Source of the DNA: Microbacterium sp.
GTDB taxonomy: Bacteria > Actinomycetota > Actinomycetes > Actinomycetales > Microbacteriaceae
NCBI GenBank assembly: GCA_029239635.1
Contig: JARBUN010000003.1
Span: forward strand, 54,535-118,534
Direction of reading: 5' to 3'
DNA: 64,000 nt
Shown here: positions 1 through 64,000 of the stretch, in pieces
Layout of the letters: every line of letters begins with the position of its first letter
How positions within the stretch are numbered: position 1 is the first letter of the stretch
Translations under genes and position numbers: made by a program
The notes under the pieces: generated by a model
What the model saw: the letters and a program-made list of their open reading frames with translations, nothing else
What the model was told of the DNA's origin: nothing
Databases searched by the model: none

Positions 1-1762
1 TCCGGGTCTGACGGGTGTGACCCAGGTCTCGGGCGGTCCGGGTTCGGACTTCGGCTTCGGCAGCGGATACGCGTTGAAGTCCGACGGGACGGTGTGGGCG
101 TGGGGCGAGAACAATCGCGGCCAGCTCGGTGACGGCACGACCGTGGATCGGAACACTCCGGTCCAGGTGTTGAACATCACCACGGCCACTCAGATCACCG
201 GTTCGATCACGTCGGGGTTCGCTCTCCTGTCGGACAACCGCGTCGCGGCCTGGGGTGAGACCTTCCTGAACGACATCGGGACCACCTCCGCTCCCGCGTA
301 CGTCACACCGGCACGCCCCGTCGCGAAGGTTCGCGCCTCGCAGCACAACAAATTCGGCTTCCACGGCTTGTACCTCATCACGGGCCAGGCTGTTCTGTCG
401 GCCGATGTCGCCGATGCCACCGTGAAGGCCGGTTCGCCGTCGACGGTGACCGCGAAGGCATCGACCTCCACTCACGTTCCTGTTGCCGGCGTCGCGCTCA
501 CCCTGAATGCGACACGAGGGGCGTCAGTGGGCGCGGCGAGCGGGTCGACGGATGCGAACGGTGAGTTCGTGACGACGGTCACACCCGACGCATGGACGAC
601 GCCCGGCGAATCCGTCCGCGTCACGGTTGCCGACGACGCGAGCGAGGCGTCCGATTCGCTCACCGTGTTGGGGGCCAACCTCATCGTGGCGGCGAGCAAC
701 TACTTCGGAATTCTCGGCATCGGAACCTACAGAACGACCGAGTGGGTGCCTCGACAGACCTCGCCGGTGTTCCCGTCGCCCGTCGTCGACCTCAGCTCGT
801 CGGGCGCCTGGGCCATCGCACTTCTCGAGGATGGGACGGTCTGGACGACGGGCGGAAACTTCACGGGCGCTCTCGGCGACGGAACCTTCAACGACAGGTA
901 CGTCTGGGGTATCGTGCCGGGTCTTTCCGACATCGTCGACGTGACCACGACGCTCGAGGGTTGCATCGCCCTGACTCGCTCCGGCGACGTCTATGCCTGG
1001 GGTGGAGGTCTTGAGGGCCAGCTCGGGCAGGCTGACTCGTCGAAGTGGTCGTCGAACTGGCCGACGCCGATGAAGGTCGACGGTATCTCGGGGGTCGTGA
1101 AGATCGCCAGCACGGTGGCGCGCGCCGTCTTCGCCCTGAAGGCGGATGGCCAAGCATGGGCCTGGGGAACCGGTGGCCGCACCGGCGACGGGACGGACGT
1201 CACGCGCGGTACGCCTCAGCCGATCCCGGGGATGAGCAACGTCGTCCAGATGGCGTCGGGAATGGACGGCGGGCTGATGCTCAAGGGCGACGGCACCGTG
1301 TGGGCATGGGGGAGCAACCAGAACGGGCAGCTCTGCGACGGAACGACCACCTTCTCGAACACCCCCTTGAAGATCAGCGGGCTCACGAACGTGAAGCAGC
1401 TGTCGGGATGCAACGGAGACGACTGGTTGAGCTACAACGGGATGGCGTTGAAGAACGACGGGACAGTCTGGACATGGGGGTCGAACCTTGCCGGGCAGCT
1501 CGGCGATGGCACCACGAACGACCGCCACTACCCCGGCCAGGTCGTGAACCTCAGCGGGGTGAAGGAGATCACCGGCTCGATCGGAGCCGCCTACGCTCTG
1601 CTCGACGACGGACGCGTCGCCGCCTGGGGGAAGACGGGCCTCGACGGCATCGGGTACACCACGACGGCGAAGCTCTTCACTCCGAGTCGGCCGGTGACGA
1701 AGATCCGCGCTTCGCTCCACAACTGGCACCTCTTCCGAGCGCTGTACCTCATCACGGAGTGA
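1..1762 (+). CDS. RCC1-repeat (regulator of chromosome condensation-like) surface protein with an internal Big_1/Ig-like domain; 5' truncated by window edge
   Basis: Repeated WAWGxNxxGQLGDGTT RCC1 motifs; Ig-like segment (VADATVKAGSPSTVTAKA...DANGEFVTTVTP); frame open to base 2 (PGLTGVTQVSG) so the true start lies upstream. Confidence 0.85.
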   Translation, partial: PGLTGVTQVSGGPGSDFGFGSGYALKSDGTVWAWGENNRGQLGDGTTVDRNTPVQVLNITTATQITGSITSGFALLSDNRVAAWGETFLNDIGTTSAPAYVTPARPVAKVRASQHNKFGFHGLYLITGQAVLSADVADATVKAGSPSTVTAKASTSTHVPVAGVALTLNATRGASVGAASGSTDANGEFVTTVTPDAWTTPGESVRVTVADDASEASDSLTVLGANLIVAASNYFGILGIGTYRTTEWVPRQTSPVFPSPVVDLSSSGAWAIALLEDGTVWTTGGNFTGALGDGTFNDRYVWGIVPGLSDIVDVTTTLEGCIALTRSGDVYAWGGGLEGQLGQADSSKWSSNWPTPMKVDGISGVVKIASTVARAVFALKADGQAWAWGTGGRTGDGTDVTRGTPQPIPGMSNVVQMASGMDGGLMLKGDGTVWAWGSNQNGQLCDGTTTFSNTPLKISGLTNVKQLSGCNGDDWLSYNGMALKNDGTVWTWGSNLAGQLGDGTTNDRHYPGQVVNLSGVKEITGSIGAAYALLDDGRVAAWGKTGLDGIGYTTTAKLFTPSRPVTKIRASLHNWHLFRALYLITE

Positions 1763-1780
1763 GCACGCGCTGAGCGAGCT

Positions 1781-1826
1781 CGAGCGGCCCCGGTAGACGA
1801 CACGCGTCGTCGACCGGGGCCGCTCG
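1781..1826. terminator. Probable bidirectional intrinsic terminator hairpin between convergent genes
   Basis: CGAGCGGCCCCGGTAGACGAC-acgc-GTCGTCGACCGGGGCCGCTCG: 21-nt arms, 1 mismatch, 4-nt loop. Confidence 0.75.
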
Positions 1827-1900
1827 GACGTCATCTCCACAGGCCAGGGCACCCCGCGTCATGACGGGGCACATCTCCGCCACGACGGGGCTCGCCACCG

Positions 1901-2707
1901 TCAGGGGGTGATGACCGCCACCCCCGCCTCGGCGAGCGCCGCCGCGAGCTCGGGGGAGGGCGGGGCGTCGGTGATGAGGTAGTCGGCCTTCTCGAGCGGG
2001 GTCACCTGGGCGAACAGGCGGCGGTCGAGCTTGGTCGAGTCGGCGAGGATCGCCGTTCGGTCGGCGCGCTGGATCATCTCGCTCATCATCGTCGCGTCGC
2101 CGAGGTTGCTGGTCGAGAACCCGGAGGCATCCACCGCTCCCACGGCGATGAGGGCGTAGTCGCAGCGGATGTCGACCTCGGGGGTGTGCGAGTTCATCGC
2201 CAGCGTCACCGGTCCGGTCGTGGCCTGCGTGATCGTGCGCACCGCGCCGCCGAAGATGTAGAGGTCGCGGAAGACGCTCGGGGAGATCTCCGCCGGGATG
2301 CGCAGGTTGTTCGTCGCGATCGTGAGGTTGCGGTGGTTGCGCAGCGCGCGCGCCACCGCGAGGGTCGTCGTTCCCGCGTTGAGCATGAGGACGGACCCGT
2401 CTTCGATCAGATCCGCGGCCAGGGTGGCGATGCGCTCCTTCTCGGCGATCTGCATCTGCAGCCGCACGTCCAGTCCTCGGTCGCGCCCGGGGACCGACAT
2501 CGCGCTCACCGCCCCGCCGTGGGTGCGTACGACGATGCCCTCGCGATCGAGCTGGTCGAGGTCGCGGCGTACGGTGTCGATCGACACCCCGAAGTGCGAG
2601 GCGAGGTCGACGACGGTCACCTGCCCCGATTCGGCGACGTAGGCCGCCAGTTCGGCTTTGCGACCCGCCGGGAGTCGCCGCTTCGTCGAGGCTGTCTGTC
2701 CGTCCAT
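1901..2707 (-). CDS. DeoR-family transcriptional regulator
   Basis: MDGQTASTKRRLPAGRKAELAAYVAESGQVTVVDLASHFGVSIDTVRRDLDQLDREGIVVRTHGGA; classic DeoR HTH; start reassigned from ORF start 2821 to 2707. Confidence 0.9.
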   Translation of the reverse strand: MDGQTASTKRRLPAGRKAELAAYVAESGQVTVVDLASHFGVSIDTVRRDLDQLDREGIVVRTHGGAVSAMSVPGRDRGLDVRLQMQIAEKERIATLAADLIEDGSVLMLNAGTTTLAVARALRNHRNLTIATNNLRIPAEISPSVFRDLYIFGGAVRTITQATTGPVTLAMNSHTPEVDIRCDYALIAVGAVDASGFSTSNLGDATMMSEMIQRADRTAILADSTKLDRRLFAQVTPLEKADYLITDAPPSPELAAALAEAGVAVITP

Positions 2708-2845
2708 GCGGTCATCTCTAGCACAGCGCGGGCCTCGAAACAGCATCGGTCGCCAGAAAACGGCATGGAACAGCAGCAAATGAGCTTCTTTCGCCGCTTT
2801 CGTTGCGCTCGGATGCCGCAATTGTCACGAATCTGCATCCATGCC

Positions 2846-2874
2846 TTGACGATCGGCGCACTCGCGCGCATACT
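2846..2874 (+). promoter_or_regulatory. Candidate housekeeping promoter of sugar ABC operon
   Basis: TTGACG-N17-CATACT upstream of the SBP gene at 2941. Confidence 0.55.
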
Positions 2875-2940
2875 CATGCTTAAAGCAGCAAGAACGCGCA
2901 TAACGGCGCGAAATACAGCAGATCTCAATGAGGAGAAACG

Positions 2941-4233
2941 ATGGACAACAGCGGGCGCCGGCGTCGAAACGCCATCAAGCTCGTCGGTGTCGCAGCAGCG
3001 GCCACGACCCTCCTGGCGATGGCGGGGTGCTCGTCGAACGGGGCGGCGACCTCGGCAGACGGAGACGTCACGATCGAGTTCGCCCAGTGGTGGGAGCCCG
3101 AACTGGGTGACGGACAGTTCCGCGGGCTCATGGACGAGTTCGAGAAGGAGAACCCGGGCATCAAGGTCGACCTGGTCAGCGGCCCCTACGCCTCGACCAA
3201 GGAGCAGCTCTTCGCCGGTGCCGCGTCCGGCACGATGCCCGATGTCGTCGGTCTCGACGGTGCCTGGGTCAGCGACTTCGCCAAGCAGGGTGTGATCGCC
3301 GACCTGTCGAAGCTGATGAGCGACTCCGGATACGACGACAGCCAGCTCGCCAGCCAGATCAAGGTCGACGGCAGCACCTACATGATCCCGGTGGTCAACT
3401 TCGTCTACCCGATGTTCACGAACGACGGCCTGCTCGCGCAGGCGGGTGTCACGACCCCGCCGTCCACCCGCACGGAGTTCGCCGACGCGGCGAAGAAGAT
3501 CAAGGCCCTCGGCGGCGACGTCTCGGGATGGGTGCTCCCGCTGTCGCTCGAAGCCCCCAACGGCGTGCAGAACGACGTCATGTCGTGGGTCTGGGCCTCC
3601 GGGGGATCCATGCTGAAGGACGGCCAGCCCGACCTGACCAACTCCGACGTCTCGTCGGCGACCGACTACATCCAGCAGCTCTGGGATGACGGCGTCATCG
3701 CACCCGGGTCCTTCACCATGAAGGAGCAGGACAAGGTCGAGGAGTTCACCAACGGCCGCGTGGGCATGATGATCGACTCGCTCGCGCACATCAACCTCAT
3801 CCGCCAGTCGAACCCCGACCTGACCTTCTCGATCTCGGCGATCCCCGCCGAGGACGGCTTCACGGGGGAGCGCGGCATCCCCTACGCCTCGTGGGGCATC
3901 GGCGTGGCCGAGAACTCCGAGCACAAGGACGCCGCGTTCAAGCTCGTCCAGTTCCTCATGAGCAAGGACGTCAACAGCGAGCTGTCGACGATGGCGAAGG
4001 CCTTTCCGGGGAACACCGAGTCGGTGCCGACCTTCGTCGAGGACGACGCGCTGTTCAAGACGGCCTTCGACATCTACAAGAAGGGCTACCCGGCGAACGA
4101 GTTCACCGGTCTCCCCGTCGCCGAGGAGCTCATGCGCCAGTTCGGCACCCAGTTCCAGTCCGCGCTGGACGGTCAGCAGTCGATGAGCGACGCGCTGAAG
4201 AAGACGCAGGACGAATGGACGTCGGAGTTCTGA
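2941..4233 (+). CDS. Sugar ABC transporter extracellular substrate-binding lipoprotein (family 1)
   Basis: Lipobox LLAMAGCSS; WWEPELGDGQFRGLMDEFEKENPGIKV; followed by two permease genes. Confidence 0.92.
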   Translation: MDNSGRRRRNAIKLVGVAAAATTLLAMAGCSSNGAATSADGDVTIEFAQWWEPELGDGQFRGLMDEFEKENPGIKVDLVSGPYASTKEQLFAGAASGTMPDVVGLDGAWVSDFAKQGVIADLSKLMSDSGYDDSQLASQIKVDGSTYMIPVVNFVYPMFTNDGLLAQAGVTTPPSTRTEFADAAKKIKALGGDVSGWVLPLSLEAPNGVQNDVMSWVWASGGSMLKDGQPDLTNSDVSSATDYIQQLWDDGVIAPGSFTMKEQDKVEEFTNGRVGMMIDSLAHINLIRQSNPDLTFSISAIPAEDGFTGERGIPYASWGIGVAENSEHKDAAFKLVQFLMSKDVNSELSTMAKAFPGNTESVPTFVEDDALFKTAFDIYKKGYPANEFTGLPVAEELMRQFGTQFQSALDGQQSMSDALKKTQDEWTSEF

Positions 4234-4246
4234 TCCGACCCCGACC

Positions 4247-4286
4247 CGGGATGCCGCACCGCCGTCGTGCGCGATGCGGCATCCCG
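4247..4286 (+). terminator. Perfect 12-bp inverted repeat between SBP and first permease gene (attenuator / mRNA-stabilising hairpin)
   Basis: CGGGATGCCGCA-N16-TGCGGCATCCCG. Confidence 0.6.
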
Positions 4287-4306
4287 CTCAGCGAAAGCCG
4301 CACACC

Positions 4307-5236
4307 ATGACCATGCGCACCCTCACACCCCCCGACACCGAGCTGATCGTCACCGGGCGGCCGGCCTCCCGCCGCACCCGCCAGCTCCGCAAGGCCGGCG
4401 AGGCCTACGTCTTCCTGTCGCCGACGCTGATCCTGCTGTTCGTCCTGATGATCGTGCCGATCGTGATGGTGATCGGCTACTCGTTCCAGGACAACGTCAT
4501 CCTGAACAAGAGTCCCGAGGTCGTGGGCGTCGACAACTACGTCACGATCCTCACCGACCCGGGGTTCTGGAAGGCGACGGGCAACACGCTCTTCTTCACG
4601 CTGACGAGCGTCGCCGCCCACCTCGTGCTCGGCCTCTCGTTCGCCCTGCTGCTGAACAGTCGGCTGATCGGGGCCGTCCCGCGCGCGATCTTCCGCGGTC
4701 TGTACGTGCTCCCCTGGCTTTTCACGGTGGCCGTGATCGCGGTGCTGTGGCGCATGCTCCTCGCCCCCAACGGCATCGTGAACTTCCTGCTGAACACGAA
4801 CATCGAGTGGCTCGCCTCCCCCCAGCTCGCGCTCGGCACCGTCACCTTCATCAACATCTGGGCCGGCTACCCCTTCTTCATGGTGAGCCTGCTCGCCGGT
4901 CTCCAGGGCATTCCGAGCGACCTCTACGAAGCCGCGACCGTCGACGGCGCGAACCCCGTCCAGCGGTTCTGGAACGTCACCGTCCCGCAGCTGCGTCCGA
5001 TCATCGTCAGCCTCGTGCTCCTCGACCTCATCTGGACCTCGCAGCAGTTCGCCCTCATCTGGCTGACCACGGGCGGCGGTCCGATCGACGTCACCGAGAT
5101 GCTCAGCACCTACACCTACAAGCTCGCGTTCGCGAAGTACGACTTCTCGATGGCCTCCACCTCGGCGGTGCTGGTCCTGGCGATGTCGATGATCATCGCG
5201 GTGCTCTACGTCCGCCACCAGAAGGCGAGGGACTGA
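4307..5236 (+). CDS. Carbohydrate ABC transporter permease 1 (MalF-like)
   Basis: TM-rich; EAATVDGANPVQRFWNVTVPQLRP EAA loop; start at ATG 4307. Confidence 0.9.
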   Translation: MTMRTLTPPDTELIVTGRPASRRTRQLRKAGEAYVFLSPTLILLFVLMIVPIVMVIGYSFQDNVILNKSPEVVGVDNYVTILTDPGFWKATGNTLFFTLTSVAAHLVLGLSFALLLNSRLIGAVPRAIFRGLYVLPWLFTVAVIAVLWRMLLAPNGIVNFLLNTNIEWLASPQLALGTVTFINIWAGYPFFMVSLLAGLQGIPSDLYEAATVDGANPVQRFWNVTVPQLRPIIVSLVLLDLIWTSQQFALIWLTTGGGPIDVTEMLSTYTYKLAFAKYDFSMASTSAVLVLAMSMIIAVLYVRHQKARD

Positions 5237-5237
5237 C

Positions 5238-6134
5238 ATGGCCCTGACCACCTCCGCACGCCGGCGCCCCACCGGCCCCGCTCGTCCGCGCGCGACCCGC
5301 ACGGGCACCCGGCGTCGCCTCGCGAAAGCCGGCGTGCTGATCGGTCTGCTCCTCGGAGCGGTCTTCGCCGCAGGTCCCGTGCTGTGGATGCTGTCGAGCT
5401 CGTTCAAATCGAACACGCAGATCTTCGAGCTCCCCCCGCGGCTGATCACCGACACGTTCTCGTTCGACGCGTACGTCTCGATCTTCACCAACCCCGAGAC
5501 CGTGCGGTTCTTCATCAACAGCTACGTCGTGGCCGGGGCGGTGACGATCCTGACGCTCCTCGTCGCGATCCAGGCCGCCTACGCCTTCAGCCGCTTCGAG
5601 TTCCGGGGCAAGCGGATCGTCAACGTGATCATCGTCAGCGTGCAGGCGGTGCCGCCGATCACGCTGCTCATCCCGTACTTCGGCCTGATGGTCGGGCTCG
5701 GCCTGTACAACACCTATCCGGGCCTCATCTTCACGTACATGGTGTTCACGCTGCCCTACGCGATCATCATGATGACCGGGTACTTCAACACCCTCCCCAA
5801 GGAGCTCGACGAGGCCGTCCGCGTCGACGGCGCCGGCTCCTTCACCGCACTGTGGCGCGTGCTCGTGCCGATCTCGATCCCCGGGATCGTGTCGGTCGGC
5901 ATCTACACCTTCATGATCGCGTGGAACGAGTTCCTCTTCGCGCTGACCCTCACGCGCACGATCGACATGCGCACCGTGCCGATCGGCATCCAGCTCCTCA
6001 TGGGCCAGCACTCGTACGAGTGGAACCAGATCATGGCGATGAGCATCCTCGGCTCGATCCCGGTGCTGGTGCTCTTCCTCTTCTTCCAACGCTTCTTCAT
6101 CAGCGGCCTGACGGCCGGCTCGGTGAAGAGCTGA
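5238..6134 (+). CDS. Carbohydrate ABC transporter permease 2 (MalG-like)
   Basis: EAVRVDGAGSFTALWRVLVPISIPG EAA loop; TM-rich. Confidence 0.9.
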   Translation: MALTTSARRRPTGPARPRATRTGTRRRLAKAGVLIGLLLGAVFAAGPVLWMLSSSFKSNTQIFELPPRLITDTFSFDAYVSIFTNPETVRFFINSYVVAGAVTILTLLVAIQAAYAFSRFEFRGKRIVNVIIVSVQAVPPITLLIPYFGLMVGLGLYNTYPGLIFTYMVFTLPYAIIMMTGYFNTLPKELDEAVRVDGAGSFTALWRVLVPISIPGIVSVGIYTFMIAWNEFLFALTLTRTIDMRTVPIGIQLLMGQHSYEWNQIMAMSILGSIPVLVLFLFFQRFFISGLTAGSVKS

Positions 6135-6167
6135 TTCCGACCAACCACCCCGAACAAGGAGAAATCC

Positions 6168-7031
6168 GTGCTCTACACCGGCAAGTCCATCCTCGACGTG
6201 GCGAATGCCCACAGCTTCGCCATCCCGGCCTTCAACATCAGCGACTGGGCGATGTTCACCGGGATCATGGACATCAGCGAGGAGAAGAACGCTCCGGTCA
6301 TCATCGCGATCCACCCCGACGAGGTCTCGCACATCACCACCGATCTGATCCCGGCGATGCACGCTCGCGCGCACCGCTCGAGCGTGCCCGTCGCCATCCA
6401 CTGGGACCACGGCGGCACCTACGAGCAGATCGTCCAGGCGATCCAGGCGGGCTTCACCTCGGTCATGATCGACGCCTCGCTCGAGCCCTTCGAGCAGAAC
6501 GTGGCGCTCACCCGCAAGGTCGTCGAGGCCGCCCACGCGGTCGGCGTACAGGTCGAGGGCGAGCTCGGCACCATCGGCGCGAACGACAGCTACGGCGAGT
6601 CGGGTGCGGCCGAGATCATCTACACCAACGTCGACGACGCCGTGCGCTTCGTCGAGCAGACCGGCGTCGACAGCCTCGCGATCGCCATCGGCACCTCGCA
6701 CGGCCTGTACCCCGCGGAGAAGAACCCGGAGCTGCGCCACGACCTCCTCGAGCAGATCAAGGCCGCCGTCGGCATCCCGCTGGTCCTCCACGGCGGATCG
6801 AGCAACCCGGATGCCGAGCTCGCCCGCGCCGTGTCGCTGGGCATCAACAAGATCAACATCTCCAGCGACATCAAGGTGGCCTACCACGACCGCATGCGCG
6901 AGGTGCTCGGCACCGACCGTCGCCTGCGCGAGCCCAACGCCATCCAGCCCGAGTGCATCGCGGCGATGAAGGTCACGGCCGCTGAGAAGATCGACCTGTT
7001 CGGCGCCGCCGGCAAGGCCGACCTCTACTGA
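6168..7031 (+). CDS. Class II ketose-bisphosphate aldolase (fructose/tagatose-bisphosphate aldolase family)
   Basis: AIPAFNISDW, HWDHGGTYEQI, VMIDAS, HGGSSNPDAEL, INKINISSDIK. Confidence 0.88.
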   Translation: MLYTGKSILDVANAHSFAIPAFNISDWAMFTGIMDISEEKNAPVIIAIHPDEVSHITTDLIPAMHARAHRSSVPVAIHWDHGGTYEQIVQAIQAGFTSVMIDASLEPFEQNVALTRKVVEAAHAVGVQVEGELGTIGANDSYGESGAAEIIYTNVDDAVRFVEQTGVDSLAIAIGTSHGLYPAEKNPELRHDLLEQIKAAVGIPLVLHGGSSNPDAELARAVSLGINKINISSDIKVAYHDRMREVLGTDRRLREPNAIQPECIAAMKVTAAEKIDLFGAAGKADLY

Positions 7032-7038
7032 TCGGACG

Positions 7039-8295
7039 GTGATCGACGTCATGGCGGAAGACCTCGTGCTCGGACTCGGCGGCACCGTCGACTACGAGAT
7101 CCGGTGGGATGCCGACGTGCTCGCGGCTCTCGCGCAGCTCCACGGCATCCATCTCCACGAGCTGACCACCACGACGCCGATCATCGACGAGCGCTCGCTC
7201 GTCGTCACGGTGCTCGCCTTCCTCGCCACCGGCGGGGGAGGCGAGCGCTTCGTGCTCTCGAGCGAGATCGTGGAGCGTTTCGCGGCGCACTTCGACGTCG
7301 AGATCACGCTCGGGGGGACCGGGGTGCGCGCCGGCATCGCGCTCGACCGCATCGGGGTACCCACCGTGCAGCACCTCGTGAGCATCGACGACAACGTGCG
7401 GCGCTTGCTCCCCGCCTCGATGCGCGTGGTCTCGTCGGCGACGCGCGACACCCTGGACCCGCACCTCATCGTGCAGTACCCCGAGGGGACGACCGTCCCG
7501 CTGATCGACGCGGCGGTGACCGCGCCGGCATCCAACCGCCTGATCTTCGCCAACGACGCCCCCAATCGCGAGATGGCGATCGCCGCCGACCTGGGTGACG
7601 CGCTCGCCGATGCCTCGGCGTTCCTCGTGTCGGGGTTCAACACGATGCAGGATGCCGCTCTGCTCGCGCGACGGCTGGACGACCTCGTCGAGGCGATGAC
7701 CCGGCTGCCGCCCGACGCGCTCGTCTACTACGAGGACGCCGGGTTCTACCAGCGCGATCTCTCGACCCTGGTGCGCGACCGCCTCCTCGAGCGCATCGAC
7801 GTCTACGGCATGAACGAGGACGAGCTGCAGGAGTACCTCGGCCGCCGCGTCGATCTGCTCGATGTCGACGACGTCGCGGGAGCGCTGGCCGAGGCGCACG
7901 CCCTCATCCCCGCCCGAGCTCTCGTCGTGCACACGAAGTACTGGGCGATCGCCGTGGGCCCGGACGCCGCCGCCCACCGCGCGGCCCTCGACAGCGCCGT
8001 GCGCACCGCGGCGACGCGATACCGCCTCGGCGACGCCTGCACCGCCGCCGACCTCGACGACACCGCGCGGTTGCCCCGGCACCCGGGAGGCCGTGCGGTC
8101 GTCGACGCGGTGCAGCAGCGACTCGGCGCGACGGGTGTGCCGGCTCACCTCGTCGACACCGCGCACCCCACGACCATCGGCCTGGGAGACACGTTCGTCG
8201 GCGGCTTCCTCGCGGCGGTCCCGGCGGCCGCACGCCGGGCGACGGCCGCCGCGCTGCATCGCGCTCTCGACGCGGTCGGCGGTGCCCCGGTCTGA
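7039..8295 (+). CDS. ADP-dependent phosphofructokinase/glucokinase-family sugar kinase (alternative start ATG 7051)
   Basis: GLGGTVDYEI N-terminus, GMNEDELQEYLGR, C-terminal TTIGLGDTFVGGF motif typical of the ADP-PFK/GK family. Confidence 0.65.
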   Translation: MIDVMAEDLVLGLGGTVDYEIRWDADVLAALAQLHGIHLHELTTTTPIIDERSLVVTVLAFLATGGGGERFVLSSEIVERFAAHFDVEITLGGTGVRAGIALDRIGVPTVQHLVSIDDNVRRLLPASMRVVSSATRDTLDPHLIVQYPEGTTVPLIDAAVTAPASNRLIFANDAPNREMAIAADLGDALADASAFLVSGFNTMQDAALLARRLDDLVEAMTRLPPDALVYYEDAGFYQRDLSTLVRDRLLERIDVYGMNEDELQEYLGRRVDLLDVDDVAGALAEAHALIPARALVVHTKYWAIAVGPDAAAHRAALDSAVRTAATRYRLGDACTAADLDDTARLPRHPGGRAVVDAVQQRLGATGVPAHLVDTAHPTTIGLGDTFVGGFLAAVPAAARRATAAALHRALDAVGGAPV

Positions 8296-8308
8296 GCCCG
8301 GGAGGAGG

Positions 8309-9412
8309 TCACCGCGTCGCGGTGTCGGCATCCGGATCCGAGAACGGACCGCACGCCGCGATCACGCGCCGCAGACTCACCGCCGCCTCCCAGGCGTCGA
8401 GAGGCTCTTCGGGCGCGGTGAGCGTGCGGAGGAGATCGGTGTAGCCGGTCAGCGCGCGCTCCGCCTCCCGGAGCTGCTCCGCGGTCGCGTCGGGCTCCGG
8501 GGGAGTGGTGACGAGGTGCGACACGGCCTCGATCGCCCCGGCGAGAGCGCGACGGGCGTCGTCGGGGATGCGGGTCTCCACGTCCGGCCCCGCGGTCAGG
8601 CGGGAGAGGGATGCCGACAGCTCGCGCGTCGCGTCGGCGGTTCCGGTCAGGGCGTCCAGGCGTCGGCGGTTGAGATCTCGCGGCGCCTGCAGACGCCGCC
8701 CGCGGGGGTTGTACCGACGGCTCTCGTCGGCCAGCTCGACCTCTTCGCGCACGTCGGCCAGCGTGCCCAGGAGTCCCGCGGTCGCGGTGTCGGCGGCATC
8801 CGGATCGAAGGCGTGTCCGGCCAGGGAGTCCGCGATGCGGTGCAGCGCCGCGGCGAGCTCGTCGCGCAGTCGCGCGAGCCGATCGTCGGCGCGCTTGATG
8901 CGCAGCGGAGGGACGACGACGAGGTTCACCACGACGCCCACCAGCACGCCGAACGCCATCGTGATGAGGTACGACGACGAGTAGCCGTCGGGGTCGGCGC
9001 CGCCGAGAAGCAGCACGAAGAGTCCCGCGATCGCCACCCAGTCCCGGCCGACGCCGAGCGCGCGGACCCCCGCGAGCAGGACGCCGAGGAGGATGACGAT
9101 CGCGACCGCGACGATGCGCGAGAGGCCGGCGCCCACCACCGCGAGGCTCCCGAGGCCGAGGCCGATGCCCAGAGCGAGCCCGACCAGGGCCTGCACGCCG
9201 CTCGACGCGGAGCGCGCGACGGTGGGGTACATGCTCACCAGCACGCCGAGCGGGGCGTAGTACGAGTACTCGCTCTGCGCGAAGGGCACGAAGGGGGCGA
9301 GATACCAGGCCAGGGCGGCTGCCGCGGCGGTCTTGGCGGCGAGCAGGAGACGGTCGGCGGTGATCGCGTCGTGCCACCACCGCCGCGGATCGAGCGAGGG
9401 GGAGAGTCTCAT
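8309..9412 (-). CDS. FUSC-family / aromatic acid exporter-like integral membrane protein
   Basis: MRLSPSLDPRRWWHDAITADRLLLAAKTAAAAALAWYLAPFVP, several TM helices then cytosolic domain; start reassigned to 9412. Confidence 0.7.
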   Translation of the reverse strand: MRLSPSLDPRRWWHDAITADRLLLAAKTAAAAALAWYLAPFVPFAQSEYSYYAPLGVLVSMYPTVARSASSGVQALVGLALGIGLGLGSLAVVGAGLSRIVAVAIVILLGVLLAGVRALGVGRDWVAIAGLFVLLLGGADPDGYSSSYLITMAFGVLVGVVVNLVVVPPLRIKRADDRLARLRDELAAALHRIADSLAGHAFDPDAADTATAGLLGTLADVREEVELADESRRYNPRGRRLQAPRDLNRRRLDALTGTADATRELSASLSRLTAGPDVETRIPDDARRALAGAIEAVSHLVTTPPEPDATAEQLREAERALTGYTDLLRTLTAPEEPLDAWEAAVSLRRVIAACGPFSDPDADTATR

Positions 9413-9507
9413 GAGGGGGTCAGGCGAGGGCGGAACAGCACCTCCCCATGCTCCGGGCCGAGAGCGGATCGGTCGCGGGGGTTGCCGTCCTGCTCCCCGC
9501 GGGGTAG

Positions 9508-10470
9508 CTAGCGACGCGGCCGGTACGCCTGCCACAGCACGCGGGCGTGCTCCGCCTTGGCGCGTTCGACGCCCGTCTCGTCCTTGCGGGCCGCGCTGAT
9601 CCATTCCGCGAGGCGGCTTGCCATGGCCCCCAGCACCATCCGCACATCCGCGTGCCGCGCGGGAGGGACCGCGGCCTCGGCGGCCGGCATCCGTCCCTTC
9701 GCGCCGAGCTCGTCGCGGACGTGGGCCATCGTGAGGCGGGCGACGCCGACGGCGTGGCTGTTGACGACGCAGTGCGCGGCGCCCTCGATCTCCCACCGCC
9801 GTGCGGAGCGCGCGCGAGCCACGAGCCGCGAGTGCAGTCTGCGCGGCGAGGGGCGATCGTGCTCGCCGCGGATGAGCAGCAGGTTCGCCCGTGCCTCGCC
9901 GATGCGATCCGAGATCCGGTACCGCAGCATGTGCGGCAGCGTCTCGAAGAAGTAGAGGAACCCGCACAGCAGATAGGCCGAGAGCGCCAGGAGGGCGATG
10001 TGCAGGGACTCGCGGGCGGTGGACTGCGCGAACCGGACGGCCTGCACGCCCGCCCGTGCGTCGCCCTCGTCGACGACGGGGCTCACCAGCACCGCGTGCG
10101 ACAGCTCTCGGCGCGCGAGCACCTCCGTGACGACCTGCGTCCCCATCGAATGGCCGAGGAGCACGGGGTCGCGCAGACCGTAATGATCGAGCACCCCCTC
10201 GACCTGGTCGGCGAAGAACGCGGCCGTCGGCTGCTCACCGGATGCCGGGACCCCCGCGAAACCGGGGAGGTCGAGCGCATACACCTCGCCCTCGGACGCC
10301 AGCAGCGGCGCGAGGAACTCGAAGTACGTCGACGCGACCCCGATGCCGGCCACGAGGACGAAGGCGTGTCCGGTGTCCGCCCCCGTCGACACGCGCGTCA
10401 CGCGCGTGCGGGCGCGGCCACGCCGGTAGGTCTCGACGTGGACGTCGACGGGAGGAGGGTCGCTCGGCAT
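9508..10470 (-). CDS. Alpha/beta-fold hydrolase
   Basis: GHAFVLVAGIGVASTYFEFLAPLLASEGEVYALDLPGFAG, GHSMGTQV nucleophile elbow. Confidence 0.82.
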   Translation of the reverse strand: MPSDPPPVDVHVETYRRGRARTRVTRVSTGADTGHAFVLVAGIGVASTYFEFLAPLLASEGEVYALDLPGFAGVPASGEQPTAAFFADQVEGVLDHYGLRDPVLLGHSMGTQVVTEVLARRELSHAVLVSPVVDEGDARAGVQAVRFAQSTARESLHIALLALSAYLLCGFLYFFETLPHMLRYRISDRIGEARANLLLIRGEHDRPSPRRLHSRLVARARSARRWEIEGAAHCVVNSHAVGVARLTMAHVRDELGAKGRMPAAEAAVPPARHADVRMVLGAMASRLAEWISAARKDETGVERAKAEHARVLWQAYRPRR

Positions 10471-10520
10471 CGATCCAGGATGCCGCACTCACCTGGGGGC
10501 GCTGTCAATCCCGCAGCCGG

Positions 10521-10542
10521 TGTCGGATCCCCCGCCTAGCCT
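10521..10542 (+). promoter_or_regulatory. PafBC/RecA-NDp-like promoter motif before DUF3072 gene
   Basis: TGTCGGAT-CCCCCGCC-TAGCCT, 7 nt before ATG 10550. Confidence 0.5.
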
Positions 10543-10549
10543 CGGGGCC

Positions 10550-10789
10550 ATGAGCGATTCCTCCCGTGAAGAAGAGACCCTGGGCGCCGTCCGCGACGGA
10601 GACAACCCCGCCGAGAAGGACCCCTCGGACTGGGTCACCGGCGACGAGCCGATGACCGCCCCGCAGCGGAGCTACCTCGACACCCTGGCGCGTGAAGCCG
10701 GGGAAGAGATCCCCGCCGACCTCACCAAGGCCGAGGCCTCCGAGCAGATCGACCGTCTGCAGTCGGCCACGGGCCGGGACTCGGCCTGA
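10550..10789 (+). CDS. DUF3072-type small protein
   Basis: DWVTGDEPMTAPQRSYLDTLAREAGEEIPADLTKAEASEQIDRLQ. Confidence 0.75.
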   Translation: MSDSSREEETLGAVRDGDNPAEKDPSDWVTGDEPMTAPQRSYLDTLAREAGEEIPADLTKAEASEQIDRLQSATGRDSA

Positions 10790-10817
10790 CCGCGCCGCGT
10801 CCCGTTCGAGCTGCCTG

Positions 10818-11306
10818 TCAGATCGAGCGGGACGCGATGTCGGCCGACGCGATGCTGTCGACGTGCTGCTTCTCGACGCGCGCGATGTCGTCGAGGAAGT
10901 CGGCGACGATGCGTCGCTCGGTCGCGCCGAGCTTCGACGCCGCCTCGGCGACCGAGGCACGCCGCACCGAGAGCACGCGCCGCGCCGGCGATTCGGGATC
11001 GATGGTCGCGCGCACGACGATCGACCGCCGGTCGCCGGGGTACGGCTCCCGCTCGACCCACCCGGCTTCCGCGAGACGGTCGATGAGGGTCGTGGTCGCG
11101 GCGGACGTGATGCCGAGCATCTCGGCGAGCAGTCGCGGGGTCACGGGGTCGTCGTCCTCGCTGCGCTCGAGGAGGAAGCGCAGCACCTTCGCGTCATTGG
11201 GGCCGATGCCCAGCGATTGCAGGGCGGCGCGCTCGGAGATCGCGCTGGAGTCGGTGAGGTCGCTGAGGGCCTTCACCACATCATCTGCCGTGGCCGTGCG
11301 CCGCAT
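10818..11306 (-). CDS. MarR-family transcriptional regulator
   Basis: LLAEMLGITSAATTTLIDRLAEAGWVEREPYPGDRRSIVV. Confidence 0.87.
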   Translation of the reverse strand: MRRTATADDVVKALSDLTDSSAISERAALQSLGIGPNDAKVLRFLLERSEDDDPVTPRLLAEMLGITSAATTTLIDRLAEAGWVEREPYPGDRRSIVVRATIDPESPARRVLSVRRASVAEAASKLGATERRIVADFLDDIARVEKQHVDSIASADIASRSI

Positions 11307-11443
11307 GTCACCTCCTGTGAACCCTTGTCGAGCTACTGTCTCGATGTCCTACCAACTAGTCAGCCGACGTATTTTGCCATGCTACCCGTCCGTGTCGCGC
11401 AGCGGCAGGGGCCTGGACAGCGGCGCTGACATAGGATGCGGAG

Positions 11444-11968
11444 GTGGAAGACGGCTCGCAGTCGTCGCGCTACTGGTATGGCGCGACCGAGGAAGAACGT
11501 CGGCGTCGTGCCGTCGAGGTGCTTCAGGCCTTCCGCGTGTATCGCGCCGCCGAGGTGGCGATGCGCCGCCGCACGCGTGAAGCGATGTCGATGGGCGAGA
11601 ACGACCTCCTCGTCCTGCGCTACCTCCTGCGCGCGGCCGGGCAGGAGCGCCACGTGACGCCGGCGGAGCTCACCCGCTATCTCGGAGTGTCGACCGCGTC
11701 GACCACGGCGATCATCGACCGACTCGAGAGGTCCGGTCATGTCACGCGCGTGCCGCACCCCACGGACCGCCGCAGCATCCGGATCGTCTCGACCACGGCC
11801 AGCGACGAAGAGGTCCGCGCGACGCTCGGCTCGATGCACACGCGCATGATGGCGGCCGTGTCCGACATGACGCCCGAGGAGTGCGATGTCGTCATCGCGT
11901 GCCTGGGGCGCCTGCAGGATGCCGTCGACCAGGTCGACCCGGTCTCGGAGACGGAAACGACGCCCTAG
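11444..11968 (+). CDS. MarR-family transcriptional regulator (GTG start)
   Basis: LTRYLGVSTASTTAIIDRLERSGHVTRVPHPTDRRSIRIV; divergent from 10818..11306. Confidence 0.85.
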   Translation: MEDGSQSSRYWYGATEEERRRRAVEVLQAFRVYRAAEVAMRRRTREAMSMGENDLLVLRYLLRAAGQERHVTPAELTRYLGVSTASTTAIIDRLERSGHVTRVPHPTDRRSIRIVSTTASDEEVRATLGSMHTRMMAAVSDMTPEECDVVIACLGRLQDAVDQVDPVSETETTP

Positions 11969-11975
11969 CGATCCG

Positions 11976-12293
11976 TCAGGATGCCGGGGTCTCGGCCCCG
12001 GGCTCGGGGACGATGAGCAGGCCTCCCGAGGAGTTCGCCGAGTTCGCCAACTCCTCGACCCAGGCGCGGCTCAAGAGCGCCGGCTCCGGCTCGTCGAACA
12101 CGAACCGCAGCGGGATCGAGGGGTGCAGCCAGACGGTGCTGCGCCCCACCTCCTGGTCGGGGCCATGGGTCCATGACAGCGTGAAGCTCTCCCCACGGCG
12201 CAGCTTGGTCGCGATGACGACCTTGATGTGCGCCAGCGTGCGGTCTTCCATGTCGATCGGCGTCGCGACGTCGCCGTAGTAGAGCGTTCCCAC
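11976..12293 (-). CDS. Small conserved protein, DUF7882-like family (paralog 1)
   Basis: MGTLYYGDVATPIDMEDRTLAHIKVVIATKLRRGESFTLSW...WLHPSIPLRFVFDE; similar to 12405..12722 and 12726..13061. Confidence 0.75.
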   Translation of the reverse strand: MGTLYYGDVATPIDMEDRTLAHIKVVIATKLRRGESFTLSWTHGPDQEVGRSTVWLHPSIPLRFVFDEPEPALLSRAWVEELANSANSSGGLLIVPEPGAETPAS

Positions 12294-12404
12294 GCGAGAA
12301 CGCTATCGATATCGCGGCAGCCCGATCGAAGGGGTTGATTCCCCTCCACCGACGTGGCACGCGCCAACCGGTCGAACCTGCGTTCCTCGGTTAGGCTCGA
12401 CCCC

Positions 12405-12722
12405 ATGGGCAGATTCATCTACGACACCGTCGCCAACGCCGTCGACATCGATGACCGCACGCTGGCTCACCTGCGCATCGTCGTGATGAACAAGCTGCGT
12501 CGCTCGGAGTCGTTCATGTTCGACGTCGAGGTCGGCGACGGCAGCGGTCGTCGCAGCTTCTGGATGCACCCCTCGGTGCCGATCCAGTTCCACTTCTACG
12601 GCAGCCGTCAGCCGCGCATCAACCGCGTGTGGGTCGAAGACCTCATGCTCGCGGCATCCGGTCCCAACGGCTTGGCGATCACGCCGGAGCCGAGCGAAGA
12701 CGCCCACGTCGAAGAGGGCTGA
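12405..12722 (+). CDS. Small conserved protein, DUF7882-like family (paralog 2)
   Basis: MGRFIYDTVANAVDIDDRTLAHLRIVVMNKLRRSESFMFDV...FWMHPSVPIQFHFYG. Confidence 0.75.
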   Translation: MGRFIYDTVANAVDIDDRTLAHLRIVVMNKLRRSESFMFDVEVGDGSGRRSFWMHPSVPIQFHFYGSRQPRINRVWVEDLMLAASGPNGLAITPEPSEDAHVEEG

Positions 12723-12725
12723 ACC

Positions 12726-13061
12726 TCAGCGCGTCGTCGAGTCCGTCGTCGCGTCGCGCGACGGCGCGATGTCTTCGGCGACGAGCATGATGCCGCCCGA
12801 CGAGTTCGCCGACTCGGACAGGCGCTCGATCCACTCCCGGCTGAGCCGGGTCGGCTCGGCGTCGTCGAAGACGAACCGCAGAGGGATCGCCGGGTGGAGC
12901 CAGAGGGTGCTGCGGCCCCGGGGCTCCTCGTCCGGGTGACGCCACGAGAGCGTGAAGCTCTCACCCCGGCGCAGTTTCGTCGAGATCACGACCTTGAGGT
13001 GCGCGAGAGCGCGATCCTCGATGTGAACGGTCGTCGAGCTTCCGTAAATGATCGTCCCCAT
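12726..13061 (-). CDS. Small conserved protein, DUF7882-like family (paralog 3)
   Basis: MGTIIYGSSTTVHIEDRALAHLKVVISTKLRRGESFTLSW...LWLHPAIPLRFVFDD. Confidence 0.75.
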   Translation of the reverse strand: MGTIIYGSSTTVHIEDRALAHLKVVISTKLRRGESFTLSWRHPDEEPRGRSTLWLHPAIPLRFVFDDAEPTRLSREWIERLSESANSSGGIMLVAEDIAPSRDATTDSTTR

Positions 13062-13180
13062 GCCTCCACACTAACCGCGCGGGTCCGTGGGAGATACGTC
13101 GTCGTTCTGAACGTGTCAAGCCACCCCGGCCGCTCGACGCGTGCTGTCACCGTAGAGACACCCCACGGAAGGACAGCGCC

Positions 13181-13321
13181 GTGAACGACCGACAGCCCCC
13201 GTCGCCGATCGAACCCGCTGAGGAACCCGCCGACCTCCCCGATGTCTTCGACGGCCTCATCGGTATCGATGTCGTCGACGGTGAGCTCGTGCCGCGCGAG
13301 CCCGAGCCGCCGCGCGCCTGA
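13181..13321 (+). CDS. Putative 46-aa acidic small protein (GTG start)
   Basis: MNDRQPPSPIEPAEEPADLPDVFDGLIGIDVVDGELVPREPEPPRA; GGAAGGA ribosome-binding site just upstream; below the ORF-track length cutoff. Confidence 0.35.
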   Translation: MNDRQPPSPIEPAEEPADLPDVFDGLIGIDVVDGELVPREPEPPRA

Positions 13322-13364
13322 CGCTCACAGGCCCCTCGTATCTGCTTTCGGTACCGTCGAGGGC

Positions 13365-14042
13365 ATGGCCGATTCGCTGGACGATCAGCAGATCACCGTG
13401 TCGAGTGCAGCTCTTCGCGCCATGCGCGACGAGTTCCAGAGATTCCTCATGGAGTACCGGTTCGGTCTCGCCGAGGTCGACACGAAGATCGCGATCCTGC
13501 GCGAAGAGTTCCAGGAGATGCACGACTACAACCCCATCGAGCACGTCTCTAGTCGGGTCAAGACGCCCGACAGCCTCGTCGACAAAGTGCGTCGCAAGGG
13601 CATCGACACCGACTTCGACTCGATCCGCGCCGCGATCACCGACATCGCCGGCATCCGCGTCACCTGCAGCTTCATCGACGACGCGTACCGCCTCTCCAAC
13701 CTGCTCACGCAGCAGGACGACATCACGGTGCGCGACGTGAAGGACTACATCGCGAATCCGAAGGCGAACGGATACAAGAGCCTCCACGTCATCGTCGAGG
13801 TGCCCGTCTTCCTCTCGACCGGACGGGTGGAGGTGCCCGTCGAGGTGCAGTTCCGCACCATCGCGATGGATTTCTGGGCGAGCCTCGAGCACAAGATCTA
13901 CTACAAGTACGACCGTCTCGTCCCCGCCGACCTCCTCGACCAGCTGAAGGATGCCGCCGACACGGCCGCCGAGCTCGACACGCGCATGGAGCGCCTCCAC
14001 CGGGAGATCCGCGGACCCCGCCCCGGGGTGGTCTCCCTCTGA
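13365..14042 (+). CDS. GTP pyrophosphokinase-family small alarmone synthetase (RelA/SpoT synthetase domain only)
   Basis: HVSSRVKTPDSLVDKVRRKG, DIAGIRVTCSFIDDAYRL, KANGYKSLHVIVEVP, VEVQFRTIAMDFWASLEHKIYYK. Confidence 0.9.
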   Translation: MADSLDDQQITVSSAALRAMRDEFQRFLMEYRFGLAEVDTKIAILREEFQEMHDYNPIEHVSSRVKTPDSLVDKVRRKGIDTDFDSIRAAITDIAGIRVTCSFIDDAYRLSNLLTQQDDITVRDVKDYIANPKANGYKSLHVIVEVPVFLSTGRVEVPVEVQFRTIAMDFWASLEHKIYYKYDRLVPADLLDQLKDAADTAAELDTRMERLHREIRGPRPGVVSL

Positions 14043-14063
14043 CGCGAGGGTCAGAATGGAGCA

Positions 14064-14930
14064 ATGACCGGCGCAGCGCGAAGCGACGACGACGCGCTCC
14101 TGGACGAAGCCGCCGCCGAACTGCTCGCTCTCCCGCCCGCCCGGTTCACCGCCGCTCGCGCCGAGCGCGCGGCCGCGGCCTCCGGAAACGTCGGACGCCG
14201 CATCGCGAAGCTGCGCAAACCCACCGTCGCCGCGTGGGCCGTGAACCTCCTCGTCCGAGACGGGCGACTCGGTGAAGCGATCGAGCTCGCGCACGCGCTG
14301 CGGGAGGCCCAGGACGACCTGGATGCCGCGGAGCTCGCGCGCCTGGGGAAGCAGCGGCGTCAGCTGGTCGCCGCCCTGGCGCGGCGCGCCGGAGAACTCG
14401 CCGCCGAGGCGGGGACTCCGCTCAGCGCCGCGATGGCCGACGCCGTGGAGAAGACCGTGAACGCGGCCGTCGTCGACCCGGACGTCGCCGCAGCCGTGCT
14501 CACCGGCCGATTGGTGTCGCCCGTCGACCTGGCTCAGGTCGACAATGACGGCCTGGGCGACCTCGTCGCCGGGTCGGTGCCCGAGGCCCTGGCTCCGGCG
14601 GCCCCCCGTGACGACCTCGCCGCCCGCCGCGCGCGCAAGGCGGCCGAACGGGCCGTGCGCGAGGCGGAGCGGGCCCACGCCGACGCCGCGCGCGAGAACG
14701 CGGCGGCCGACCGGCGGGTCGCGACGGCGCGGGAACGCGCCGACCGGGCGCGGGAACGCGTCGAGGGGCTGCGGGCGGATCTCGCGCGGGCCGAGACCGA
14801 GGCCGCCGAGGCGGACATGGTCGTCGCGCAGCGCGAGAAGGAGCAGAAAGACGCGGTCGCCGCGACCCGCGCCGCCCACCGCGCGGTCGAGCGAGCCGAG
14901 GCCGCGCGAGCAGAGGAGTCGGACGCGTGA
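14064..14930 (+). CDS. Hypothetical coiled-coil protein
   Basis: Ala/Arg/Glu-rich heptad C-terminus; conserved-looking N-terminus (RIAKLRKPTVAAWAVNLLVR). Confidence 0.7.
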   Translation: MTGAARSDDDALLDEAAAELLALPPARFTAARAERAAAASGNVGRRIAKLRKPTVAAWAVNLLVRDGRLGEAIELAHALREAQDDLDAAELARLGKQRRQLVAALARRAGELAAEAGTPLSAAMADAVEKTVNAAVVDPDVAAAVLTGRLVSPVDLAQVDNDGLGDLVAGSVPEALAPAAPRDDLAARRARKAAERAVREAERAHADAARENAAADRRVATARERADRARERVEGLRADLARAETEAAEADMVVAQREKEQKDAVAATRAAHRAVERAEAARAEESDA

Positions 14931-15403
14931 CCGGGGATCCGTGGGAGCTCGTGCGCGCGCGCCTCATCGATGCGCCGCGCGAACGGCTGGGTGAGCTGCA
15001 GGAGGGGCGCCGGGTGCTCGGCATCCCTCGCCCGGCGCGTATCGTGCCGCGCGGGTCCGCGTGGCACCTCGGCGTCCTGCTCCTGAGCGATGAGGCCGTG
15101 ATGGCCACGGGCGACATCGTGCGCTCGCGTGCGGAGGTACGGCGCGGATTCGCCGCCGAATCGCAGCGCCGACGGGCCGAGCTCGCGGCCGCTGCCGCCC
15201 GGGGAGGCGTCCCCGAGGGGGAGACCGTGCACATCGGCTGGCATCCGATCGACCTGTCCGCCCTCGACGAGCGGTCCTCGCCCCTCGCGGTGCGCGGGGG
15301 AGAGACGCTCGTGCGCTGGAGCGCGGCGGGCGGGTTCATGCCGCTCGCGCGGTACCTCGACGAGCGCGTCGAGCTGCTGCGGCATCCCCCCGAGCGCGCA
15401 TAG
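14927..15403 (+). CDS. Hypothetical conserved protein
   Basis: Overlaps the upstream stop (GTGA), same operon; MTGDPWELVRARLIDAPRERLGELQ. Confidence 0.65.
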   Translation: MTGDPWELVRARLIDAPRERLGELQEGRRVLGIPRPARIVPRGSAWHLGVLLLSDEAVMATGDIVRSRAEVRRGFAAESQRRRAELAAAAARGGVPEGETVHIGWHPIDLSALDERSSPLAVRGGETLVRWSAAGGFMPLARYLDERVELLRHPPERA

Positions 15404-15467
15404 TCGGGGCCGCCCCGGGTGTCAACGGCGTCGAGGCGGCGGTTGGCGGCAACAACGCTGGTCTATC

Positions 15468-17686
<2,219 letters not shown>

Positions 17687-17690
<4 letters not shown>

Positions 17691-20101
17691 CAGACATGCG
17701 GCATCCGCTCTCGACCTACCGCCTGCAGATCCGCGAATCGTTCACCCTCGACGACGCCGCCGAGGTGACCGACTACCTCGGTCGCCTCGGCGTCTCGTGG
17801 GCGTACCTCTCGCCGCTGCTCGAAGCCACATCCGGCTCCGACCACGGGTACGACGTCGTCGACGTCACGCGCGTGGACCCCGCCCGCGGCGGCGCCGAGG
17901 GACTCGCTCGTTTCGTCGAGGCTGCGCGGGACCAGGAACTCGGCGTCCTCATCGACATCGTCCCCAACCACATGGGCGTCTCCGATCCGCGCGCGAACGC
18001 GTGGTGGTGGGACGTGCTGCGACAGGGACGTGCCTCGGGGCACGCGACGGCCTTCGACATCGACTGGGAGTTCGGCGGCGGGAAGGTGCGCGTGCCGGTG
18101 CTGGGTGCGGACCTCGCGGACGTGATCGACGAGATCTCGTACGACCCGACGCCCGCGGACGATGCCCCCGACGGGGTCGTGCGCTACTACGACCACGCGT
18201 TCCCGGTCGCACCGGGGACGGGGACGGATGCCGCGGCCTCGGGCTCGCGCGCCGCGATCGAGCAGCTGCTCGACGCGCAGAACTTCGAGCTCCGCTTTTG
18301 GCAGGACGAGGCGGCCGACCTCAACTACCGCCGCTTCTTCGCCGTGACCACCCTCGCGGGTGTGCGGGTCGAGCTGCCCGAGGTGTTCGACGCCACACAC
18401 GCCGAGATCCTGCGCTGGGTGCGCGAGGGCCTCGCCGACGGTCTGCGGGTCGACCACCCGGACGGGCTCGTCGACCCGGGCGGCTACCTCGACCAGCTCG
18501 CGGTCGCGCTCGAGGAGGCGGGCGAGGGAGAGGTCGGCTACGTGCTGGGGGAGAAGATCCTCGAGCACGGCGAGGCGCTGCCGTCGTGGTGGAAGACCGC
18601 CGGAACGACGGGCTACGACGCTCTCGCCGAGATCGACCGCGTGCTGACCGACCCGGCGGGGGAGGCGGCGCTGGACGCCCTCGACGCGCGGCTGCGCGCC
18701 GACAGCGGCCTCGCGCCGCTCACCGGCTGGCACGATCTCATCCACGACACCAAGCGCAAGATCGCCGACTCCATCCAGGTGTCGGAGATCCGTCGACTCG
18801 TCCGCGGCCTTCCGACGCCGCTCCGTGAGGAGTTCGAGGTCGACGTGCTGCAGGACGCGCTCGCCGAGATCCTGGCCTGCTTCCCGGTCTACCGCTCGTA
18901 CCTCCCCGCCGGCCGCGCGCACCTCGACGCCGCCGCGGGCGAGGCCGAGGTGCGCCGCCCCGAGCTCGGCGACGTCATCGAGAAGCTCGTGCCGGTGCTC
19001 GCCGACACGAGCCTCGAGGTCGCGTGGCGCTTCCAGCAGACGACCGGCCCCGTCATGGCCAAGGGCGTCGAGGACACGGCGTTCTATCGCTACACGCGGC
19101 TGGGCTCGCTCACCGAGGTGGGCGGCGACCCGGGGGAGTTCTCCCTCGACGTGGCCGGCTTCCACATCGCGCAGGCTCTCCGCCACGCGTCGTGGCCCAC
19201 CGCCATGACGACGCTGTCGACGCACGACACCAAGCGCGGCGAGGACACGCGCGCCCGCATCGCCGTGCTCGCCGAGATCCCGGAGCGCTGGGCCGAGGTG
19301 CTGGAGGAGTTCCGCGGCATCGCCTCGACCGGGCACGGTCCCTTCGACGCCCTGCTGTGGCAGGCGATCGTCGGGGCGTGGCCGGAGTCGGCATCCACTC
19401 CCGAGGGACTGGAGGTCTACCGCGAGCGCCTGCACGCGTACGCCGAGAAGGCGGCGCGCGAGGCGAGCGAGGCCACCGGCTGGTGGGAGCAGGACGAGGC
19501 CTTCGAGGAGCGCATGCACGCGCTCGTCGACGCGGCCACCGGTCCCGCCGCCGAGCGGGTGCGCGCCTTCGTCGACGAGATCTCGCCCGCGGGCTGGTCG
19601 AACGGTCTGTCGGCCAAGCTGCTGCAGATCATGGGCTCCGGCGTTCCCGACGTCTACCAGGGCTCGGAGCTGTGGGAGCAGTCGCTCGTCGACCCGGACA
19701 ACCGTCGCGCGGTCGACTTCGCCGAGCGTCGACGCCTCCTGGATGCGCTCGACGCGCCCGGAGCCTCCTTCCCGCCGGTGGATGCCACGGGTGCGGCCAA
19801 GCTGCTCGTGACCTCGCGCGCACTGCGGCTGCGCCGCGACCACCCGCTCGAGGTCTACCGTCCGCTGGAGGCCGCGGGAGTGGCATCCGACCACGTGGTC
19901 GCGTTCGACCGCGGCGGCGTGTTCGCCGTGGCGACGCGTCTGCCCCACGGGCTGGAAGCCGCGGGAGGGTGGCGCGACACGGTCGTGCTGCTGCCGGACA
20001 CCCCGGTCGTCGACGTGCTGACCGGTCGGAGCTTCGCCGGTGGCCCCGTGCCGCTGGCGGACCTGCTGGCCTTCTATCCGGTGGCCCTCCTGATCTTCTG
20101 A
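17687..20101 (+). CDS. treY: Malto-oligosyltrehalose synthase (alternative start ATG 17696)
   Basis: STYRLQIRESFTLDDAAEVTDYLGRLGVSWAYLSPLLEATSGSDHGYDVVD; GVPDVYQGSELWEQSLVDPDNRR; GTGA overlap with glgX. Confidence 0.93.
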
Positions 20102-20161
20102 TCCCGCGAGGCGGCACCGCCTCGTCTCGACCGTGATCCTCCCCACGCGAAGGAAAGAACC

Positions 20162-21913
20162 ATGAGCATCGACGTCTGGGCACCCAAGGCAGAGCGGGTG
20201 CGGCTGCGCCGGCTGGACGACAGCGGCGACACCGTCGTGGAAGACATCGAGATGACGTCGGCGTCGGACGGCTGGTGGACGGCTCCCATCGACCTCGCCG
20301 ACGGCGAGCGGTACGGCTTCGTCCTCGGCGACGGCGACGACCTCCGCCCCGACCCGCGCTCGCGGCGCCAGCCCGGCGGCGTGCACGAGGCATCGGCGTG
20401 GTTCGACCCGTCGGTCTACACCTGGAACGACTCCGCCTGGACGGGCAAGCAGCTCGCGGGCGGGCTGATCTACGAGCTGCACCTGGGCACCTTCACCCCC
20501 GAGGGGACCCTGGATGCCGCCATCGGCCGCCTCGAGCACCTCGTCGACCTCGGCGTGACCCACGTCGAATTGCTGCCGGTCAACGGCTTCAACGGCACCT
20601 GGAACTGGGGATACGACGGGGTGCTCTGGTACACCGTGCACGAGGCGTACGGCGGGCCCGAGGCCTACCAGCGCTTCGTCGACGCGGCGCACGCCGCGGG
20701 TCTCGCCGTGATCCAGGACGTCGTCTACAACCACCTCGGACCCTCGGGCAACTACCTGCCCCTCTTCGGCGAGTACCTCCGCGAGGGCAGCCGGAACACG
20801 TGGGGCGACTCGGTCAACCTCGACGAGGATGCCGTGCGCGCCTACATCGTCGAGAACGCCCTGATGTGGATGAGCGACTACCACGTCGACGGTCTGCGCC
20901 TCGATGCCGTGCACGCGCTGCTCGACCACCGCGACCCGCACCTGCTGCAGGAGATCGCGGAGCGCACCGACGCCCTGTCGGCGCACCGCGGCATCCCGCT
21001 CACGACCATCGCCGAGAGCGACATGAACGACCCGAAGCTCATCCTCCCCCGCGAGGCCGGCGGCTACGGGCTCACCGCGCAGTGGTCGGACGACTGGCAC
21101 CACACCGCCCACGTGGCCCTGACCGGGGAGACGATCGGGTACTACGAGGACTTCGCCGACCTCGACGCGTTCCGCAAGGTGAGCGAGGGCGGCTTCTTCC
21201 ACGACGGCACGTACTCGTCGTTCCGCGAGGAGAAGCACGGCAAGCCGATTCCGCAGGACGTGCCGAACTGGCGCCTGGTGACCTTCGCGCAGGACCACGA
21301 CCAGATCGGCAACCGCGCCGCCGGTGACCGCCTGTCGCAGACGCTCGGCTACGACCGCCTCGCCGCGGCCGCCGTGCTCACGCTCACCGCTCCCGGCACG
21401 CCGATGCTGTTCATGGGCGAGGAGTGGGGCGCCACCACGCCCTGGCAGTTCTTCACCTCGCACCCCGAGCCCGAGCTGGGCAAGGCCACCGCCGAGGGGC
21501 GCATCGCCGAGTTCGCGAAGATGGGCTGGGACGAGTCGACCGTCCCCGACCCGCAGGACCCCTCGACCTTCGAGAACTCGAAGCTCGACTGGGACGAGGT
21601 CGGCGAGGGAGACCACGCGCAGCTGCTCGGCCTGTACCGCGAGCTCGCCAAGCTCCGCCGCGACCGGCCCGAGCTCACCGACCCCTCCCGGGCGGGCCTC
21701 TCCGCCGCGGCGCGCGAGGCGACCGGCGGGCGCGTGTACGAACTGCGTCGCGGCGACCTCGTGGTCGTCGTGAACCTCTCGGATGCCGAGGCCTCGGCAT
21801 CCGTCGTCTCCGGTGCCCGGGTGCTGTTGGCGACGGTCGAGGGCGTCGTCCTCGACGGCTCGGACCTCACCGTTCCGGCGGGCGGCAGCGCGATGGCGGC
21901 TCCCGCCCTCTGA
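20162..21913 (+). CDS. treZ: Malto-oligosyltrehalose trehalohydrolase
   Basis: [57 protein letters not shown]. Confidence 0.93.
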
Positions 21914-21921
21914 CGCCACGA

Positions 21922-21959
21922 CGACGCCCCGCCGGACCTCGAGGTCGGGCGGGGCGTCG
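21922..21959. terminator. Strong intrinsic terminator after treZ
   Basis: CGACGCCCCGCC...GGCGGGGCGTCG with palindromic centre GACCTCGAGGTC. Confidence 0.75.
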
Positions 21960-21983
21960 CCGTGTACGCGGGATGCCGCGAGG

Positions 21984-22814
21984 TCAGTCGACCGTCGGTC
22001 GCATCAGGCGCAGCACGCGGATGATCGCCGGCGGCAGCAGGACGAAGACGGCGACGATGAGTGCCATCACGCCGATGCCGGTGCTCCGCGGCTCGCCGCC
22101 GAAGCGCTCGACCGCGAGCCAGCTCAGGCCCCAGGCGAGGGCCAGGGCGGGCGTGATCCGCCACGAGCTCCGCCACGCGATCGCCAGACCGATGAGGCCC
22201 ACGACGACGAGGACCCCGATGCCGATGGCATCCGCCGCTTTCTCCCACGACGACGGGGCGATGGTGGTGAGCCACGCGGCCGTGTTGGCGACCGTGGCGA
22301 GGGTCACCCAGCCGAGGTGCAGGCCCGTGACGCCGTCGATCAGGATCGAGTCGACCGCGCCCCCATGCGGTTCGCGGGTGGTGACCGCGACGTGGAACGT
22401 CCAGCCGAGCGCGGCGAGGAGCAGCACGATGACGACGACGGTGAGGAAGAGGGTGCCGAAGCGCGCGGCGACGAGCCAGACACCGTTCAGGGTCATCGTC
22501 AGGGCGATGAGCCAGCCGAGTGCGCGTTGGCGCGGGTTGGTGCGCTGGCGGGGGAGGGCCTGCCAGATCGCGTAGGCGATGAGGCCGAGGTAGATCACGG
22601 ACCAGATCGAGAACGCGGGGCCGGCCGGGGCGAGGTACGACCCGTCGGTGTTGAGGGCGCCGCCCTGCTGATCCTCGACGGCGGTGTTGCCGAAGGCCCC
22701 GGCGCCGATGACGGCCGCGATGAGCATGAACGACACCGCGGAGAGGACGACGATCTGACGTGCGAGGTCGTTCCCTCGCCACGGGGCTGCTGCGTTTTCG
22801 GCTGGAGCGTTCAT
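21984..22814 (-). CDS. TspO/MBR-like tryptophan-rich membrane protein
   Basis: PAGPAFSIWSVIYLGLIAYAIWQALPRQR; multiple TM helices; start reassigned to 22814. Confidence 0.65.
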   Translation of the reverse strand: MNAPAENAAAPWRGNDLARQIVVLSAVSFMLIAAVIGAGAFGNTAVEDQQGGALNTDGSYLAPAGPAFSIWSVIYLGLIAYAIWQALPRQRTNPRQRALGWLIALTMTLNGVWLVAARFGTLFLTVVVIVLLLAALGWTFHVAVTTREPHGGAVDSILIDGVTGLHLGWVTLATVANTAAWLTTIAPSSWEKAADAIGIGVLVVVGLIGLAIAWRSSWRITPALALAWGLSWLAVERFGGEPRSTGIGVMALIVAVFVLLPPAIIRVLRLMRPTVD

Positions 22815-22896
22815 GGGAGAAAGCCTAGATAAGCTAGCGAGATCGGGATCACGGGCTTGACATCGCGGCATCCCGTCTCGCGGGTCGGTGTCGACG

Positions 22897-23628
22897 TCAG
22901 GCGGCGGCGACGGCGCGCGCGGCGAAGGAGCGCAACAGGAGGGTGGGCTGCTCGACCGAGACCGTGCGCACGTGGGCCGAGACCTGGTCGAAGGCCTCCG
23001 CGTCGAAGTACCCCGCGTCGCGGTAGACCTCCATGCGGGCGACGAAGGCGTCGGCGGTGGGCTCCGGGTGGAACTGCGTCGCCCACAGGCCGGTTCCGGC
23101 GCGGTAGGCCTGAACGGGGCACGCGTCGTTCTCGGCGAGCAGCGTCGCCGTCGGCGGCACGCTCGCGGTGCCCTCCTTGTGCGCGGTCAGCGCCTCGAAA
23201 CGCGGGCTCAGGATGCCGAAGAGTTCGTCGGCGCGACCCGCCTCCGTCAGCGAGATGTCGGCGGGGCCGGTGTCCTCCGGGTGCAGGAGGGTCACCTCGC
23301 CGCCCAGCAGACGCGTGACCACGCCGATGCCGAAGCAGGTGAAGAGCGCGCGCGTGCGGCCCTCGATCGCGGTCGCGGCGAGACGCTCGAGGTCGCTCTC
23401 GAGGCGCCGCTGTTCCTCGGTCTTGTCGGGATCGGTGACGTTGAAGGGGCTGCCGCCCACGACGACGGCCGTGTACCGGTCGAGGTCCGCGGGCAGGGGC
23501 TCGCGCACGAGGTCGTGGTGGACCAGATCGTCGTCGCGCACGCCGAGGCCGTCGCGGAACGACGCCCACTCGGCCACGGCCGCCTCGCGCTGCGGGCGGG
23601 CGCAGACGTAGAGCAGGCGACCGGTCAT
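22897..23628 (-). CDS. Class I glutamine amidotransferase-like protein
   Basis: VVVGGSPFNVTDPD, ALFTCFGIGVVTRLLGG, WATQFHPEP. Confidence 0.82.
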   Translation of the reverse strand: MTGRLLYVCARPQREAAVAEWASFRDGLGVRDDDLVHHDLVREPLPADLDRYTAVVVGGSPFNVTDPDKTEEQRRLESDLERLAATAIEGRTRALFTCFGIGVVTRLLGGEVTLLHPEDTGPADISLTEAGRADELFGILSPRFEALTAHKEGTASVPPTATLLAENDACPVQAYRAGTGLWATQFHPEPTADAFVARMEVYRDAGYFDAEAFDQVSAHVRTVSVEQPTLLLRSFAARAVAAA

Positions 23629-23702
23629 CCAGGGATTCTATGCGGAGGGGGCTGCGGCGAGGTCCTTTCGCGACGCATGACGACGCACGGGCACTTCGGG
23701 TG

Positions 23703-25781
23703 TCAGGGGCGTGGACCGCGCCGTCCTGCCCCGCGCGCGATGCCCGCGCCGACACGAGACCGTCTGACCGCGACGAGGAGGGCCCCCGCGAGGAGCACCG
23801 CGGCGCCTCCGACGGCGAGGCCCGGACTCCACGGCATCCCGGACTCCGCGAGGCGGGCGGGTGGGGTGGTCGACGCGGAGGGGGCGGGTGTCGGCTCGAC
23901 GTCGGCCAGAGTGAAGCTCGGCGTCGTGGTGATCGGGACCGGCCAGCGGGCGTCCGCGAGATAGGTGGACAGGAAGGGGGCCGGCTGGCCCTCGGTGGGC
24001 ACGTCGCCGGTCGTCGCCTGCAGCGGGAGGGTCACCTCGCCGCTTTCGATCGTGACCGTCTGTTCGCTCGGGGACGGCCGCCAGGCGAGGGAGTCGGTCG
24101 TTCCCACCGTGACGAGGAGCGCGTGACCGGGCTCGAGCGTCCAGTCGACGTTGCGCAGGTGCATGCGCGTGGTGCCCGAGAGGTCCAGCGGGGCTGCTTC
24201 CTCGACGATCAGCGTTGGAACGCCTCCGGGCTCGACGTCCCAGAGCCGCGCATGGACGATACCGGTCCCCACCGTGCGCAGGCTCAGGGACGCCCGCCCG
24301 CTGAGCCGCGTGGGCTCGTCCACCGGGGTCGAGAGCGTCTGGGAGGCCCCGATGCTTTGCGCGTCGCGGGGCGCGGTGCCGAAGAACGAGCCGTCGACCT
24401 CTTCATCGGGCTGCAGAGCGTCGGCGCCGCGTCCGGTGTCGACGTACGAGCCGGGGGCGAGGGGAGCGGTGAGCTCCCGCGTGACGCCGGGCCAGGACGC
24501 CTGCAGGCGCCAACGCCCCTCGTTGTCCTGCAGGGCCCAGGCCGGGTCGTGGGTCGGGGCGCCGAGCAGGTGCGCGTCGAAGAACGCCCGCACCTCATCG
24601 ATCCAGCCGGCGCGGCCCATCTTCAGATGCCCCTCGTCGTCGACGTCGTTGCCGGAGTAGTGGTCCCACGGCCCCGCCCATCCGCTCACCGGTCCTTCGA
24701 TGGCATCCAGGAACTCCGCCATGCCCTCCGGCCGGGTGTTCCTCTCGGTCCATCCCTGAGTGAGGAACAGCGGGACCGTCGACCCCACGGCCCGGCGTGC
24801 GGTGTCGCGGGCACTCCAGAACGACGAGGCGCGGTCGGATGCCAAGGTGTCGGCCAGAATGCCGGCGGCGCACTCGGGGTGGGTCTGCTCGTATGCGGCG
24901 TTGGTCCGGTAGCGCTCGGTGTCCGGCGGGACGACGACACCATCCACGGTGCCGGGATGATCGATCCCGGGGAGGGCCGCGATGTCGTTGTACGCGTCGA
25001 TCGTCGTGCGGTTGTTCTCGGCGGGGATGCCGTTCTCATACAGGTAGTCGTAGAGGTTCCACGACGGCTCCTGCGCGACGATCGCGGCGAGCCCCGCGGG
25101 CCGGTCGGCGAGGCCGAGGAGCCCCGTGGTGGCGTCGTACGACTTCCCGTACATGCCCACGCGACCCGTCGACCACGGAGCGGATGCCGCCCACTCCACG
25201 AACGCGCGCACATCGGCCTGTTCGCCCGGACCGGTGAAGTCGTAGCAGCCGGAGCTCCCGCCGAAGCCGCGCAAGTCGCCGAACACCACGGTGTACCCGG
25301 CGGCGAAGAGACCGCCGTCGTCGATGAACGCGCGGTGGCGCATCGACGGACCGGTGAAGGACTTCTTCTCATCGGCCTGCTGACCGGCGTGCGACAGGTA
25401 CGGCCCGCTGATGAGGATCACGGGAGTGCGCGCCTCCGCCGGCAGTCCGGCCGGTCGGAGCACGTCGGCATGCAGTTCGACGGGGTCGCCGTTGCGGTTC
25501 GCGACGGGCGACGGCAGGTAGTGCTCGGTCCACGCCGCGCCCTCGGGGACCGAGGGGTTCTGCGCGTGCGTGACGCCCTGCGAGACGTCGGGGTCGGTGT
25601 CGGCGGTCGCGTCCGGTGCCGGCGCGGGGGCGGAGCCGGGCGTCGGCGCGGTCGCCTCCGCGGTGTGCGCGGTCGACGTCGAGGCGGGGCCGCTCGCGTC
25701 GGAGGCGACGGCGGGAGAAGCGCCGATCAGGGTGAGCACGACGGCCACGGCCAGAGCCTTCGTCGCTGCATGTCCGTGCAT
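23703..25781 (-). CDS. Secreted CocE/NonD (X-Pro dipeptidyl-peptidase-like) hydrolase with C-terminal LAESG-TM-RR anchor
   Basis: Signal peptide MHGHAATKALAVAVVLTLIGASPAVA; GRVGMYGKSYDATTGL; C-term RLAESGMPWSPGLAVGGAAVLLAGALLVAVRRSR. Confidence 0.82.
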   Translation of the reverse strand: MHGHAATKALAVAVVLTLIGASPAVASDASGPASTSTAHTAEATAPTPGSAPAPAPDATADTDPDVSQGVTHAQNPSVPEGAAWTEHYLPSPVANRNGDPVELHADVLRPAGLPAEARTPVILISGPYLSHAGQQADEKKSFTGPSMRHRAFIDDGGLFAAGYTVVFGDLRGFGGSSGCYDFTGPGEQADVRAFVEWAASAPWSTGRVGMYGKSYDATTGLLGLADRPAGLAAIVAQEPSWNLYDYLYENGIPAENNRTTIDAYNDIAALPGIDHPGTVDGVVVPPDTERYRTNAAYEQTHPECAAGILADTLASDRASSFWSARDTARRAVGSTVPLFLTQGWTERNTRPEGMAEFLDAIEGPVSGWAGPWDHYSGNDVDDEGHLKMGRAGWIDEVRAFFDAHLLGAPTHDPAWALQDNEGRWRLQASWPGVTRELTAPLAPGSYVDTGRGADALQPDEEVDGSFFGTAPRDAQSIGASQTLSTPVDEPTRLSGRASLSLRTVGTGIVHARLWDVEPGGVPTLIVEEAAPLDLSGTTRMHLRNVDWTLEPGHALLVTVGTTDSLAWRPSPSEQTVTIESGEVTLPLQATTGDVPTEGQPAPFLSTYLADARWPVPITTTPSFTLADVEPTPAPSASTTPPARLAESGMPWSPGLAVGGAAVLLAGALLVAVRRSRVGAGIARGAGRRGPRP

Positions 25782-25905
25782 TCCGTCTCCCCTTCGCGGT
25801 GCGCGCCGATCGCACCCTATCGCGCGGGTCCGACCCGCCTGACGGGGGTCCGCACCTCGGACGCGGGCCGGAGCCCGGGGCACGGTTCAGCGCCGCCGCA
25901 CGGGG

Positions 25906-26628
25906 TCAGCGCGAAGAGCGAGCCGTGCGACCCCGCACGATGCCGACGAACGCCTCGACGTCGGGCGTGGTGCGGTCGCGCAGCCAGGCGAGGGCGACCG
26001 TGGAGACCGGACCGTCGCGCAGCACGCGGTACTCGACGTCGCGGCGCTGGTGGGCGCGCGCCAGCGACATCGGCACGATCACGACGCCGACCCCCGCGGC
26101 GACGGTGGCGATGGCTTCGCCGGTGTCCGCCGGTGGCGCGAACGTCGGGGAGACGGCATCCGGGATCCGTGCGCCGAGCACATCGTCGGCGGGGACGATC
26201 ACGACCTCGCCGGCCAGATCCGCGGTGTCGAGCTCGTCGCCGGCCGTCAGGTGCGAGTCGACCGACATCACGACGACGGGTTGCTCCTCGTAGAGCGGGA
26301 TGAGATGGAGGTCATCGGATGCCGCGACGGGGAGCCGCACGAGTGCGGCGTCGACCTCGTCGAGGTGCGACCGCTGGCCCGCGACGTCGATCTCGCGCAG
26401 CTCGAGTGAGACGTGCGGCAGGCGTTCGCGCCACAGTCCGATCCACTTGCCCGGGGTCGCGCCGGGGACCGCGCCGAGTACGAAGGTGCGCGGCTGCTCC
26501 GGGGGAGCGGGGGTCGGGCGCGGTGCTTTCGCTCTCGCGGGACGCTTCGGCGCCGCGGACCGCGGGGTTCCGCCCGTGCGCGCGCCGCCGCCGGAACCAC
26601 GCCCGCGGGACCCGCTGCCATTCGCCAT
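25906..26628 (-). CDS. LysR substrate-binding-domain protein lacking the N-terminal HTH
   Basis: Gly/Arg/Pro-rich basic N-terminus, then RTFVLGAVPGATPGKWIGLWRERLPHVSLELREI...GVGVVIVPMSLAR. Confidence 0.7.
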   Translation of the reverse strand: MANGSGSRGRGSGGGARTGGTPRSAAPKRPARAKAPRPTPAPPEQPRTFVLGAVPGATPGKWIGLWRERLPHVSLELREIDVAGQRSHLDEVDAALVRLPVAASDDLHLIPLYEEQPVVVMSVDSHLTAGDELDTADLAGEVVIVPADDVLGARIPDAVSPTFAPPADTGEAIATVAAGVGVVIVPMSLARAHQRRDVEYRVLRDGPVSTVALAWLRDRTTPDVEAFVGIVRGRTARSSR

Positions 26629-26663
26629 GGTTCCAGGCTATCCGCGCGAGTAACGTGGACCGC

Positions 26664-27053
26664 ATGATCGGGACCCTGGCGCTGGTGTTCGCGGGCCTCG
26701 CGGCCCTGCTGCACGTCTACATCTTCGTGCTCGAGAGCGTGCGCTGGTCACAGCCGAAGACGTGGAAGATCTTCGGCATCGCCGACCAGAAGACCGCGGA
26801 TGCCACGAAGCCCATGGCGTACAACCAGGGCTTCTACAACCTGTTCCTGGCGATCGGCGCGATCGTCGGCATCCTGTTCTGGATCGTGAACGGCGTGGGC
26901 GACGTCGCGGGGCGTACCCTGCTGATCTTCTCGCTGGGTTCGATGCTCGCCGCCGCCCTCGTGCTCGTGACGTCGGGCAGCAAGTACCTGCGCCCCGCCG
27001 CCATCCAGGGCACGCTCCCGCTCATCGGCCTGGTGCTGGCGATCCTCGCGTAA
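26664..27053 (+). CDS. DUF1304 family small membrane protein
   Basis: LAALLHVYIFVLESVRW, YNQGFYNLFLAIGAIVG. Confidence 0.82.
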   Translation: MIGTLALVFAGLAALLHVYIFVLESVRWSQPKTWKIFGIADQKTADATKPMAYNQGFYNLFLAIGAIVGILFWIVNGVGDVAGRTLLIFSLGSMLAAALVLVTSGSKYLRPAAIQGTLPLIGLVLAILA

Positions 27054-27149
27054 GCGCTGCGGGCTCGTCGCCGGACGTCTCAGCCCGGGCGGACACGGGG
27101 CGGCATCCCGCGGAGACGGGCTCGGCAGGCGGTCCCCGGGAAGACGAAA

Positions 27150-27178
27150 ACCCGCACGCTCCGAGGAGTCGTGCGGGT
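27150..27178 (-). terminator. Intrinsic terminator of hexapeptide-repeat gene
   Basis: ACCCGCACG...CGTGCGGGT followed on the minus strand by TTTTC. Confidence 0.7.
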
Positions 27179-27201
27179 CGTGAGGCCGTCGAACGGCCGG
27201 G

Positions 27202-27645
27202 TCAGGCGGCCAGGCGGAGTCCGCGCTGGTCGGTGGCGACGGCTTCGCCGTCGTTGATGATCTCGTCGTCGCCGATGAGCGAGCCCGTCGCGATGCGGGC
27301 GTTGTGGCCCACCTGCGTGCGAACGCCGATGTGAGCGCCCGCGCCGATGACCGCTCCGGCGCAGATGTGCGCGTGCGGCTCGATGCGTGCTTCGGGTCCG
27401 ATCACGGCGTCGGATTCGATCCACGCCCCGCGGCCGACATGAACACCCGCGGCGATCTGCACGCCGGGTTCGACGTAGGCGCCGTTCTCGACCAGCGCCG
27501 ACGGGTGGACCTTCGCGCCGTGCGCGACGAGTCCGCGACCGTTGACGTGCTTGCGATAGCGCAGCGTTTCGCCGTGGTCGTTTTCGATGTCGATGTAGTT
27601 CTTACCCACGATCCCCTCCGGTCGACTCTCGGATTCAGCCGACAT
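27202..27645 (-). CDS. Left-handed beta-helix (hexapeptide repeat) protein
   Basis: VHPSALVENGAYVEPGVQIAAGVHVGRGAWIESDAVIGPEARIEPHAHICAGAVIGAGAHIG. Confidence 0.75.
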   Translation of the reverse strand: MSAESESRPEGIVGKNYIDIENDHGETLRYRKHVNGRGLVAHGAKVHPSALVENGAYVEPGVQIAAGVHVGRGAWIESDAVIGPEARIEPHAHICAGAVIGAGAHIGVRTQVGHNARIATGSLIGDDEIINDGEAVATDQRGLRLAA

Positions 27646-27853
27646 GTATGACAACGGGTGGGGAATGCCCTTCATTCCCTCGAATGGTTCTTCGTCGCCC
27701 GTGCCGCCATCGGTTTGCTCGACGTCGAGAGAAGTGCGGCGAGGACTCCCGACGATGTTGCGTCCTCCTGTTCTCGCATGCCTGCCCGGGAGGGTGAGCC
27801 GGGTTGACAGGAGAGCACCGGAGGGGCGCTGATCCGAGGGAACGGTCCGCGGG

Positions 27854-28630
27854 TCACCCGGGCTGGCAGGTGGGGCACCAGTAGACGTTGCGTTCGCTCG
27901 TCGCCGAAGCCCCGAGCGTGGTCGCGCGAATGGGCGTGCCGCACCGGCGGCAGGGGGCGCCCTCGCGGCCGTAGACCCAGAAGCGGCGGCCGGGGCGCGT
28001 GTCGCCGGTGAACGTCCGTTCGGGGCGGGGCAGGTTGGCGCGGATCATGCGTTCGCCGAGCGCGATGGTCGCTCGGGCGTCGATCTCGGTGGCGGGGGTG
28101 GTCGGGGCGATGCCCCGCACGAACAGCAGCTCGTTCGCATAGACGTTGCCGAAGCCCGCGACGTTGCGCTGGTCGAGCAGCGCGACGTGGGCCTCGCGGG
28201 TGTCGGCCGCGACGCGGCGGACGGCCTCGTCCTCGTCCCAGTCGTCTGCGAGCAGGTCGGGACCCAGGTGGCCGATGACGGTGTGCTCCTCGGTGGTGCG
28301 GAGCACCTCGACCATCGCCAGGTCGAAGCCGACGGCATCGGCGCCGGCCACCCCGACGATCGCGCGCGCCTTGAAGGCGGGCCGGCGCCAGCGCTCGCCC
28401 GGGCGGTAGACATCCCACCGCCCCTCCATCTTGAGGTGCGAGTGCAGCGTGTGGCCGCCGATACGGTGCAGGAGGTGCTTGCCGCGGGCCGCGACCTCGT
28501 GGACGGTCTCGCCGCGCAGGTCGGCCGTGGCACTCCCGGGCACGCGGACATCGAAGCGCGTCACGACCTTGCCCGCGAGGGCCGCGGAGAGCTTGGCCGC
28601 GGCGCGATAGACGGTGTCGCCCTCAGGCAC
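27854..28630 (-). CDS. Fpg/Nei-family DNA glycosylase (endonuclease VIII-like)
   Basis: V/MPEGDTVYRAAAKL N-terminus at GTG 28630; LLDQRNVAGFGNVYANELLF; C-terminal zinc finger CRRCGTPI...WCPTCQ. Confidence 0.9.
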   Translation of the reverse strand: MPEGDTVYRAAAKLSAALAGKVVTRFDVRVPGSATADLRGETVHEVAARGKHLLHRIGGHTLHSHLKMEGRWDVYRPGERWRRPAFKARAIVGVAGADAVGFDLAMVEVLRTTEEHTVIGHLGPDLLADDWDEDEAVRRVAADTREAHVALLDQRNVAGFGNVYANELLFVRGIAPTTPATEIDARATIALGERMIRANLPRPERTFTGDTRPGRRFWVYGREGAPCRRCGTPIRATTLGASATSERNVYWCPTCQPG

Positions 28631-28683
28631 GGGCGGCCCCCGCTCGGGGCCCGGGGGCGGCGGATCCGGGGGTGGCGGGGTGC

Positions 28684-29640
28684 CTACGCACGGGCGGCCT
28701 CGCGCAGCGTGTCGCCCGCGGTGAGCTTGCGCAGGGTCAGGCCCTTCGGCGACTCGACGAACCCGGCGGCCCGCAACGCGCGGCCGACCGCCGTGCCGTA
28801 CACGAACTCGCCGTTGACCTGCTCGATCGTCAGGGTCTCGAGTCGTCGGCGTTTGGCCGTCTCGGCGAGGTCGGCCGCGGCCGCGGCGAGGCGGGCCTCG
28901 TCGTCGGTGAAGGCCAGCGCGGTGCGGCCTCCGCGTTCGAGGTACAGGATCAGCTCGCCGTCGACGAGGACGACCAGCCCTCCCGCTTTGCGACCGGGGC
29001 GATGGGTGACCCCCTCGATGGCGGGCCACCCGAGCGCCGCCCCGTACGGGTTGGCCGGGTCGGTCGCTGCGAGGGTGACGGTGCGCAGGGGCGGCGGATC
29101 GGCGACGGCGGCGAACTCGCGGAGTCGGTCGACCGTCGCCGAGGCGGCGAACTGGGCCGCCCCGAGCTTCTCGATGACGTACCCGCGTCGGCAGTGTCCC
29201 GCTTCTTCGAACCCGGCCAGGATGCGGTACACCTGCGCGAAGCCGCCCGGGACGCCCTCGGACTGCACGGCGCCGCGCGTCACGACGCCGTAGCGGTCGA
29301 GCAGCAGGCTCGCCGTCGCGGTCGCGCGGGCGGCGGCATCCTGCTCCCTCTCCGGCAGGCGGGGCGCGCGGCGCGCGACGCGGTGCGACTGCCCGCCACC
29401 GCTGAGCAGCGTGCGCACCGGGGCGAAGGTGTCGTTCGTGACGCGCCCGGCCCAGGTGAGCGCCCAGAGCGCATCGTTGACCGACTGCTCGTTTTCGGCC
29501 CCGGCGAGCTGCTTCAACTGGGCCGCGAAGTACGCGCCGCCCCCCTCGAGCGCCGCGAGGATGCGCGCCTCGAGCGAGTCGGGTGCCGGATCGTCAGGGT
29601 CGTCCGGGTCCTGCAGCGTGGCCGGACCAGACCACCTCTC
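28684..29640 (-). pseudogene. C-terminal segment of Lhr-type helicase in a different frame from the N-terminal part
   Basis: Frame reads ...TLQDPDDPDDPAPDSLEARILAALEGGGAYFAAQLKQLAG...ALWALTWAGRVTNDTFAPVRTLLSGG, typical Lhr C-terminus; no plausible own N-terminus. Confidence 0.65.
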
Positions 29641-32600
29641 CCGTGGCGGTGAGCTCGTCGAGCAGCGCCGGGGAGTAGTCGCGGACGCGGGACGGCAGCA
29701 CGAGCGACTCCCACGCGCTCGCCGGGATCGGCACCCCCGCGAGCTGTTCGATGACCGCGAGGACCCCGTCGATGCCCTCGAGCGGGCGCCCCAGGTGCTG
29801 CCACACGGGGAGGAAGCGCGCGTAGGCCGCGGGCGGAACGGGTTCGACGCTGCCACGGATGGCGGCGAGCGAGCGCATGCGGAGGCGGCGGAGGACCTCG
29901 ACGTCGCACCACTCCGTGTCGTCGCCGCGGCCGCCGCCCGACGCCTCGGGCAGGAAGAACCCGCTCGCCAACCGCCCCTGCGACTCGAGCCGCTGCAGTG
30001 TCAGTCGGGCGACCGCGATGCCGACGCCCAACCGCTCGGCGACGGCGTCGGTCGTGAACGGTGCGTGCGTGCGGGCGTAGCGCGCGACCAGATCGCCGAG
30101 CGGGTCGGCGAGGGGTTCGAGGAAGGCGTTCGGGATGCCGACGGGCAGCGCCGCGCCGAGGGCATCGCGCAGTCGCCCGGCGTCCTCGATCCCGGCGACG
30201 CGGGACACGCCGCCGATCGTGACGCGGATCGCGCGGCGATCGTCGACGAGGGTCGCGAGGTGCTGGTGCGCCTCGGCCAGCGCGTCGGTCTCGGGGTCGA
30301 GGCGCGCGGCGACCTCGGCCGCGTCGAGTGGGCCCAGGATCCGCAGGAGGTCGGCGACGCCCTCGACACCGCGCGCGCGACGGTCGGGGTCGAGCCGCTG
30401 CGCTTCGCGCTCGAACTGTGCGATGACCTCGGGGTCGAGGAGCTCGCGCATCTCGACCTTGCCGAGCAGTTCGCTCAGCAGCGCCGGGTCGACCGACAGT
30501 GCGGCGGCGCGGCGCTCGGCGAGGGGCGAGTCGCCCTCGTACATGAACGCGCCGACGTAGCCGAACAGCAGGTCGCGGGCGTACGGCGAGGGCTGCGAGG
30601 TGGTGATCTCGACGAGGCGGATCCGCCGCTCGCCGATCTGACGTGTCACCCGCAGCAGCGCGGGGAGGTCGTAGACGTCTTGCAGGACCTCACGGAGGGT
30701 CTCGAGGATGATCGGGAACGACGGGTGCCGCTTCGCGACCTCGAGCAACTGGGCGGAGCGCTGACGCTGCTGCCAGAGGGGCGAACGACGGTTGGGATTG
30801 AGACGCGGGAGCAACAGGGCCCGCGCCGCGCACTCGCGGAAGCGCGAGGCGAACAGCGCGGAACCGCCGACCTCGTCCGTGACGATCTGCTCGAGCTCGT
30901 CGGGTTCGAAGACGAAGAGGTCGGCCCCGGGCGGTTCGGCCGCGGCATCCGGAACCCGGGCGATGATCCCGTCGTCGCTCGCGACGGCGGCCCCCTCGAC
31001 GCCCAGCCGCTCTCGGATGCGCGCGTTGACAGCGAGGGCCCAGGGCGAGTGCACCTGCATGCCGTAGGGCGAGTGCAGGATGATGCGCCAGTCGCCGACC
31101 TCGTCGCGGCTGCGTTCGACGGTCAGGGTGCGATCGGTGGGGAGGCTCCCCGTGGCCTCGCGCTGCTCGGCGAGGTATGACAGCAGGTTGGTGATGGCGT
31201 TGTCGTCGAGCCCCGATTCGCGGAGGCGCTCCTCGGCCTTGGCCGAGTCGGCACCGGCGAGGTCGCGCGAGAACTTCCCCAGCGCCTCTCCGAGCTCGGC
31301 GGGCCGGCCGATGCCGTCGCCGTGCCAGAACGGCAGTTTGCCGGGCTGGCCGAAGGCGGGCAGGACGTTCACGCGGTCGTGCGTGATCTCGACGATGCGC
31401 CAGCTCGTGGTGCCGAGCGTGAACACGTCGTTGACGCGCGACTCGTAGACCATCTCTTCGTCGAGCTCGCCGACGCGGGCGTTCTGCGATTCGCCCGCGA
31501 CGAAGACACCGAAGAGCCCGCGGTCGGGGATCGTTCCTCCGCTGGTCACCGCGATGCGCTGGGCGCCGGGGCGGCCGGTGAGCGTCCCCGCGTCGCGGTC
31601 CCAGACCAGGCGTGGGCGGAGTTCGGCGAACTCATCGGACGGGTAGCGTCCCGCGAGAAGGTCGAGCGTCGCCTCGTAGGCCGAGCGCGGCAGCGAGCGG
31701 AAGGGCGCGCTGCGCTTGACGGTGTCGAACCACTCCTCGACATCGATGGAGCCGAGGGCGGCGGCCGCGACGGTCTGCTGCGCCAGGATGTCGAGCGGAT
31801 TCTGCGGAACGGCGATCGCCTCGATGCGCCCGGCGAGCATGCGCTCGGTGACGACGGCGGTGTGCAGCACGTCGCTGCGGTGCTTGGGGAAGAGGGCGGC
31901 GCGGCTCACCTCCCCGACCTGGTGCCCCGCGCGTCCGACGCGCTGGAGACCGGATGCCGCGCTCGGCGGCGCCTCGACCTGGATGACGAGGTCGACAGCG
32001 CCCATGTCGATCCCGAGCTCGAGGCTGCTCGTCGCCACGACGCAGCGAAGCGTGCCCGATTTCAGCTCGTCTTCGACCTGGGCGCGCTGCTCCTTCGAGA
32101 CCGAACCGTGGTGGGCCTTCGCGAGGATCGCGGAAACCCCCGCGGAGGCTCCCGCCTGCGCCATCATGGCCGCGGGGACCGTCGGCTCGGGTACGTCGAT
32201 CCCCAGCCGCTCGGCATAGATCTCGTTCAGACGCCCCGTCAACCGCTCGGCGAGACGGCGGGAGTTCGAGAACACGATGGTCGATCGGCGTTCGAGGATG
32301 CGATCGACGATCGCCTCCTCGACGTGGGGCCACACCGACCCGGCCATCTCGGTGCTCTCGGGCCGTTCCGAGAACCATTCGCCGTCGGTCGCCTCGTCGG
32401 GCGCGGGCGATCCCGGCGGCGGGGGAGGGTTGAGCATGTCCTCGATCGGCACGACCACGGACAGATCGAACGCCTTCGTCGCTTTCGGCGCCACGATGTC
32501 GACGGGCTGCGCGCCGCCGAGGAACCGCGCGACCTCGTCGATGGGTCGCACCGTGGCGGAGAGGCCGATCCTTTGCGCGGGCTCGTCGAGCAGCGCGTCG

Positions 32601-33214
32601 AGGCGCTCGAGGCTCACCGCGAGGTGCGCGCCGCGCTTGGTCGCCGCGACCGCGTGCACCTCGTCGATGATGACCGTGTGCACGCCGCGCAGCGTCTCGG
32701 CCGCCTGGCTGGTCAGCATGAGGTACAGCGACTCGGGCGTCGTGATGAGGATGTCGGGCGGATCGGTGACGAGTTTCCGGCGGTCGCTCGAGCTCGTGTC
32801 ACCGGAGCGGACGCCGACGCTCACGCCGGGCACCTGGATGCCGAGGCGGCGGGCCGACTGCCCGATCCCGACGAGGGGCGACCGGAGGTTCCGCTCCACG
32901 TCGACGCCGAGGGCCTTGAGCGGGGAGATGTAGAGGACGCGGGTGTTCGTCGCCGGCGTCTTCGGGGCGGCCTTCTTGCCGCGGCGAGGGGGCTCGGCAT
33001 CCGGGATCTCGGGGGTCTTCTCGCGGAAGATGCGGTCGATCGCGAAGAGGAAGGCCGACAGGGTCTTACCGGAACCGGTGGGCGCCACGACGAGTGCGTT
33101 GCGCCCGGACGAGACCGACTCCCACGCGCCCTTCTGCGCATTGGTGGGGGCCGAGAACGCGCCGCGGAACCAGTCCTGCGTGGCAGGACCGAATCTGTCG
33201 AGGACGTCAGCCAT
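29594..33214 (-). CDS. lhr: ATP-dependent helicase Lhr (N-terminal and central part; frame ends at WSGHAAGPGRP*)
   Basis: TNAQKGAWESVSSGRNALVVAPTGSGKTLSAFLFAIDRI; DEVHAV; IRLSATVRP-like motifs; SLELGIDMGAVDLVIQVEAP; RVGRAGHQVGE. Confidence 0.85.
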   Translation of the reverse strand: MADVLDRFGPATQDWFRGAFSAPTNAQKGAWESVSSGRNALVVAPTGSGKTLSAFLFAIDRIFREKTPEIPDAEPPRRGKKAAPKTPATNTRVLYISPLKALGVDVERNLRSPLVGIGQSARRLGIQVPGVSVGVRSGDTSSSDRRKLVTDPPDILITTPESLYLMLTSQAAETLRGVHTVIIDEVHAVAATKRGAHLAVSLERLDALLDEPAQRIGLSATVRPIDEVARFLGGAQPVDIVAPKATKAFDLSVVVPIEDMLNPPPPPGSPAPDEATDGEWFSERPESTEMAGSVWPHVEEAIVDRILERRSTIVFSNSRRLAERLTGRLNEIYAERLGIDVPEPTVPAAMMAQAGASAGVSAILAKAHHGSVSKEQRAQVEDELKSGTLRCVVATSSLELGIDMGAVDLVIQVEAPPSAASGLQRVGRAGHQVGEVSRAALFPKHRSDVLHTAVVTERMLAGRIEAIAVPQNPLDILAQQTVAAAALGSIDVEEWFDTVKRSAPFRSLPRSAYEATLDLLAGRYPSDEFAELRPRLVWDRDAGTLTGRPGAQRIAVTSGGTIPDRGLFGVFVAGESQNARVGELDEEMVYESRVNDVFTLGTTSWRIVEITHDRVNVLPAFGQPGKLPFWHGDGIGRPAELGEALGKFSRDLAGADSAKAEERLRESGLDDNAITNLLSYLAEQREATGSLPTDRTLTVERSRDEVGDWRIILHSPYGMQVHSPWALAVNARIRERLGVEGAAVASDDGIIARVPDAAAEPPGADLFVFEPDELEQIVTDEVGGSALFASRFRECAARALLLPRLNPNRRSPLWQQRQRSAQLLEVAKRHPSFPIILETLREVLQDVYDLPALLRVTRQIGERRIRLVEITTSQPSPYARDLLFGYVGAFMYEGDSPLAERRAAALSVDPALLSELLGKVEMRELLDPEVIAQFEREAQRLDPDRRARGVEGVADLLRILGPLDAAEVAARLDPETDALAEAHQHLATLVDDRRAIRVTIGGVSRVAGIEDAGRLRDALGAALPVGIPNAFLEPLADPLGDLVARYARTHAPFTTDAVAERLGVGIAVARLTLQRLESQGRLASGFFLPEASGGGRGDDTEWCDVEVLRRLRMRSLAAIRGSVEPVPPAAYARFLPVWQHLGRPLEGIDGVLAVIEQLAGVPIPASAWESLVLPSRVRDYSPALLDELTATGEVVWSGHAAGPGRP

Positions 33215-33220
33215 GTCGAC

Positions 33221-33242
33221 ATCCTCTCTCGGACCTCCGACA
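33221..33242 (-). promoter_or_regulatory. PafBC/RecA-NDp-like promoter motif before lhr
   Basis: TGTCGGAG-GTCCGAGA-GAGGAT, 6 nt before ATG of lhr (33214). Confidence 0.5.
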
Positions 33243-33354
33243 TCGGGTCGGGGTTGACGTTCGCCCGGCGCGGAACGGCGGTCCGTCGCGCGACCGGGCA
33301 CCGTTCCGCCCCGCGGGGGAGGTGGCAGCGCGGCCCGCTTCCTAGCGTGACCGT

Positions 33355-33669
33355 ATGAACAGCGCATCGTCGTCCCCGCGGGCCGCCGTCGCGGTCGTGT
33401 CCGTCTCCGTCTGCCTCGGTCTCGCCATCGGTGCTGCCCTGTGGTTCGGTTCGCAGAACCTCCTCATGGGCGCCACGATCGGTGGCATCCTGGCCCTGCT
33501 CTTCGGTGGTCTCGCTGTCTTCACGTTGCGCCAGGCGCATCCGTCGCAGGGCGGCGCGGGAACCGATGGCGGGGCCGCGATCGTCGGCGGCTTCGGCGAC
33601 GGCGGCTTCGGCGACGGCGGCTGCGCGGACGGCGGCGGAGGGGGCGCGGACGGCGGCGTCGCCTGCTGA
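33355..33669 (+). CDS. Small two-TM membrane protein with Gly/Asp-rich tail ending in Cys
   Basis: GGFGDGGFGDGGCADGGGGGADGGVAC C-terminus. Confidence 0.6.
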   Translation: MNSASSSPRAAVAVVSVSVCLGLAIGAALWFGSQNLLMGATIGGILALLFGGLAVFTLRQAHPSQGGAGTDGGAAIVGGFGDGGFGDGGCADGGGGGADGGVAC

Positions 33670-33671
33670 CC

Positions 33672-35267
33672 TCACGGGGCACGTTCCGTCAGGCGCCCGT
33701 CGTCCAGCTCCAGCTCAAGGTCGAGCCCGAGACGCGCGAGGAACGCGTCGTCGTGGCTCACCACGAGCACCGCGCCCCGGTAGGCCTGCAGCGCCGACAC
33801 CAGTTGGTCGACCGTGTCGAGGTCCAGGTTGTTCGTCGGCTCGTCGAGGACGAGCAGCTGCGGCGGGGGATCGGCCAACAGCACGCGGGCGAGGGCGACG
33901 CGGAAGCGCTCGCCGCCGGACAGGGATCCGAGCGGCCGGGTGGCCGCGTCTCCTCGCACGAGGAACCGCGCCAGGCGATCGCGCACGAGCGGAACGGGAA
34001 CGCTCGGCGCTGCCGCGCACACGGTGTCGAGGACGGATGCCGTGTCGTCGAGGCCGTCGAGGCGCTGCGGCAGGTAGCCGACGTACTCGACACTCGCTCG
34101 GGCGAAGACCTGCCCGGACGGAGCCGCGGAGTGGACGAGGCTCTCGAGGAGGGTCGTCTTCCCTGCGCCGTTGCGCCCCACCAGCGCGACGCGTTCGCGA
34201 CCCGTCACGATCCACTCGCGCTCGCCGTCACCGAGGGACAGGATCCGTCTCCCGGCCGCGTTCCCCGGATCGGGGAGGTCGATGCGCACCACGTCGTCGT
34301 CGCGCACGCGGGCCGACGCTTCGCTCAGCGCCGCACGCGCGGCATCCTCCTTCCCCCTCATCTCCGTGCTCAGGCGGCCCGCGCTCACCTGCGCCGCGTT
34401 GGCCCGTGCTCCCGCGATGATCTTGGGGACCCGCTTCTCTACCTGCGCCTTGTGGGCGACCCGCGATCGCGTGGCGAGCTTGTCGTACGACTCGATGCGC
34501 TGCCGGCGCTCACGGCGCAGTGACTGGGCCGCATCGCGCTCGGCGCGCACGGCGGCCTCCTGTTCCGCGTCGCGCTGCGCACGCCACGCGCTGTACGGAC
34601 CGCCGACGACCCTGAGGGTCCGGCCGTAGAGCTCGGCGGTGGCATCCATCAGCTCGAGCAGGCCGACGTCGTGACTCACCACCACGAGCGTGCCGGGCCA
34701 CTCCCGTATCAACTCGCTCACGCGGGAACGCGCCTTGCGGTCGAGGTCGTTGGTGGGTTCGTCGAGGAGCGTGATGTCGGCCGCGCGGGCGCGGAGCCCG
34801 ACGAGAGCGGCCAGCATCGTCTCGCCGCCCGAGAGCTCGCCGACCGTTCGATCGAGAGCATCGGATGCCACTCCCGCCTCGGCGAGCAGGGTGTGGGCGC
34901 GTGCCTCGACGTCCCAGTCGTCGCCGACCGCGTCGAAGTGGTGCGGTGCCACGTCGCCCGACTCGATCGCCCGCAGCGCGGTGAGAGCCGTCTCCACGCC
35001 GAGAAGCGACGACACGGGCCGACGCGGATCGGCGGCGAGGCGCTGAGGGAGCATCGCGACGTCACCGGATGCCGAGACCGTGCCGGACGTGGGGGTGAGG
35101 CTCCCCGCGGCCACGCACAGGAGCGTGGACTTGCCGGCACCGTTGCGGCCGACGAGGCCGGTGCGGCCCCGGCCGAGGGCGCCGGAGACGCCGTCGAGGG
35201 CGACGGTTCCGTCAGGCCACACGAGGCGGACGCGGTCGAAGACGAGGGAAGGGGAGACAGCTGACAT
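33672..35267 (-). CDS. ABC-F family ATP-binding protein (ribosomal protection / EttA-like)
   Basis: Two Walker A (GRNGAGKST, GRNGAGKTT) and two signature motifs (LSGGE), no TM helices. Confidence 0.87.
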   Translation of the reverse strand: MSAVSPSLVFDRVRLVWPDGTVALDGVSGALGRGRTGLVGRNGAGKSTLLCVAAGSLTPTSGTVSASGDVAMLPQRLAADPRRPVSSLLGVETALTALRAIESGDVAPHHFDAVGDDWDVEARAHTLLAEAGVASDALDRTVGELSGGETMLAALVGLRARAADITLLDEPTNDLDRKARSRVSELIREWPGTLVVVSHDVGLLELMDATAELYGRTLRVVGGPYSAWRAQRDAEQEAAVRAERDAAQSLRRERRQRIESYDKLATRSRVAHKAQVEKRVPKIIAGARANAAQVSAGRLSTEMRGKEDAARAALSEASARVRDDDVVRIDLPDPGNAAGRRILSLGDGEREWIVTGRERVALVGRNGAGKTTLLESLVHSAAPSGQVFARASVEYVGYLPQRLDGLDDTASVLDTVCAAAPSVPVPLVRDRLARFLVRGDAATRPLGSLSGGERFRVALARVLLADPPPQLLVLDEPTNNLDLDTVDQLVSALQAYRGAVLVVSHDDAFLARLGLDLELELDDGRLTERAP

Positions 35268-35315
35268 GACGGAACTCCGGGAACGCGGGATGCGCGGACA
35301 CCGGACCCGTCCGCA

Positions 35316-35432
35316 TCAGCGGAGGGCGGCCGAGAAAACGGCGGGTCGACGGGTCAGCGCGCGGACAGGGGCGCGGAAGCGTCGACGTTCTTCACCGGAG
35401 GAGACCTCGTTCTCGGGGACAGGGCTGTCCAC
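35316..35432 (-). promoter_or_regulatory. Candidate leader/attenuator region of ABC-F gene with uORFs
   Basis: GTG-initiated 38-codon uORF 35316..35432 and 13-codon uORF 35354..35395 (MKNVDASAPLSAR*); overlapping alternative hairpins at 35294..35314 and 35310..35323. Confidence 0.4.
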
Positions 35433-35495
35433 GATAGCCGACGCGGTGTCGATGCGGAACCCCGCCGGATCAGCCTCCGTGGTTACCATGTCGGC

Positions 35496-35801
35496 GTGGT
35501 TGCGTCCTCACCTCTCGACCGCGAGCGAGCGGATGCCCGCCGGCGCCGGCTCCTCTTCGCCTGGGCGGTGACGTTCCCCGCGTGGGTGATCGTGTTCGTC
35601 GTCATCGGCGTGTTCCTCGACGATGTCATCGGCGGCCTGCGGACCGGAGCGCTCTTCGGCGCCGTGATGGCCGGGTTGGGCTCGATCCCTCCCGGTCGGG
35701 GCGGAGGCTCGGTCTCGTCGTCGAATTACGTCGACAGCGGCTTCGCATCCGACGCCTCGTGCGGCGACAGCGGCGGGGGAGGGGACGGCTCGCACTGCTG
35801 A
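35496..35801 (+). CDS. Small two-TM membrane protein with Gly/Asp/Ser-rich tail ending in Cys (GTG start)
   Basis: MVASSPLDRERADARRRRLLFAWAVTFPAWVIVFVVIGVFLDD...SCGDSGGGGDGSHC. Confidence 0.6.
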   Translation: MVASSPLDRERADARRRRLLFAWAVTFPAWVIVFVVIGVFLDDVIGGLRTGALFGAVMAGLGSIPPGRGGGSVSSSNYVDSGFASDASCGDSGGGGDGSHC

Positions 35802-35802
35802 G

Positions 35803-36465
35803 TCAGCCGGCAGCCTCTCCGTCTGCGAGACGCGCGTCGAGGAACGCGCGGACGTCGTCGAGCTCATCCTGCGAGATCGAGTGCGTGAGCCCCGGGTAGA
35901 CCCGACCGCTCAGCTCGCTGTGCCCGGGGAGCCACTGCGCCGTCGCGTCGATCAGGTGCGTCGGGATGACATCGTCCGCCGCGCCGCGCGCCCAGAACAC
36001 CGGAGGCCTCCGTTCGGCGAGCACCGCGTCGCCGGGGAGCTCGCCGCCGGCCGCGTACCCGGCCAGGACCACCACGAACGAGACCGCCTCGGGGTCCGCG
36101 CGCAGCGTCTGCACGGCGACCGCGCCGCCCTGGGAGAAGCCCAGGAGTCCCACGGGCCGGTCGCCCACAGCATCCTGAATCCAGGCGAGCACGGACTCGG
36201 CCGCGCGGGTCACGGCGCCCGGATCGCGTCCGTTCAGCCCTTCGATGGGATACCACGAGGCCCCGGGCATGGGCCACGGTGGGGCGAGAGGGGCGCGCAG
36301 ACTCGCGATCACGTACTCGGCGGGGAGGTACGGAGCGAGTCCGAACAGGTCGTGCTCGTCGGAGCCGTACCCGTGCAGGAGGAGCAGGACCGGTCGATCC
36401 CCGCGTTCGGACGGCGGCACGGACCACCGGACGAGGGAGGGATCGAGGGAGAGGGGCGTGCTCAT
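35803..36465 (-). CDS. Carboxylesterase/phospholipase-type alpha/beta hydrolase
   Basis: RPVLLLLHGYGSDEHDLFGLAPYLP; LGFSQGGAVAVQ; LTHSIS; start reassigned to 36465. Confidence 0.87.
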   Translation of the reverse strand: MSTPLSLDPSLVRWSVPPSERGDRPVLLLLHGYGSDEHDLFGLAPYLPAEYVIASLRAPLAPPWPMPGASWYPIEGLNGRDPGAVTRAAESVLAWIQDAVGDRPVGLLGFSQGGAVAVQTLRADPEAVSFVVVLAGYAAGGELPGDAVLAERRPPVFWARGAADDVIPTHLIDATAQWLPGHSELSGRVYPGLTHSISQDELDDVRAFLDARLADGEAAG

Positions 36466-36471
36466 GCGGCC

Positions 36472-36493
36472 ATTGTGGCAAAGGCCTCCGACA
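36472..36493 (-). promoter_or_regulatory. PafBC/RecA-NDp-like promoter motif before esterase gene
   Basis: TGTCGGAG-GCCTTTGC-CACAAT, 6 nt before ATG 36465. Confidence 0.45.
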
Positions 36494-36531
36494 TTGGCCT
36501 CCGACATCAGCCTCCGACGGCGGGCTCCGAC
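36486..36531. repeat. Four GTCGGAG heptamers at exact 13-bp period
   Basis: CTCCGAC (plus strand) at 36486, 36499, 36512, 36525. Confidence 0.8.
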
Positions 36532-36690
36532 GGCGGCGAGCCGGGGCGCACGGGAGGAGGATCGGGGACGGGAGGAGGCAGCGCGGGGGAGGCATCCTCC
36601 CGTTCCGGAATCGCCTCCCCTCGCGCGGCCGACCCGCCGTGTTCGCGCGGACACGCGGCATCCGTCGCGGTCGGTTGATATACAGGGAAC

Positions 36691-37305
36691 ATGGCTGTCC
36701 GCACACCCGACCCCGATCCCGGCGACGACGGCGGGGAGCGCGAGTCGCTGTCCGGCCCCTTCTCGGGCGCACCCAGCGGCCCGAACACCAACCCGGGCTG
36801 GCTCAGCGAGGTCGAGCTCGCCGAGGCGCGGCGGCGGCTCCCCATGCTCTACGTCGAGGCGTTGCCGGTGCGCACCGATGGCATGGGCATGGTCACGCAG
36901 GTCGGCATCCTGCTGCGCGCGACCCCGCTCGGGGAGATGACCCGCACGCTCGTGTCGGGACGCGTCCGCTACGGCGAGACCGTGCGCGATGCGCTGTTCC
37001 GTCACGTCGAGAACGACCTGGGACCGATGGCCTTCCCGCTGCTCCCGCCGCAGCCGGCTCCGTTCACGGTGGCCGAGTACTTCCCGCTCCCGGGCGTCAG
37101 CGCCTTCCACGACGACCGGCAGCACGCCGTCGCGCTGGCCTACGTCGTTCCCGTGACCGGAACCTGCGAACCGCGTCAGGACGCGCTCGAGGTCACGTGG
37201 CTGTCGCCGGAGGAGGCGGCATCCGATGCCCTCGCCGCCGAGATGGAGGGCGGCCGCGGCACCCTCGTCCGGCAGGGGCTCGCCTCGGTGGGCGCGCTGC
37301 GCTGA
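36691..37305 (+). CDS. NUDIX hydrolase-like protein (DUF4916 type)
   Basis: WLSEVELAEARRRLPMLYVEALPVRTD...GRVRYGETVRDALFRHVENDLG. Confidence 0.8.
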   Translation: MAVRTPDPDPGDDGGERESLSGPFSGAPSGPNTNPGWLSEVELAEARRRLPMLYVEALPVRTDGMGMVTQVGILLRATPLGEMTRTLVSGRVRYGETVRDALFRHVENDLGPMAFPLLPPQPAPFTVAEYFPLPGVSAFHDDRQHAVALAYVVPVTGTCEPRQDALEVTWLSPEEAASDALAAEMEGGRGTLVRQGLASVGALR

Positions 37306-37315
37306 ACGTTGCCGG

Positions 37316-37337
37316 TGTCGGAGGCCCTGTCTAGGGT
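37316..37337 (+). promoter_or_regulatory. PafBC/RecA-NDp-like promoter motif before M3 peptidase gene
   Basis: TGTCGGAG-GCCCTGTC-TAGGGT, 6 nt before ATG 37344. Confidence 0.55.
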
Positions 37338-37343
37338 CGGAGG

Positions 37344-39266
37344 ATGCCGATCACCGCACGCGCTCCGCTCGTTCTGCCCACGGATGCCGCCGGATGGGCG
37401 GGCTTCGTCACCGAGCGTCCCGCCACGCGCCGCGCGCGCATCGACGCGATCGACGCGCGTCTCGCCGAGGCGGGTGACCTGTCCACCGCAGAGCGGCTGG
37501 AGCTCTGGAACGACGCCGACATCGCCTTCGCCGAGGCCCTGTCCGAGGCGCACCTGCTGAGCGAGTCGCATCCGGATGCCGAGATCCGCCGCCTCGCCGA
37601 AGGGCAGGTGCAGCGGTTCGAGGCGCTGCAGGCGCGGCGTCTGCTCGACCGCGGGCTGTGGAGCGCGTTCGCCGACGCCGACGAGACCGGCCTCGGCGAC
37701 GACGAGCGCCGACTGCTGGAGCACATCCGTCGCGACTTCCGGCGCGGCGGTGTCGATCTCGACGACACGGCCCGCGAACGCGTGCGCGCGCTGACCGACC
37801 GCGACACGGAGCTGTCGCTGACGTTCTCCCGACACATCCGCGACGGCAAGCGGGAGATCCGCGTGCCGGCCGACGCGCTCGACGGCCTCCCGACCGATTT
37901 CGTGGCGGATCACCCGGTCGACGCCGACGGGACGGTGACGCTCACGACCGAGTACACCGACCTCATGCCGGTCCGGGAATACGCCCGCGACCGCTCGACG
38001 CGCCACGCGCTGGTCGCGGCCTACAACGACCTGGCCTGGCCCGAGAACGAGGCCGTGCTGGCGGAACTCCTCGCCGTGCGGGCTGAGCGCGCGGCCCTTC
38101 TCGGATACGGCGACTGGGCGGACTACGAGACCGAGACGCGCATGATCGGATCGAGCGCGGCGGTGGCCGCGTTCCTCACGCGTGTGGCCGAGGCGGCGGC
38201 GCCCGCCGCGGCCGCGGAGTACGACCGTCTTCTCGAGCGCCTGCGTCGCGACGACCCCTCGGCGGACGCGGTCACCATCGCGGACTTCTGGTACCTGCTG
38301 AGCACGCTGAAACGGGAGGAGTACGACGTCGACGCGCAGGTCGTGCGCTCGTACTTCCGCTTTCCGCGCGTGCTCGACGGGGTGCTCGCCACCACCGCCC
38401 GCCTGCTCGACGTGATGTACGTGCCCCTCGATGCTCCGTCCTGGCACGACGACGTGCGCGCGTACGACGTCGTGCGCGGCGACGAGACGCTCGGTCGGAT
38501 CCACCTCGATCTGCACCCCCGTGACGGAAAGTACAACCACGCGGCGTGCTTCCCCCTGGCTCCCGGCATCACGGGCCGCTCTCTTCCCGAGGGCGTGCTG
38601 CTCTGCAACTTCTCCCGCGGTCTGCTCGAGCACGACGAGGTGGTCACGTTCTTCCACGAGTTCGGTCACCTCGTGCACGAGATCGTCGGAGGCCACCAGC
38701 GGTGGGCGCGCTTCACCGGGGTCGCCACCGAGTGGGACTTCGTCGAGGCGCCGAGCCAGCTCCTCGAGGAATGGGCGTGGGATGCCGGAGTCCTGGCATC
38801 CTTCGCCGTCGACGACGCGGGGAAGCCGATCCCGGCCGACCTCGTCGCCCGCATGCGTACCGCCGACGCCTTCGGTCGCGGGCTCGAGGTCACGCGCCAG
38901 CTCGGCCACGCGACGACCTCGTATCGACTGCACGTCGATCGTCCCGCCGACCTGCCGAGCGCCGTCGACGGGTACTACCGCGCGGCGAGCCCGGTGGTTC
39001 CCCTGGAGGGGTCGCACTCGTACGCCGGGTTCGGCCATCTGACGGGCTACGGCGCCTGCTATTACACGTACCAGTGGAGTCTCGTGATCGCGCGGGATCT
39101 GCTCTCGGCCTTCGGCGACGACCTGTTCGACGCGGAGACGGCTCTGCGCTATCGCCGAGAGATCCTCGAGCCCGGCGGATCGAGGGACGCCCGTGACCTC
39201 GTCCACGCGTTCCTCGGCCGCGAGAGCACGTTCGACGCGTACCGCGACTGGCTCGCGGGAGCCTGA
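37344..39266 (+). CDS. M3 family metallopeptidase (peptidyl-dipeptidase/oligopeptidase)
   Basis: VVTFFHEFGHLVHEIVGG zinc site; LLCNFSRG. Confidence 0.9.
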   Translation: MPITARAPLVLPTDAAGWAGFVTERPATRRARIDAIDARLAEAGDLSTAERLELWNDADIAFAEALSEAHLLSESHPDAEIRRLAEGQVQRFEALQARRLLDRGLWSAFADADETGLGDDERRLLEHIRRDFRRGGVDLDDTARERVRALTDRDTELSLTFSRHIRDGKREIRVPADALDGLPTDFVADHPVDADGTVTLTTEYTDLMPVREYARDRSTRHALVAAYNDLAWPENEAVLAELLAVRAERAALLGYGDWADYETETRMIGSSAAVAAFLTRVAEAAAPAAAAEYDRLLERLRRDDPSADAVTIADFWYLLSTLKREEYDVDAQVVRSYFRFPRVLDGVLATTARLLDVMYVPLDAPSWHDDVRAYDVVRGDETLGRIHLDLHPRDGKYNHAACFPLAPGITGRSLPEGVLLCNFSRGLLEHDEVVTFFHEFGHLVHEIVGGHQRWARFTGVATEWDFVEAPSQLLEEWAWDAGVLASFAVDDAGKPIPADLVARMRTADAFGRGLEVTRQLGHATTSYRLHVDRPADLPSAVDGYYRAASPVVPLEGSHSYAGFGHLTGYGACYYTYQWSLVIARDLLSAFGDDLFDAETALRYRREILEPGGSRDARDLVHAFLGRESTFDAYRDWLAGA

Positions 39267-39274
39267 GACGGGAG

Positions 39275-39307
39275 GGCCTCGGCATCCGGGATTCGGACGC
39301 CGAGGCC
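39275..39307 (+). terminator. Intrinsic terminator candidate
   Basis: GGCCTCGGC...GCCGAGGCC. Confidence 0.5.
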
Positions 39308-39391
39308 GCTCGGTTCACGGCTTCGCGCGGTCGGGCCGCCGCCGCGCGGCGGGGTCGCGGTTTCGCGCCGTCCGTCCGCGGGATCGCGCGA

Positions 39392-40459
39392 TCAGGCCGT
39401 GGTCTCGCGCGCGATGGCCGCGATGAAGGCGTCGATGTCCGTCTCGGTGGTGTCGAACGAGCACATCCAGCGCACCTCGCGGCGCAGCTCGTCCCAGTCG
39501 TAGAAGCGGAAGCTCTGACGGAGACGGTCGGCGACGCCCGCGGGGAGGGTCGCGAACACGCCGTTGGCGTGGGTGGGCTGGGTGAACTCGACGCCCTGGA
39601 TCGACCCGTCGGCGAGGCCCGCCTCGACGCCGGCGCGCAGCCGCTGGGCCATCGCGTTCGAGTGGCGGGCGTTGCGCAGCCACAGGTCGTTCTCGAGCAG
39701 GGCGACGAGCTGAGCCGAGACGAAGCGCATCTTGCTCGACAGCTGCATGTCGAGCTTGCGCAGGTAGGTGAGTCCCGTGGATGCCGCGGGGTCGAGCACC
39801 ACGATGGCCTCGCCGATCATCGCGCCGTTCTTCGTGCCGCCGAAGCTCAGCACGTCGACGCCCGCATCGCGGGTGAAGGTGCGCAGCGGCACGTCGAGGG
39901 CTGCCGCGGCGTTCGAGATGCGGGCGCCGTCCATGTGCAGGCGCATGCCGTGGCCGTGGGCGTGGTCGGCCAGCGCGCGGATCTCCTCGACGGAGTACAG
40001 CGTGCCGAGCTCGGTCGACTGCGTGATCGACACGACGAGCGGCTGCGCACGGTGCTCGTCGCCCCAGCCCCAGGCCTCGCGGTCGACGAGGTCGGGCGTG
40101 AGTTTGCCGTCGTCGGTGGGGACGGTCAGGAGCTTGATGCCTCCGACGCGTTCCGGGGCCCCGCCCTCGTCGACGTTGATGTGAGCGGTGGATGCCGAGA
40201 TCACCGCGCCCCAGCGGGGAAGCATCGACTGCAGCCCCACGACGTTGGCGCCCGTGCCGTTGAACACGGGGTACGCCTCGACGCCGTCGCCGAGGAGCGA
40301 GACGAACAGCTCCTGCAGGCGAGCGGTGTAGACGTCTTCGCCGTACGCGACCTGGTGGCCCTCGTTGGCCGCGGCGATCGCGGCCAGGACGTCGGGGTGG
40401 ATGCCGGAGTAGTTGTCGGAGGCGAAGCCGCGCACCGATGCGTCGTGGAGGGAAGTCAC
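39392..40459 (-). CDS. Low-specificity L-threonine aldolase (beta-eliminating lyase family)
   Basis: FASDNYSGIHPDVLAAI, HMDGARISNAAAAL, LSFGGTKNGAMIGEA. Confidence 0.9.
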   Translation of the reverse strand: MTSLHDASVRGFASDNYSGIHPDVLAAIAAANEGHQVAYGEDVYTARLQELFVSLLGDGVEAYPVFNGTGANVVGLQSMLPRWGAVISASTAHINVDEGGAPERVGGIKLLTVPTDDGKLTPDLVDREAWGWGDEHRAQPLVVSITQSTELGTLYSVEEIRALADHAHGHGMRLHMDGARISNAAAALDVPLRTFTRDAGVDVLSFGGTKNGAMIGEAIVVLDPAASTGLTYLRKLDMQLSSKMRFVSAQLVALLENDLWLRNARHSNAMAQRLRAGVEAGLADGSIQGVEFTQPTHANGVFATLPAGVADRLRQSFRFYDWDELRREVRWMCSFDTTETDIDAFIAAIARETTA

Positions 40460-40542
40460 CCACCCAGCCTAACTTTCGCCCCTCCTCCCCAGCCGGGGAG
40501 ATCCCGGATCCTTCCCCGCTTCGGGGACGGGCGGTGCTCGTC

Positions 40543-40564
40543 TGTCGGAACCCCCGACGAGAAT
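40543..40564 (+). promoter_or_regulatory. PafBC/RecA-NDp-like promoter motif before SNF2 helicase gene
   Basis: TGTCGGAA-CCCCCGAC-GAGAAT, 6 nt before ATG 40571. Confidence 0.45.
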
Positions 40565-40570
40565 GAGGGG

Positions 40571-43500
40571 ATGCAATGGGACCCCGAGGCGCTCAGCATC
40601 GCCGGCGAGATGTTCTCTCCGGCGGCGATGGCGCGCGCCGACCGGCTCCTCGTCTACGGCTCGGTCGAGGTCGGCGACGTGAAGACGATCGGCGACGTCC
40701 TGGTGGTCTCGGCGCAGTCTTTCGGCGCGGCGGGGTACGAGCATCTCGAGGTGCGCGTCTCCGCCGATCTGTCCCGCCTTTCCGGCTGGTGCTCCTGCGG
40801 GCGCGGACCCGAGTGCGAGCACTCCTGCGCCGCGGCCATCGTGCTCTTCGACCGGATGATCTCGGCGGGCCGCCCGCCCCGCCCCGACTGGCAGCGCGCC
40901 CTCGACGAGCTCTTCCTCGCCGCGCCCGCGCCAGACGACGAACCCCCGTTCGAGCTCTGTCTCTTCCTCTCCATCCGCCGCGGCGGCGGTCATGGACGCA
41001 GCACCTCACTGACGCTCACCGCGCGTCCCGGCGTGCGCGGCACCCGCGGCACCTGGATCAAGGGCCGCGCCGGCTGGCCCGCCGTCGCGACGCTCCCGGC
41101 GGCGCCGGACGCGCGGGCCGCCCTCGACAGCCTCGGGCGTCTGGGCCGGTCCGGTCCCGGAGCATTCCTCTCCGACGAATGGATGCCGCTCTCCGCCGTC
41201 CCCCCGCACTCGCTCTGGATGCAGCTCGAGGCCGTCCGAGCCGCCGGGGTCCCGATCGTGTCCGGCGCGGGGGCTCACCACCCGGTGCAGATCCCGGCCG
41301 AGCCGGTCCGCGCTGCGGTGTCGCTCGAGCGACGGGGATCGAGCTTGCAGGTCCGCGGAGTCATCGAGGGGGTCGACGACGAGGTCGCCGCCCGGCCGTC
41401 CTGGGTCGTGGGCGATCCCGCGGTGGCGGTCGCGTTCGTCGCCGACCGCGACGGTGAGAACGAGCGCATCACCCTGGCGCGTCTGTCGAGCCCGGCGCCC
41501 GCCCCGCTGCGTGGACTGCTCGTGCGCACCAGCGCCCTCACCGTCGATGACGAGACCTCCGAGGCCTTCCTGACCGAGTACCTGCCTCGCCTCCAGCTCG
41601 ACGCCCCCGTCGTGTCTCCCCGCGGCACCGTCGAGGTGCCGGCTCCCCCTCTCCCCGTCCTGGAGCTGATCGTCGAGCACCGCGGGGAGGAGACGTCGAT
41701 CGCCTCGCGGTGGGACCGCTCGCCGACACGCGGGCGCCGCCACGAAGGGCACGAGCGCTCCGTCTGGAGCGCCGTGTCGGCGATCGCGGGCGAAGCCCGA
41801 CTCGAGCTTCCGCAGCCGTTCTCGTCGGGGACGACTCCGCCGCGGCTCCTGGCCCCCGCCGTCGCGGCGATCCTCACGGTCGAGATCGTGCCGCAGCTTC
41901 GGGCGATCGACCACGTGCGTGTCGTCGAGACCGGTTCAGGACCGACGTATCGGGCAGCTCCCGAGGCTCCGGTCGTCGAGTTGAGCACCGCGGCCGACGA
42001 CGGCAGCGACTGGTTCGACCTGAACGCGCGTGTGAGCGTCGGCGATGTCGAGGTCGACTTCACGCAGCTCTACACAGCCTTGGCGCTCGGGGATCGGGTC
42101 CTCTTCCTCGGTGACGGAGAGTATGTCCGCCTCGACACCCCGGAGTTCGATCGACTGCGCGCCGTCATCGACGAGGCGCGGACCCTCGCCGATCGGCCCG
42201 GAGCCGCGCTGAAGCTGAATCGGTACAACGTCGGGCTGTGGGACGACCTCTCGGAGCTGGGCATGATCGCCGCGCAGGAGGCCGAATGGTGGCTGCGGGT
42301 GCGCGGGCTCACCGACGAGGCCGCGCTGGAGCCCGTCGATCCCCCCGCGGGTCTTCATGCGACCCTGCGCGATTACCAGCGCACGGGCCTCGACTGGCTG
42401 CACTTCCTGCGCACGCAGGGGCTCGGCGGCATCCTCGCGGACGACATGGGACTCGGGAAGACCGTGCAGACGATCGCGATGATGGAGGTGGCGCGCGCCG
42501 CGGAGCCCGACATGCCGCCGTTCCTGATCGTCGCCCCGACGAGCGTGGTGGGCAACTGGGCGCGGGAGTGCGCGACCTTCGCGTCCGGACTCGACGTGCG
42601 CGTCGTCACCGCGACGCAGGCGCGACGTGGCACGAGCATCGCCGAGACCGCGGCGGGCGCTCACGTCGTCGTCACGAGCTACGCCCTGTTCCGGCTCGAG
42701 CAGGAGCAGTACTCCGACGTCTCCTGGTCGGGACTGGTGCTCGACGAGGCTCAGCAGATCAAGAACCCCTCCTCGCGGGGGTATCGCGCCGCCCGGGCCC
42801 TCTCGGTGCCGTTCACGCTCGTCATCACGGGCACGCCGATGGAGAACAACCTCCTCGAGCTCTGGGCACTCATGTCGCTCGTCGCGCCGGGGCTGCTGGG
42901 CACGCGAGAGGCCTTCACCACCCTCTACCGAACGCCGATCGAGAAGCATGCGGATGCCGACCGTCTCGACCTTCTTCGTCGGCGCATCCGCCCGTTCCTC
43001 CTGCGACGCACCAAGGAGCGTGTTGCGGCGGAGCTGCCTCCGAAGCAGGAGACGATCGTCGAGGTGTCCCTGCACCCGACGCACCGCAAGCTGTACGACC
43101 GCCGATTCCACCGGGAGCGCCAGCGGCTTCTGGGCCTGCTCGACGACGCCGAGGGCAACAGCTTCGCGATCTTCCGCTCCCTGACGATGCTGCGGCAGCT
43201 GGCGCTCGACCCCGCGCTGGTCGACGAGGGGGAGGCGCCCTCGGCCAAGCTCGACGCGCTGGAAGAGCTGCTTGTCGAGGCCGCCGCCGAGGGGCACCGC
43301 GTGCTCGTGTTGAGCCAGTTCACGCGATTCCTCCGCGCCGCTCGTCAGCGCTGCACGGACGCCGGGCTCGCCTCGGGGTACCTCGACGGCACCACGACGA
43401 ACAGGCAGGCCGAGATCGACCGCTTCCGCGATGGTGACGACCCCGCCTTCTTCGTGTCGTTGAAGGCCGGCGGCGTCGGCCTCAACCTCGTCGAGGCCGA

Positions 43501-43762
43501 CTACGTGGTGCTGCTGGACCCGTGGTGGAACCCCGCGGTCGAAGACCAGGCGATCGACCGCGCTCACCGGATCGGACAGACCCGTCCGGTGATCGTGTAC
43601 CGGCTGGTCTCCTCCGACACGGTGGAGCAGAAGGTCGTCGCCCTTCGCGAGGCCAAGGCCGAGCTGTTCGCCCGGGTCCTCGACGGGGGCGCCGATGAGG
43701 GAGGCACCTTCGCCGCGGGGCCGAAGCTCACCGCGGACGACATCCGGAGCCTGCTGGACTGA
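40571..43762 (+). CDS. SNF2-family DEAD/DEAH helicase with N-terminal SWIM zinc finger
   Basis: SWIM CSCGRGPECEHSCAA; GILADDMGLGKTVQTIAMM; LDEAQQIKNP; DPWWNPAVEDQAIDRAHRIGQ. Confidence 0.93.
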   Translation: MQWDPEALSIAGEMFSPAAMARADRLLVYGSVEVGDVKTIGDVLVVSAQSFGAAGYEHLEVRVSADLSRLSGWCSCGRGPECEHSCAAAIVLFDRMISAGRPPRPDWQRALDELFLAAPAPDDEPPFELCLFLSIRRGGGHGRSTSLTLTARPGVRGTRGTWIKGRAGWPAVATLPAAPDARAALDSLGRLGRSGPGAFLSDEWMPLSAVPPHSLWMQLEAVRAAGVPIVSGAGAHHPVQIPAEPVRAAVSLERRGSSLQVRGVIEGVDDEVAARPSWVVGDPAVAVAFVADRDGENERITLARLSSPAPAPLRGLLVRTSALTVDDETSEAFLTEYLPRLQLDAPVVSPRGTVEVPAPPLPVLELIVEHRGEETSIASRWDRSPTRGRRHEGHERSVWSAVSAIAGEARLELPQPFSSGTTPPRLLAPAVAAILTVEIVPQLRAIDHVRVVETGSGPTYRAAPEAPVVELSTAADDGSDWFDLNARVSVGDVEVDFTQLYTALALGDRVLFLGDGEYVRLDTPEFDRLRAVIDEARTLADRPGAALKLNRYNVGLWDDLSELGMIAAQEAEWWLRVRGLTDEAALEPVDPPAGLHATLRDYQRTGLDWLHFLRTQGLGGILADDMGLGKTVQTIAMMEVARAAEPDMPPFLIVAPTSVVGNWARECATFASGLDVRVVTATQARRGTSIAETAAGAHVVVTSYALFRLEQEQYSDVSWSGLVLDEAQQIKNPSSRGYRAARALSVPFTLVITGTPMENNLLELWALMSLVAPGLLGTREAFTTLYRTPIEKHADADRLDLLRRRIRPFLLRRTKERVAAELPPKQETIVEVSLHPTHRKLYDRRFHRERQRLLGLLDDAEGNSFAIFRSLTMLRQLALDPALVDEGEAPSAKLDALEELLVEAAAEGHRVLVLSQFTRFLRAARQRCTDAGLASGYLDGTTTNRQAEIDRFRDGDDPAFFVSLKAGGVGLNLVEADYVVLLDPWWNPAVEDQAIDRAHRIGQTRPVIVYRLVSSDTVEQKVVALREAKAELFARVLDGGADEGGTFAAGPKLTADDIRSLLD

Positions 43763-43840
43763 CGTCCGGCGACGCCCTCCCGCTCGAGAGCGCGGGGAGA
43801 GGCCCCGCCGGAACCGCGCCGCGACCCGGGCCCTGGCCGA

Positions 43841-43862
43841 TGTCGGAGGTCGGGTCTACCGT
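43841..43862 (+). promoter_or_regulatory. PafBC/RecA-NDp-like promoter motif before MFS gene
   Basis: TGTCGGAG-GTCGGGTC-TACCGT, 6 nt before ATG 43869. Confidence 0.55.
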
Positions 43863-43868
43863 GTGGCT

Positions 43869-45353
43869 ATGTCCCCCGAGCCGACCTCCGCCGCCGTCGC
43901 CACCGGCCCGCCCACGGGTGGGAACCGCACCTTCCTCGCGGTGCTCGTGAACACCGCCGCGGCCAACGTGACCACCAGCTTCCTGTGGTTCGCGCTCACC
44001 TTCTGGGTCTACCTCGAGACGCGTTCCGTCCTGGCGACCGGCATCGTCGGCGGCGCGTACATGCTGCTGCTCGCCGTGTTCGCGATGATCTTCGGGTCGA
44101 TCGTCGACCGCCACCGCAAACACCGCGTCATGCTGTTCTCCGGACTCGTCACGCTCGCGGCGTTCCTCATCGCCGGCGCACTCTGGCTGGCGTTCCCCGA
44201 GTCCGCCCTGCTCGATCTCGGCGGTCCCTGGTTCTGGGCGTTCGCCGGGGTGATCCTCGCCGGTGCCGTCGTCGAGAACATGCGCAACATCGCCCTCTCG
44301 ACCACCGTCACGCTCCTCGTGCCCGTCGACCGGCACGCGAACGCCAACGGGCTCGTGGGGACGGTGCAGGGACTCGCGTTCGTGGTCACGAGCGTCTTCA
44401 GCGGTCTGTCGGTGGGCTTCCTCGGCATGGGGTGGACGCTGGCCATCGCCATCGGTTTGACGTTCGTGGCACTCCTGCACCTGCTCACGGTCCGCGTCCC
44501 CGAAGAGAAACCGCCGGCCGGTGCCGAGCCGGGGCGCCTGGTCGATCTGCGCGGAGCGGTCCGCGCCGTCCGCGCGGCCCCCGGGCTCTTCGCGCTCATC
44601 ATCTTCTCGACCTTCAACAACCTCATCGGCGGCGTGTACATGGCGCTGATGGACCCTTACGGCCTCGAGCTCTTCGACGTCCAGATCTGGGGTGTCGTTC
44701 TGGGGGTGACCGCGACGGGCTTCATCGTGGGCGGCGGTCTGGTGGCGAAGTTCGGTCTCGGTCGCAACCCCATTCGCACGATGCTCTGGATCGTGATCGC
44801 GATGGGGCTGCTCGGCGCGATCTTCACGCTTCGCGACTGGTGGTGGCTGTACGCCGCCGGCATCTGGGTCTACATGGCGCTCATCCCCCCGGTCGAGGCC
44901 GCAGAGCAGACGGTGATCCAGAAGGTCGTCCCCTTCTCCACGCAGGGGCGGGTGTTCGGCTTCGCCGCCGCCTTCGAATCGGCAGCCGCCCCGATCACGT
45001 CGTTCCTCATCGCCCCGATCGCGGAGTTCGCGATCATCCCCTACATGGAGCGCGGCGACGGCCGTGCGACCTGGGGCTGGTTGCTCGGTGACGGCGAGTC
45101 ACGGGGGATCGCCCTCGTGTTCGTGTTCGCGGGCCTGTTCATGGTCGTCGCGGCCTCGCTCGCATTCCTCACCCGGTCCTACCGCATCCTGTCGCGCCAG
45201 TACCGTACCGCCGAGGTCAACGCCGAGGTCGCAGGGGCGGGAGGGCCGGACGCCGTTGCCGTCACGGCATCCGCGCTCGAGACCGCTGACACGGGGGCGA
45301 TCGACGGCGACGCGACTGCTCGACAGGCGGCGGCCGACGAGCGCGAGCGGTGA
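43869..45353 (+). CDS. MFS transporter
   Basis: 12-TM-like protein; FGSIVDRHRKHRVMLFSG MFS loop motif. Confidence 0.88.
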   Translation: MSPEPTSAAVATGPPTGGNRTFLAVLVNTAAANVTTSFLWFALTFWVYLETRSVLATGIVGGAYMLLLAVFAMIFGSIVDRHRKHRVMLFSGLVTLAAFLIAGALWLAFPESALLDLGGPWFWAFAGVILAGAVVENMRNIALSTTVTLLVPVDRHANANGLVGTVQGLAFVVTSVFSGLSVGFLGMGWTLAIAIGLTFVALLHLLTVRVPEEKPPAGAEPGRLVDLRGAVRAVRAAPGLFALIIFSTFNNLIGGVYMALMDPYGLELFDVQIWGVVLGVTATGFIVGGGLVAKFGLGRNPIRTMLWIVIAMGLLGAIFTLRDWWWLYAAGIWVYMALIPPVEAAEQTVIQKVVPFSTQGRVFGFAAAFESAAAPITSFLIAPIAEFAIIPYMERGDGRATWGWLLGDGESRGIALVFVFAGLFMVVAASLAFLTRSYRILSRQYRTAEVNAEVAGAGGPDAVAVTASALETADTGAIDGDATARQAAADERER

Positions 45354-45363
45354 GCCCCGGTGA

Positions 45364-46065
45364 TCAGACCGGTCCGTCGATCCCGATCACGACATCGTTC
45401 CAGGCCGTGGCTTCGTCGTCCCACAGCGCCACGAACGACGCCGCGAGGGCCTCTTCGAGCCCCTCCAGGCTCTTCACGCGGAAGATGACGGCCGCCGACG
45501 TGGGTTCCTGCCCCGCGTCACGTGCCCGCTTGGCGTAGCCCTGTCCGACGGCCCGGACCCACGTCTCCGAAGCCGCCTTGACCGTCGCGTAGTTGGCGCC
45601 GCCGGCGAGGGGGCGCGCCACCGAGGTCGACGAGACGATCGCCAGGCGCCCGGCATCCGACGCGGCGAGGTCGTCGTCGAAGGCTCGGGTCACGTGCCGC
45701 AGGGCGGTGAGCGAGCGGAGGAGGAACGCGAAGTCCTCGTCGCTCTGCCCCGCGAGACCGCCCCCGCCGCGCCACCCGCCCACCAGATGCAGGATGCCGT
45801 CGACCCGGCCGAGCGCAGAGTGCACGCGGTCGCGCAGGGCGTCCACGGCATCCGGGTCGGTCAGATCGCAGCGCTGGACGTCGACGCCGGGGATCTCCGC
45901 CGCCACCGCAGCGAGCCGGTCGTCGTCACTGCCGATGACCACGACGCGGGCTCCGGCGTCGAGCAGGGCGCGTGCACTGGCGCGTCCCGCGGCGCTCGTC
46001 CCACCGGCCAGCAGCACCAGCCGTCCTCGCACACCTTCGTCCACGGACATCACGTCGGTCATCAT
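45364..46065 (-). CDS. SDR family oxidoreductase
   Basis: LVLLAGGTSAAGRASARALLDAGARVVVIGSDDDRL; ANYATVKAASETW. Confidence 0.87.
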   Translation of the reverse strand: MMTDVMSVDEGVRGRLVLLAGGTSAAGRASARALLDAGARVVVIGSDDDRLAAVAAEIPGVDVQRCDLTDPDAVDALRDRVHSALGRVDGILHLVGGWRGGGGLAGQSDEDFAFLLRSLTALRHVTRAFDDDLAASDAGRLAIVSSTSVARPLAGGANYATVKAASETWVRAVGQGYAKRARDAGQEPTSAAVIFRVKSLEGLEEALAASFVALWDDEATAWNDVVIGIDGPV

Positions 46066-46140
46066 CGCCCCTTGCCCAGTCTGTCGCGCGGCGCGCGCCG
46101 CGTCGAGGCCGCATTGTGCGCCCCGCTCGCAACACGCGTC

Positions 46141-46195
46141 GAGTGTCCACGACACGCCGCATCACCCGCGGGGTTGCGGCGTGTTCTGGACACTC
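46141..46195. repeat. Long intergenic palindrome
   Basis: GAGTGTCCACGACACGCCGCA-N13-TGCGGCGTGTTCTGGACACTC: 19/21 pairs, extending outward with one indel (ACACG-CGTC / AACGTCGTGT). Confidence 0.75.
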
Positions 46196-46244
46196 AACGT
46201 CGTGTACGAGGCGCGGGCAGCCGCGCCGCGCGATCGGTGCCGGA

Positions 46245-47654
46245 TCAGTCCGTCCCGCGGATGCCCTCCGTCGAGGCGATCACCGGGCGCATCTTCTTCT
46301 CCAGAGCCTCGAAGAACATCGACAGTGGGAACTCGTCGTCCCGCACCGCGTCGGTGTACCCCTTCGGCAGACCCGCGAGCACCTCGTCGGACAGCCCGCG
46401 CGCCCAGGCCGATGCGGGGTGCGGTGTCACCACGGAGCGCACCAGGTCGTACGCGGCGAGCCAGTGGGCGGTCTTGGGGCGGTCGATCGATCGCCAGTAC
46501 AGCTCGTCGATGGCGTCGGCGAGAGCGATCACCGCGGCGGGGACCTCGTCCCAGTCGAACGCGAGCGACGTGTCGGTCCAGTGCAGCACCCGGCGCTGGT
46601 GCAACCAGGCGAACAGCAGCTGGCCACCGAGTCCGTCGTAGTTGCGCACGCGCGAACCCGTGATCGCGAAGCGGAAGATGCGGTCGAAGATGACCGCGTA
46701 CTGCACGAGCCCGGCGTGTTCCAGGATCGCCTGCTCGGCGGCATCCAGTTCCGCTCCCTCTGCCTGCCGACGCGAGAGACGCTCCTGCAGGGCGACGCAC
46801 TCGCGGAATGCGGTGAGGTCGCAGCGCAGCTCTTCGAGCGAGTAGAGGAAGAACGGCATGCGCTGCTTGATCATGAACGGGTCGAAGGGGAGGTCGCCCC
46901 GCATGTGCGTGCGGTCGTGGATCAGGTCCCACATCACGAACGTCTCCTCGGCGAGCACCTGGTCGTCGAGCAGACGTGCGGCGTCGACAGGGAGCTCGAG
47001 TTTGGTGATCTCGGCCGCGGCGCGGGTGACGCGCCGGTAGCGCGCGGCCTCGCGGTCCTGGAAGATCGCGCCCCACGTGAAGCGGGGGATCTCGCGCATC
47101 GCCACGGTCTCGGGGAAGAGGACGGCCGAGTTGGTGTCGTACCCGGGGGTGAAGTCGATGAGCCGCAACGAGACGAACAGGCGGTTGGTGTACTCGGTCT
47201 CGAGCTGTGCGATGAACTCGGGCCAGATCGCCTCGACGAGCACGGCCTCGACGTGCCGGTCGCGCGAACCGTTCTGCGTGTACATCGGAAAGACGACCAG
47301 GTGACGGATGCCGTCGACCCGGTGCTCCTGGGGCTGGAACGTCACGAGCGAGTCGAGGAAGTCGGGCACCCCGAGCCCCTCGGTCCGCCACCGGCGAAAG
47401 TCGGCGACCGAGGCCTCGAGGTAGGCGGCGTCGTGGGGGAACAGCGGCGCGAGGGCCTCGATCGCTTCGACGATGTCGTCGAGCAACGGCGCCGCGGCCG
47501 TCGGGTCGGTGATCGAGCCGTCGCTCGCCTGCACCTCCTGCAGGGCGATCGTGGCGTTCTTCAGCTGTGCCCAGGCGGGGGTGTGCTCGACCTCGGTGAC
47601 GGGACGGCCGTCGAGCAGCTCGTGCGCGGCACGGGAAGGCGACGCGATGGTCAT
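46245..47654 (-). CDS. Conserved actinobacterial protein, DUF6421-like
   Basis: MTIASPSRAAHELLDGRPVTEVEHTPAWAQLKNATIALQEVQASDGSI...FVMWDLIHDRTHMRGDLPFDPFMIKQRMPFFLYSLEELRCDL. Confidence 0.65.
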   Translation of the reverse strand: MTIASPSRAAHELLDGRPVTEVEHTPAWAQLKNATIALQEVQASDGSITDPTAAAPLLDDIVEAIEALAPLFPHDAAYLEASVADFRRWRTEGLGVPDFLDSLVTFQPQEHRVDGIRHLVVFPMYTQNGSRDRHVEAVLVEAIWPEFIAQLETEYTNRLFVSLRLIDFTPGYDTNSAVLFPETVAMREIPRFTWGAIFQDREAARYRRVTRAAAEITKLELPVDAARLLDDQVLAEETFVMWDLIHDRTHMRGDLPFDPFMIKQRMPFFLYSLEELRCDLTAFRECVALQERLSRRQAEGAELDAAEQAILEHAGLVQYAVIFDRIFRFAITGSRVRNYDGLGGQLLFAWLHQRRVLHWTDTSLAFDWDEVPAAVIALADAIDELYWRSIDRPKTAHWLAAYDLVRSVVTPHPASAWARGLSDEVLAGLPKGYTDAVRDDEFPLSMFFEALEKKMRPVIASTEGIRGTD

Positions 47655-47671
47655 GGCATCCTCCGGTCTTT

Positions 47672-47688
47672 GCGGTAAAAATTCCTGC
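47672..47688. promoter_or_regulatory. Candidate Lrp/AsnC operator in the divergent intergenic region
   Basis: GCGGTAAAAATTCCTGC: AT-rich core with partial dyad symmetry between DUF6421-like gene and lrp-like gene. Confidence 0.35.
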
Positions 47689-47762
47689 GTGACCGTCATG
47701 CTAACGGAAAACCTACGTCCCACGCGACGGCCGAGTCGGCCTCTGCTGGTACTGTCGACCCC

Positions 47763-48251
47763 ATGACCGAGGCCCCTGCTCGCCCGGCGCGCCTCGATGA
47801 CGCCGTCGACGCCGCGATCGTCCGCGAGATCTCGCTCGACGCGCGAGCGACGCTGTCGCACCTGTCCGAACGCGTGGGGCTGTCGGTCTCGGCCGTGCAG
47901 TCGAGACTGCGTCGGCTCGAAGCGCGCGGCATCGTGCGCGGATACCGCCCGGTCCTGGATGCCGAGGCGCTCGGCCGTCCTCTCGCGGCTTTCGTCGAGA
48001 TCACCCCGCTCGACCCCGCGCAGCCCGACAACGCCCCGGAGCTGCTGGCGCACCTCACCGCGATCGAGGCCTGCCACTCCATCGCGGGGGAAGCGGCCTA
48101 CATGCTGTTCGTCCGGGTTCCCACCCCGCGTGATCTCGAGGCGCTGATCCGGGACATCCGCGCGGCCGCGCACGTGAACACGCGCACCACGATCGTCCTG
48201 CAGACCTTCTTCGAGGCGCGCCCGATCGAGCCGGCCGACTTCCCCGCCTGA
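47763..48251 (+). CDS. Lrp/AsnC family transcriptional regulator
   Basis: LDDAVDAAIVREISLDARATLSHLSERVGLSVSAVQSRLRRLEARGIVRGYRPVLD. Confidence 0.92.
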   Translation: MTEAPARPARLDDAVDAAIVREISLDARATLSHLSERVGLSVSAVQSRLRRLEARGIVRGYRPVLDAEALGRPLAAFVEITPLDPAQPDNAPELLAHLTAIEACHSIAGEAAYMLFVRVPTPRDLEALIRDIRAAAHVNTRTTIVLQTFFEARPIEPADFPA

Positions 48252-48351
48252 CGCCGGACTCCTCCTCCCCGGACGCCGATCTCGGCAACGCCTCCACGAA
48301 TACATCGCGGGACGGATGCCGCCCCCCTCCCGGATCTGTAGCGTTGCCGCG

Positions 48352-49512
48352 ATGCTCTCCCTCCGTCCGCTGCGCCGATACCAGCTGGTGACCGACCTCG
48401 TCGTCGCCGGTCTCTTCGGGCTGCTCGCCCTCGCGCTCGAACTCGCCTCGGACGCCCCCTCCGTCCCCGCGGGCATCGGCGCGTCCCTGATGGTGGTGGC
48501 CTTCACGGCCGCTGCCGCCATGCGGCGCCTGAGCCCGGGGCTCGCCCTCGCCCTCGCCTGGGCGGGCGCCCTGCTGCAGATGGGGCTCGGCCGACAACCC
48601 TCGCCGACCGATGTCGTGGTGTTCGCGGTGCTCTACACCGCCGCCGCGTACGGCTCACGGCGCGTTTTCTGGGCGGGATTCGTCTCCGCGGTCGCCGGTG
48701 CGGTCGTCGTCTCGCTCTACCTGGTCGTCCGTACGCTCACTTCTCCGATCCAGCCGAACGATGTGGCGGCGATCGTCGGCATCCTCCTCGCGGCCGCGTT
48801 CGCCCTGCTGCTGGCGTGGGTGACGGGCGCTCTCGTCAGGACGGCGATCCGTGCGACCGAGAACAGTCGCGCGCAGCGCCAGGCCGAGGCCGAGACCGTG
48901 GCGGAGCAGCAGCGCGTGCGGATCGCCCGTGACATGCACGACGTCGTGGCCCACTCGCTCGCCGTCGTGATCGCCCAGGCCGACGGCGCCCGCTACGCGG
49001 CCGCTGCTGATCCCGAAGCCGCGACCGCGGCGCTCGCCACCATCTCGAGCACGGCCCGCGCCGCACTGACCGACGTGCGACAGCTGCTCACGCAGTTGCG
49101 CCACACGCAGGCCGAGGGGCCGCAGCCGCGGCTCACCGACCTCGACGCGCTCTACGCCCACGTGCGCGCCGCGGGCGTCGAGCTGTCCGTCGACGTCGAT
49201 CCCGTCCCACCCGGAGAACCGCCGGCGGCGATTCAGCTCGCGGTGTACCGCATCCTGCAGGAGGCGCTGACGAACGCCCTCCGCCATGGTGCCGACCGCC
49301 GGGTCGACGTGCACCTCGGCTGGCTTCCCGATCACGTCGAGCTGATGGTCCGCAACGCGCGGGCGTCGGAGGGGCCGACGCAGCCGTCCGGCGGGCACGG
49401 CCTCATCGGCATGCGCGAGCGCGCGCAGCTCGTCGGGGGCAGCCTGGTGGCCGAAGCGCAGGGACGATTCTTCGTCGTGCGCGCGAGCATGCCGGTGCGG
49501 GCGTCGCTGTGA
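48352..49512 (+). CDS. Two-component sensor histidine kinase (NarL-type, HisKA_3)
   Basis: RIARDMHDVVAHSLAVVIAQADGARYA; GGHGLIGMRERAQLVGGSL. Confidence 0.92.
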   Translation: MLSLRPLRRYQLVTDLVVAGLFGLLALALELASDAPSVPAGIGASLMVVAFTAAAAMRRLSPGLALALAWAGALLQMGLGRQPSPTDVVVFAVLYTAAAYGSRRVFWAGFVSAVAGAVVVSLYLVVRTLTSPIQPNDVAAIVGILLAAAFALLLAWVTGALVRTAIRATENSRAQRQAEAETVAEQQRVRIARDMHDVVAHSLAVVIAQADGARYAAAADPEAATAALATISSTARAALTDVRQLLTQLRHTQAEGPQPRLTDLDALYAHVRAAGVELSVDVDPVPPGEPPAAIQLAVYRILQEALTNALRHGADRRVDVHLGWLPDHVELMVRNARASEGPTQPSGGHGLIGMRERAQLVGGSLVAEAQGRFFVVRASMPVRASL

Positions 49513-49567
49513 CCTCGCCCCGTCCACGGAATACTCGAGAGAACGACCGCCGAGAGGAACCGACCGA

Positions 49568-50218
49568 GTGAGCACCCCCGTACGTATCGTTCTCGTCGAC
49601 GATCAAGCGCTGTTCCGCGCCGGCATCCGGATGGTGATCGACTCGCAGCCCGATCTCGAGGTCGTGGGCGAGGCATCCGATGGCCGCGAGGGGATCGAGC
49701 TGGTCCGCGCCACCCGCCCCGACCTCGTTCTCATGGACGTGCGCATGCCGGTCATGGACGGGCTCACCGCGACCGCCGAGATCCTCCGCGAGCCGGAGCC
49801 GCCCCGCGTCGTCGTCCTCACCACCTTCGACCTCGACGAGGCCGCGGCGCGGGCGATCCAGCGTGGCGCCAGCGGGTTCCTCCTCAAGGACTCGGAGCCC
49901 GAGTTCCTCCTCTCCGCCATCCGCACGGTCCACGCGGGATCCGCGGTCATCGCGGCGGAGGCCACGCGCGAGCTCTTCGCGCACATCGCCGAGAACGGCA
50001 CCGCCGAACCGGTACCCGCTCGTTTCGGCGAGTTGACCGAGCGAGAGCGGGAGATCTTCTTCCTCGCGGCCGCGGGTCTCAGCAACAGCGAGATCGCGGC
50101 GCGCGAGTACCTCTCCGAGGCGACGGTGAAGACGCACATCAGCCGGATCCTCACGAAGCTCTCGCTGCGGGACCGCGTGCAGCTCGTCGTCTTCGCGTAC
50201 CGGCACGGCCTGGTCTGA
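49568..50218 (+). CDS. LuxR/NarL-family response regulator
   Basis: VRIVLVDDQALFRAGIRMVIDSQPDLEVVGEASDG; LTEREREIFFLAAAGLSNSEIAAREYLSEATVKTHISRIL. Confidence 0.94.
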   Translation: MSTPVRIVLVDDQALFRAGIRMVIDSQPDLEVVGEASDGREGIELVRATRPDLVLMDVRMPVMDGLTATAEILREPEPPRVVVLTTFDLDEAAARAIQRGASGFLLKDSEPEFLLSAIRTVHAGSAVIAAEATRELFAHIAENGTAEPVPARFGELTEREREIFFLAAAGLSNSEIAAREYLSEATVKTHISRILTKLSLRDRVQLVVFAYRHGLV

Positions 50219-50326
50219 GGGTCCTCGCTGCGGTACGCGCGGGTCGTACCGCCGCGTCAGTCGGTCGCGTCGCCCGCGGTCTCCGGGTCGTACGCCCACG
50301 TCGGGGCGAGAGCGCGGATACGCCCC

Positions 50327-50656
50327 TCACACCGCCATCTGGTGGTCCCACACGTCGAGGGTGGCGAGGGGGCCGGTCAGGGGCACCCCCCAGTCGCGGA
50401 ACACCCGCACGCGCCCGTGCCCGTCGGTGGTCTCGCGGTCCGCCACCGAGATGAGCTGTCGGCCGAGCGGAAGCGCCCCGGCCAGGCTCATCTGCACCGG
50501 GACGTCGTCGCCGGAGGCGAAGGAGGTCGGCATCTCCCCGAGCGCGTCGACGTCGAGGAGGGGGCCGTAGAGCTCCGCGACGGCGCGCGGCGAGTGCAAC
50601 GCCCGCCACGCGGCATCCGGATCGCAATCGATCACGAACTTCAACAGAATGCGCAT
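50327..50656 (-). CDS. SRPBCC/START-like small protein, possibly truncated by frameshift/deletion
   Basis: MRILLKFVIDCDPDAAWRALHSPRAVAELYGPLLDVDALGEMPTSFASGDDVP...ATLDVWDHQMAV*; downstream +1 frame reads RIRALAPTWAYDPETAGDATD*. Confidence 0.5.
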   Translation of the reverse strand: MRILLKFVIDCDPDAAWRALHSPRAVAELYGPLLDVDALGEMPTSFASGDDVPVQMSLAGALPLGRQLISVADRETTDGHGRVRVFRDWGVPLTGPLATLDVWDHQMAV

Positions 50657-50736
50657 GCTGCGAATTCTGCCGCACGCGTGCGCTCCCACCCCCGGGTTGA
50701 CGGAGAGCGGACGCGCACCCGGCATAGGCTCGAGGG

Positions 50737-51354
50737 ATGCCGAACGCCCCCGTCCCGCACGCCCAAGCGAACTATCAGGTGCGTCTCGACTGGGGGCTTC
50801 CGGGCCTCGGTCGTCTCGCACCGGCCGACGTGGTGATCCTCGTGCAGACGCTCGGGCTGTCGGCCGAGGCGCTCGCCGCCGCCGAGTCGGGCGTGCCCGT
50901 CGAGGTCGAGGGGCACCCGACCGCCCCGCTGGTGCGCGCCGCGGCCGGCCATGCTGCGGAGGTCCTCATCGGCGGCATCCGCAACGCGAAGGCGGTGGCG
51001 GACCGCGTCCTCGAGCTGCAGACGGCTCGCGCGGCGCGGACGAGTATCGCGGTCATCCCGGTCGGATACCCGGATGCCGAGTCCCTCCGCTTCGCCGTCG
51101 ATGACCTCCTCGGGGCCGGTGCCGTCGTCGCCGCTCTCGGCGACCGGGGCATCGACCACGCCTCACCCGATGCGGCCGTCGCGGGCGAAGGCTATCGCGC
51201 TCTCCACGGAGCGACCCGGCATCTGCTCTCGGCGAGCGGCACGGGTCGGTCGCTCGGTGACGCCGGGCGCGCGGAGGTCGTCCGGGTCGCGGCCGCGCGG
51301 GACGCGGCATCCGTCGTCCCGGTGCTCGTCGACGGCGCTTTCCGCGTCGGCTGA
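50737..51354 (+). CDS. 2-phosphosulfolactate phosphatase-like (ComB family) protein
   Basis: YQVRLDWGLPGLGRLAPADVVILVQTL; GGIRNAKAVADRVLEL; IAVIPVG. Confidence 0.6.
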   Translation: MPNAPVPHAQANYQVRLDWGLPGLGRLAPADVVILVQTLGLSAEALAAAESGVPVEVEGHPTAPLVRAAAGHAAEVLIGGIRNAKAVADRVLELQTARAARTSIAVIPVGYPDAESLRFAVDDLLGAGAVVAALGDRGIDHASPDAAVAGEGYRALHGATRHLLSASGTGRSLGDAGRAEVVRVAAARDAASVVPVLVDGAFRVG

Positions 51355-51378
51355 GCGGGTCGGGGTCCGCGCCGCGGC

Positions 51379-51455
51379 GCAGATCCGGAGATCACGCGCC
51401 GATCCGGACGGAACCCGCCAGATCGTCCGGATCCGCGCTGCATCTCCGAATCCGC
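51379..51455. repeat. Long imperfect inverted repeat (convergent terminator candidate)
   Basis: Arms 51379..51410 and 51424..51455 pair at 26/32 positions, core GATCCGGACG/CGTCCGGATC. Confidence 0.6.
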
Positions 51456-51466
51456 GATGCGTGCCG

Positions 51467-51731
51467 CCCGCGGCGCCCTCGCGCGCCGCGGGCCCCGCGC
51501 AGGCCGGGCCCCGCGCAGGCCGGGCCGCGCGCAGGCCGGACCGCGCGCAGGCCCGACCCCGCGCAGGCTGGCCCCGCGCAGGCTGGCCCCGCGCAGGCGA
51601 CCCGCCCGCGGCGCCCCCGCGCGCCGCGGGCAGGCGCAGGCTGGCCCCGCGCAGGCGACCCGCGCACGGCGGCCCGACTCGCGGTACCTCGGCGCGCGCC
51701 GATCCGCCCCGCGGCGCCCCCGCGCGCCGCG
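51467..51731. repeat. GC-rich repeat island: three copies of a 26-bp hairpin plus tandem ~15-bp units
   Basis: CCCGCGGCGCCCYCGCGCGCCGCGGG at 51467..51492 and 51605..51630, partial at 51708..51731; repeated GGCCCCGCGCAGGCY units between. Confidence 0.75.
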
Positions 51732-51738
51732 ACCCGCG

Positions 51739-52227
51739 TCAGCGCGGCGTCGCCGCCGCGAGGCGCGTGGCACGACTGATGTCGCGCCGCTCCCACGTCA
51801 GGGCGAAGCGCGGATCGAAGCGCGGCGCGCACTTCGCACACGAGGTGGGCCGCGTCGCGCGGCGGTGGCGGTAGGCGACGTGCCCCGCGGGGCAGGTACC
51901 GACCCAGGGGGCGAGCTCGTTGGCGGTCTCACCGGCGTGGGTCGTGCCGCCCACGTAGCCGAGCTCGCGGGCGGTGCGCTTCCATGCCGGGCCGTGGCCG
52001 GCGGCCCCGCCCGCGAGAGCGTGCGCGACCTCGTGCAGGAGCGTCTGGTGATTCGTGTCGTCGTCGTATCGCGCGGCGAGGTAGCGCGAGACGCTGATGC
52101 GCTTGCGGCTGTAGTCGCAGAGCCCGGCCCGGCGCTTGGCATTGTCGAAGCCGAAGCTCCAGGACGCGTCGAGGTGCAGGGCGATCAGTGCCTCTGCCCA
52201 GGTGCGCACGCGCTGTAGTTCGGACAT
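51739..52227 (-). CDS. SprT-like zinc metalloprotease-domain protein
   Basis: RISVSRYLAAR...LLHEVAHALAGGAAGHGPAWKRTARELG; CPAGH/CAKC zinc ribbon. Confidence 0.87.
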   Translation of the reverse strand: MSELQRVRTWAEALIALHLDASWSFGFDNAKRRAGLCDYSRKRISVSRYLAARYDDDTNHQTLLHEVAHALAGGAAGHGPAWKRTARELGYVGGTTHAGETANELAPWVGTCPAGHVAYRHRRATRPTSCAKCAPRFDPRFALTWERRDISRATRLAAATPR

Positions 52228-52257
52228 GACCGGAAGACTAAGCCGGGGCTACGACAT

Positions 52258-52785
52258 TCAGCTCGCGACGACCTCGCGCGGACGCCGACGGTCGGCGGCG
52301 TCGATCGCGAGCAACGTCGATTCGAGTTGGGCGTCGGTCGCTCCGGCGTTCTGCCGGAGGAACAGGGCGCGCTTGAAATCCCGGCGCGCGCTCTCGAAAT
52401 CGCCCTCGTCGTAGTGCACCTTGCCGCGGTGCTGCAGGGCGAAGGCGGCGATGCTCGCCCAGTTCTGCCCCTCGGCCTCTTCGGCGCACATCGTGAGCTC
52501 CTGCTCGGCGGCGGCGTACGCCCCGCGGCACTGCATGATCGTCGCGTGCAGGATGCGGGCGCGCAGCAGATCACGACGCGTTCCGGCCATGCGCGCGACG
52601 CGCACGGACTGCTCCGAGATGGCGAGGGCCTCGTCGAAACGGTCGAGCACCTTGAGCAGCCACACGCGCTCCAGCAGGGCGGGGAGGCTGCGCTGGGAGC
52701 CGATCTCGTCGAGACGCTCCGCGCACTCACGAGAGTCAGTGATCTCGCGCAATGTGTCGGGGTCATACCCGCGGATATAGCTCAC
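52258..52785 (-). CDS. TPR-like hypothetical protein
   Basis: FDEALAISEQSVRVARMAG, GAYAAAEQELTMCAEEAEGQ, GDFESARRDFKRALFLRQ. Confidence 0.65.
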   Translation of the reverse strand: MSYIRGYDPDTLREITDSRECAERLDEIGSQRSLPALLERVWLLKVLDRFDEALAISEQSVRVARMAGTRRDLLRARILHATIMQCRGAYAAAEQELTMCAEEAEGQNWASIAAFALQHRGKVHYDEGDFESARRDFKRALFLRQNAGATDAQLESTLLAIDAADRRRPREVVAS

Positions 52786-52857
52786 CGTCGCTCCTCCCGA
52801 ATGGCCGATGGTTTCCAGTCTGCGTCGAGAACGCCGATGTGCCGAGTCGCCACGCGG

Positions 52858-53724
52858 TCAGCGTTCGAAGAGGGATGCCGAGGGCTTGGGCGACGGCGTC
52901 GCATCGGCATCCGTGGCCGTGCGCGCAGCGCGGACGAACTCCTCGATCTCGGCTCCCTGTGAGACCTTCGCGGGGTGCGGACCGGCGGCCATGAGCCGCG
53001 GCAGCCACTCGACGGGAAGGGGAGCAGCCGACGCGGCGATGACGAGATTGCCGAAGCGACGCCCCTTCAACACCTGCACCTCGGCCAGGAGGATGACCTC
53101 GGGGAGCACGTCGCGCACGGTGGCGACCTGGCGCCGGGCGAACGCGAGACCGGGGCCGTCGGAGACGTTCACGAGCAGCACGCCGTCCGGGGCGAGGAGG
53201 CGCGCGGCCTCGCGGTAGAACTCCACGGTGGTGAGGTGCGCGGGCGTCTGCGCGCCCGAGTACACGTCGCTGACGAGAAGGTCGACGGCACCCGTGAGCG
53301 CCGCGGGCAGCCGCGACAGCCCGGCGCGCGCGTCGCCGATGCGGACGCGCATCGCCGCACCTCGGGGAAGAGGGAGGTTCTCGCGCACGAGATCCCAGAG
53401 CTTCGGCTCCAGCTCGATGACCTGTTGCCGCGAGCCCGGCCGAGTGGCTTCGACGTAGCGGGGGAGGGTCAGGGCGCCGGCACCCAGGTGCACCGCGGTC
53501 AGCGGCTGTCCCGGCATCCGGAGCCGGTCGATGACCGCCCCCATGCGTGCGACGTATTCGAAGTGAAGGTGCGTCGGGTCGTCGAGGTCGACGTGCGACT
53601 GCGGCGTCCCGTCGACCACCAGCTCCCAACCGGAGACGAAACCCGACGGCGACACCCGGGCCAGAGAGCCGTCGGAGAGCCGAGCCGTGGGGGCGTCGTC
53701 GGGTTCGATGCGCATTCGAGCCAT
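52858..53724 (-). CDS. Spermidine synthase-like methyltransferase-fold protein
   Basis: LTAVHLGAGALTLPRYVEATRPGSRQQVIELEPKLWDLVRENL; RVRIGDARAGL; VDLLVSDVYSG. Confidence 0.8.
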   Translation of the reverse strand: MARMRIEPDDAPTARLSDGSLARVSPSGFVSGWELVVDGTPQSHVDLDDPTHLHFEYVARMGAVIDRLRMPGQPLTAVHLGAGALTLPRYVEATRPGSRQQVIELEPKLWDLVRENLPLPRGAAMRVRIGDARAGLSRLPAALTGAVDLLVSDVYSGAQTPAHLTTVEFYREAARLLAPDGVLLVNVSDGPGLAFARRQVATVRDVLPEVILLAEVQVLKGRRFGNLVIAASAAPLPVEWLPRLMAAGPHPAKVSQGAEIEEFVRAARTATDADATPSPKPSASLFER

Positions 53725-54024
53725 GTCTCCCACGCTAGGCCCTGGGCCCTTGCCCGTCGGATGCCGCCGCGCCGCGCACGAGAGGGCCGGCGGTGCTGAG
53801 CGAATCGCTGCGCGGTTCGTCGCCCGGCTGCGCGAAGTGGGTGTTCGGGCTCGTTCTGCCGCGGCATCCTGCCCTTCCACCCGAAACACGATCGATACAC
53901 AGGGGCAATGGGCAGCGGGCTTTGCGACCTGTACGGTCGGGGGAACAGCAAGCGGAGCGCGGCACGACGAAGTGACAGCGCCGTCGGGCTCCTCCTTTCC
54001 TCCCCCCGGAAGGCACAACGAAAA

Positions 54025-55695
54025 ATGCAAGGAAATCTCCGTACCCGCGTGCTCGCGGCCGGCGCGACCATCGCCATCGGTGCGCTCGCCCTCGCGGGCT
54101 GCACGAGCCAGCGCGACGACAACGGCGGCGGCGGTGACGCCGGTGGCGACGTCGACTCGACGTTCGTGTTCGGTGCCTCCGGCGACCCCTCGAGCCTCGA
54201 CCCCGCGTTCGCGAGCGACGGCGAGTCGTTCCGCATCTCGCGGCAGATCTTCGAGGGCCTCGTCGGCGTCGAGCCGGGGACGGCGGATCCCGCCCCCATG
54301 CTCGCCGAGAGCTGGACGCAGTCCGACGATGGTCTGTCGTACACGTTCCAGCTCAAAGAGGGCGTGAAATTCCACGACGACACCGAGTTCAACGCGGACG
54401 CGGTGTGCTTCAACTTCGACCGGCAGAACAACTTCACCGGCATCGCCCAGTCCGAGAGCCTGTCCTACTACTGGGGCAAGATCATGCGCGGCTACGCCGA
54501 CACCGGCACCTCGATCTACGGCGGCTGCGAGGCCGCGAGCCCCACCGAGGTGACGATCACCCTCACCGAGCCGTTCGCCGGCTTCATCCCCGCTCTCTCG
54601 CTCCCCGCCTTCGCGATCCAGAGCCCGACGGCCCTGGCGGAGTACAAGGCCGACGAGGTCGGCGGCACCTCCGAGGCGCCGACCCTCAGCGAGTACGCCC
54701 AGGCGCACCCGACCGGCACCGGCCCCTTCAAATTCGACTCGTGGGAGCCCGGCGCCGAAGCGACCGTGAGCGCCTACGACGGCTACTGGGGCGAGCAGGG
54801 CCAGGTGCAGCAGGTCATCTTCCGCGTGATCGGCGACACCACGGCGCGCCGTCAGGCCCTCGAGTCCAGCTCGATCGACGGGTACGACCTCGTCGCCCCG
54901 GCCGACCTCGGCGCCCTGGAGAGCGCGGGCTACATGCTCACCAACCGCGACCCGTTCAACATCCTCTACCTCGGCATGAACCAGGCCGACCCCGCGCTCA
55001 GCGACATCCGCGTCCGCCAGGCGATCGCCCACGCCATCGACAAGCAGCAGCTCGTCACCCAGGTCCTGCCCGAGGGTACGACCGTGGCCTCGCAGTTCAT
55101 GCCGGACAGCGTGATCGGGTTCAACTCCGGCGTGACGACGTACGACTTCGATCAGGAGGCCGCCAAGGCGCTCCTCGCCGAGGCCGGGTTCACCGACGCC
55201 AACCCGCTGACCTTGACCTTCAACTACCCGGTCAACATCTCGCGCCCCTACATGCCGAACCCCGAGCAGATCTTCACCAACCTGCAGTCGCAGCTGCAGG
55301 CGGTGGGCATCGTGCTCAACCCGGTGTCGAACGAGTGGGGCGAGTACCTCGACCTCATCCAGGGCGGCAGCGAGCACGGCATCCACCTCCTCGGCTGGAC
55401 CGGCGATTACAACGACCCCGACAACTTCGTGGGCACGTTCTTCGGTGCGAAGTCGAACGAGTGGGGCTTCGACAACGCCGACCTCTTCTCGGCCCTCACC
55501 GCGGCCCGCGGCATCGCGACCGAGGCCGAGCAGGACCCGGCCTATCAGGCGGTGAACGAGCAGATCGCGACGTTCCTGCCCGGCATCCCGCTGGCCAACC
55601 CCGTGCCGACGCTCGCCTTCGCGCCCCGCGTGAAGTCGTACCCGGCCAGCCCCGTGCAGGACGAGGTCTACAACGAGATCGAACTCACCCAGTGA
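54025..55695 (+). CDS. Peptide ABC transporter substrate-binding lipoprotein (family 5)
   Basis: Lipobox ALALAGCTS; FGASGDPSSLDPAFASDGESFRISRQIFEGLVGVEPGT. Confidence 0.93.
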   Translation: MQGNLRTRVLAAGATIAIGALALAGCTSQRDDNGGGGDAGGDVDSTFVFGASGDPSSLDPAFASDGESFRISRQIFEGLVGVEPGTADPAPMLAESWTQSDDGLSYTFQLKEGVKFHDDTEFNADAVCFNFDRQNNFTGIAQSESLSYYWGKIMRGYADTGTSIYGGCEAASPTEVTITLTEPFAGFIPALSLPAFAIQSPTALAEYKADEVGGTSEAPTLSEYAQAHPTGTGPFKFDSWEPGAEATVSAYDGYWGEQGQVQQVIFRVIGDTTARRQALESSSIDGYDLVAPADLGALESAGYMLTNRDPFNILYLGMNQADPALSDIRVRQAIAHAIDKQQLVTQVLPEGTTVASQFMPDSVIGFNSGVTTYDFDQEAAKALLAEAGFTDANPLTLTFNYPVNISRPYMPNPEQIFTNLQSQLQAVGIVLNPVSNEWGEYLDLIQGGSEHGIHLLGWTGDYNDPDNFVGTFFGAKSNEWGFDNADLFSALTAARGIATEAEQDPAYQAVNEQIATFLPGIPLANPVPTLAFAPRVKSYPASPVQDEVYNEIELTQ

Positions 55696-55701
55696 TCCGG
55701 A

Positions 55702-55743
55702 TGCCGTGGGCTCCTTCGCCGTCGAGGTGAGGGGCCCACGGCA
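55702..55743 (+). terminator. Intergenic hairpin 1 between peptide SBP and permease B
   Basis: TGCCGTGGGC...GCCCACGGCA (extends to 13 bp with a GU pair). Confidence 0.55.
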
Positions 55744-55746
55744 CAC

Positions 55747-55795
55747 GGATGCCGCGGGCCCGCCGCCCTCTCGGACGGCCGGGCCGGCGGCATCC
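55747..55795 (+). terminator. Intergenic hairpin 2, bounded by GGATGCC/GGCATCC
   Basis: GGATGCCGCGGGCCCG...CGGGCCGGCGGCATCC, 15/16 pairs. Confidence 0.55.
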
Positions 55796-55830
55796 CGCGT
55801 CCCCCCGCTCCCGACACCCTGTGAGAATCC

Positions 55831-56835
55831 GTGCTCCGCACCATCGGCAGACGCCTGCTCCTGCTCATCCCCACCCTGTTCGGCCTTTCCATCCTGCTCT
55901 TCGCCTGGGTGCGCGCGCTCCCGGGCGGTCCCGCCGTCGCCCTCCTCGGTGAGCGCGCGACCCCCGCGGCCGTCGAGCGCATCAACGAGCTCTACGGCTT
56001 CAACGAGCCGCTGTACGTGCAGTACTTCACGTGGCTCGGCCGACTGCTCACCGGCGACTTCGGCTCCTCGATCCAGACGGGTCGACCGGTGCTGGAGGAG
56101 TTCGTCCGCCGCTTCCCGGCGACCCTCGAGCTCTCGATCGCCGCGCTGATCGTGGCCGTGGGCATCGGCATCCCGCTCGGATACTGGGCCGCGCGCCGCC
56201 ACGGCAAGATCTGGGACCACACCGCGGTCGTGCTGAGCCTGATCGGGATCACGATCCCGGTGTTCTTCCTCGCGTTCATCCTCAAGTACGTGTTCGCCGT
56301 GCAGCTCGGCTGGCTCCCGTCGGACGGCCGGCAGAACCCGCGCATCGACGCGACGCACTATACGAACCTGTATGTCTTCGACGGCCTCATCACGGGCGAG
56401 TTCGACGCGTCGTGGGATGCCATCCTCCACCTGATCCTGCCGGCGATCGCGCTCGGCACGATCCCGCTCGCGATCATCGTGCGCATCACGCGTGCGTCGG
56501 TGCTCGAGGTGCAGAACGCCGACTACGTCCGCACGGGCCGGGCGAAGGGCATCGGCACGGGGACGCTGCGCAACCGTTTCATCCTGCGCAACGCGATGCT
56601 TCCCGTCGTCACGACCGTGGGGTTGCAGGCGGGCCTGCTCATCTCGGGGGCGGTGCTCACCGAGACGGTCTTCGCCTTCCCCGGCATCGGGCAGTTCCTC
56701 GCGCGGGCGATCTTCACGCGCGACTTCCCCGTGCTGCAGGGCTTCATCATCTTCATCGCGATCGCGTACGCGCTCATCAACCTGCTCGTCGACCTGTCGT
56801 ACAGCGTCATCGATCCGAGAGTGAGAGTCCAGTGA
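55831..56835 (+). CDS. Peptide ABC transporter permease (DppB-like; GTG start)
   Basis: RRLLLLIPTLFGLSILLFAWVRALPGGP; RITRASVLEVQNADYVRTGRAKGIG. Confidence 0.93.
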   Translation: MLRTIGRRLLLLIPTLFGLSILLFAWVRALPGGPAVALLGERATPAAVERINELYGFNEPLYVQYFTWLGRLLTGDFGSSIQTGRPVLEEFVRRFPATLELSIAALIVAVGIGIPLGYWAARRHGKIWDHTAVVLSLIGITIPVFFLAFILKYVFAVQLGWLPSDGRQNPRIDATHYTNLYVFDGLITGEFDASWDAILHLILPAIALGTIPLAIIVRITRASVLEVQNADYVRTGRAKGIGTGTLRNRFILRNAMLPVVTTVGLQAGLLISGAVLTETVFAFPGIGQFLARAIFTRDFPVLQGFIIFIAIAYALINLLVDLSYSVIDPRVRVQ

Positions 56836-57791
56836 GCTCTTCGATCCTCCCTCCCGCTCCCAGCGGCGGTCCCGTCGACGACAACGCCGTGGTCGACACG
56901 CAACTGCTCGCCGCCCAGGCGCGCGGCGGCTTCTGGCACGACGTCTTCCAGCGCCTGCGCCGGAGCCCCGTCGCCTGGATCGGCGCGATCATCGTGCTGG
57001 CCTTCCTGCTCGTCGCCGCTCTCGCGCCGCTGCTCGCGCCCTATCCGGCCGAGTCGCTGCCGGGCCAGCGCTTCATCACGCCCACCGACATCCCGGGGCC
57101 GGGCGAGATGGCGGAGTTCCCCCTCGGCCTCGACCGCTTCGGCGGCGATGTGCTGTCGAAGCTCATCTGGGGTGCCCAGGCCTCGCTGCAGATCGGCGTC
57201 ATCTCCACCGCTCTCGGCCTCATCGGCGGCATGTTCCTGGGGCTGCTCGCCGGCATGTTCGGCGGCTGGGTCGACGCGCTCGTCATGCGCTTCGTCGACA
57301 TCCTGCTGTCCGTCCCCAACCTGCTGCTCGCCGTCTCGATCGCCGCGATCCTCGGCCAGAGCCAGCTCGCGATCATGATCGCGATCGGCGCCTCGCAGGT
57401 GCCCGTGTTCGCGCGGTTGCTGCGCGCCTCGATGCTGCAGCAGCGCGGTGCCGACTACGTGCTGTCGGCGCAGACCCTCGGCCTCAGCCGCCGCACGATC
57501 ACGATGACCCACGTGCTGCCCAACAGCGTCGGCCCCGTCATCGTGCAGGGCACCCTGACGCTGGCGACCGCCGTGATCGACGCCGCCGCGCTGTCGTTCC
57601 TGGGCCTCGGCGGCGGACTCCCGCAGACCGCCGAGTGGGGCCGGATGCTCACCTACGCGCAGGCCGAGCTCGCGATCGCCCCGTGGCTGGCGTTCCTCCC
57701 CGGCATCTGCATCGCCGTCACCGCCCTGGGGTTCACGCTGCTGGGCGAGTCGCTCCGCGAGGCGATGGACCCGCGCACGCGGGCGCGGTAG
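56832..57791 (+). CDS. Peptide ABC transporter permease (DppC-like; GTG start, 4-nt overlap)
   Basis: FPLGLDRFGGDVLSKLIWGAQASLQIG; RASMLQQRGADYVLSAQTLGLSRRTI. Confidence 0.93.
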   Translation: MSSSILPPAPSGGPVDDNAVVDTQLLAAQARGGFWHDVFQRLRRSPVAWIGAIIVLAFLLVAALAPLLAPYPAESLPGQRFITPTDIPGPGEMAEFPLGLDRFGGDVLSKLIWGAQASLQIGVISTALGLIGGMFLGLLAGMFGGWVDALVMRFVDILLSVPNLLLAVSIAAILGQSQLAIMIAIGASQVPVFARLLRASMLQQRGADYVLSAQTLGLSRRTITMTHVLPNSVGPVIVQGTLTLATAVIDAAALSFLGLGGGLPQTAEWGRMLTYAQAELAIAPWLAFLPGICIAVTALGFTLLGESLREAMDPRTRAR

Positions 57792-57896
57792 CGCGCGGAT
57801 CTCCACCGTCGCCGCGACGACGCCGTCCCCGTCCCGGTTCGCTCGCGCGGGCCGGGGCCGCGGCCGGCGTCGGTCGCAAGCGTCGGCGCGACACCC

Positions 57897-57973
57897 CATG
57901 TCCCACTTCTTGCGGGTTGTCGCCCGCTGCGCCGGCCATTTGTGGGACATGCACCGCTAAGAGTGGGACATGC
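57897..57973. repeat. 77-bp intergenic element, copy A
   Basis: CATGTCCCACTTCTTGCGGGTTG...CCGGCCATTTGTGGGACATGCACCGCTAAGAGTGGGACATGC. Confidence 0.85.
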
Positions 57974-58068
57974 ACCGCCTCGGCCGGGAGACACACCGCC
58001 TCGACCCGGTTATGCACGCCTCAGCCTGGACGCGCTCGGCGCGTGCGCGGCGCCGGCGTCCCGGCATC

Positions 58069-58145
58069 CATGTCCCACTTATTGCGGGTTGGAGACCGCT
58101 GAGCCGGCCATTTGTGGGACATGCACCGCTACAAGTGGGACATGC
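58069..58145. repeat. 77-bp intergenic element, copy B
   Basis: CATGTCCCACTTATTGCGGGTTG...CCGGCCATTTGTGGGACATGCACCGCTACAAGTGGGACATGC; about 7 differences from copy A. Confidence 0.85.
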
Positions 58146-58183
58146 CTCGCGAGCAGAGCCGCCGCCGCCCCCGGCTCGCAGCC

Positions 58184-59851
58184 TCAGCCGGTCAGCCCCA
58201 ACTCGTTCCCCGGGATCGACGACAGCAGCCGCCGCGTGTACGGGTCGCGGGGGTTGGTGAAGACCTCTTCACTGGATGCCGCCTCGACCAGGCGCCCGTC
58301 CTTCATCACGCAGACGTAGTCGCTGATCAGGCGCACCACCGCGAGGTCGTGCGAGATGAAGAGGTAGCTGAGGCCGTACTCGCGCTGCAGGTCGCCGAGC
58401 AGGTCGAGGATCTGCGCCTGCACGAGAACGTCGAGCGCCGACACCGGCTCGTCGCACACGATGAGCTCGGGCGAGAGCGCGAGGGCGCGCGCGATCGCCA
58501 CGCGCTGCCGCTGCCCGCCGGACAGCTCCGAGGGGTAGCGGCGGAGCATGGATGCCGGCAGGGCCACGTCATCCATCAACTCGCGCACGCGCTTGGTGCG
58601 GTCGGCCTTCGAGCCGCGCTTGTAGAAGGAGAGCGGCTCCTCGACGATCCGCTCGACGGTGAACATCGGGTTCAGGCTCGAGTAGGGGTCCTGGAAGATC
58701 GGCTGCACCTTCTGCCGGAACTGCCGTAGCGCCTCGCCCTTCAGGGTCGAGACGTCCTGCCCGTCGAACCGGATGGATCCGCTCGTGGGGTCCACGACCT
58801 TCAGCAGCATGCGCGCGGTGGTCGTCTTGCCGGAGCCGGATTCGCCGACGATCGCGACGGTCTGGCCGCGGGGGATCGCCAGCGACACGTCGTCGACGGC
58901 GCGGAAGTCCTCGCCGCGACCGCGCACGGGGTACACCTTCGTCAGGTTCTCGATCTCCACGATGTTGTCGCGTGCCGGTGTCATCGCCCGCTCGCCGCGG
59001 AAGTCCTCCGGCCGCAGACGCACCGCCGCGACCGACGGTGCCGCGGCCACGAGCGACTTCGTGTACGCGTGCTGCGGGTTCTCGAGGATCTGCTTCGCCG
59101 GCCCCTGCTCGACCACGCGTCCGCGGTGCATCACGACGACCTTCGACGCCCGCTCGGCCGCGAGCCCCAGGTCGTGCGTGATCAGCAGGACGGCGGCGCC
59201 CAGCTCGTCCGTCTGCTTGTCGATCTGGTCGAGGATCGTCTGCTGCACGGTCACGTCGAGCGCGCTCGTGGGCTCGTCCGCGATGAGCAGGCGCGGGCGG
59301 CACGCGAGGCCGATCGCGATGAGCGCACGCTGGCGCATGCCGCCGGAGAACTCGTGCGGATACTGGGTCGCCCGCTTCTCGGCATCCGGGAGTCCGGCGG
59401 CCTCGAGCGCCTCGACGACCTTGCCCTTCACGCTCGCGCGGTCCGCGAGGCCGTGCGCGAGGAGCGTCTCGGCGACCTGCGTGCCGATCTTCGCGACGGG
59501 GTTGAGGTTCGACATCGGGTCCTGCGGAACGAGGCCGATCTGCCGCCCGCGCACCTGGCGCATGCGGGCCTCGCCGAAGGTCGTGAGGTCTTCGCCGTCG
59601 AGGAGGATCTGTCCGCGCGCGACACGGCCACCGGATGCCAACAGGCCGATGATCGCCATCGCGGTCGTCGACTTGCCGGAGCCGGACTCGCCGACGATCG
59701 CGATGGTCTCGCCCGCGTGGATGTCGAGACTCACCCCGTCGACGGCCCGCACGGGGCCGTCCATGGTGGCGAAGTCGACGGCCAGATCACGGACCGAGAG
59801 GAGGGGCTGGGGGGATGCCGGAGCGGGGGGACCGGCGACATCGGAGGTCAT
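58184..59851 (-). CDS. Fused dual-domain peptide ABC transporter ATPase (DppD-DppF)
   Basis: Two complete ATPase domains (GESGSGKSTTAMAI...SGGMRQRALIAIGLACRPRLLIADEPTSALDVT; GESGSGKTTTARM...LSGGQRQRVAIARALALSPELIVCDEPVSALDV). Confidence 0.93.
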   Translation of the reverse strand: MTSDVAGPPAPASPQPLLSVRDLAVDFATMDGPVRAVDGVSLDIHAGETIAIVGESGSGKSTTAMAIIGLLASGGRVARGQILLDGEDLTTFGEARMRQVRGRQIGLVPQDPMSNLNPVAKIGTQVAETLLAHGLADRASVKGKVVEALEAAGLPDAEKRATQYPHEFSGGMRQRALIAIGLACRPRLLIADEPTSALDVTVQQTILDQIDKQTDELGAAVLLITHDLGLAAERASKVVVMHRGRVVEQGPAKQILENPQHAYTKSLVAAAPSVAAVRLRPEDFRGERAMTPARDNIVEIENLTKVYPVRGRGEDFRAVDDVSLAIPRGQTVAIVGESGSGKTTTARMLLKVVDPTSGSIRFDGQDVSTLKGEALRQFRQKVQPIFQDPYSSLNPMFTVERIVEEPLSFYKRGSKADRTKRVRELMDDVALPASMLRRYPSELSGGQRQRVAIARALALSPELIVCDEPVSALDVLVQAQILDLLGDLQREYGLSYLFISHDLAVVRLISDYVCVMKDGRLVEAASSEEVFTNPRDPYTRRLLSSIPGNELGLTG

Positions 59852-59949
59852 CGGTCCATCCTGTCCCGCCGGGCCTTCTCTGCCCACCCCCTCGCGCACA
59901 TCGTCACGCGGCCGTAACGCGCGCACCGACCGGCGCTACCGTGGGCAGC

Positions 59950-60702
59950 ATGCGCGTGGACCTCAACGCCGACCTCGGCGAGACCGTCGACGGGATGCCG
60001 ACCGCCGACGACGAGGCGATGTTCTCCGTCATCTCGAGCGCGAACGTCGCGTGCGGCGGGCACGCGGGTGACGCCGCTTCGATGCGCGAGGCCGTCGCGC
60101 GCGCCCTGCGCTTCGGCGTCGCCGTGGGCGCCCACCCCTCCTACGACGACCGCGAGAACTTCGGCCGCATCCGCCGCCAACCCGCGGCCGCAGACCTTCG
60201 CGCGAGCATCGCCGCTCAGCTCGCCGCGCTCCTGGACGCCGGTGCCGACCTGCGCTACGTGAAGCCCCACGGGGCGCTGTACCACGCGGTCCGTGACGAC
60301 GCCGGGCAGGCGCGCGCGGTCGTCGAGGCGGTCAGCGACCTGTCGTCGCGCCTCGGACGCGCCCTCCCGGTGCTCGGGCTTCCGGGGGTGATCGCCGAGG
60401 TCGCGGCATCCGCGGGCCTTCCCTTCGTGCACGAGGCGTTCCTGGATCGCGGATACACGGCCGACGGAGGTCTCGTCCCGCGCGGCGAACCCGGCGACCT
60501 CATCGATGACCCGGCCCGCGTGGCCGAGCGCGCGCTGCGCCTCGTGCGCGACGGCGACGTCGAGACCGTCGACGGCACGCGCATCGAGGTCGACGCCGCC
60601 TCCCTGTGCATGCACGGCGACACTCCCTCGGCGGTGTCGATGGCGCGGGCCGTCCGCACCGCCCTCGACGACGCGGGCGTCGAGGTGCGCGCGCCGTGGT
60701 GA
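59950..60702 (+). CDS. pxpA: 5-oxoprolinase subunit PxpA (LamB/YcsF family)
   Basis: MRVDLNADLGETVDG, SSANVACGGHAGD, GAHPSYDDRENFGR, YVKPHGALYH. Confidence 0.92.
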   Translation: MRVDLNADLGETVDGMPTADDEAMFSVISSANVACGGHAGDAASMREAVARALRFGVAVGAHPSYDDRENFGRIRRQPAAADLRASIAAQLAALLDAGADLRYVKPHGALYHAVRDDAGQARAVVEAVSDLSSRLGRALPVLGLPGVIAEVAASAGLPFVHEAFLDRGYTADGGLVPRGEPGDLIDDPARVAERALRLVRDGDVETVDGTRIEVDAASLCMHGDTPSAVSMARAVRTALDDAGVEVRAPW

Positions 60703-62429
60703 CCCTGCTCCCGATGGGGGAGCGCGCGATTCTCGCCGAGGTCGCGGACCTCGCCGCCGTCCTCGCGCTGCACGCGGCGCTCGCCGCGGATCCGCCCGCC
60801 GGAATCGACGACCTCGTCCCCGCCGCGCGCACCGTGCTCGTCGCCTTCGACCCCTCGCGCCTCTCGTCGGATACGGTCCGCTCCTGGATCCGCGCCGCCG
60901 CCCGGCGGACTCCGGATGCCGTCGCCCCGGGGCCCCTCGTCGAGCTCCCGCTCCGCTACGACGGCGTCGACCTCTCTTCCACGGCCGAGCTCCTCGGCAT
61001 CCGGGTCCCGGACCTCATCGCCCGGCACTGCACCCCGGAGTGGACCGTGGCCTTCACGGGGTTCGCCCCCGGGTTCGGCTACCTGGTGAGCGAGGACTGG
61101 CCCTTCGACGTCCCACGTCTCGCCGAGCCGCGCACCCGCGTACCGGCGGGCGCGGTGGGCCTGGCGGCCGGGTTCAGCGGCGCCTACCCCCGCGAGACCC
61201 CGGGAGGGTGGCAGCTGATCGGGACGACCGACGTCGTCCTCTTCGATCCGGATGCCGCCGACCCGGTGCTGCTCCCCCCGCGTGCCCGCGTGCGTTTCGT
61301 GCCGCAGCCCGACCGTGCCATCGCCGCGCCCGCCCTCGACGCGGCGGTACGCGCGCCCGCAGGCCCCGAGCCTGTGCTCGCTCCCGCGCTCGGTGAGCCC
61401 GTGCTCGATCCCCGGGTCTCTCGCCCCGTGCGCCCCTCGAAAGCCCCTGGGCCGGTCGACGGGATCGGGCCTGTGGCTGGTCGCGGGATCGGAGGAGATC
61501 CGCGCAGCGGAGGATCGAACGTCCCGGATGTGTCCTCCCGCGCAGGAATCACCTCCCGGGGCATCGCCGCCGCCACCCCGGCCCTGCGCGTCCTCGCCCC
61601 CGGCGGCTTCACCACCGTGCAGGACCTCGGCCGCCGCGACCGCGCCGCCCTCGGCGTCGCGCGGTCCGGGGCTCTGGACCGCGCCGCGCTGCGCATCGCC
61701 AACCGCCTGGTGGGAAACGCCGAGGATGCCGCGGCGCTGGAGATCACGCTCGGGGGCTTCCGAGCCCGGGCCGAGGTCGACACGTGGGTGTGCGTGACCG
61801 GCGCCCTGACCGAGCTGCGCGTCGACGGGCGGGCGCGCGACCTCTACGCCCCCGTCCGGGTCCCCGCCGACGCCGAGATCTCGATCGCGGCCCCGCGCGC
61901 CGGGCTGCGCTCGTACCTCTCCGTGCGGGGCGGGGTCCTCGCGCCCGCGGCGATGGGCTCGCGCTCCCGCGACGTTCTGGCCGGGCTCGGTCCGGTGCCG
62001 GTGCGCAGGGGTGACCTGCTGAGCGCCGGGGTCCCGGCATCCGCGATCCCGGTCCTCGACGTCTTCCCCTGGTCCGTTCCGCCGGCGCTCGTCGAGGTGG
62101 ATGTCGCGCCCGGCCCCCGCACGGACTGGTTCGCCCCCGAGGCGGTGTCGATGCTCATCGGCGCGGAGTGGGAGGTGTCCACGCACGCCGATCGCGTCGG
62201 CATCCGGCTCGAAGGCCCACGGCTGCCTCGCCTCCGCCTCGACGAACTGCCGAGCGAGGGCATGCGCCCCGGCGCGATCCAGGTCCCGCCGCACGGGCGC
62301 CCGGTCGTGCTGCTGGCCGATGGCCCCGTGACCGGGGGATACCCCGTGATCGCGGTGGTGACGGATGCCACCCTCGACGCGTGGGGGCAGGTGCGGCCGG
62401 GCGATCACGTGCGGTTCCGGCGCGTCTGA
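60699..62429 (+). CDS. pxpBC: Fused 5-oxoprolinase subunits PxpB-PxpC (KipI-KipA) with long linker
   Basis: VAFTGFAPGFGYLV and PRLAEPRTRVPAGAVGLAAGFSGAYPRETPGGW (PxpB); GFTTVQDLGRRDRAALGVARSGALDRAALRIANRLVGN (PxpC); GTGA overlap with pxpA. Confidence 0.88.
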   Translation: MTLLPMGERAILAEVADLAAVLALHAALAADPPAGIDDLVPAARTVLVAFDPSRLSSDTVRSWIRAAARRTPDAVAPGPLVELPLRYDGVDLSSTAELLGIRVPDLIARHCTPEWTVAFTGFAPGFGYLVSEDWPFDVPRLAEPRTRVPAGAVGLAAGFSGAYPRETPGGWQLIGTTDVVLFDPDAADPVLLPPRARVRFVPQPDRAIAAPALDAAVRAPAGPEPVLAPALGEPVLDPRVSRPVRPSKAPGPVDGIGPVAGRGIGGDPRSGGSNVPDVSSRAGITSRGIAAATPALRVLAPGGFTTVQDLGRRDRAALGVARSGALDRAALRIANRLVGNAEDAAALEITLGGFRARAEVDTWVCVTGALTELRVDGRARDLYAPVRVPADAEISIAAPRAGLRSYLSVRGGVLAPAAMGSRSRDVLAGLGPVPVRRGDLLSAGVPASAIPVLDVFPWSVPPALVEVDVAPGPRTDWFAPEAVSMLIGAEWEVSTHADRVGIRLEGPRLPRLRLDELPSEGMRPGAIQVPPHGRPVVLLADGPVTGGYPVIAVVTDATLDAWGQVRPGDHVRFRRV

Positions 62430-62504
62430 CGCTCCGCGGACAGGGAATGCTCGACGGGCGCACGCGGTTATACCGCAGGTCCGCAAACGCGTCAAGAATT
62501 GGAC

Positions 62505-62533
62505 TGGACACGGCGAGTCCTCCCGCGTATGCT
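62505..62533 (+). promoter_or_regulatory. Candidate rpoB promoter
   Basis: TGGACA-N17-TATGCT, about 170 nt upstream of the rpoB start. Confidence 0.55.
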
Positions 62534-62701
62534 TGGACTTTGCGCTCCTCGATTCCCCCTGCCCTCATATGGTGGTCGGCTGAGCCTGTCCGTCCCCGCT
62601 TCACCGCGGTGTGTGACGAGCAGGTTATCGGGGCAGGAACGCACTCCACCTGACGACAAGGAATCACGAGCCCCTCGCCCGGGCTTCTGGAGGTTATTCC
62701 C

Positions 62702-64000
62702 TTGGCTGCTGCGAGCAACGCATCCACCACCACCCCGAAGAGCGGACGCGGCGCATCTCGCCTCTCGTTCGCGAAGATCTCCGACAAGCTGACCGTTCCC
62801 GATCTGCTCGCGCTGCAGACCGAGTCGTTCGATTGGCTCGTCGGTAACGACGCATGGAAGGCCCGCGTCGCCGAGGCGCAGGCCGAAGGCCGCACCGACG
62901 TGCCTGAGATCAGCGGTCTGGAGGAGATCTTCGAGGAGATCTCGCCGATCGAGGACCTCAGCGAGACGATGCAGCTCTCGTTCACCAACCCCTACCTCGA
63001 GCCCGAGAAGTACTCGATCGAAGAGTGCAAGGAGCGCGGCAAGACCTACGCCGCCCCGCTGTACGTCGAGGCCGAGTTCATGAACCACCAGACCGGTGAG
63101 ATCAAGACGCAGACGGTCTTCATGGGCGACTTCCCGCTCCAGACCGACAAGGGCACGTTCATCATCAACGGCACCGAGCGTGTCGTCGTGTCGCAGCTCG
63201 TTCGCTCGCCCGGCGTCTACTTCGACAAGACCCCCGACAAGACGTCCGACAAGGACATCGTGTCGGCGCGCGTCATCCCGTCCCGCGGTGCCTGGCTCGA
63301 GTTCGAGATCGACAAGCGCGACCAGGTCGGCGTCCGCATCGACCGCAAGCGCAAGCAGTCGGTCACCGTCTTCCTCAAGGCCCTCGGCCTGGCCGGCTTC
63401 GACTCCATCGAAGAGACGCTGTCCAAGGACACGATCCTCACGAAGGAAGACGCCCTCCGCGACATCTACCGCAAGCTCCGTCCGGGCGAGCAGGTCGCCG
63501 CCGAGGCTGCGCGTGCGCTCCTCGACAACTTCTACTTCAACGCCAAGCGCTACGACCTGGCCAAGGTGGGTCGTTACAAGATCAACCAGAAGCTCGGCCT
63601 CGACAAGCCGCTCAGCGACTCGGTGCTGACCGTCGACGACATCGTCGCCACGATCAAGTACCTCGTCCGCCTGCACCGCGGCGACCAGTCGTTCGACGGC
63701 GTGCGCGGCGGCAAGCCCGCCGAGATCCGTCTCGACACCGACGACATCGACAACTTCGGCAACCGCCGTATCCGCGCCGTCGGCGAGCTCATCCAGAACC
63801 AGGTCCGTACCGGTCTGTCCCGCATGGAGCGCGTCGTCCGCGAGCGCATGACCACGCAGGACATCGAGGCGATCACGCCGCAGACCCTGATCAACGTGCG
63901 TCCCGTCGTCGCCGCGATCAAGGAGTTCTTCGGAACCTCGCAGCTGTCGCAGTTCATGGACCAGAACAACCCGCTCGCGGGTCTGACCCACAAGCGTCGC
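62702..64000 (+). CDS. rpoB: RNA polymerase beta subunit, 3' truncated by window edge (TTG start)
   Basis: [51 protein letters not shown]-type motif; ends in [25 protein letters not shown] (RRDR); not in ORF track because no stop in window. Confidence 0.95.

Follow-up and report, generated by a model that had tools for sequence, protein, structure and literature searches.

What are the two nearly identical 77-bp sequences that sit between two convergent genes in the window (the whole 64,000-nt stretch of a Microbacterium sp. contig that was analyzed here), and do they have anything to do with a gene? The sequence-only reading had described two copies of equal length, each with one forward and two reversed boxes, in the gap between convergent dppC-like and fused ATPase genes, all of which was borne out: the genes are a dppC-like permease gene, which ends at 57791, and a fused ABC ATPase gene, which ends at 58184, the copies are 91% identical by blastn (7 differences), and exact CATGTCCCAC boxes are located at 57897 (+), 57942 (-) and 57963 (-) in copy 1 and at 58069 (+), 58114 (-) and 58135 (-) in copy 2, no exact box being present in the window besides these six. 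On the minus strand of the window, each copy has the layout U1-U2-loop-U3', where the units of about 20 bp follow the consensus CATGTCCCACTTnTGGCnGG, U1 and U2 being direct units set at a pitch of 21 bp and U3 an inverted one. The features of the gap are as follows:

57792..58183, no strand: convergent intergenic region of 392 bp with both copies (gene ends, orthologous gaps)
57897..57973, minus strand: element copy 1, 77 bp (sequence, blastn 91% to copy 2, family alignment)
57897..57916, plus strand: inverted unit U3 of copy 1, CATGTCCCACTTCTTGCGGG (box position, unit consensus)
57942..57951, minus strand: box of U2 of copy 1 (box position)
57963..57972, minus strand: box of U1 of copy 1, 21 bp from U2, which is the direct array pitch (box position)
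58069..58145, minus strand: element copy 2, 77 bp, direct repeat of copy 1 with a 172-bp spacing (sequence, blastn, family alignment)
58069..58088, plus strand: inverted unit U3 of copy 2 (box position)
58114..58123, minus strand: box of U2 of copy 2 (box position)
58135..58144, minus strand: box of U1 of copy 2 (box position)

Neither a sigma-70-like promoter nor a T-tract terminator was found in this gap (zero terminator-like sites at 57700-58300), and no Rfam family matched the element significantly, the best one, twister-P3, scoring 19.4 bits versus a gathering threshold of 39.9 (E 0.41); folded as single-stranded DNA, the window copies gave z values of -2.7 to -3.2. The idea of a bidirectional terminator, which had been among the initial suggestions, is thus unsupported, given that there is no T-tract and that the stem sequence follows a specific gene, as detailed below. 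A purely local duplication, which a lack of both further copies and covariation would have indicated, does not fit either: blastn of the 77-mer, the check that had been proposed, retrieved further intergenic copies in its own genome and in several Microbacterium genomes, and the stem of these dispersed copies covaries.

Searches with the pattern GTGGGACATG and with the 77-mer itself (one very short match in the genome of another family being left out) place the element within a dispersed intergenic repeat family that is confined to Microbacterium. The two-unit pattern run over GTDB yielded 76 stretches, all of them from Microbacterium except for three contigs, and an HMM counted 141 copies in those stretches; the hairpin core is present in 131 of the 369 Microbacterium genomes (0-2 hits per genome for a reversed-pattern control), which is far more than chance would give, with up to 43 copies per genome, and no copy was found in the plasmid and phage record collections. 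The three exceptional contigs (L088, L101 and L115) are labelled Stenotrophomonas maltophilia P13, carry Microbacterium-type repeats and probably represent contamination of that assembly. The number of direct units ranges from one to about five among the loci, many of which carry tandem arrays, and the long runs of direct units at the same 21-bp pitch at L043 (1465-1620) and L055 (1350-2030) suggest that the unit number itself expands. Among 71 non-redundant copies, covariation of the U2/U3 stem reached a summed z of 29.6 at register 0 and at most 5.1 in slid registers, which remove the relatedness that shuffles leave in, and it exceeded that of both U1-U3 and U1-U2. The earlier suggestions of a dispersed non-autonomous repeat and of a protein-binding array were, therefore, each right in part, the former as to the dispersal, which is genus-wide, and the latter as to the array of sites of about 20 bp.

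That no transposase accompanies the copies had also been pointed out, and this is literally true, but a partner nuclease gene flanked by the same elements was overlooked because it is located elsewhere in the genome. In several of the stretches, two arrays in inverted orientation lie about 1.2 kb apart with a single gene of about 305 aa between them; in the cases checked, this gene resides between pfkA and a prolyl-oligopeptidase gene (ptrB), which are also its neighbors at the loci examined by reading, and the arrays stand on both of its sides, pointing inwards. When the 369 Microbacterium genomes were searched, all 30 of the closest homologues were found to adjoin elements, 28 of them on both sides. 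The copy of the gene in the genome that the window comes from (G000:C175:26810-27694) likewise lies between pfkA and the peptidase gene and has degenerate elements at both flanks.

The encoded protein seems to combine an AbiEi-like N-terminal part with a C-terminal nuclease of the Vsr/EDxHD type (MTES_1575, DUF559-like), judging by sequence profiles and by weak fold scores. Its C-terminus matches MTES_1575 of Pfam at E 1e-5 to 1e-4 (22.6-25.5 bits, below the curated cut-off of 38.2) and DUF559 weakly, and the Vsr-like core (E, D, E.DG..H and D.DR) is present, with E198, D231, E242, D244, H248, D258, D260, R261, H278 and H279 each kept in 68-69 of the 69 proteins. As these residues are nearly invariant and the dN/dS of the gene is 0.12-0.16, the nuclease gene is under purifying selection. 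A sequence search against solved structures gave no match for the protein; an AlphaFold model from a shallow alignment (five sequences) was confident for the C-terminal domain and poor for the N-terminal one, and Foldseek paired the N-terminus with an AbiEi antitoxin and Rv2827c and the C-terminus with the catalytic domain of I-Bth0305I, none of these matches being individually significant by E-value. MTES_1575 itself was introduced in the literature as a new REase of the Vsr type that is joined to a HEPN domain in M. testaceum, and was discussed among conflict systems (PMC3710099). The conserved REase core is shared with PF18741 (REase_MTES_1575) and DUF559, whereas the score below the PF18741 cut-off and the AbiEi-REase architecture of about 300 aa set the protein apart; similarly, its N-terminal fold resembles AbiEi antitoxins and Rv2827c, yet a nuclease domain is fused to it here, and the neighbors read at the pfkA locus are pfkA and the prolyl-oligopeptidase gene and not an AbiEii toxin gene. 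Plasmid-borne homologues of the protein were represented by three Arthrobacter records with uninformative annotation.

Does the repeat really belong to this gene? With the gene scored at E<=1e-90 and the repeat at >=2 hairpin cores, 59 of the 369 genomes have both, 2 the gene only, 38 the repeat only and 270 neither, which corresponds to a phylogeny-uncorrected odds ratio of about 210. One of the gene-only genomes, G263, has the flank boxes at its gene changed to GTCCCG, giving palindromes of a type that the pattern is unable to count. Many of the 38 repeat-only genomes do have a homologue, if a weaker one, either at this locus or at a different one; those with repeats and no close homologue at the threshold include G084 (11 copies) as well as G225 and G362 (5 copies), which are candidates for either gene loss with surviving repeats or a diverged partner. 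The association extends to the sequence of the stem: the stems flanking the gene are closest to the dispersed copies of their own genome in 9 of 11 genomes (ranking second and third in the other two), a match reached in 0 of 20000 permutations, and the distance between repeats follows that between whole proteins (Mantel r 0.55, 0/2000), with no protein region standing out in this Mantel-type comparison as the one behind the specificity. On these sequence comparisons, the pairing of the nuclease gene with the repeat is well supported, and we would be surprised to see it overturned.

Elements show a preference for gaps between convergent genes, which make up 27 of the 48 gaps with elements vs. 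31 of the 146 without, and are nearly absent from divergent ones (2/48 vs. 28/146), although these counts come from a crude gene caller, by which 77 of 116 cores fell into a called gap. The gap orthologous to that of the window is occupied in the genome of the window itself (G000), G380, G210 and G220, whereas G024 has a decayed copy and at least six genomes (G085, G025, G193, G008, G031 and G299) have a short gap of 24-59 bp with no element; the copy in G220 has a stem of G220's own type. Near relatives differ by entire tandem units of about 100-160 bp, and differences in tandem copy number are the clearest recent changes; no transposition intermediate was seen, nor was a target duplication in the comparison of the orthologous gaps, which are too diverged for duplications to be read. 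The same gap holds a palindrome of a different family, GAGAACAGGGGATGC...GCATCCCCTGTTCTCG, in G091, G027 and G092 (L232, L238 and L237).

The 77-bp elements are thus probably dispersed non-coding hairpin repeats of a two-part system with the nuclease gene, resembling REP/RAYT systems and relying on an unrelated enzyme. One part would be the single-copy chromosomal gene for the AbiEi-like/Vsr-type protein of about 305 aa, with the pfkA-prolyl-oligopeptidase interval as its usual place in Microbacterium, and the other would be the scattered copies, found mainly in 3'-3' gaps. The pairing, its sequence specificity, the stem covariation, the conservation of the nuclease and the presence of both occupied and empty orthologous sites are established at the level of sequence comparison; as for the mechanism, the N-terminal domain of the protein might bind the units of about 20 bp, the protein might nick or cut folded or inverted-repeat DNA, the repeat so processed would be copied into new intergenic places, with arrays growing in tandem, and the host would retain the gene at a fixed locus, as it does with RAYT genes. 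We lean towards the reading that the repeat is processed and spread by the enzyme, by analogy and with less assurance than we have in the two-part system as such.

The analogy is with REP/REPIN repeats and their RAYT (TnpA-REP, "REPtrons"), i.e., short intergenic palindromes, often in inverted or tandem clusters, with a bias towards convergent or downstream positions, where a dedicated single-copy gene has the repeat at its flanks, a genome holds several families with one gene apiece and the protein co-evolves with the repeat (PMC3733652, PMC8266576, PMC3116915). Here, too, a single nuclease-type gene has cognate repeats on its sides, further copies of which are scattered over the genome, and the intergenic hairpins, tandem clusters, convergent bias, several families with their own genes and co-evolution of protein and repeat are found alike; the units of about 20 bp at a 21-bp pitch are different, and the enzyme is of the Vsr/MTES_1575 type and not HUH, and, as it belongs to an unrelated superfamily, the system is not REP/RAYT proper. 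REP/REPIN elements of the classical kind, mobilized by a RAYT transposase of the HUH (Y1) type, would share these habits of intergenic hairpins, tandem clusters and a repeat-flanked single-copy gene (PMC3733652, PMC3116915), but Y1_Tnp (PF01797) was detected in 0 of 24 repeat-bearing genomes vs. 5 of 14 control genomes, neither a GTAG nor a CGTC tag was present at the hairpin foot (the feet being GTCCCAC, GTGTCTCA, GTGTCC, GAACGGTCGC and others), no GTAG-tagged stem occurs and the repeats follow another gene, which leaves this explanation with hardly any probability and refutes an HUH RAYT for the genomes tested. It is because the arrangement is REP/RAYT-like, without the Y1 transposase or the REP tags, that a REP-like system with a nuclease of the AbiEi/Vsr type as its enzyme is proposed. 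CGTC-tagged REPs form a large class for which no dedicated transposase has been found (PMC3733652) and are REP-like as well; they, however, have another sequence and other hosts, and for the repeats described here a dedicated partner gene has been identified.

Three further explanations, all of low probability, can be offered. In one, the AbiEi-like domain would act as a repressor with the flanking palindromes as its operators, while the dispersed copies would serve as operators of other genes or as decoys; the binding of AbiEi antitoxins to inverted repeats at their own promoter, the fold match and the palindromes near the gene start speak for such a regulon, yet the palindromes occur just as much on the downstream side of the gene, the dispersed copies concentrate in gaps between convergent genes and hardly occur in divergent promoter gaps, and repression needs no conserved nuclease center, so that we find it unlikely. 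Marginally less likely still would be a selfish or defensive system in which the nuclease, for example one of the homing or abortive-infection kind, has the repeats as its sites of recognition or protection, these being kept by addiction instead of spreading by transposition: the weak fold match to the catalytic domain of a phage homing endonuclease and the conflict-system context of PF18741, which was named from the HEPN-fused Vsr REase of M. testaceum (PMC3710099), are in its favor, but the repeats persist without a close homologue of the gene in G084 and G225, and their copy number and location vary freely. The TGT...ACA ends and the 21-bp sites, which are like the ends of Tn7, Tn5053 or IS21-type elements, might also bring to mind a MITE of a DDE insertion sequence, with TGTCCCAC/GTGGGACA as terminal inverted repeats and the internal sites regularly spaced; the gene within the inverted pairs examined, however, is the nuclease at its fixed locus, with no transposase seen between them, no target duplication was noticed in gaps that are too diverged for the breakpoints to be read, and a unit number of one to five or so would be hard for a transposon end to tolerate, all of which makes a MITE very unlikely.

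The two-part system of nuclease gene and hairpin repeat is also supported by paralogues at other loci and by homologues in other genera and families, which have different palindromes, again on both sides. Four palindromes derived from such flanks were used as genome queries, two of them as blind ones, and all four turned out to be dispersed in their own genome and scarce or missing where the genome lacks the gene type concerned. The GTGTCTCA...TGAGACAC palindrome has 24 copies in G305, 18 in G323, 13 in G080 and 22 in G079, and zero in 25 of 26 other genomes tested; in G305, G323 and G080, a paralogue between palindromes of this type was verified by reading, and in G079 the homologue (C79:35143-36012) lies between hairpins at C79:34959-35010 and 36131-36328. 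The two blind queries, both taken from flanks of homologues outside the genus, gave 9 copies of the GAACGGTCGC type in G502 and 11 of the GTCC-AAAGTTGTCGC type in G516, each with 0 in 11 others. Across the order, where the homologues are 33-43% identical, the palindromes up- and downstream of the gene match each other at 19.7 of 22 positions vs. 16.4 for swapped pairs (0/20000 permutations), and in a control with random 900-bp segments the palindrome match was 17.0, with 20 reached by 1 of 120.

The genome of the window provides a replicate of its own, since a hairpin of the same type as the flanks of its second nuclease paralogue is found within the window:

46137..46199, no strand: second-family hairpin, GAGTGTCC-ACACGCCG...CGGCGTGT-GGACACTC (same type as the flanks of the second paralogue in G000)

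This second paralogue (G000:C108:41808-42686, L287) is flanked by GAGTGTCC-ACACGCCG palindromes, of which the genome has about 10 copies by pattern, and the family is present in 38 of the 369 genomes.

The open-access literature yielded neither a link of DUF559/MTES_1575 proteins to palindromic repeats nor a description of such repeats in Microbacteriaceae. We would tentatively, at somewhat less than even confidence, extend the proposal to an undescribed and widespread actinobacterial class where a domesticated nuclease of the Vsr/EDxHD kind, carrying an AbiEi-type DNA-binding domain, would recognize and spread its own palindrome, convergent with RAYTs, yet with a different chemistry and with specificities diverging between species. 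Among the repeats of bacterial genomes, REP-like ones are some of the commonest, and the HUH-type RAYT is the only partner described in the REP papers cited above. A further enzyme type that is unrelated to RAYT and comes in many gene-palindrome pairs of differing sequence would make the origin and upkeep of such repeats testable outside of the RAYT world, would give the many hypothetical Vsr/DUF559-like proteins of actinobacteria a role and, if true, would provide a large natural panel of nuclease-hairpin pairs from which the evolution of nuclease DNA specificity could be read. As a minor observation, a homologous gene in G129, G024 and G178 (L197, L214 and L226) has GTGTCC-AACACCCGGAC palindromes as its flanks, and its aligned frame contains an internal stop in L197 and L214.
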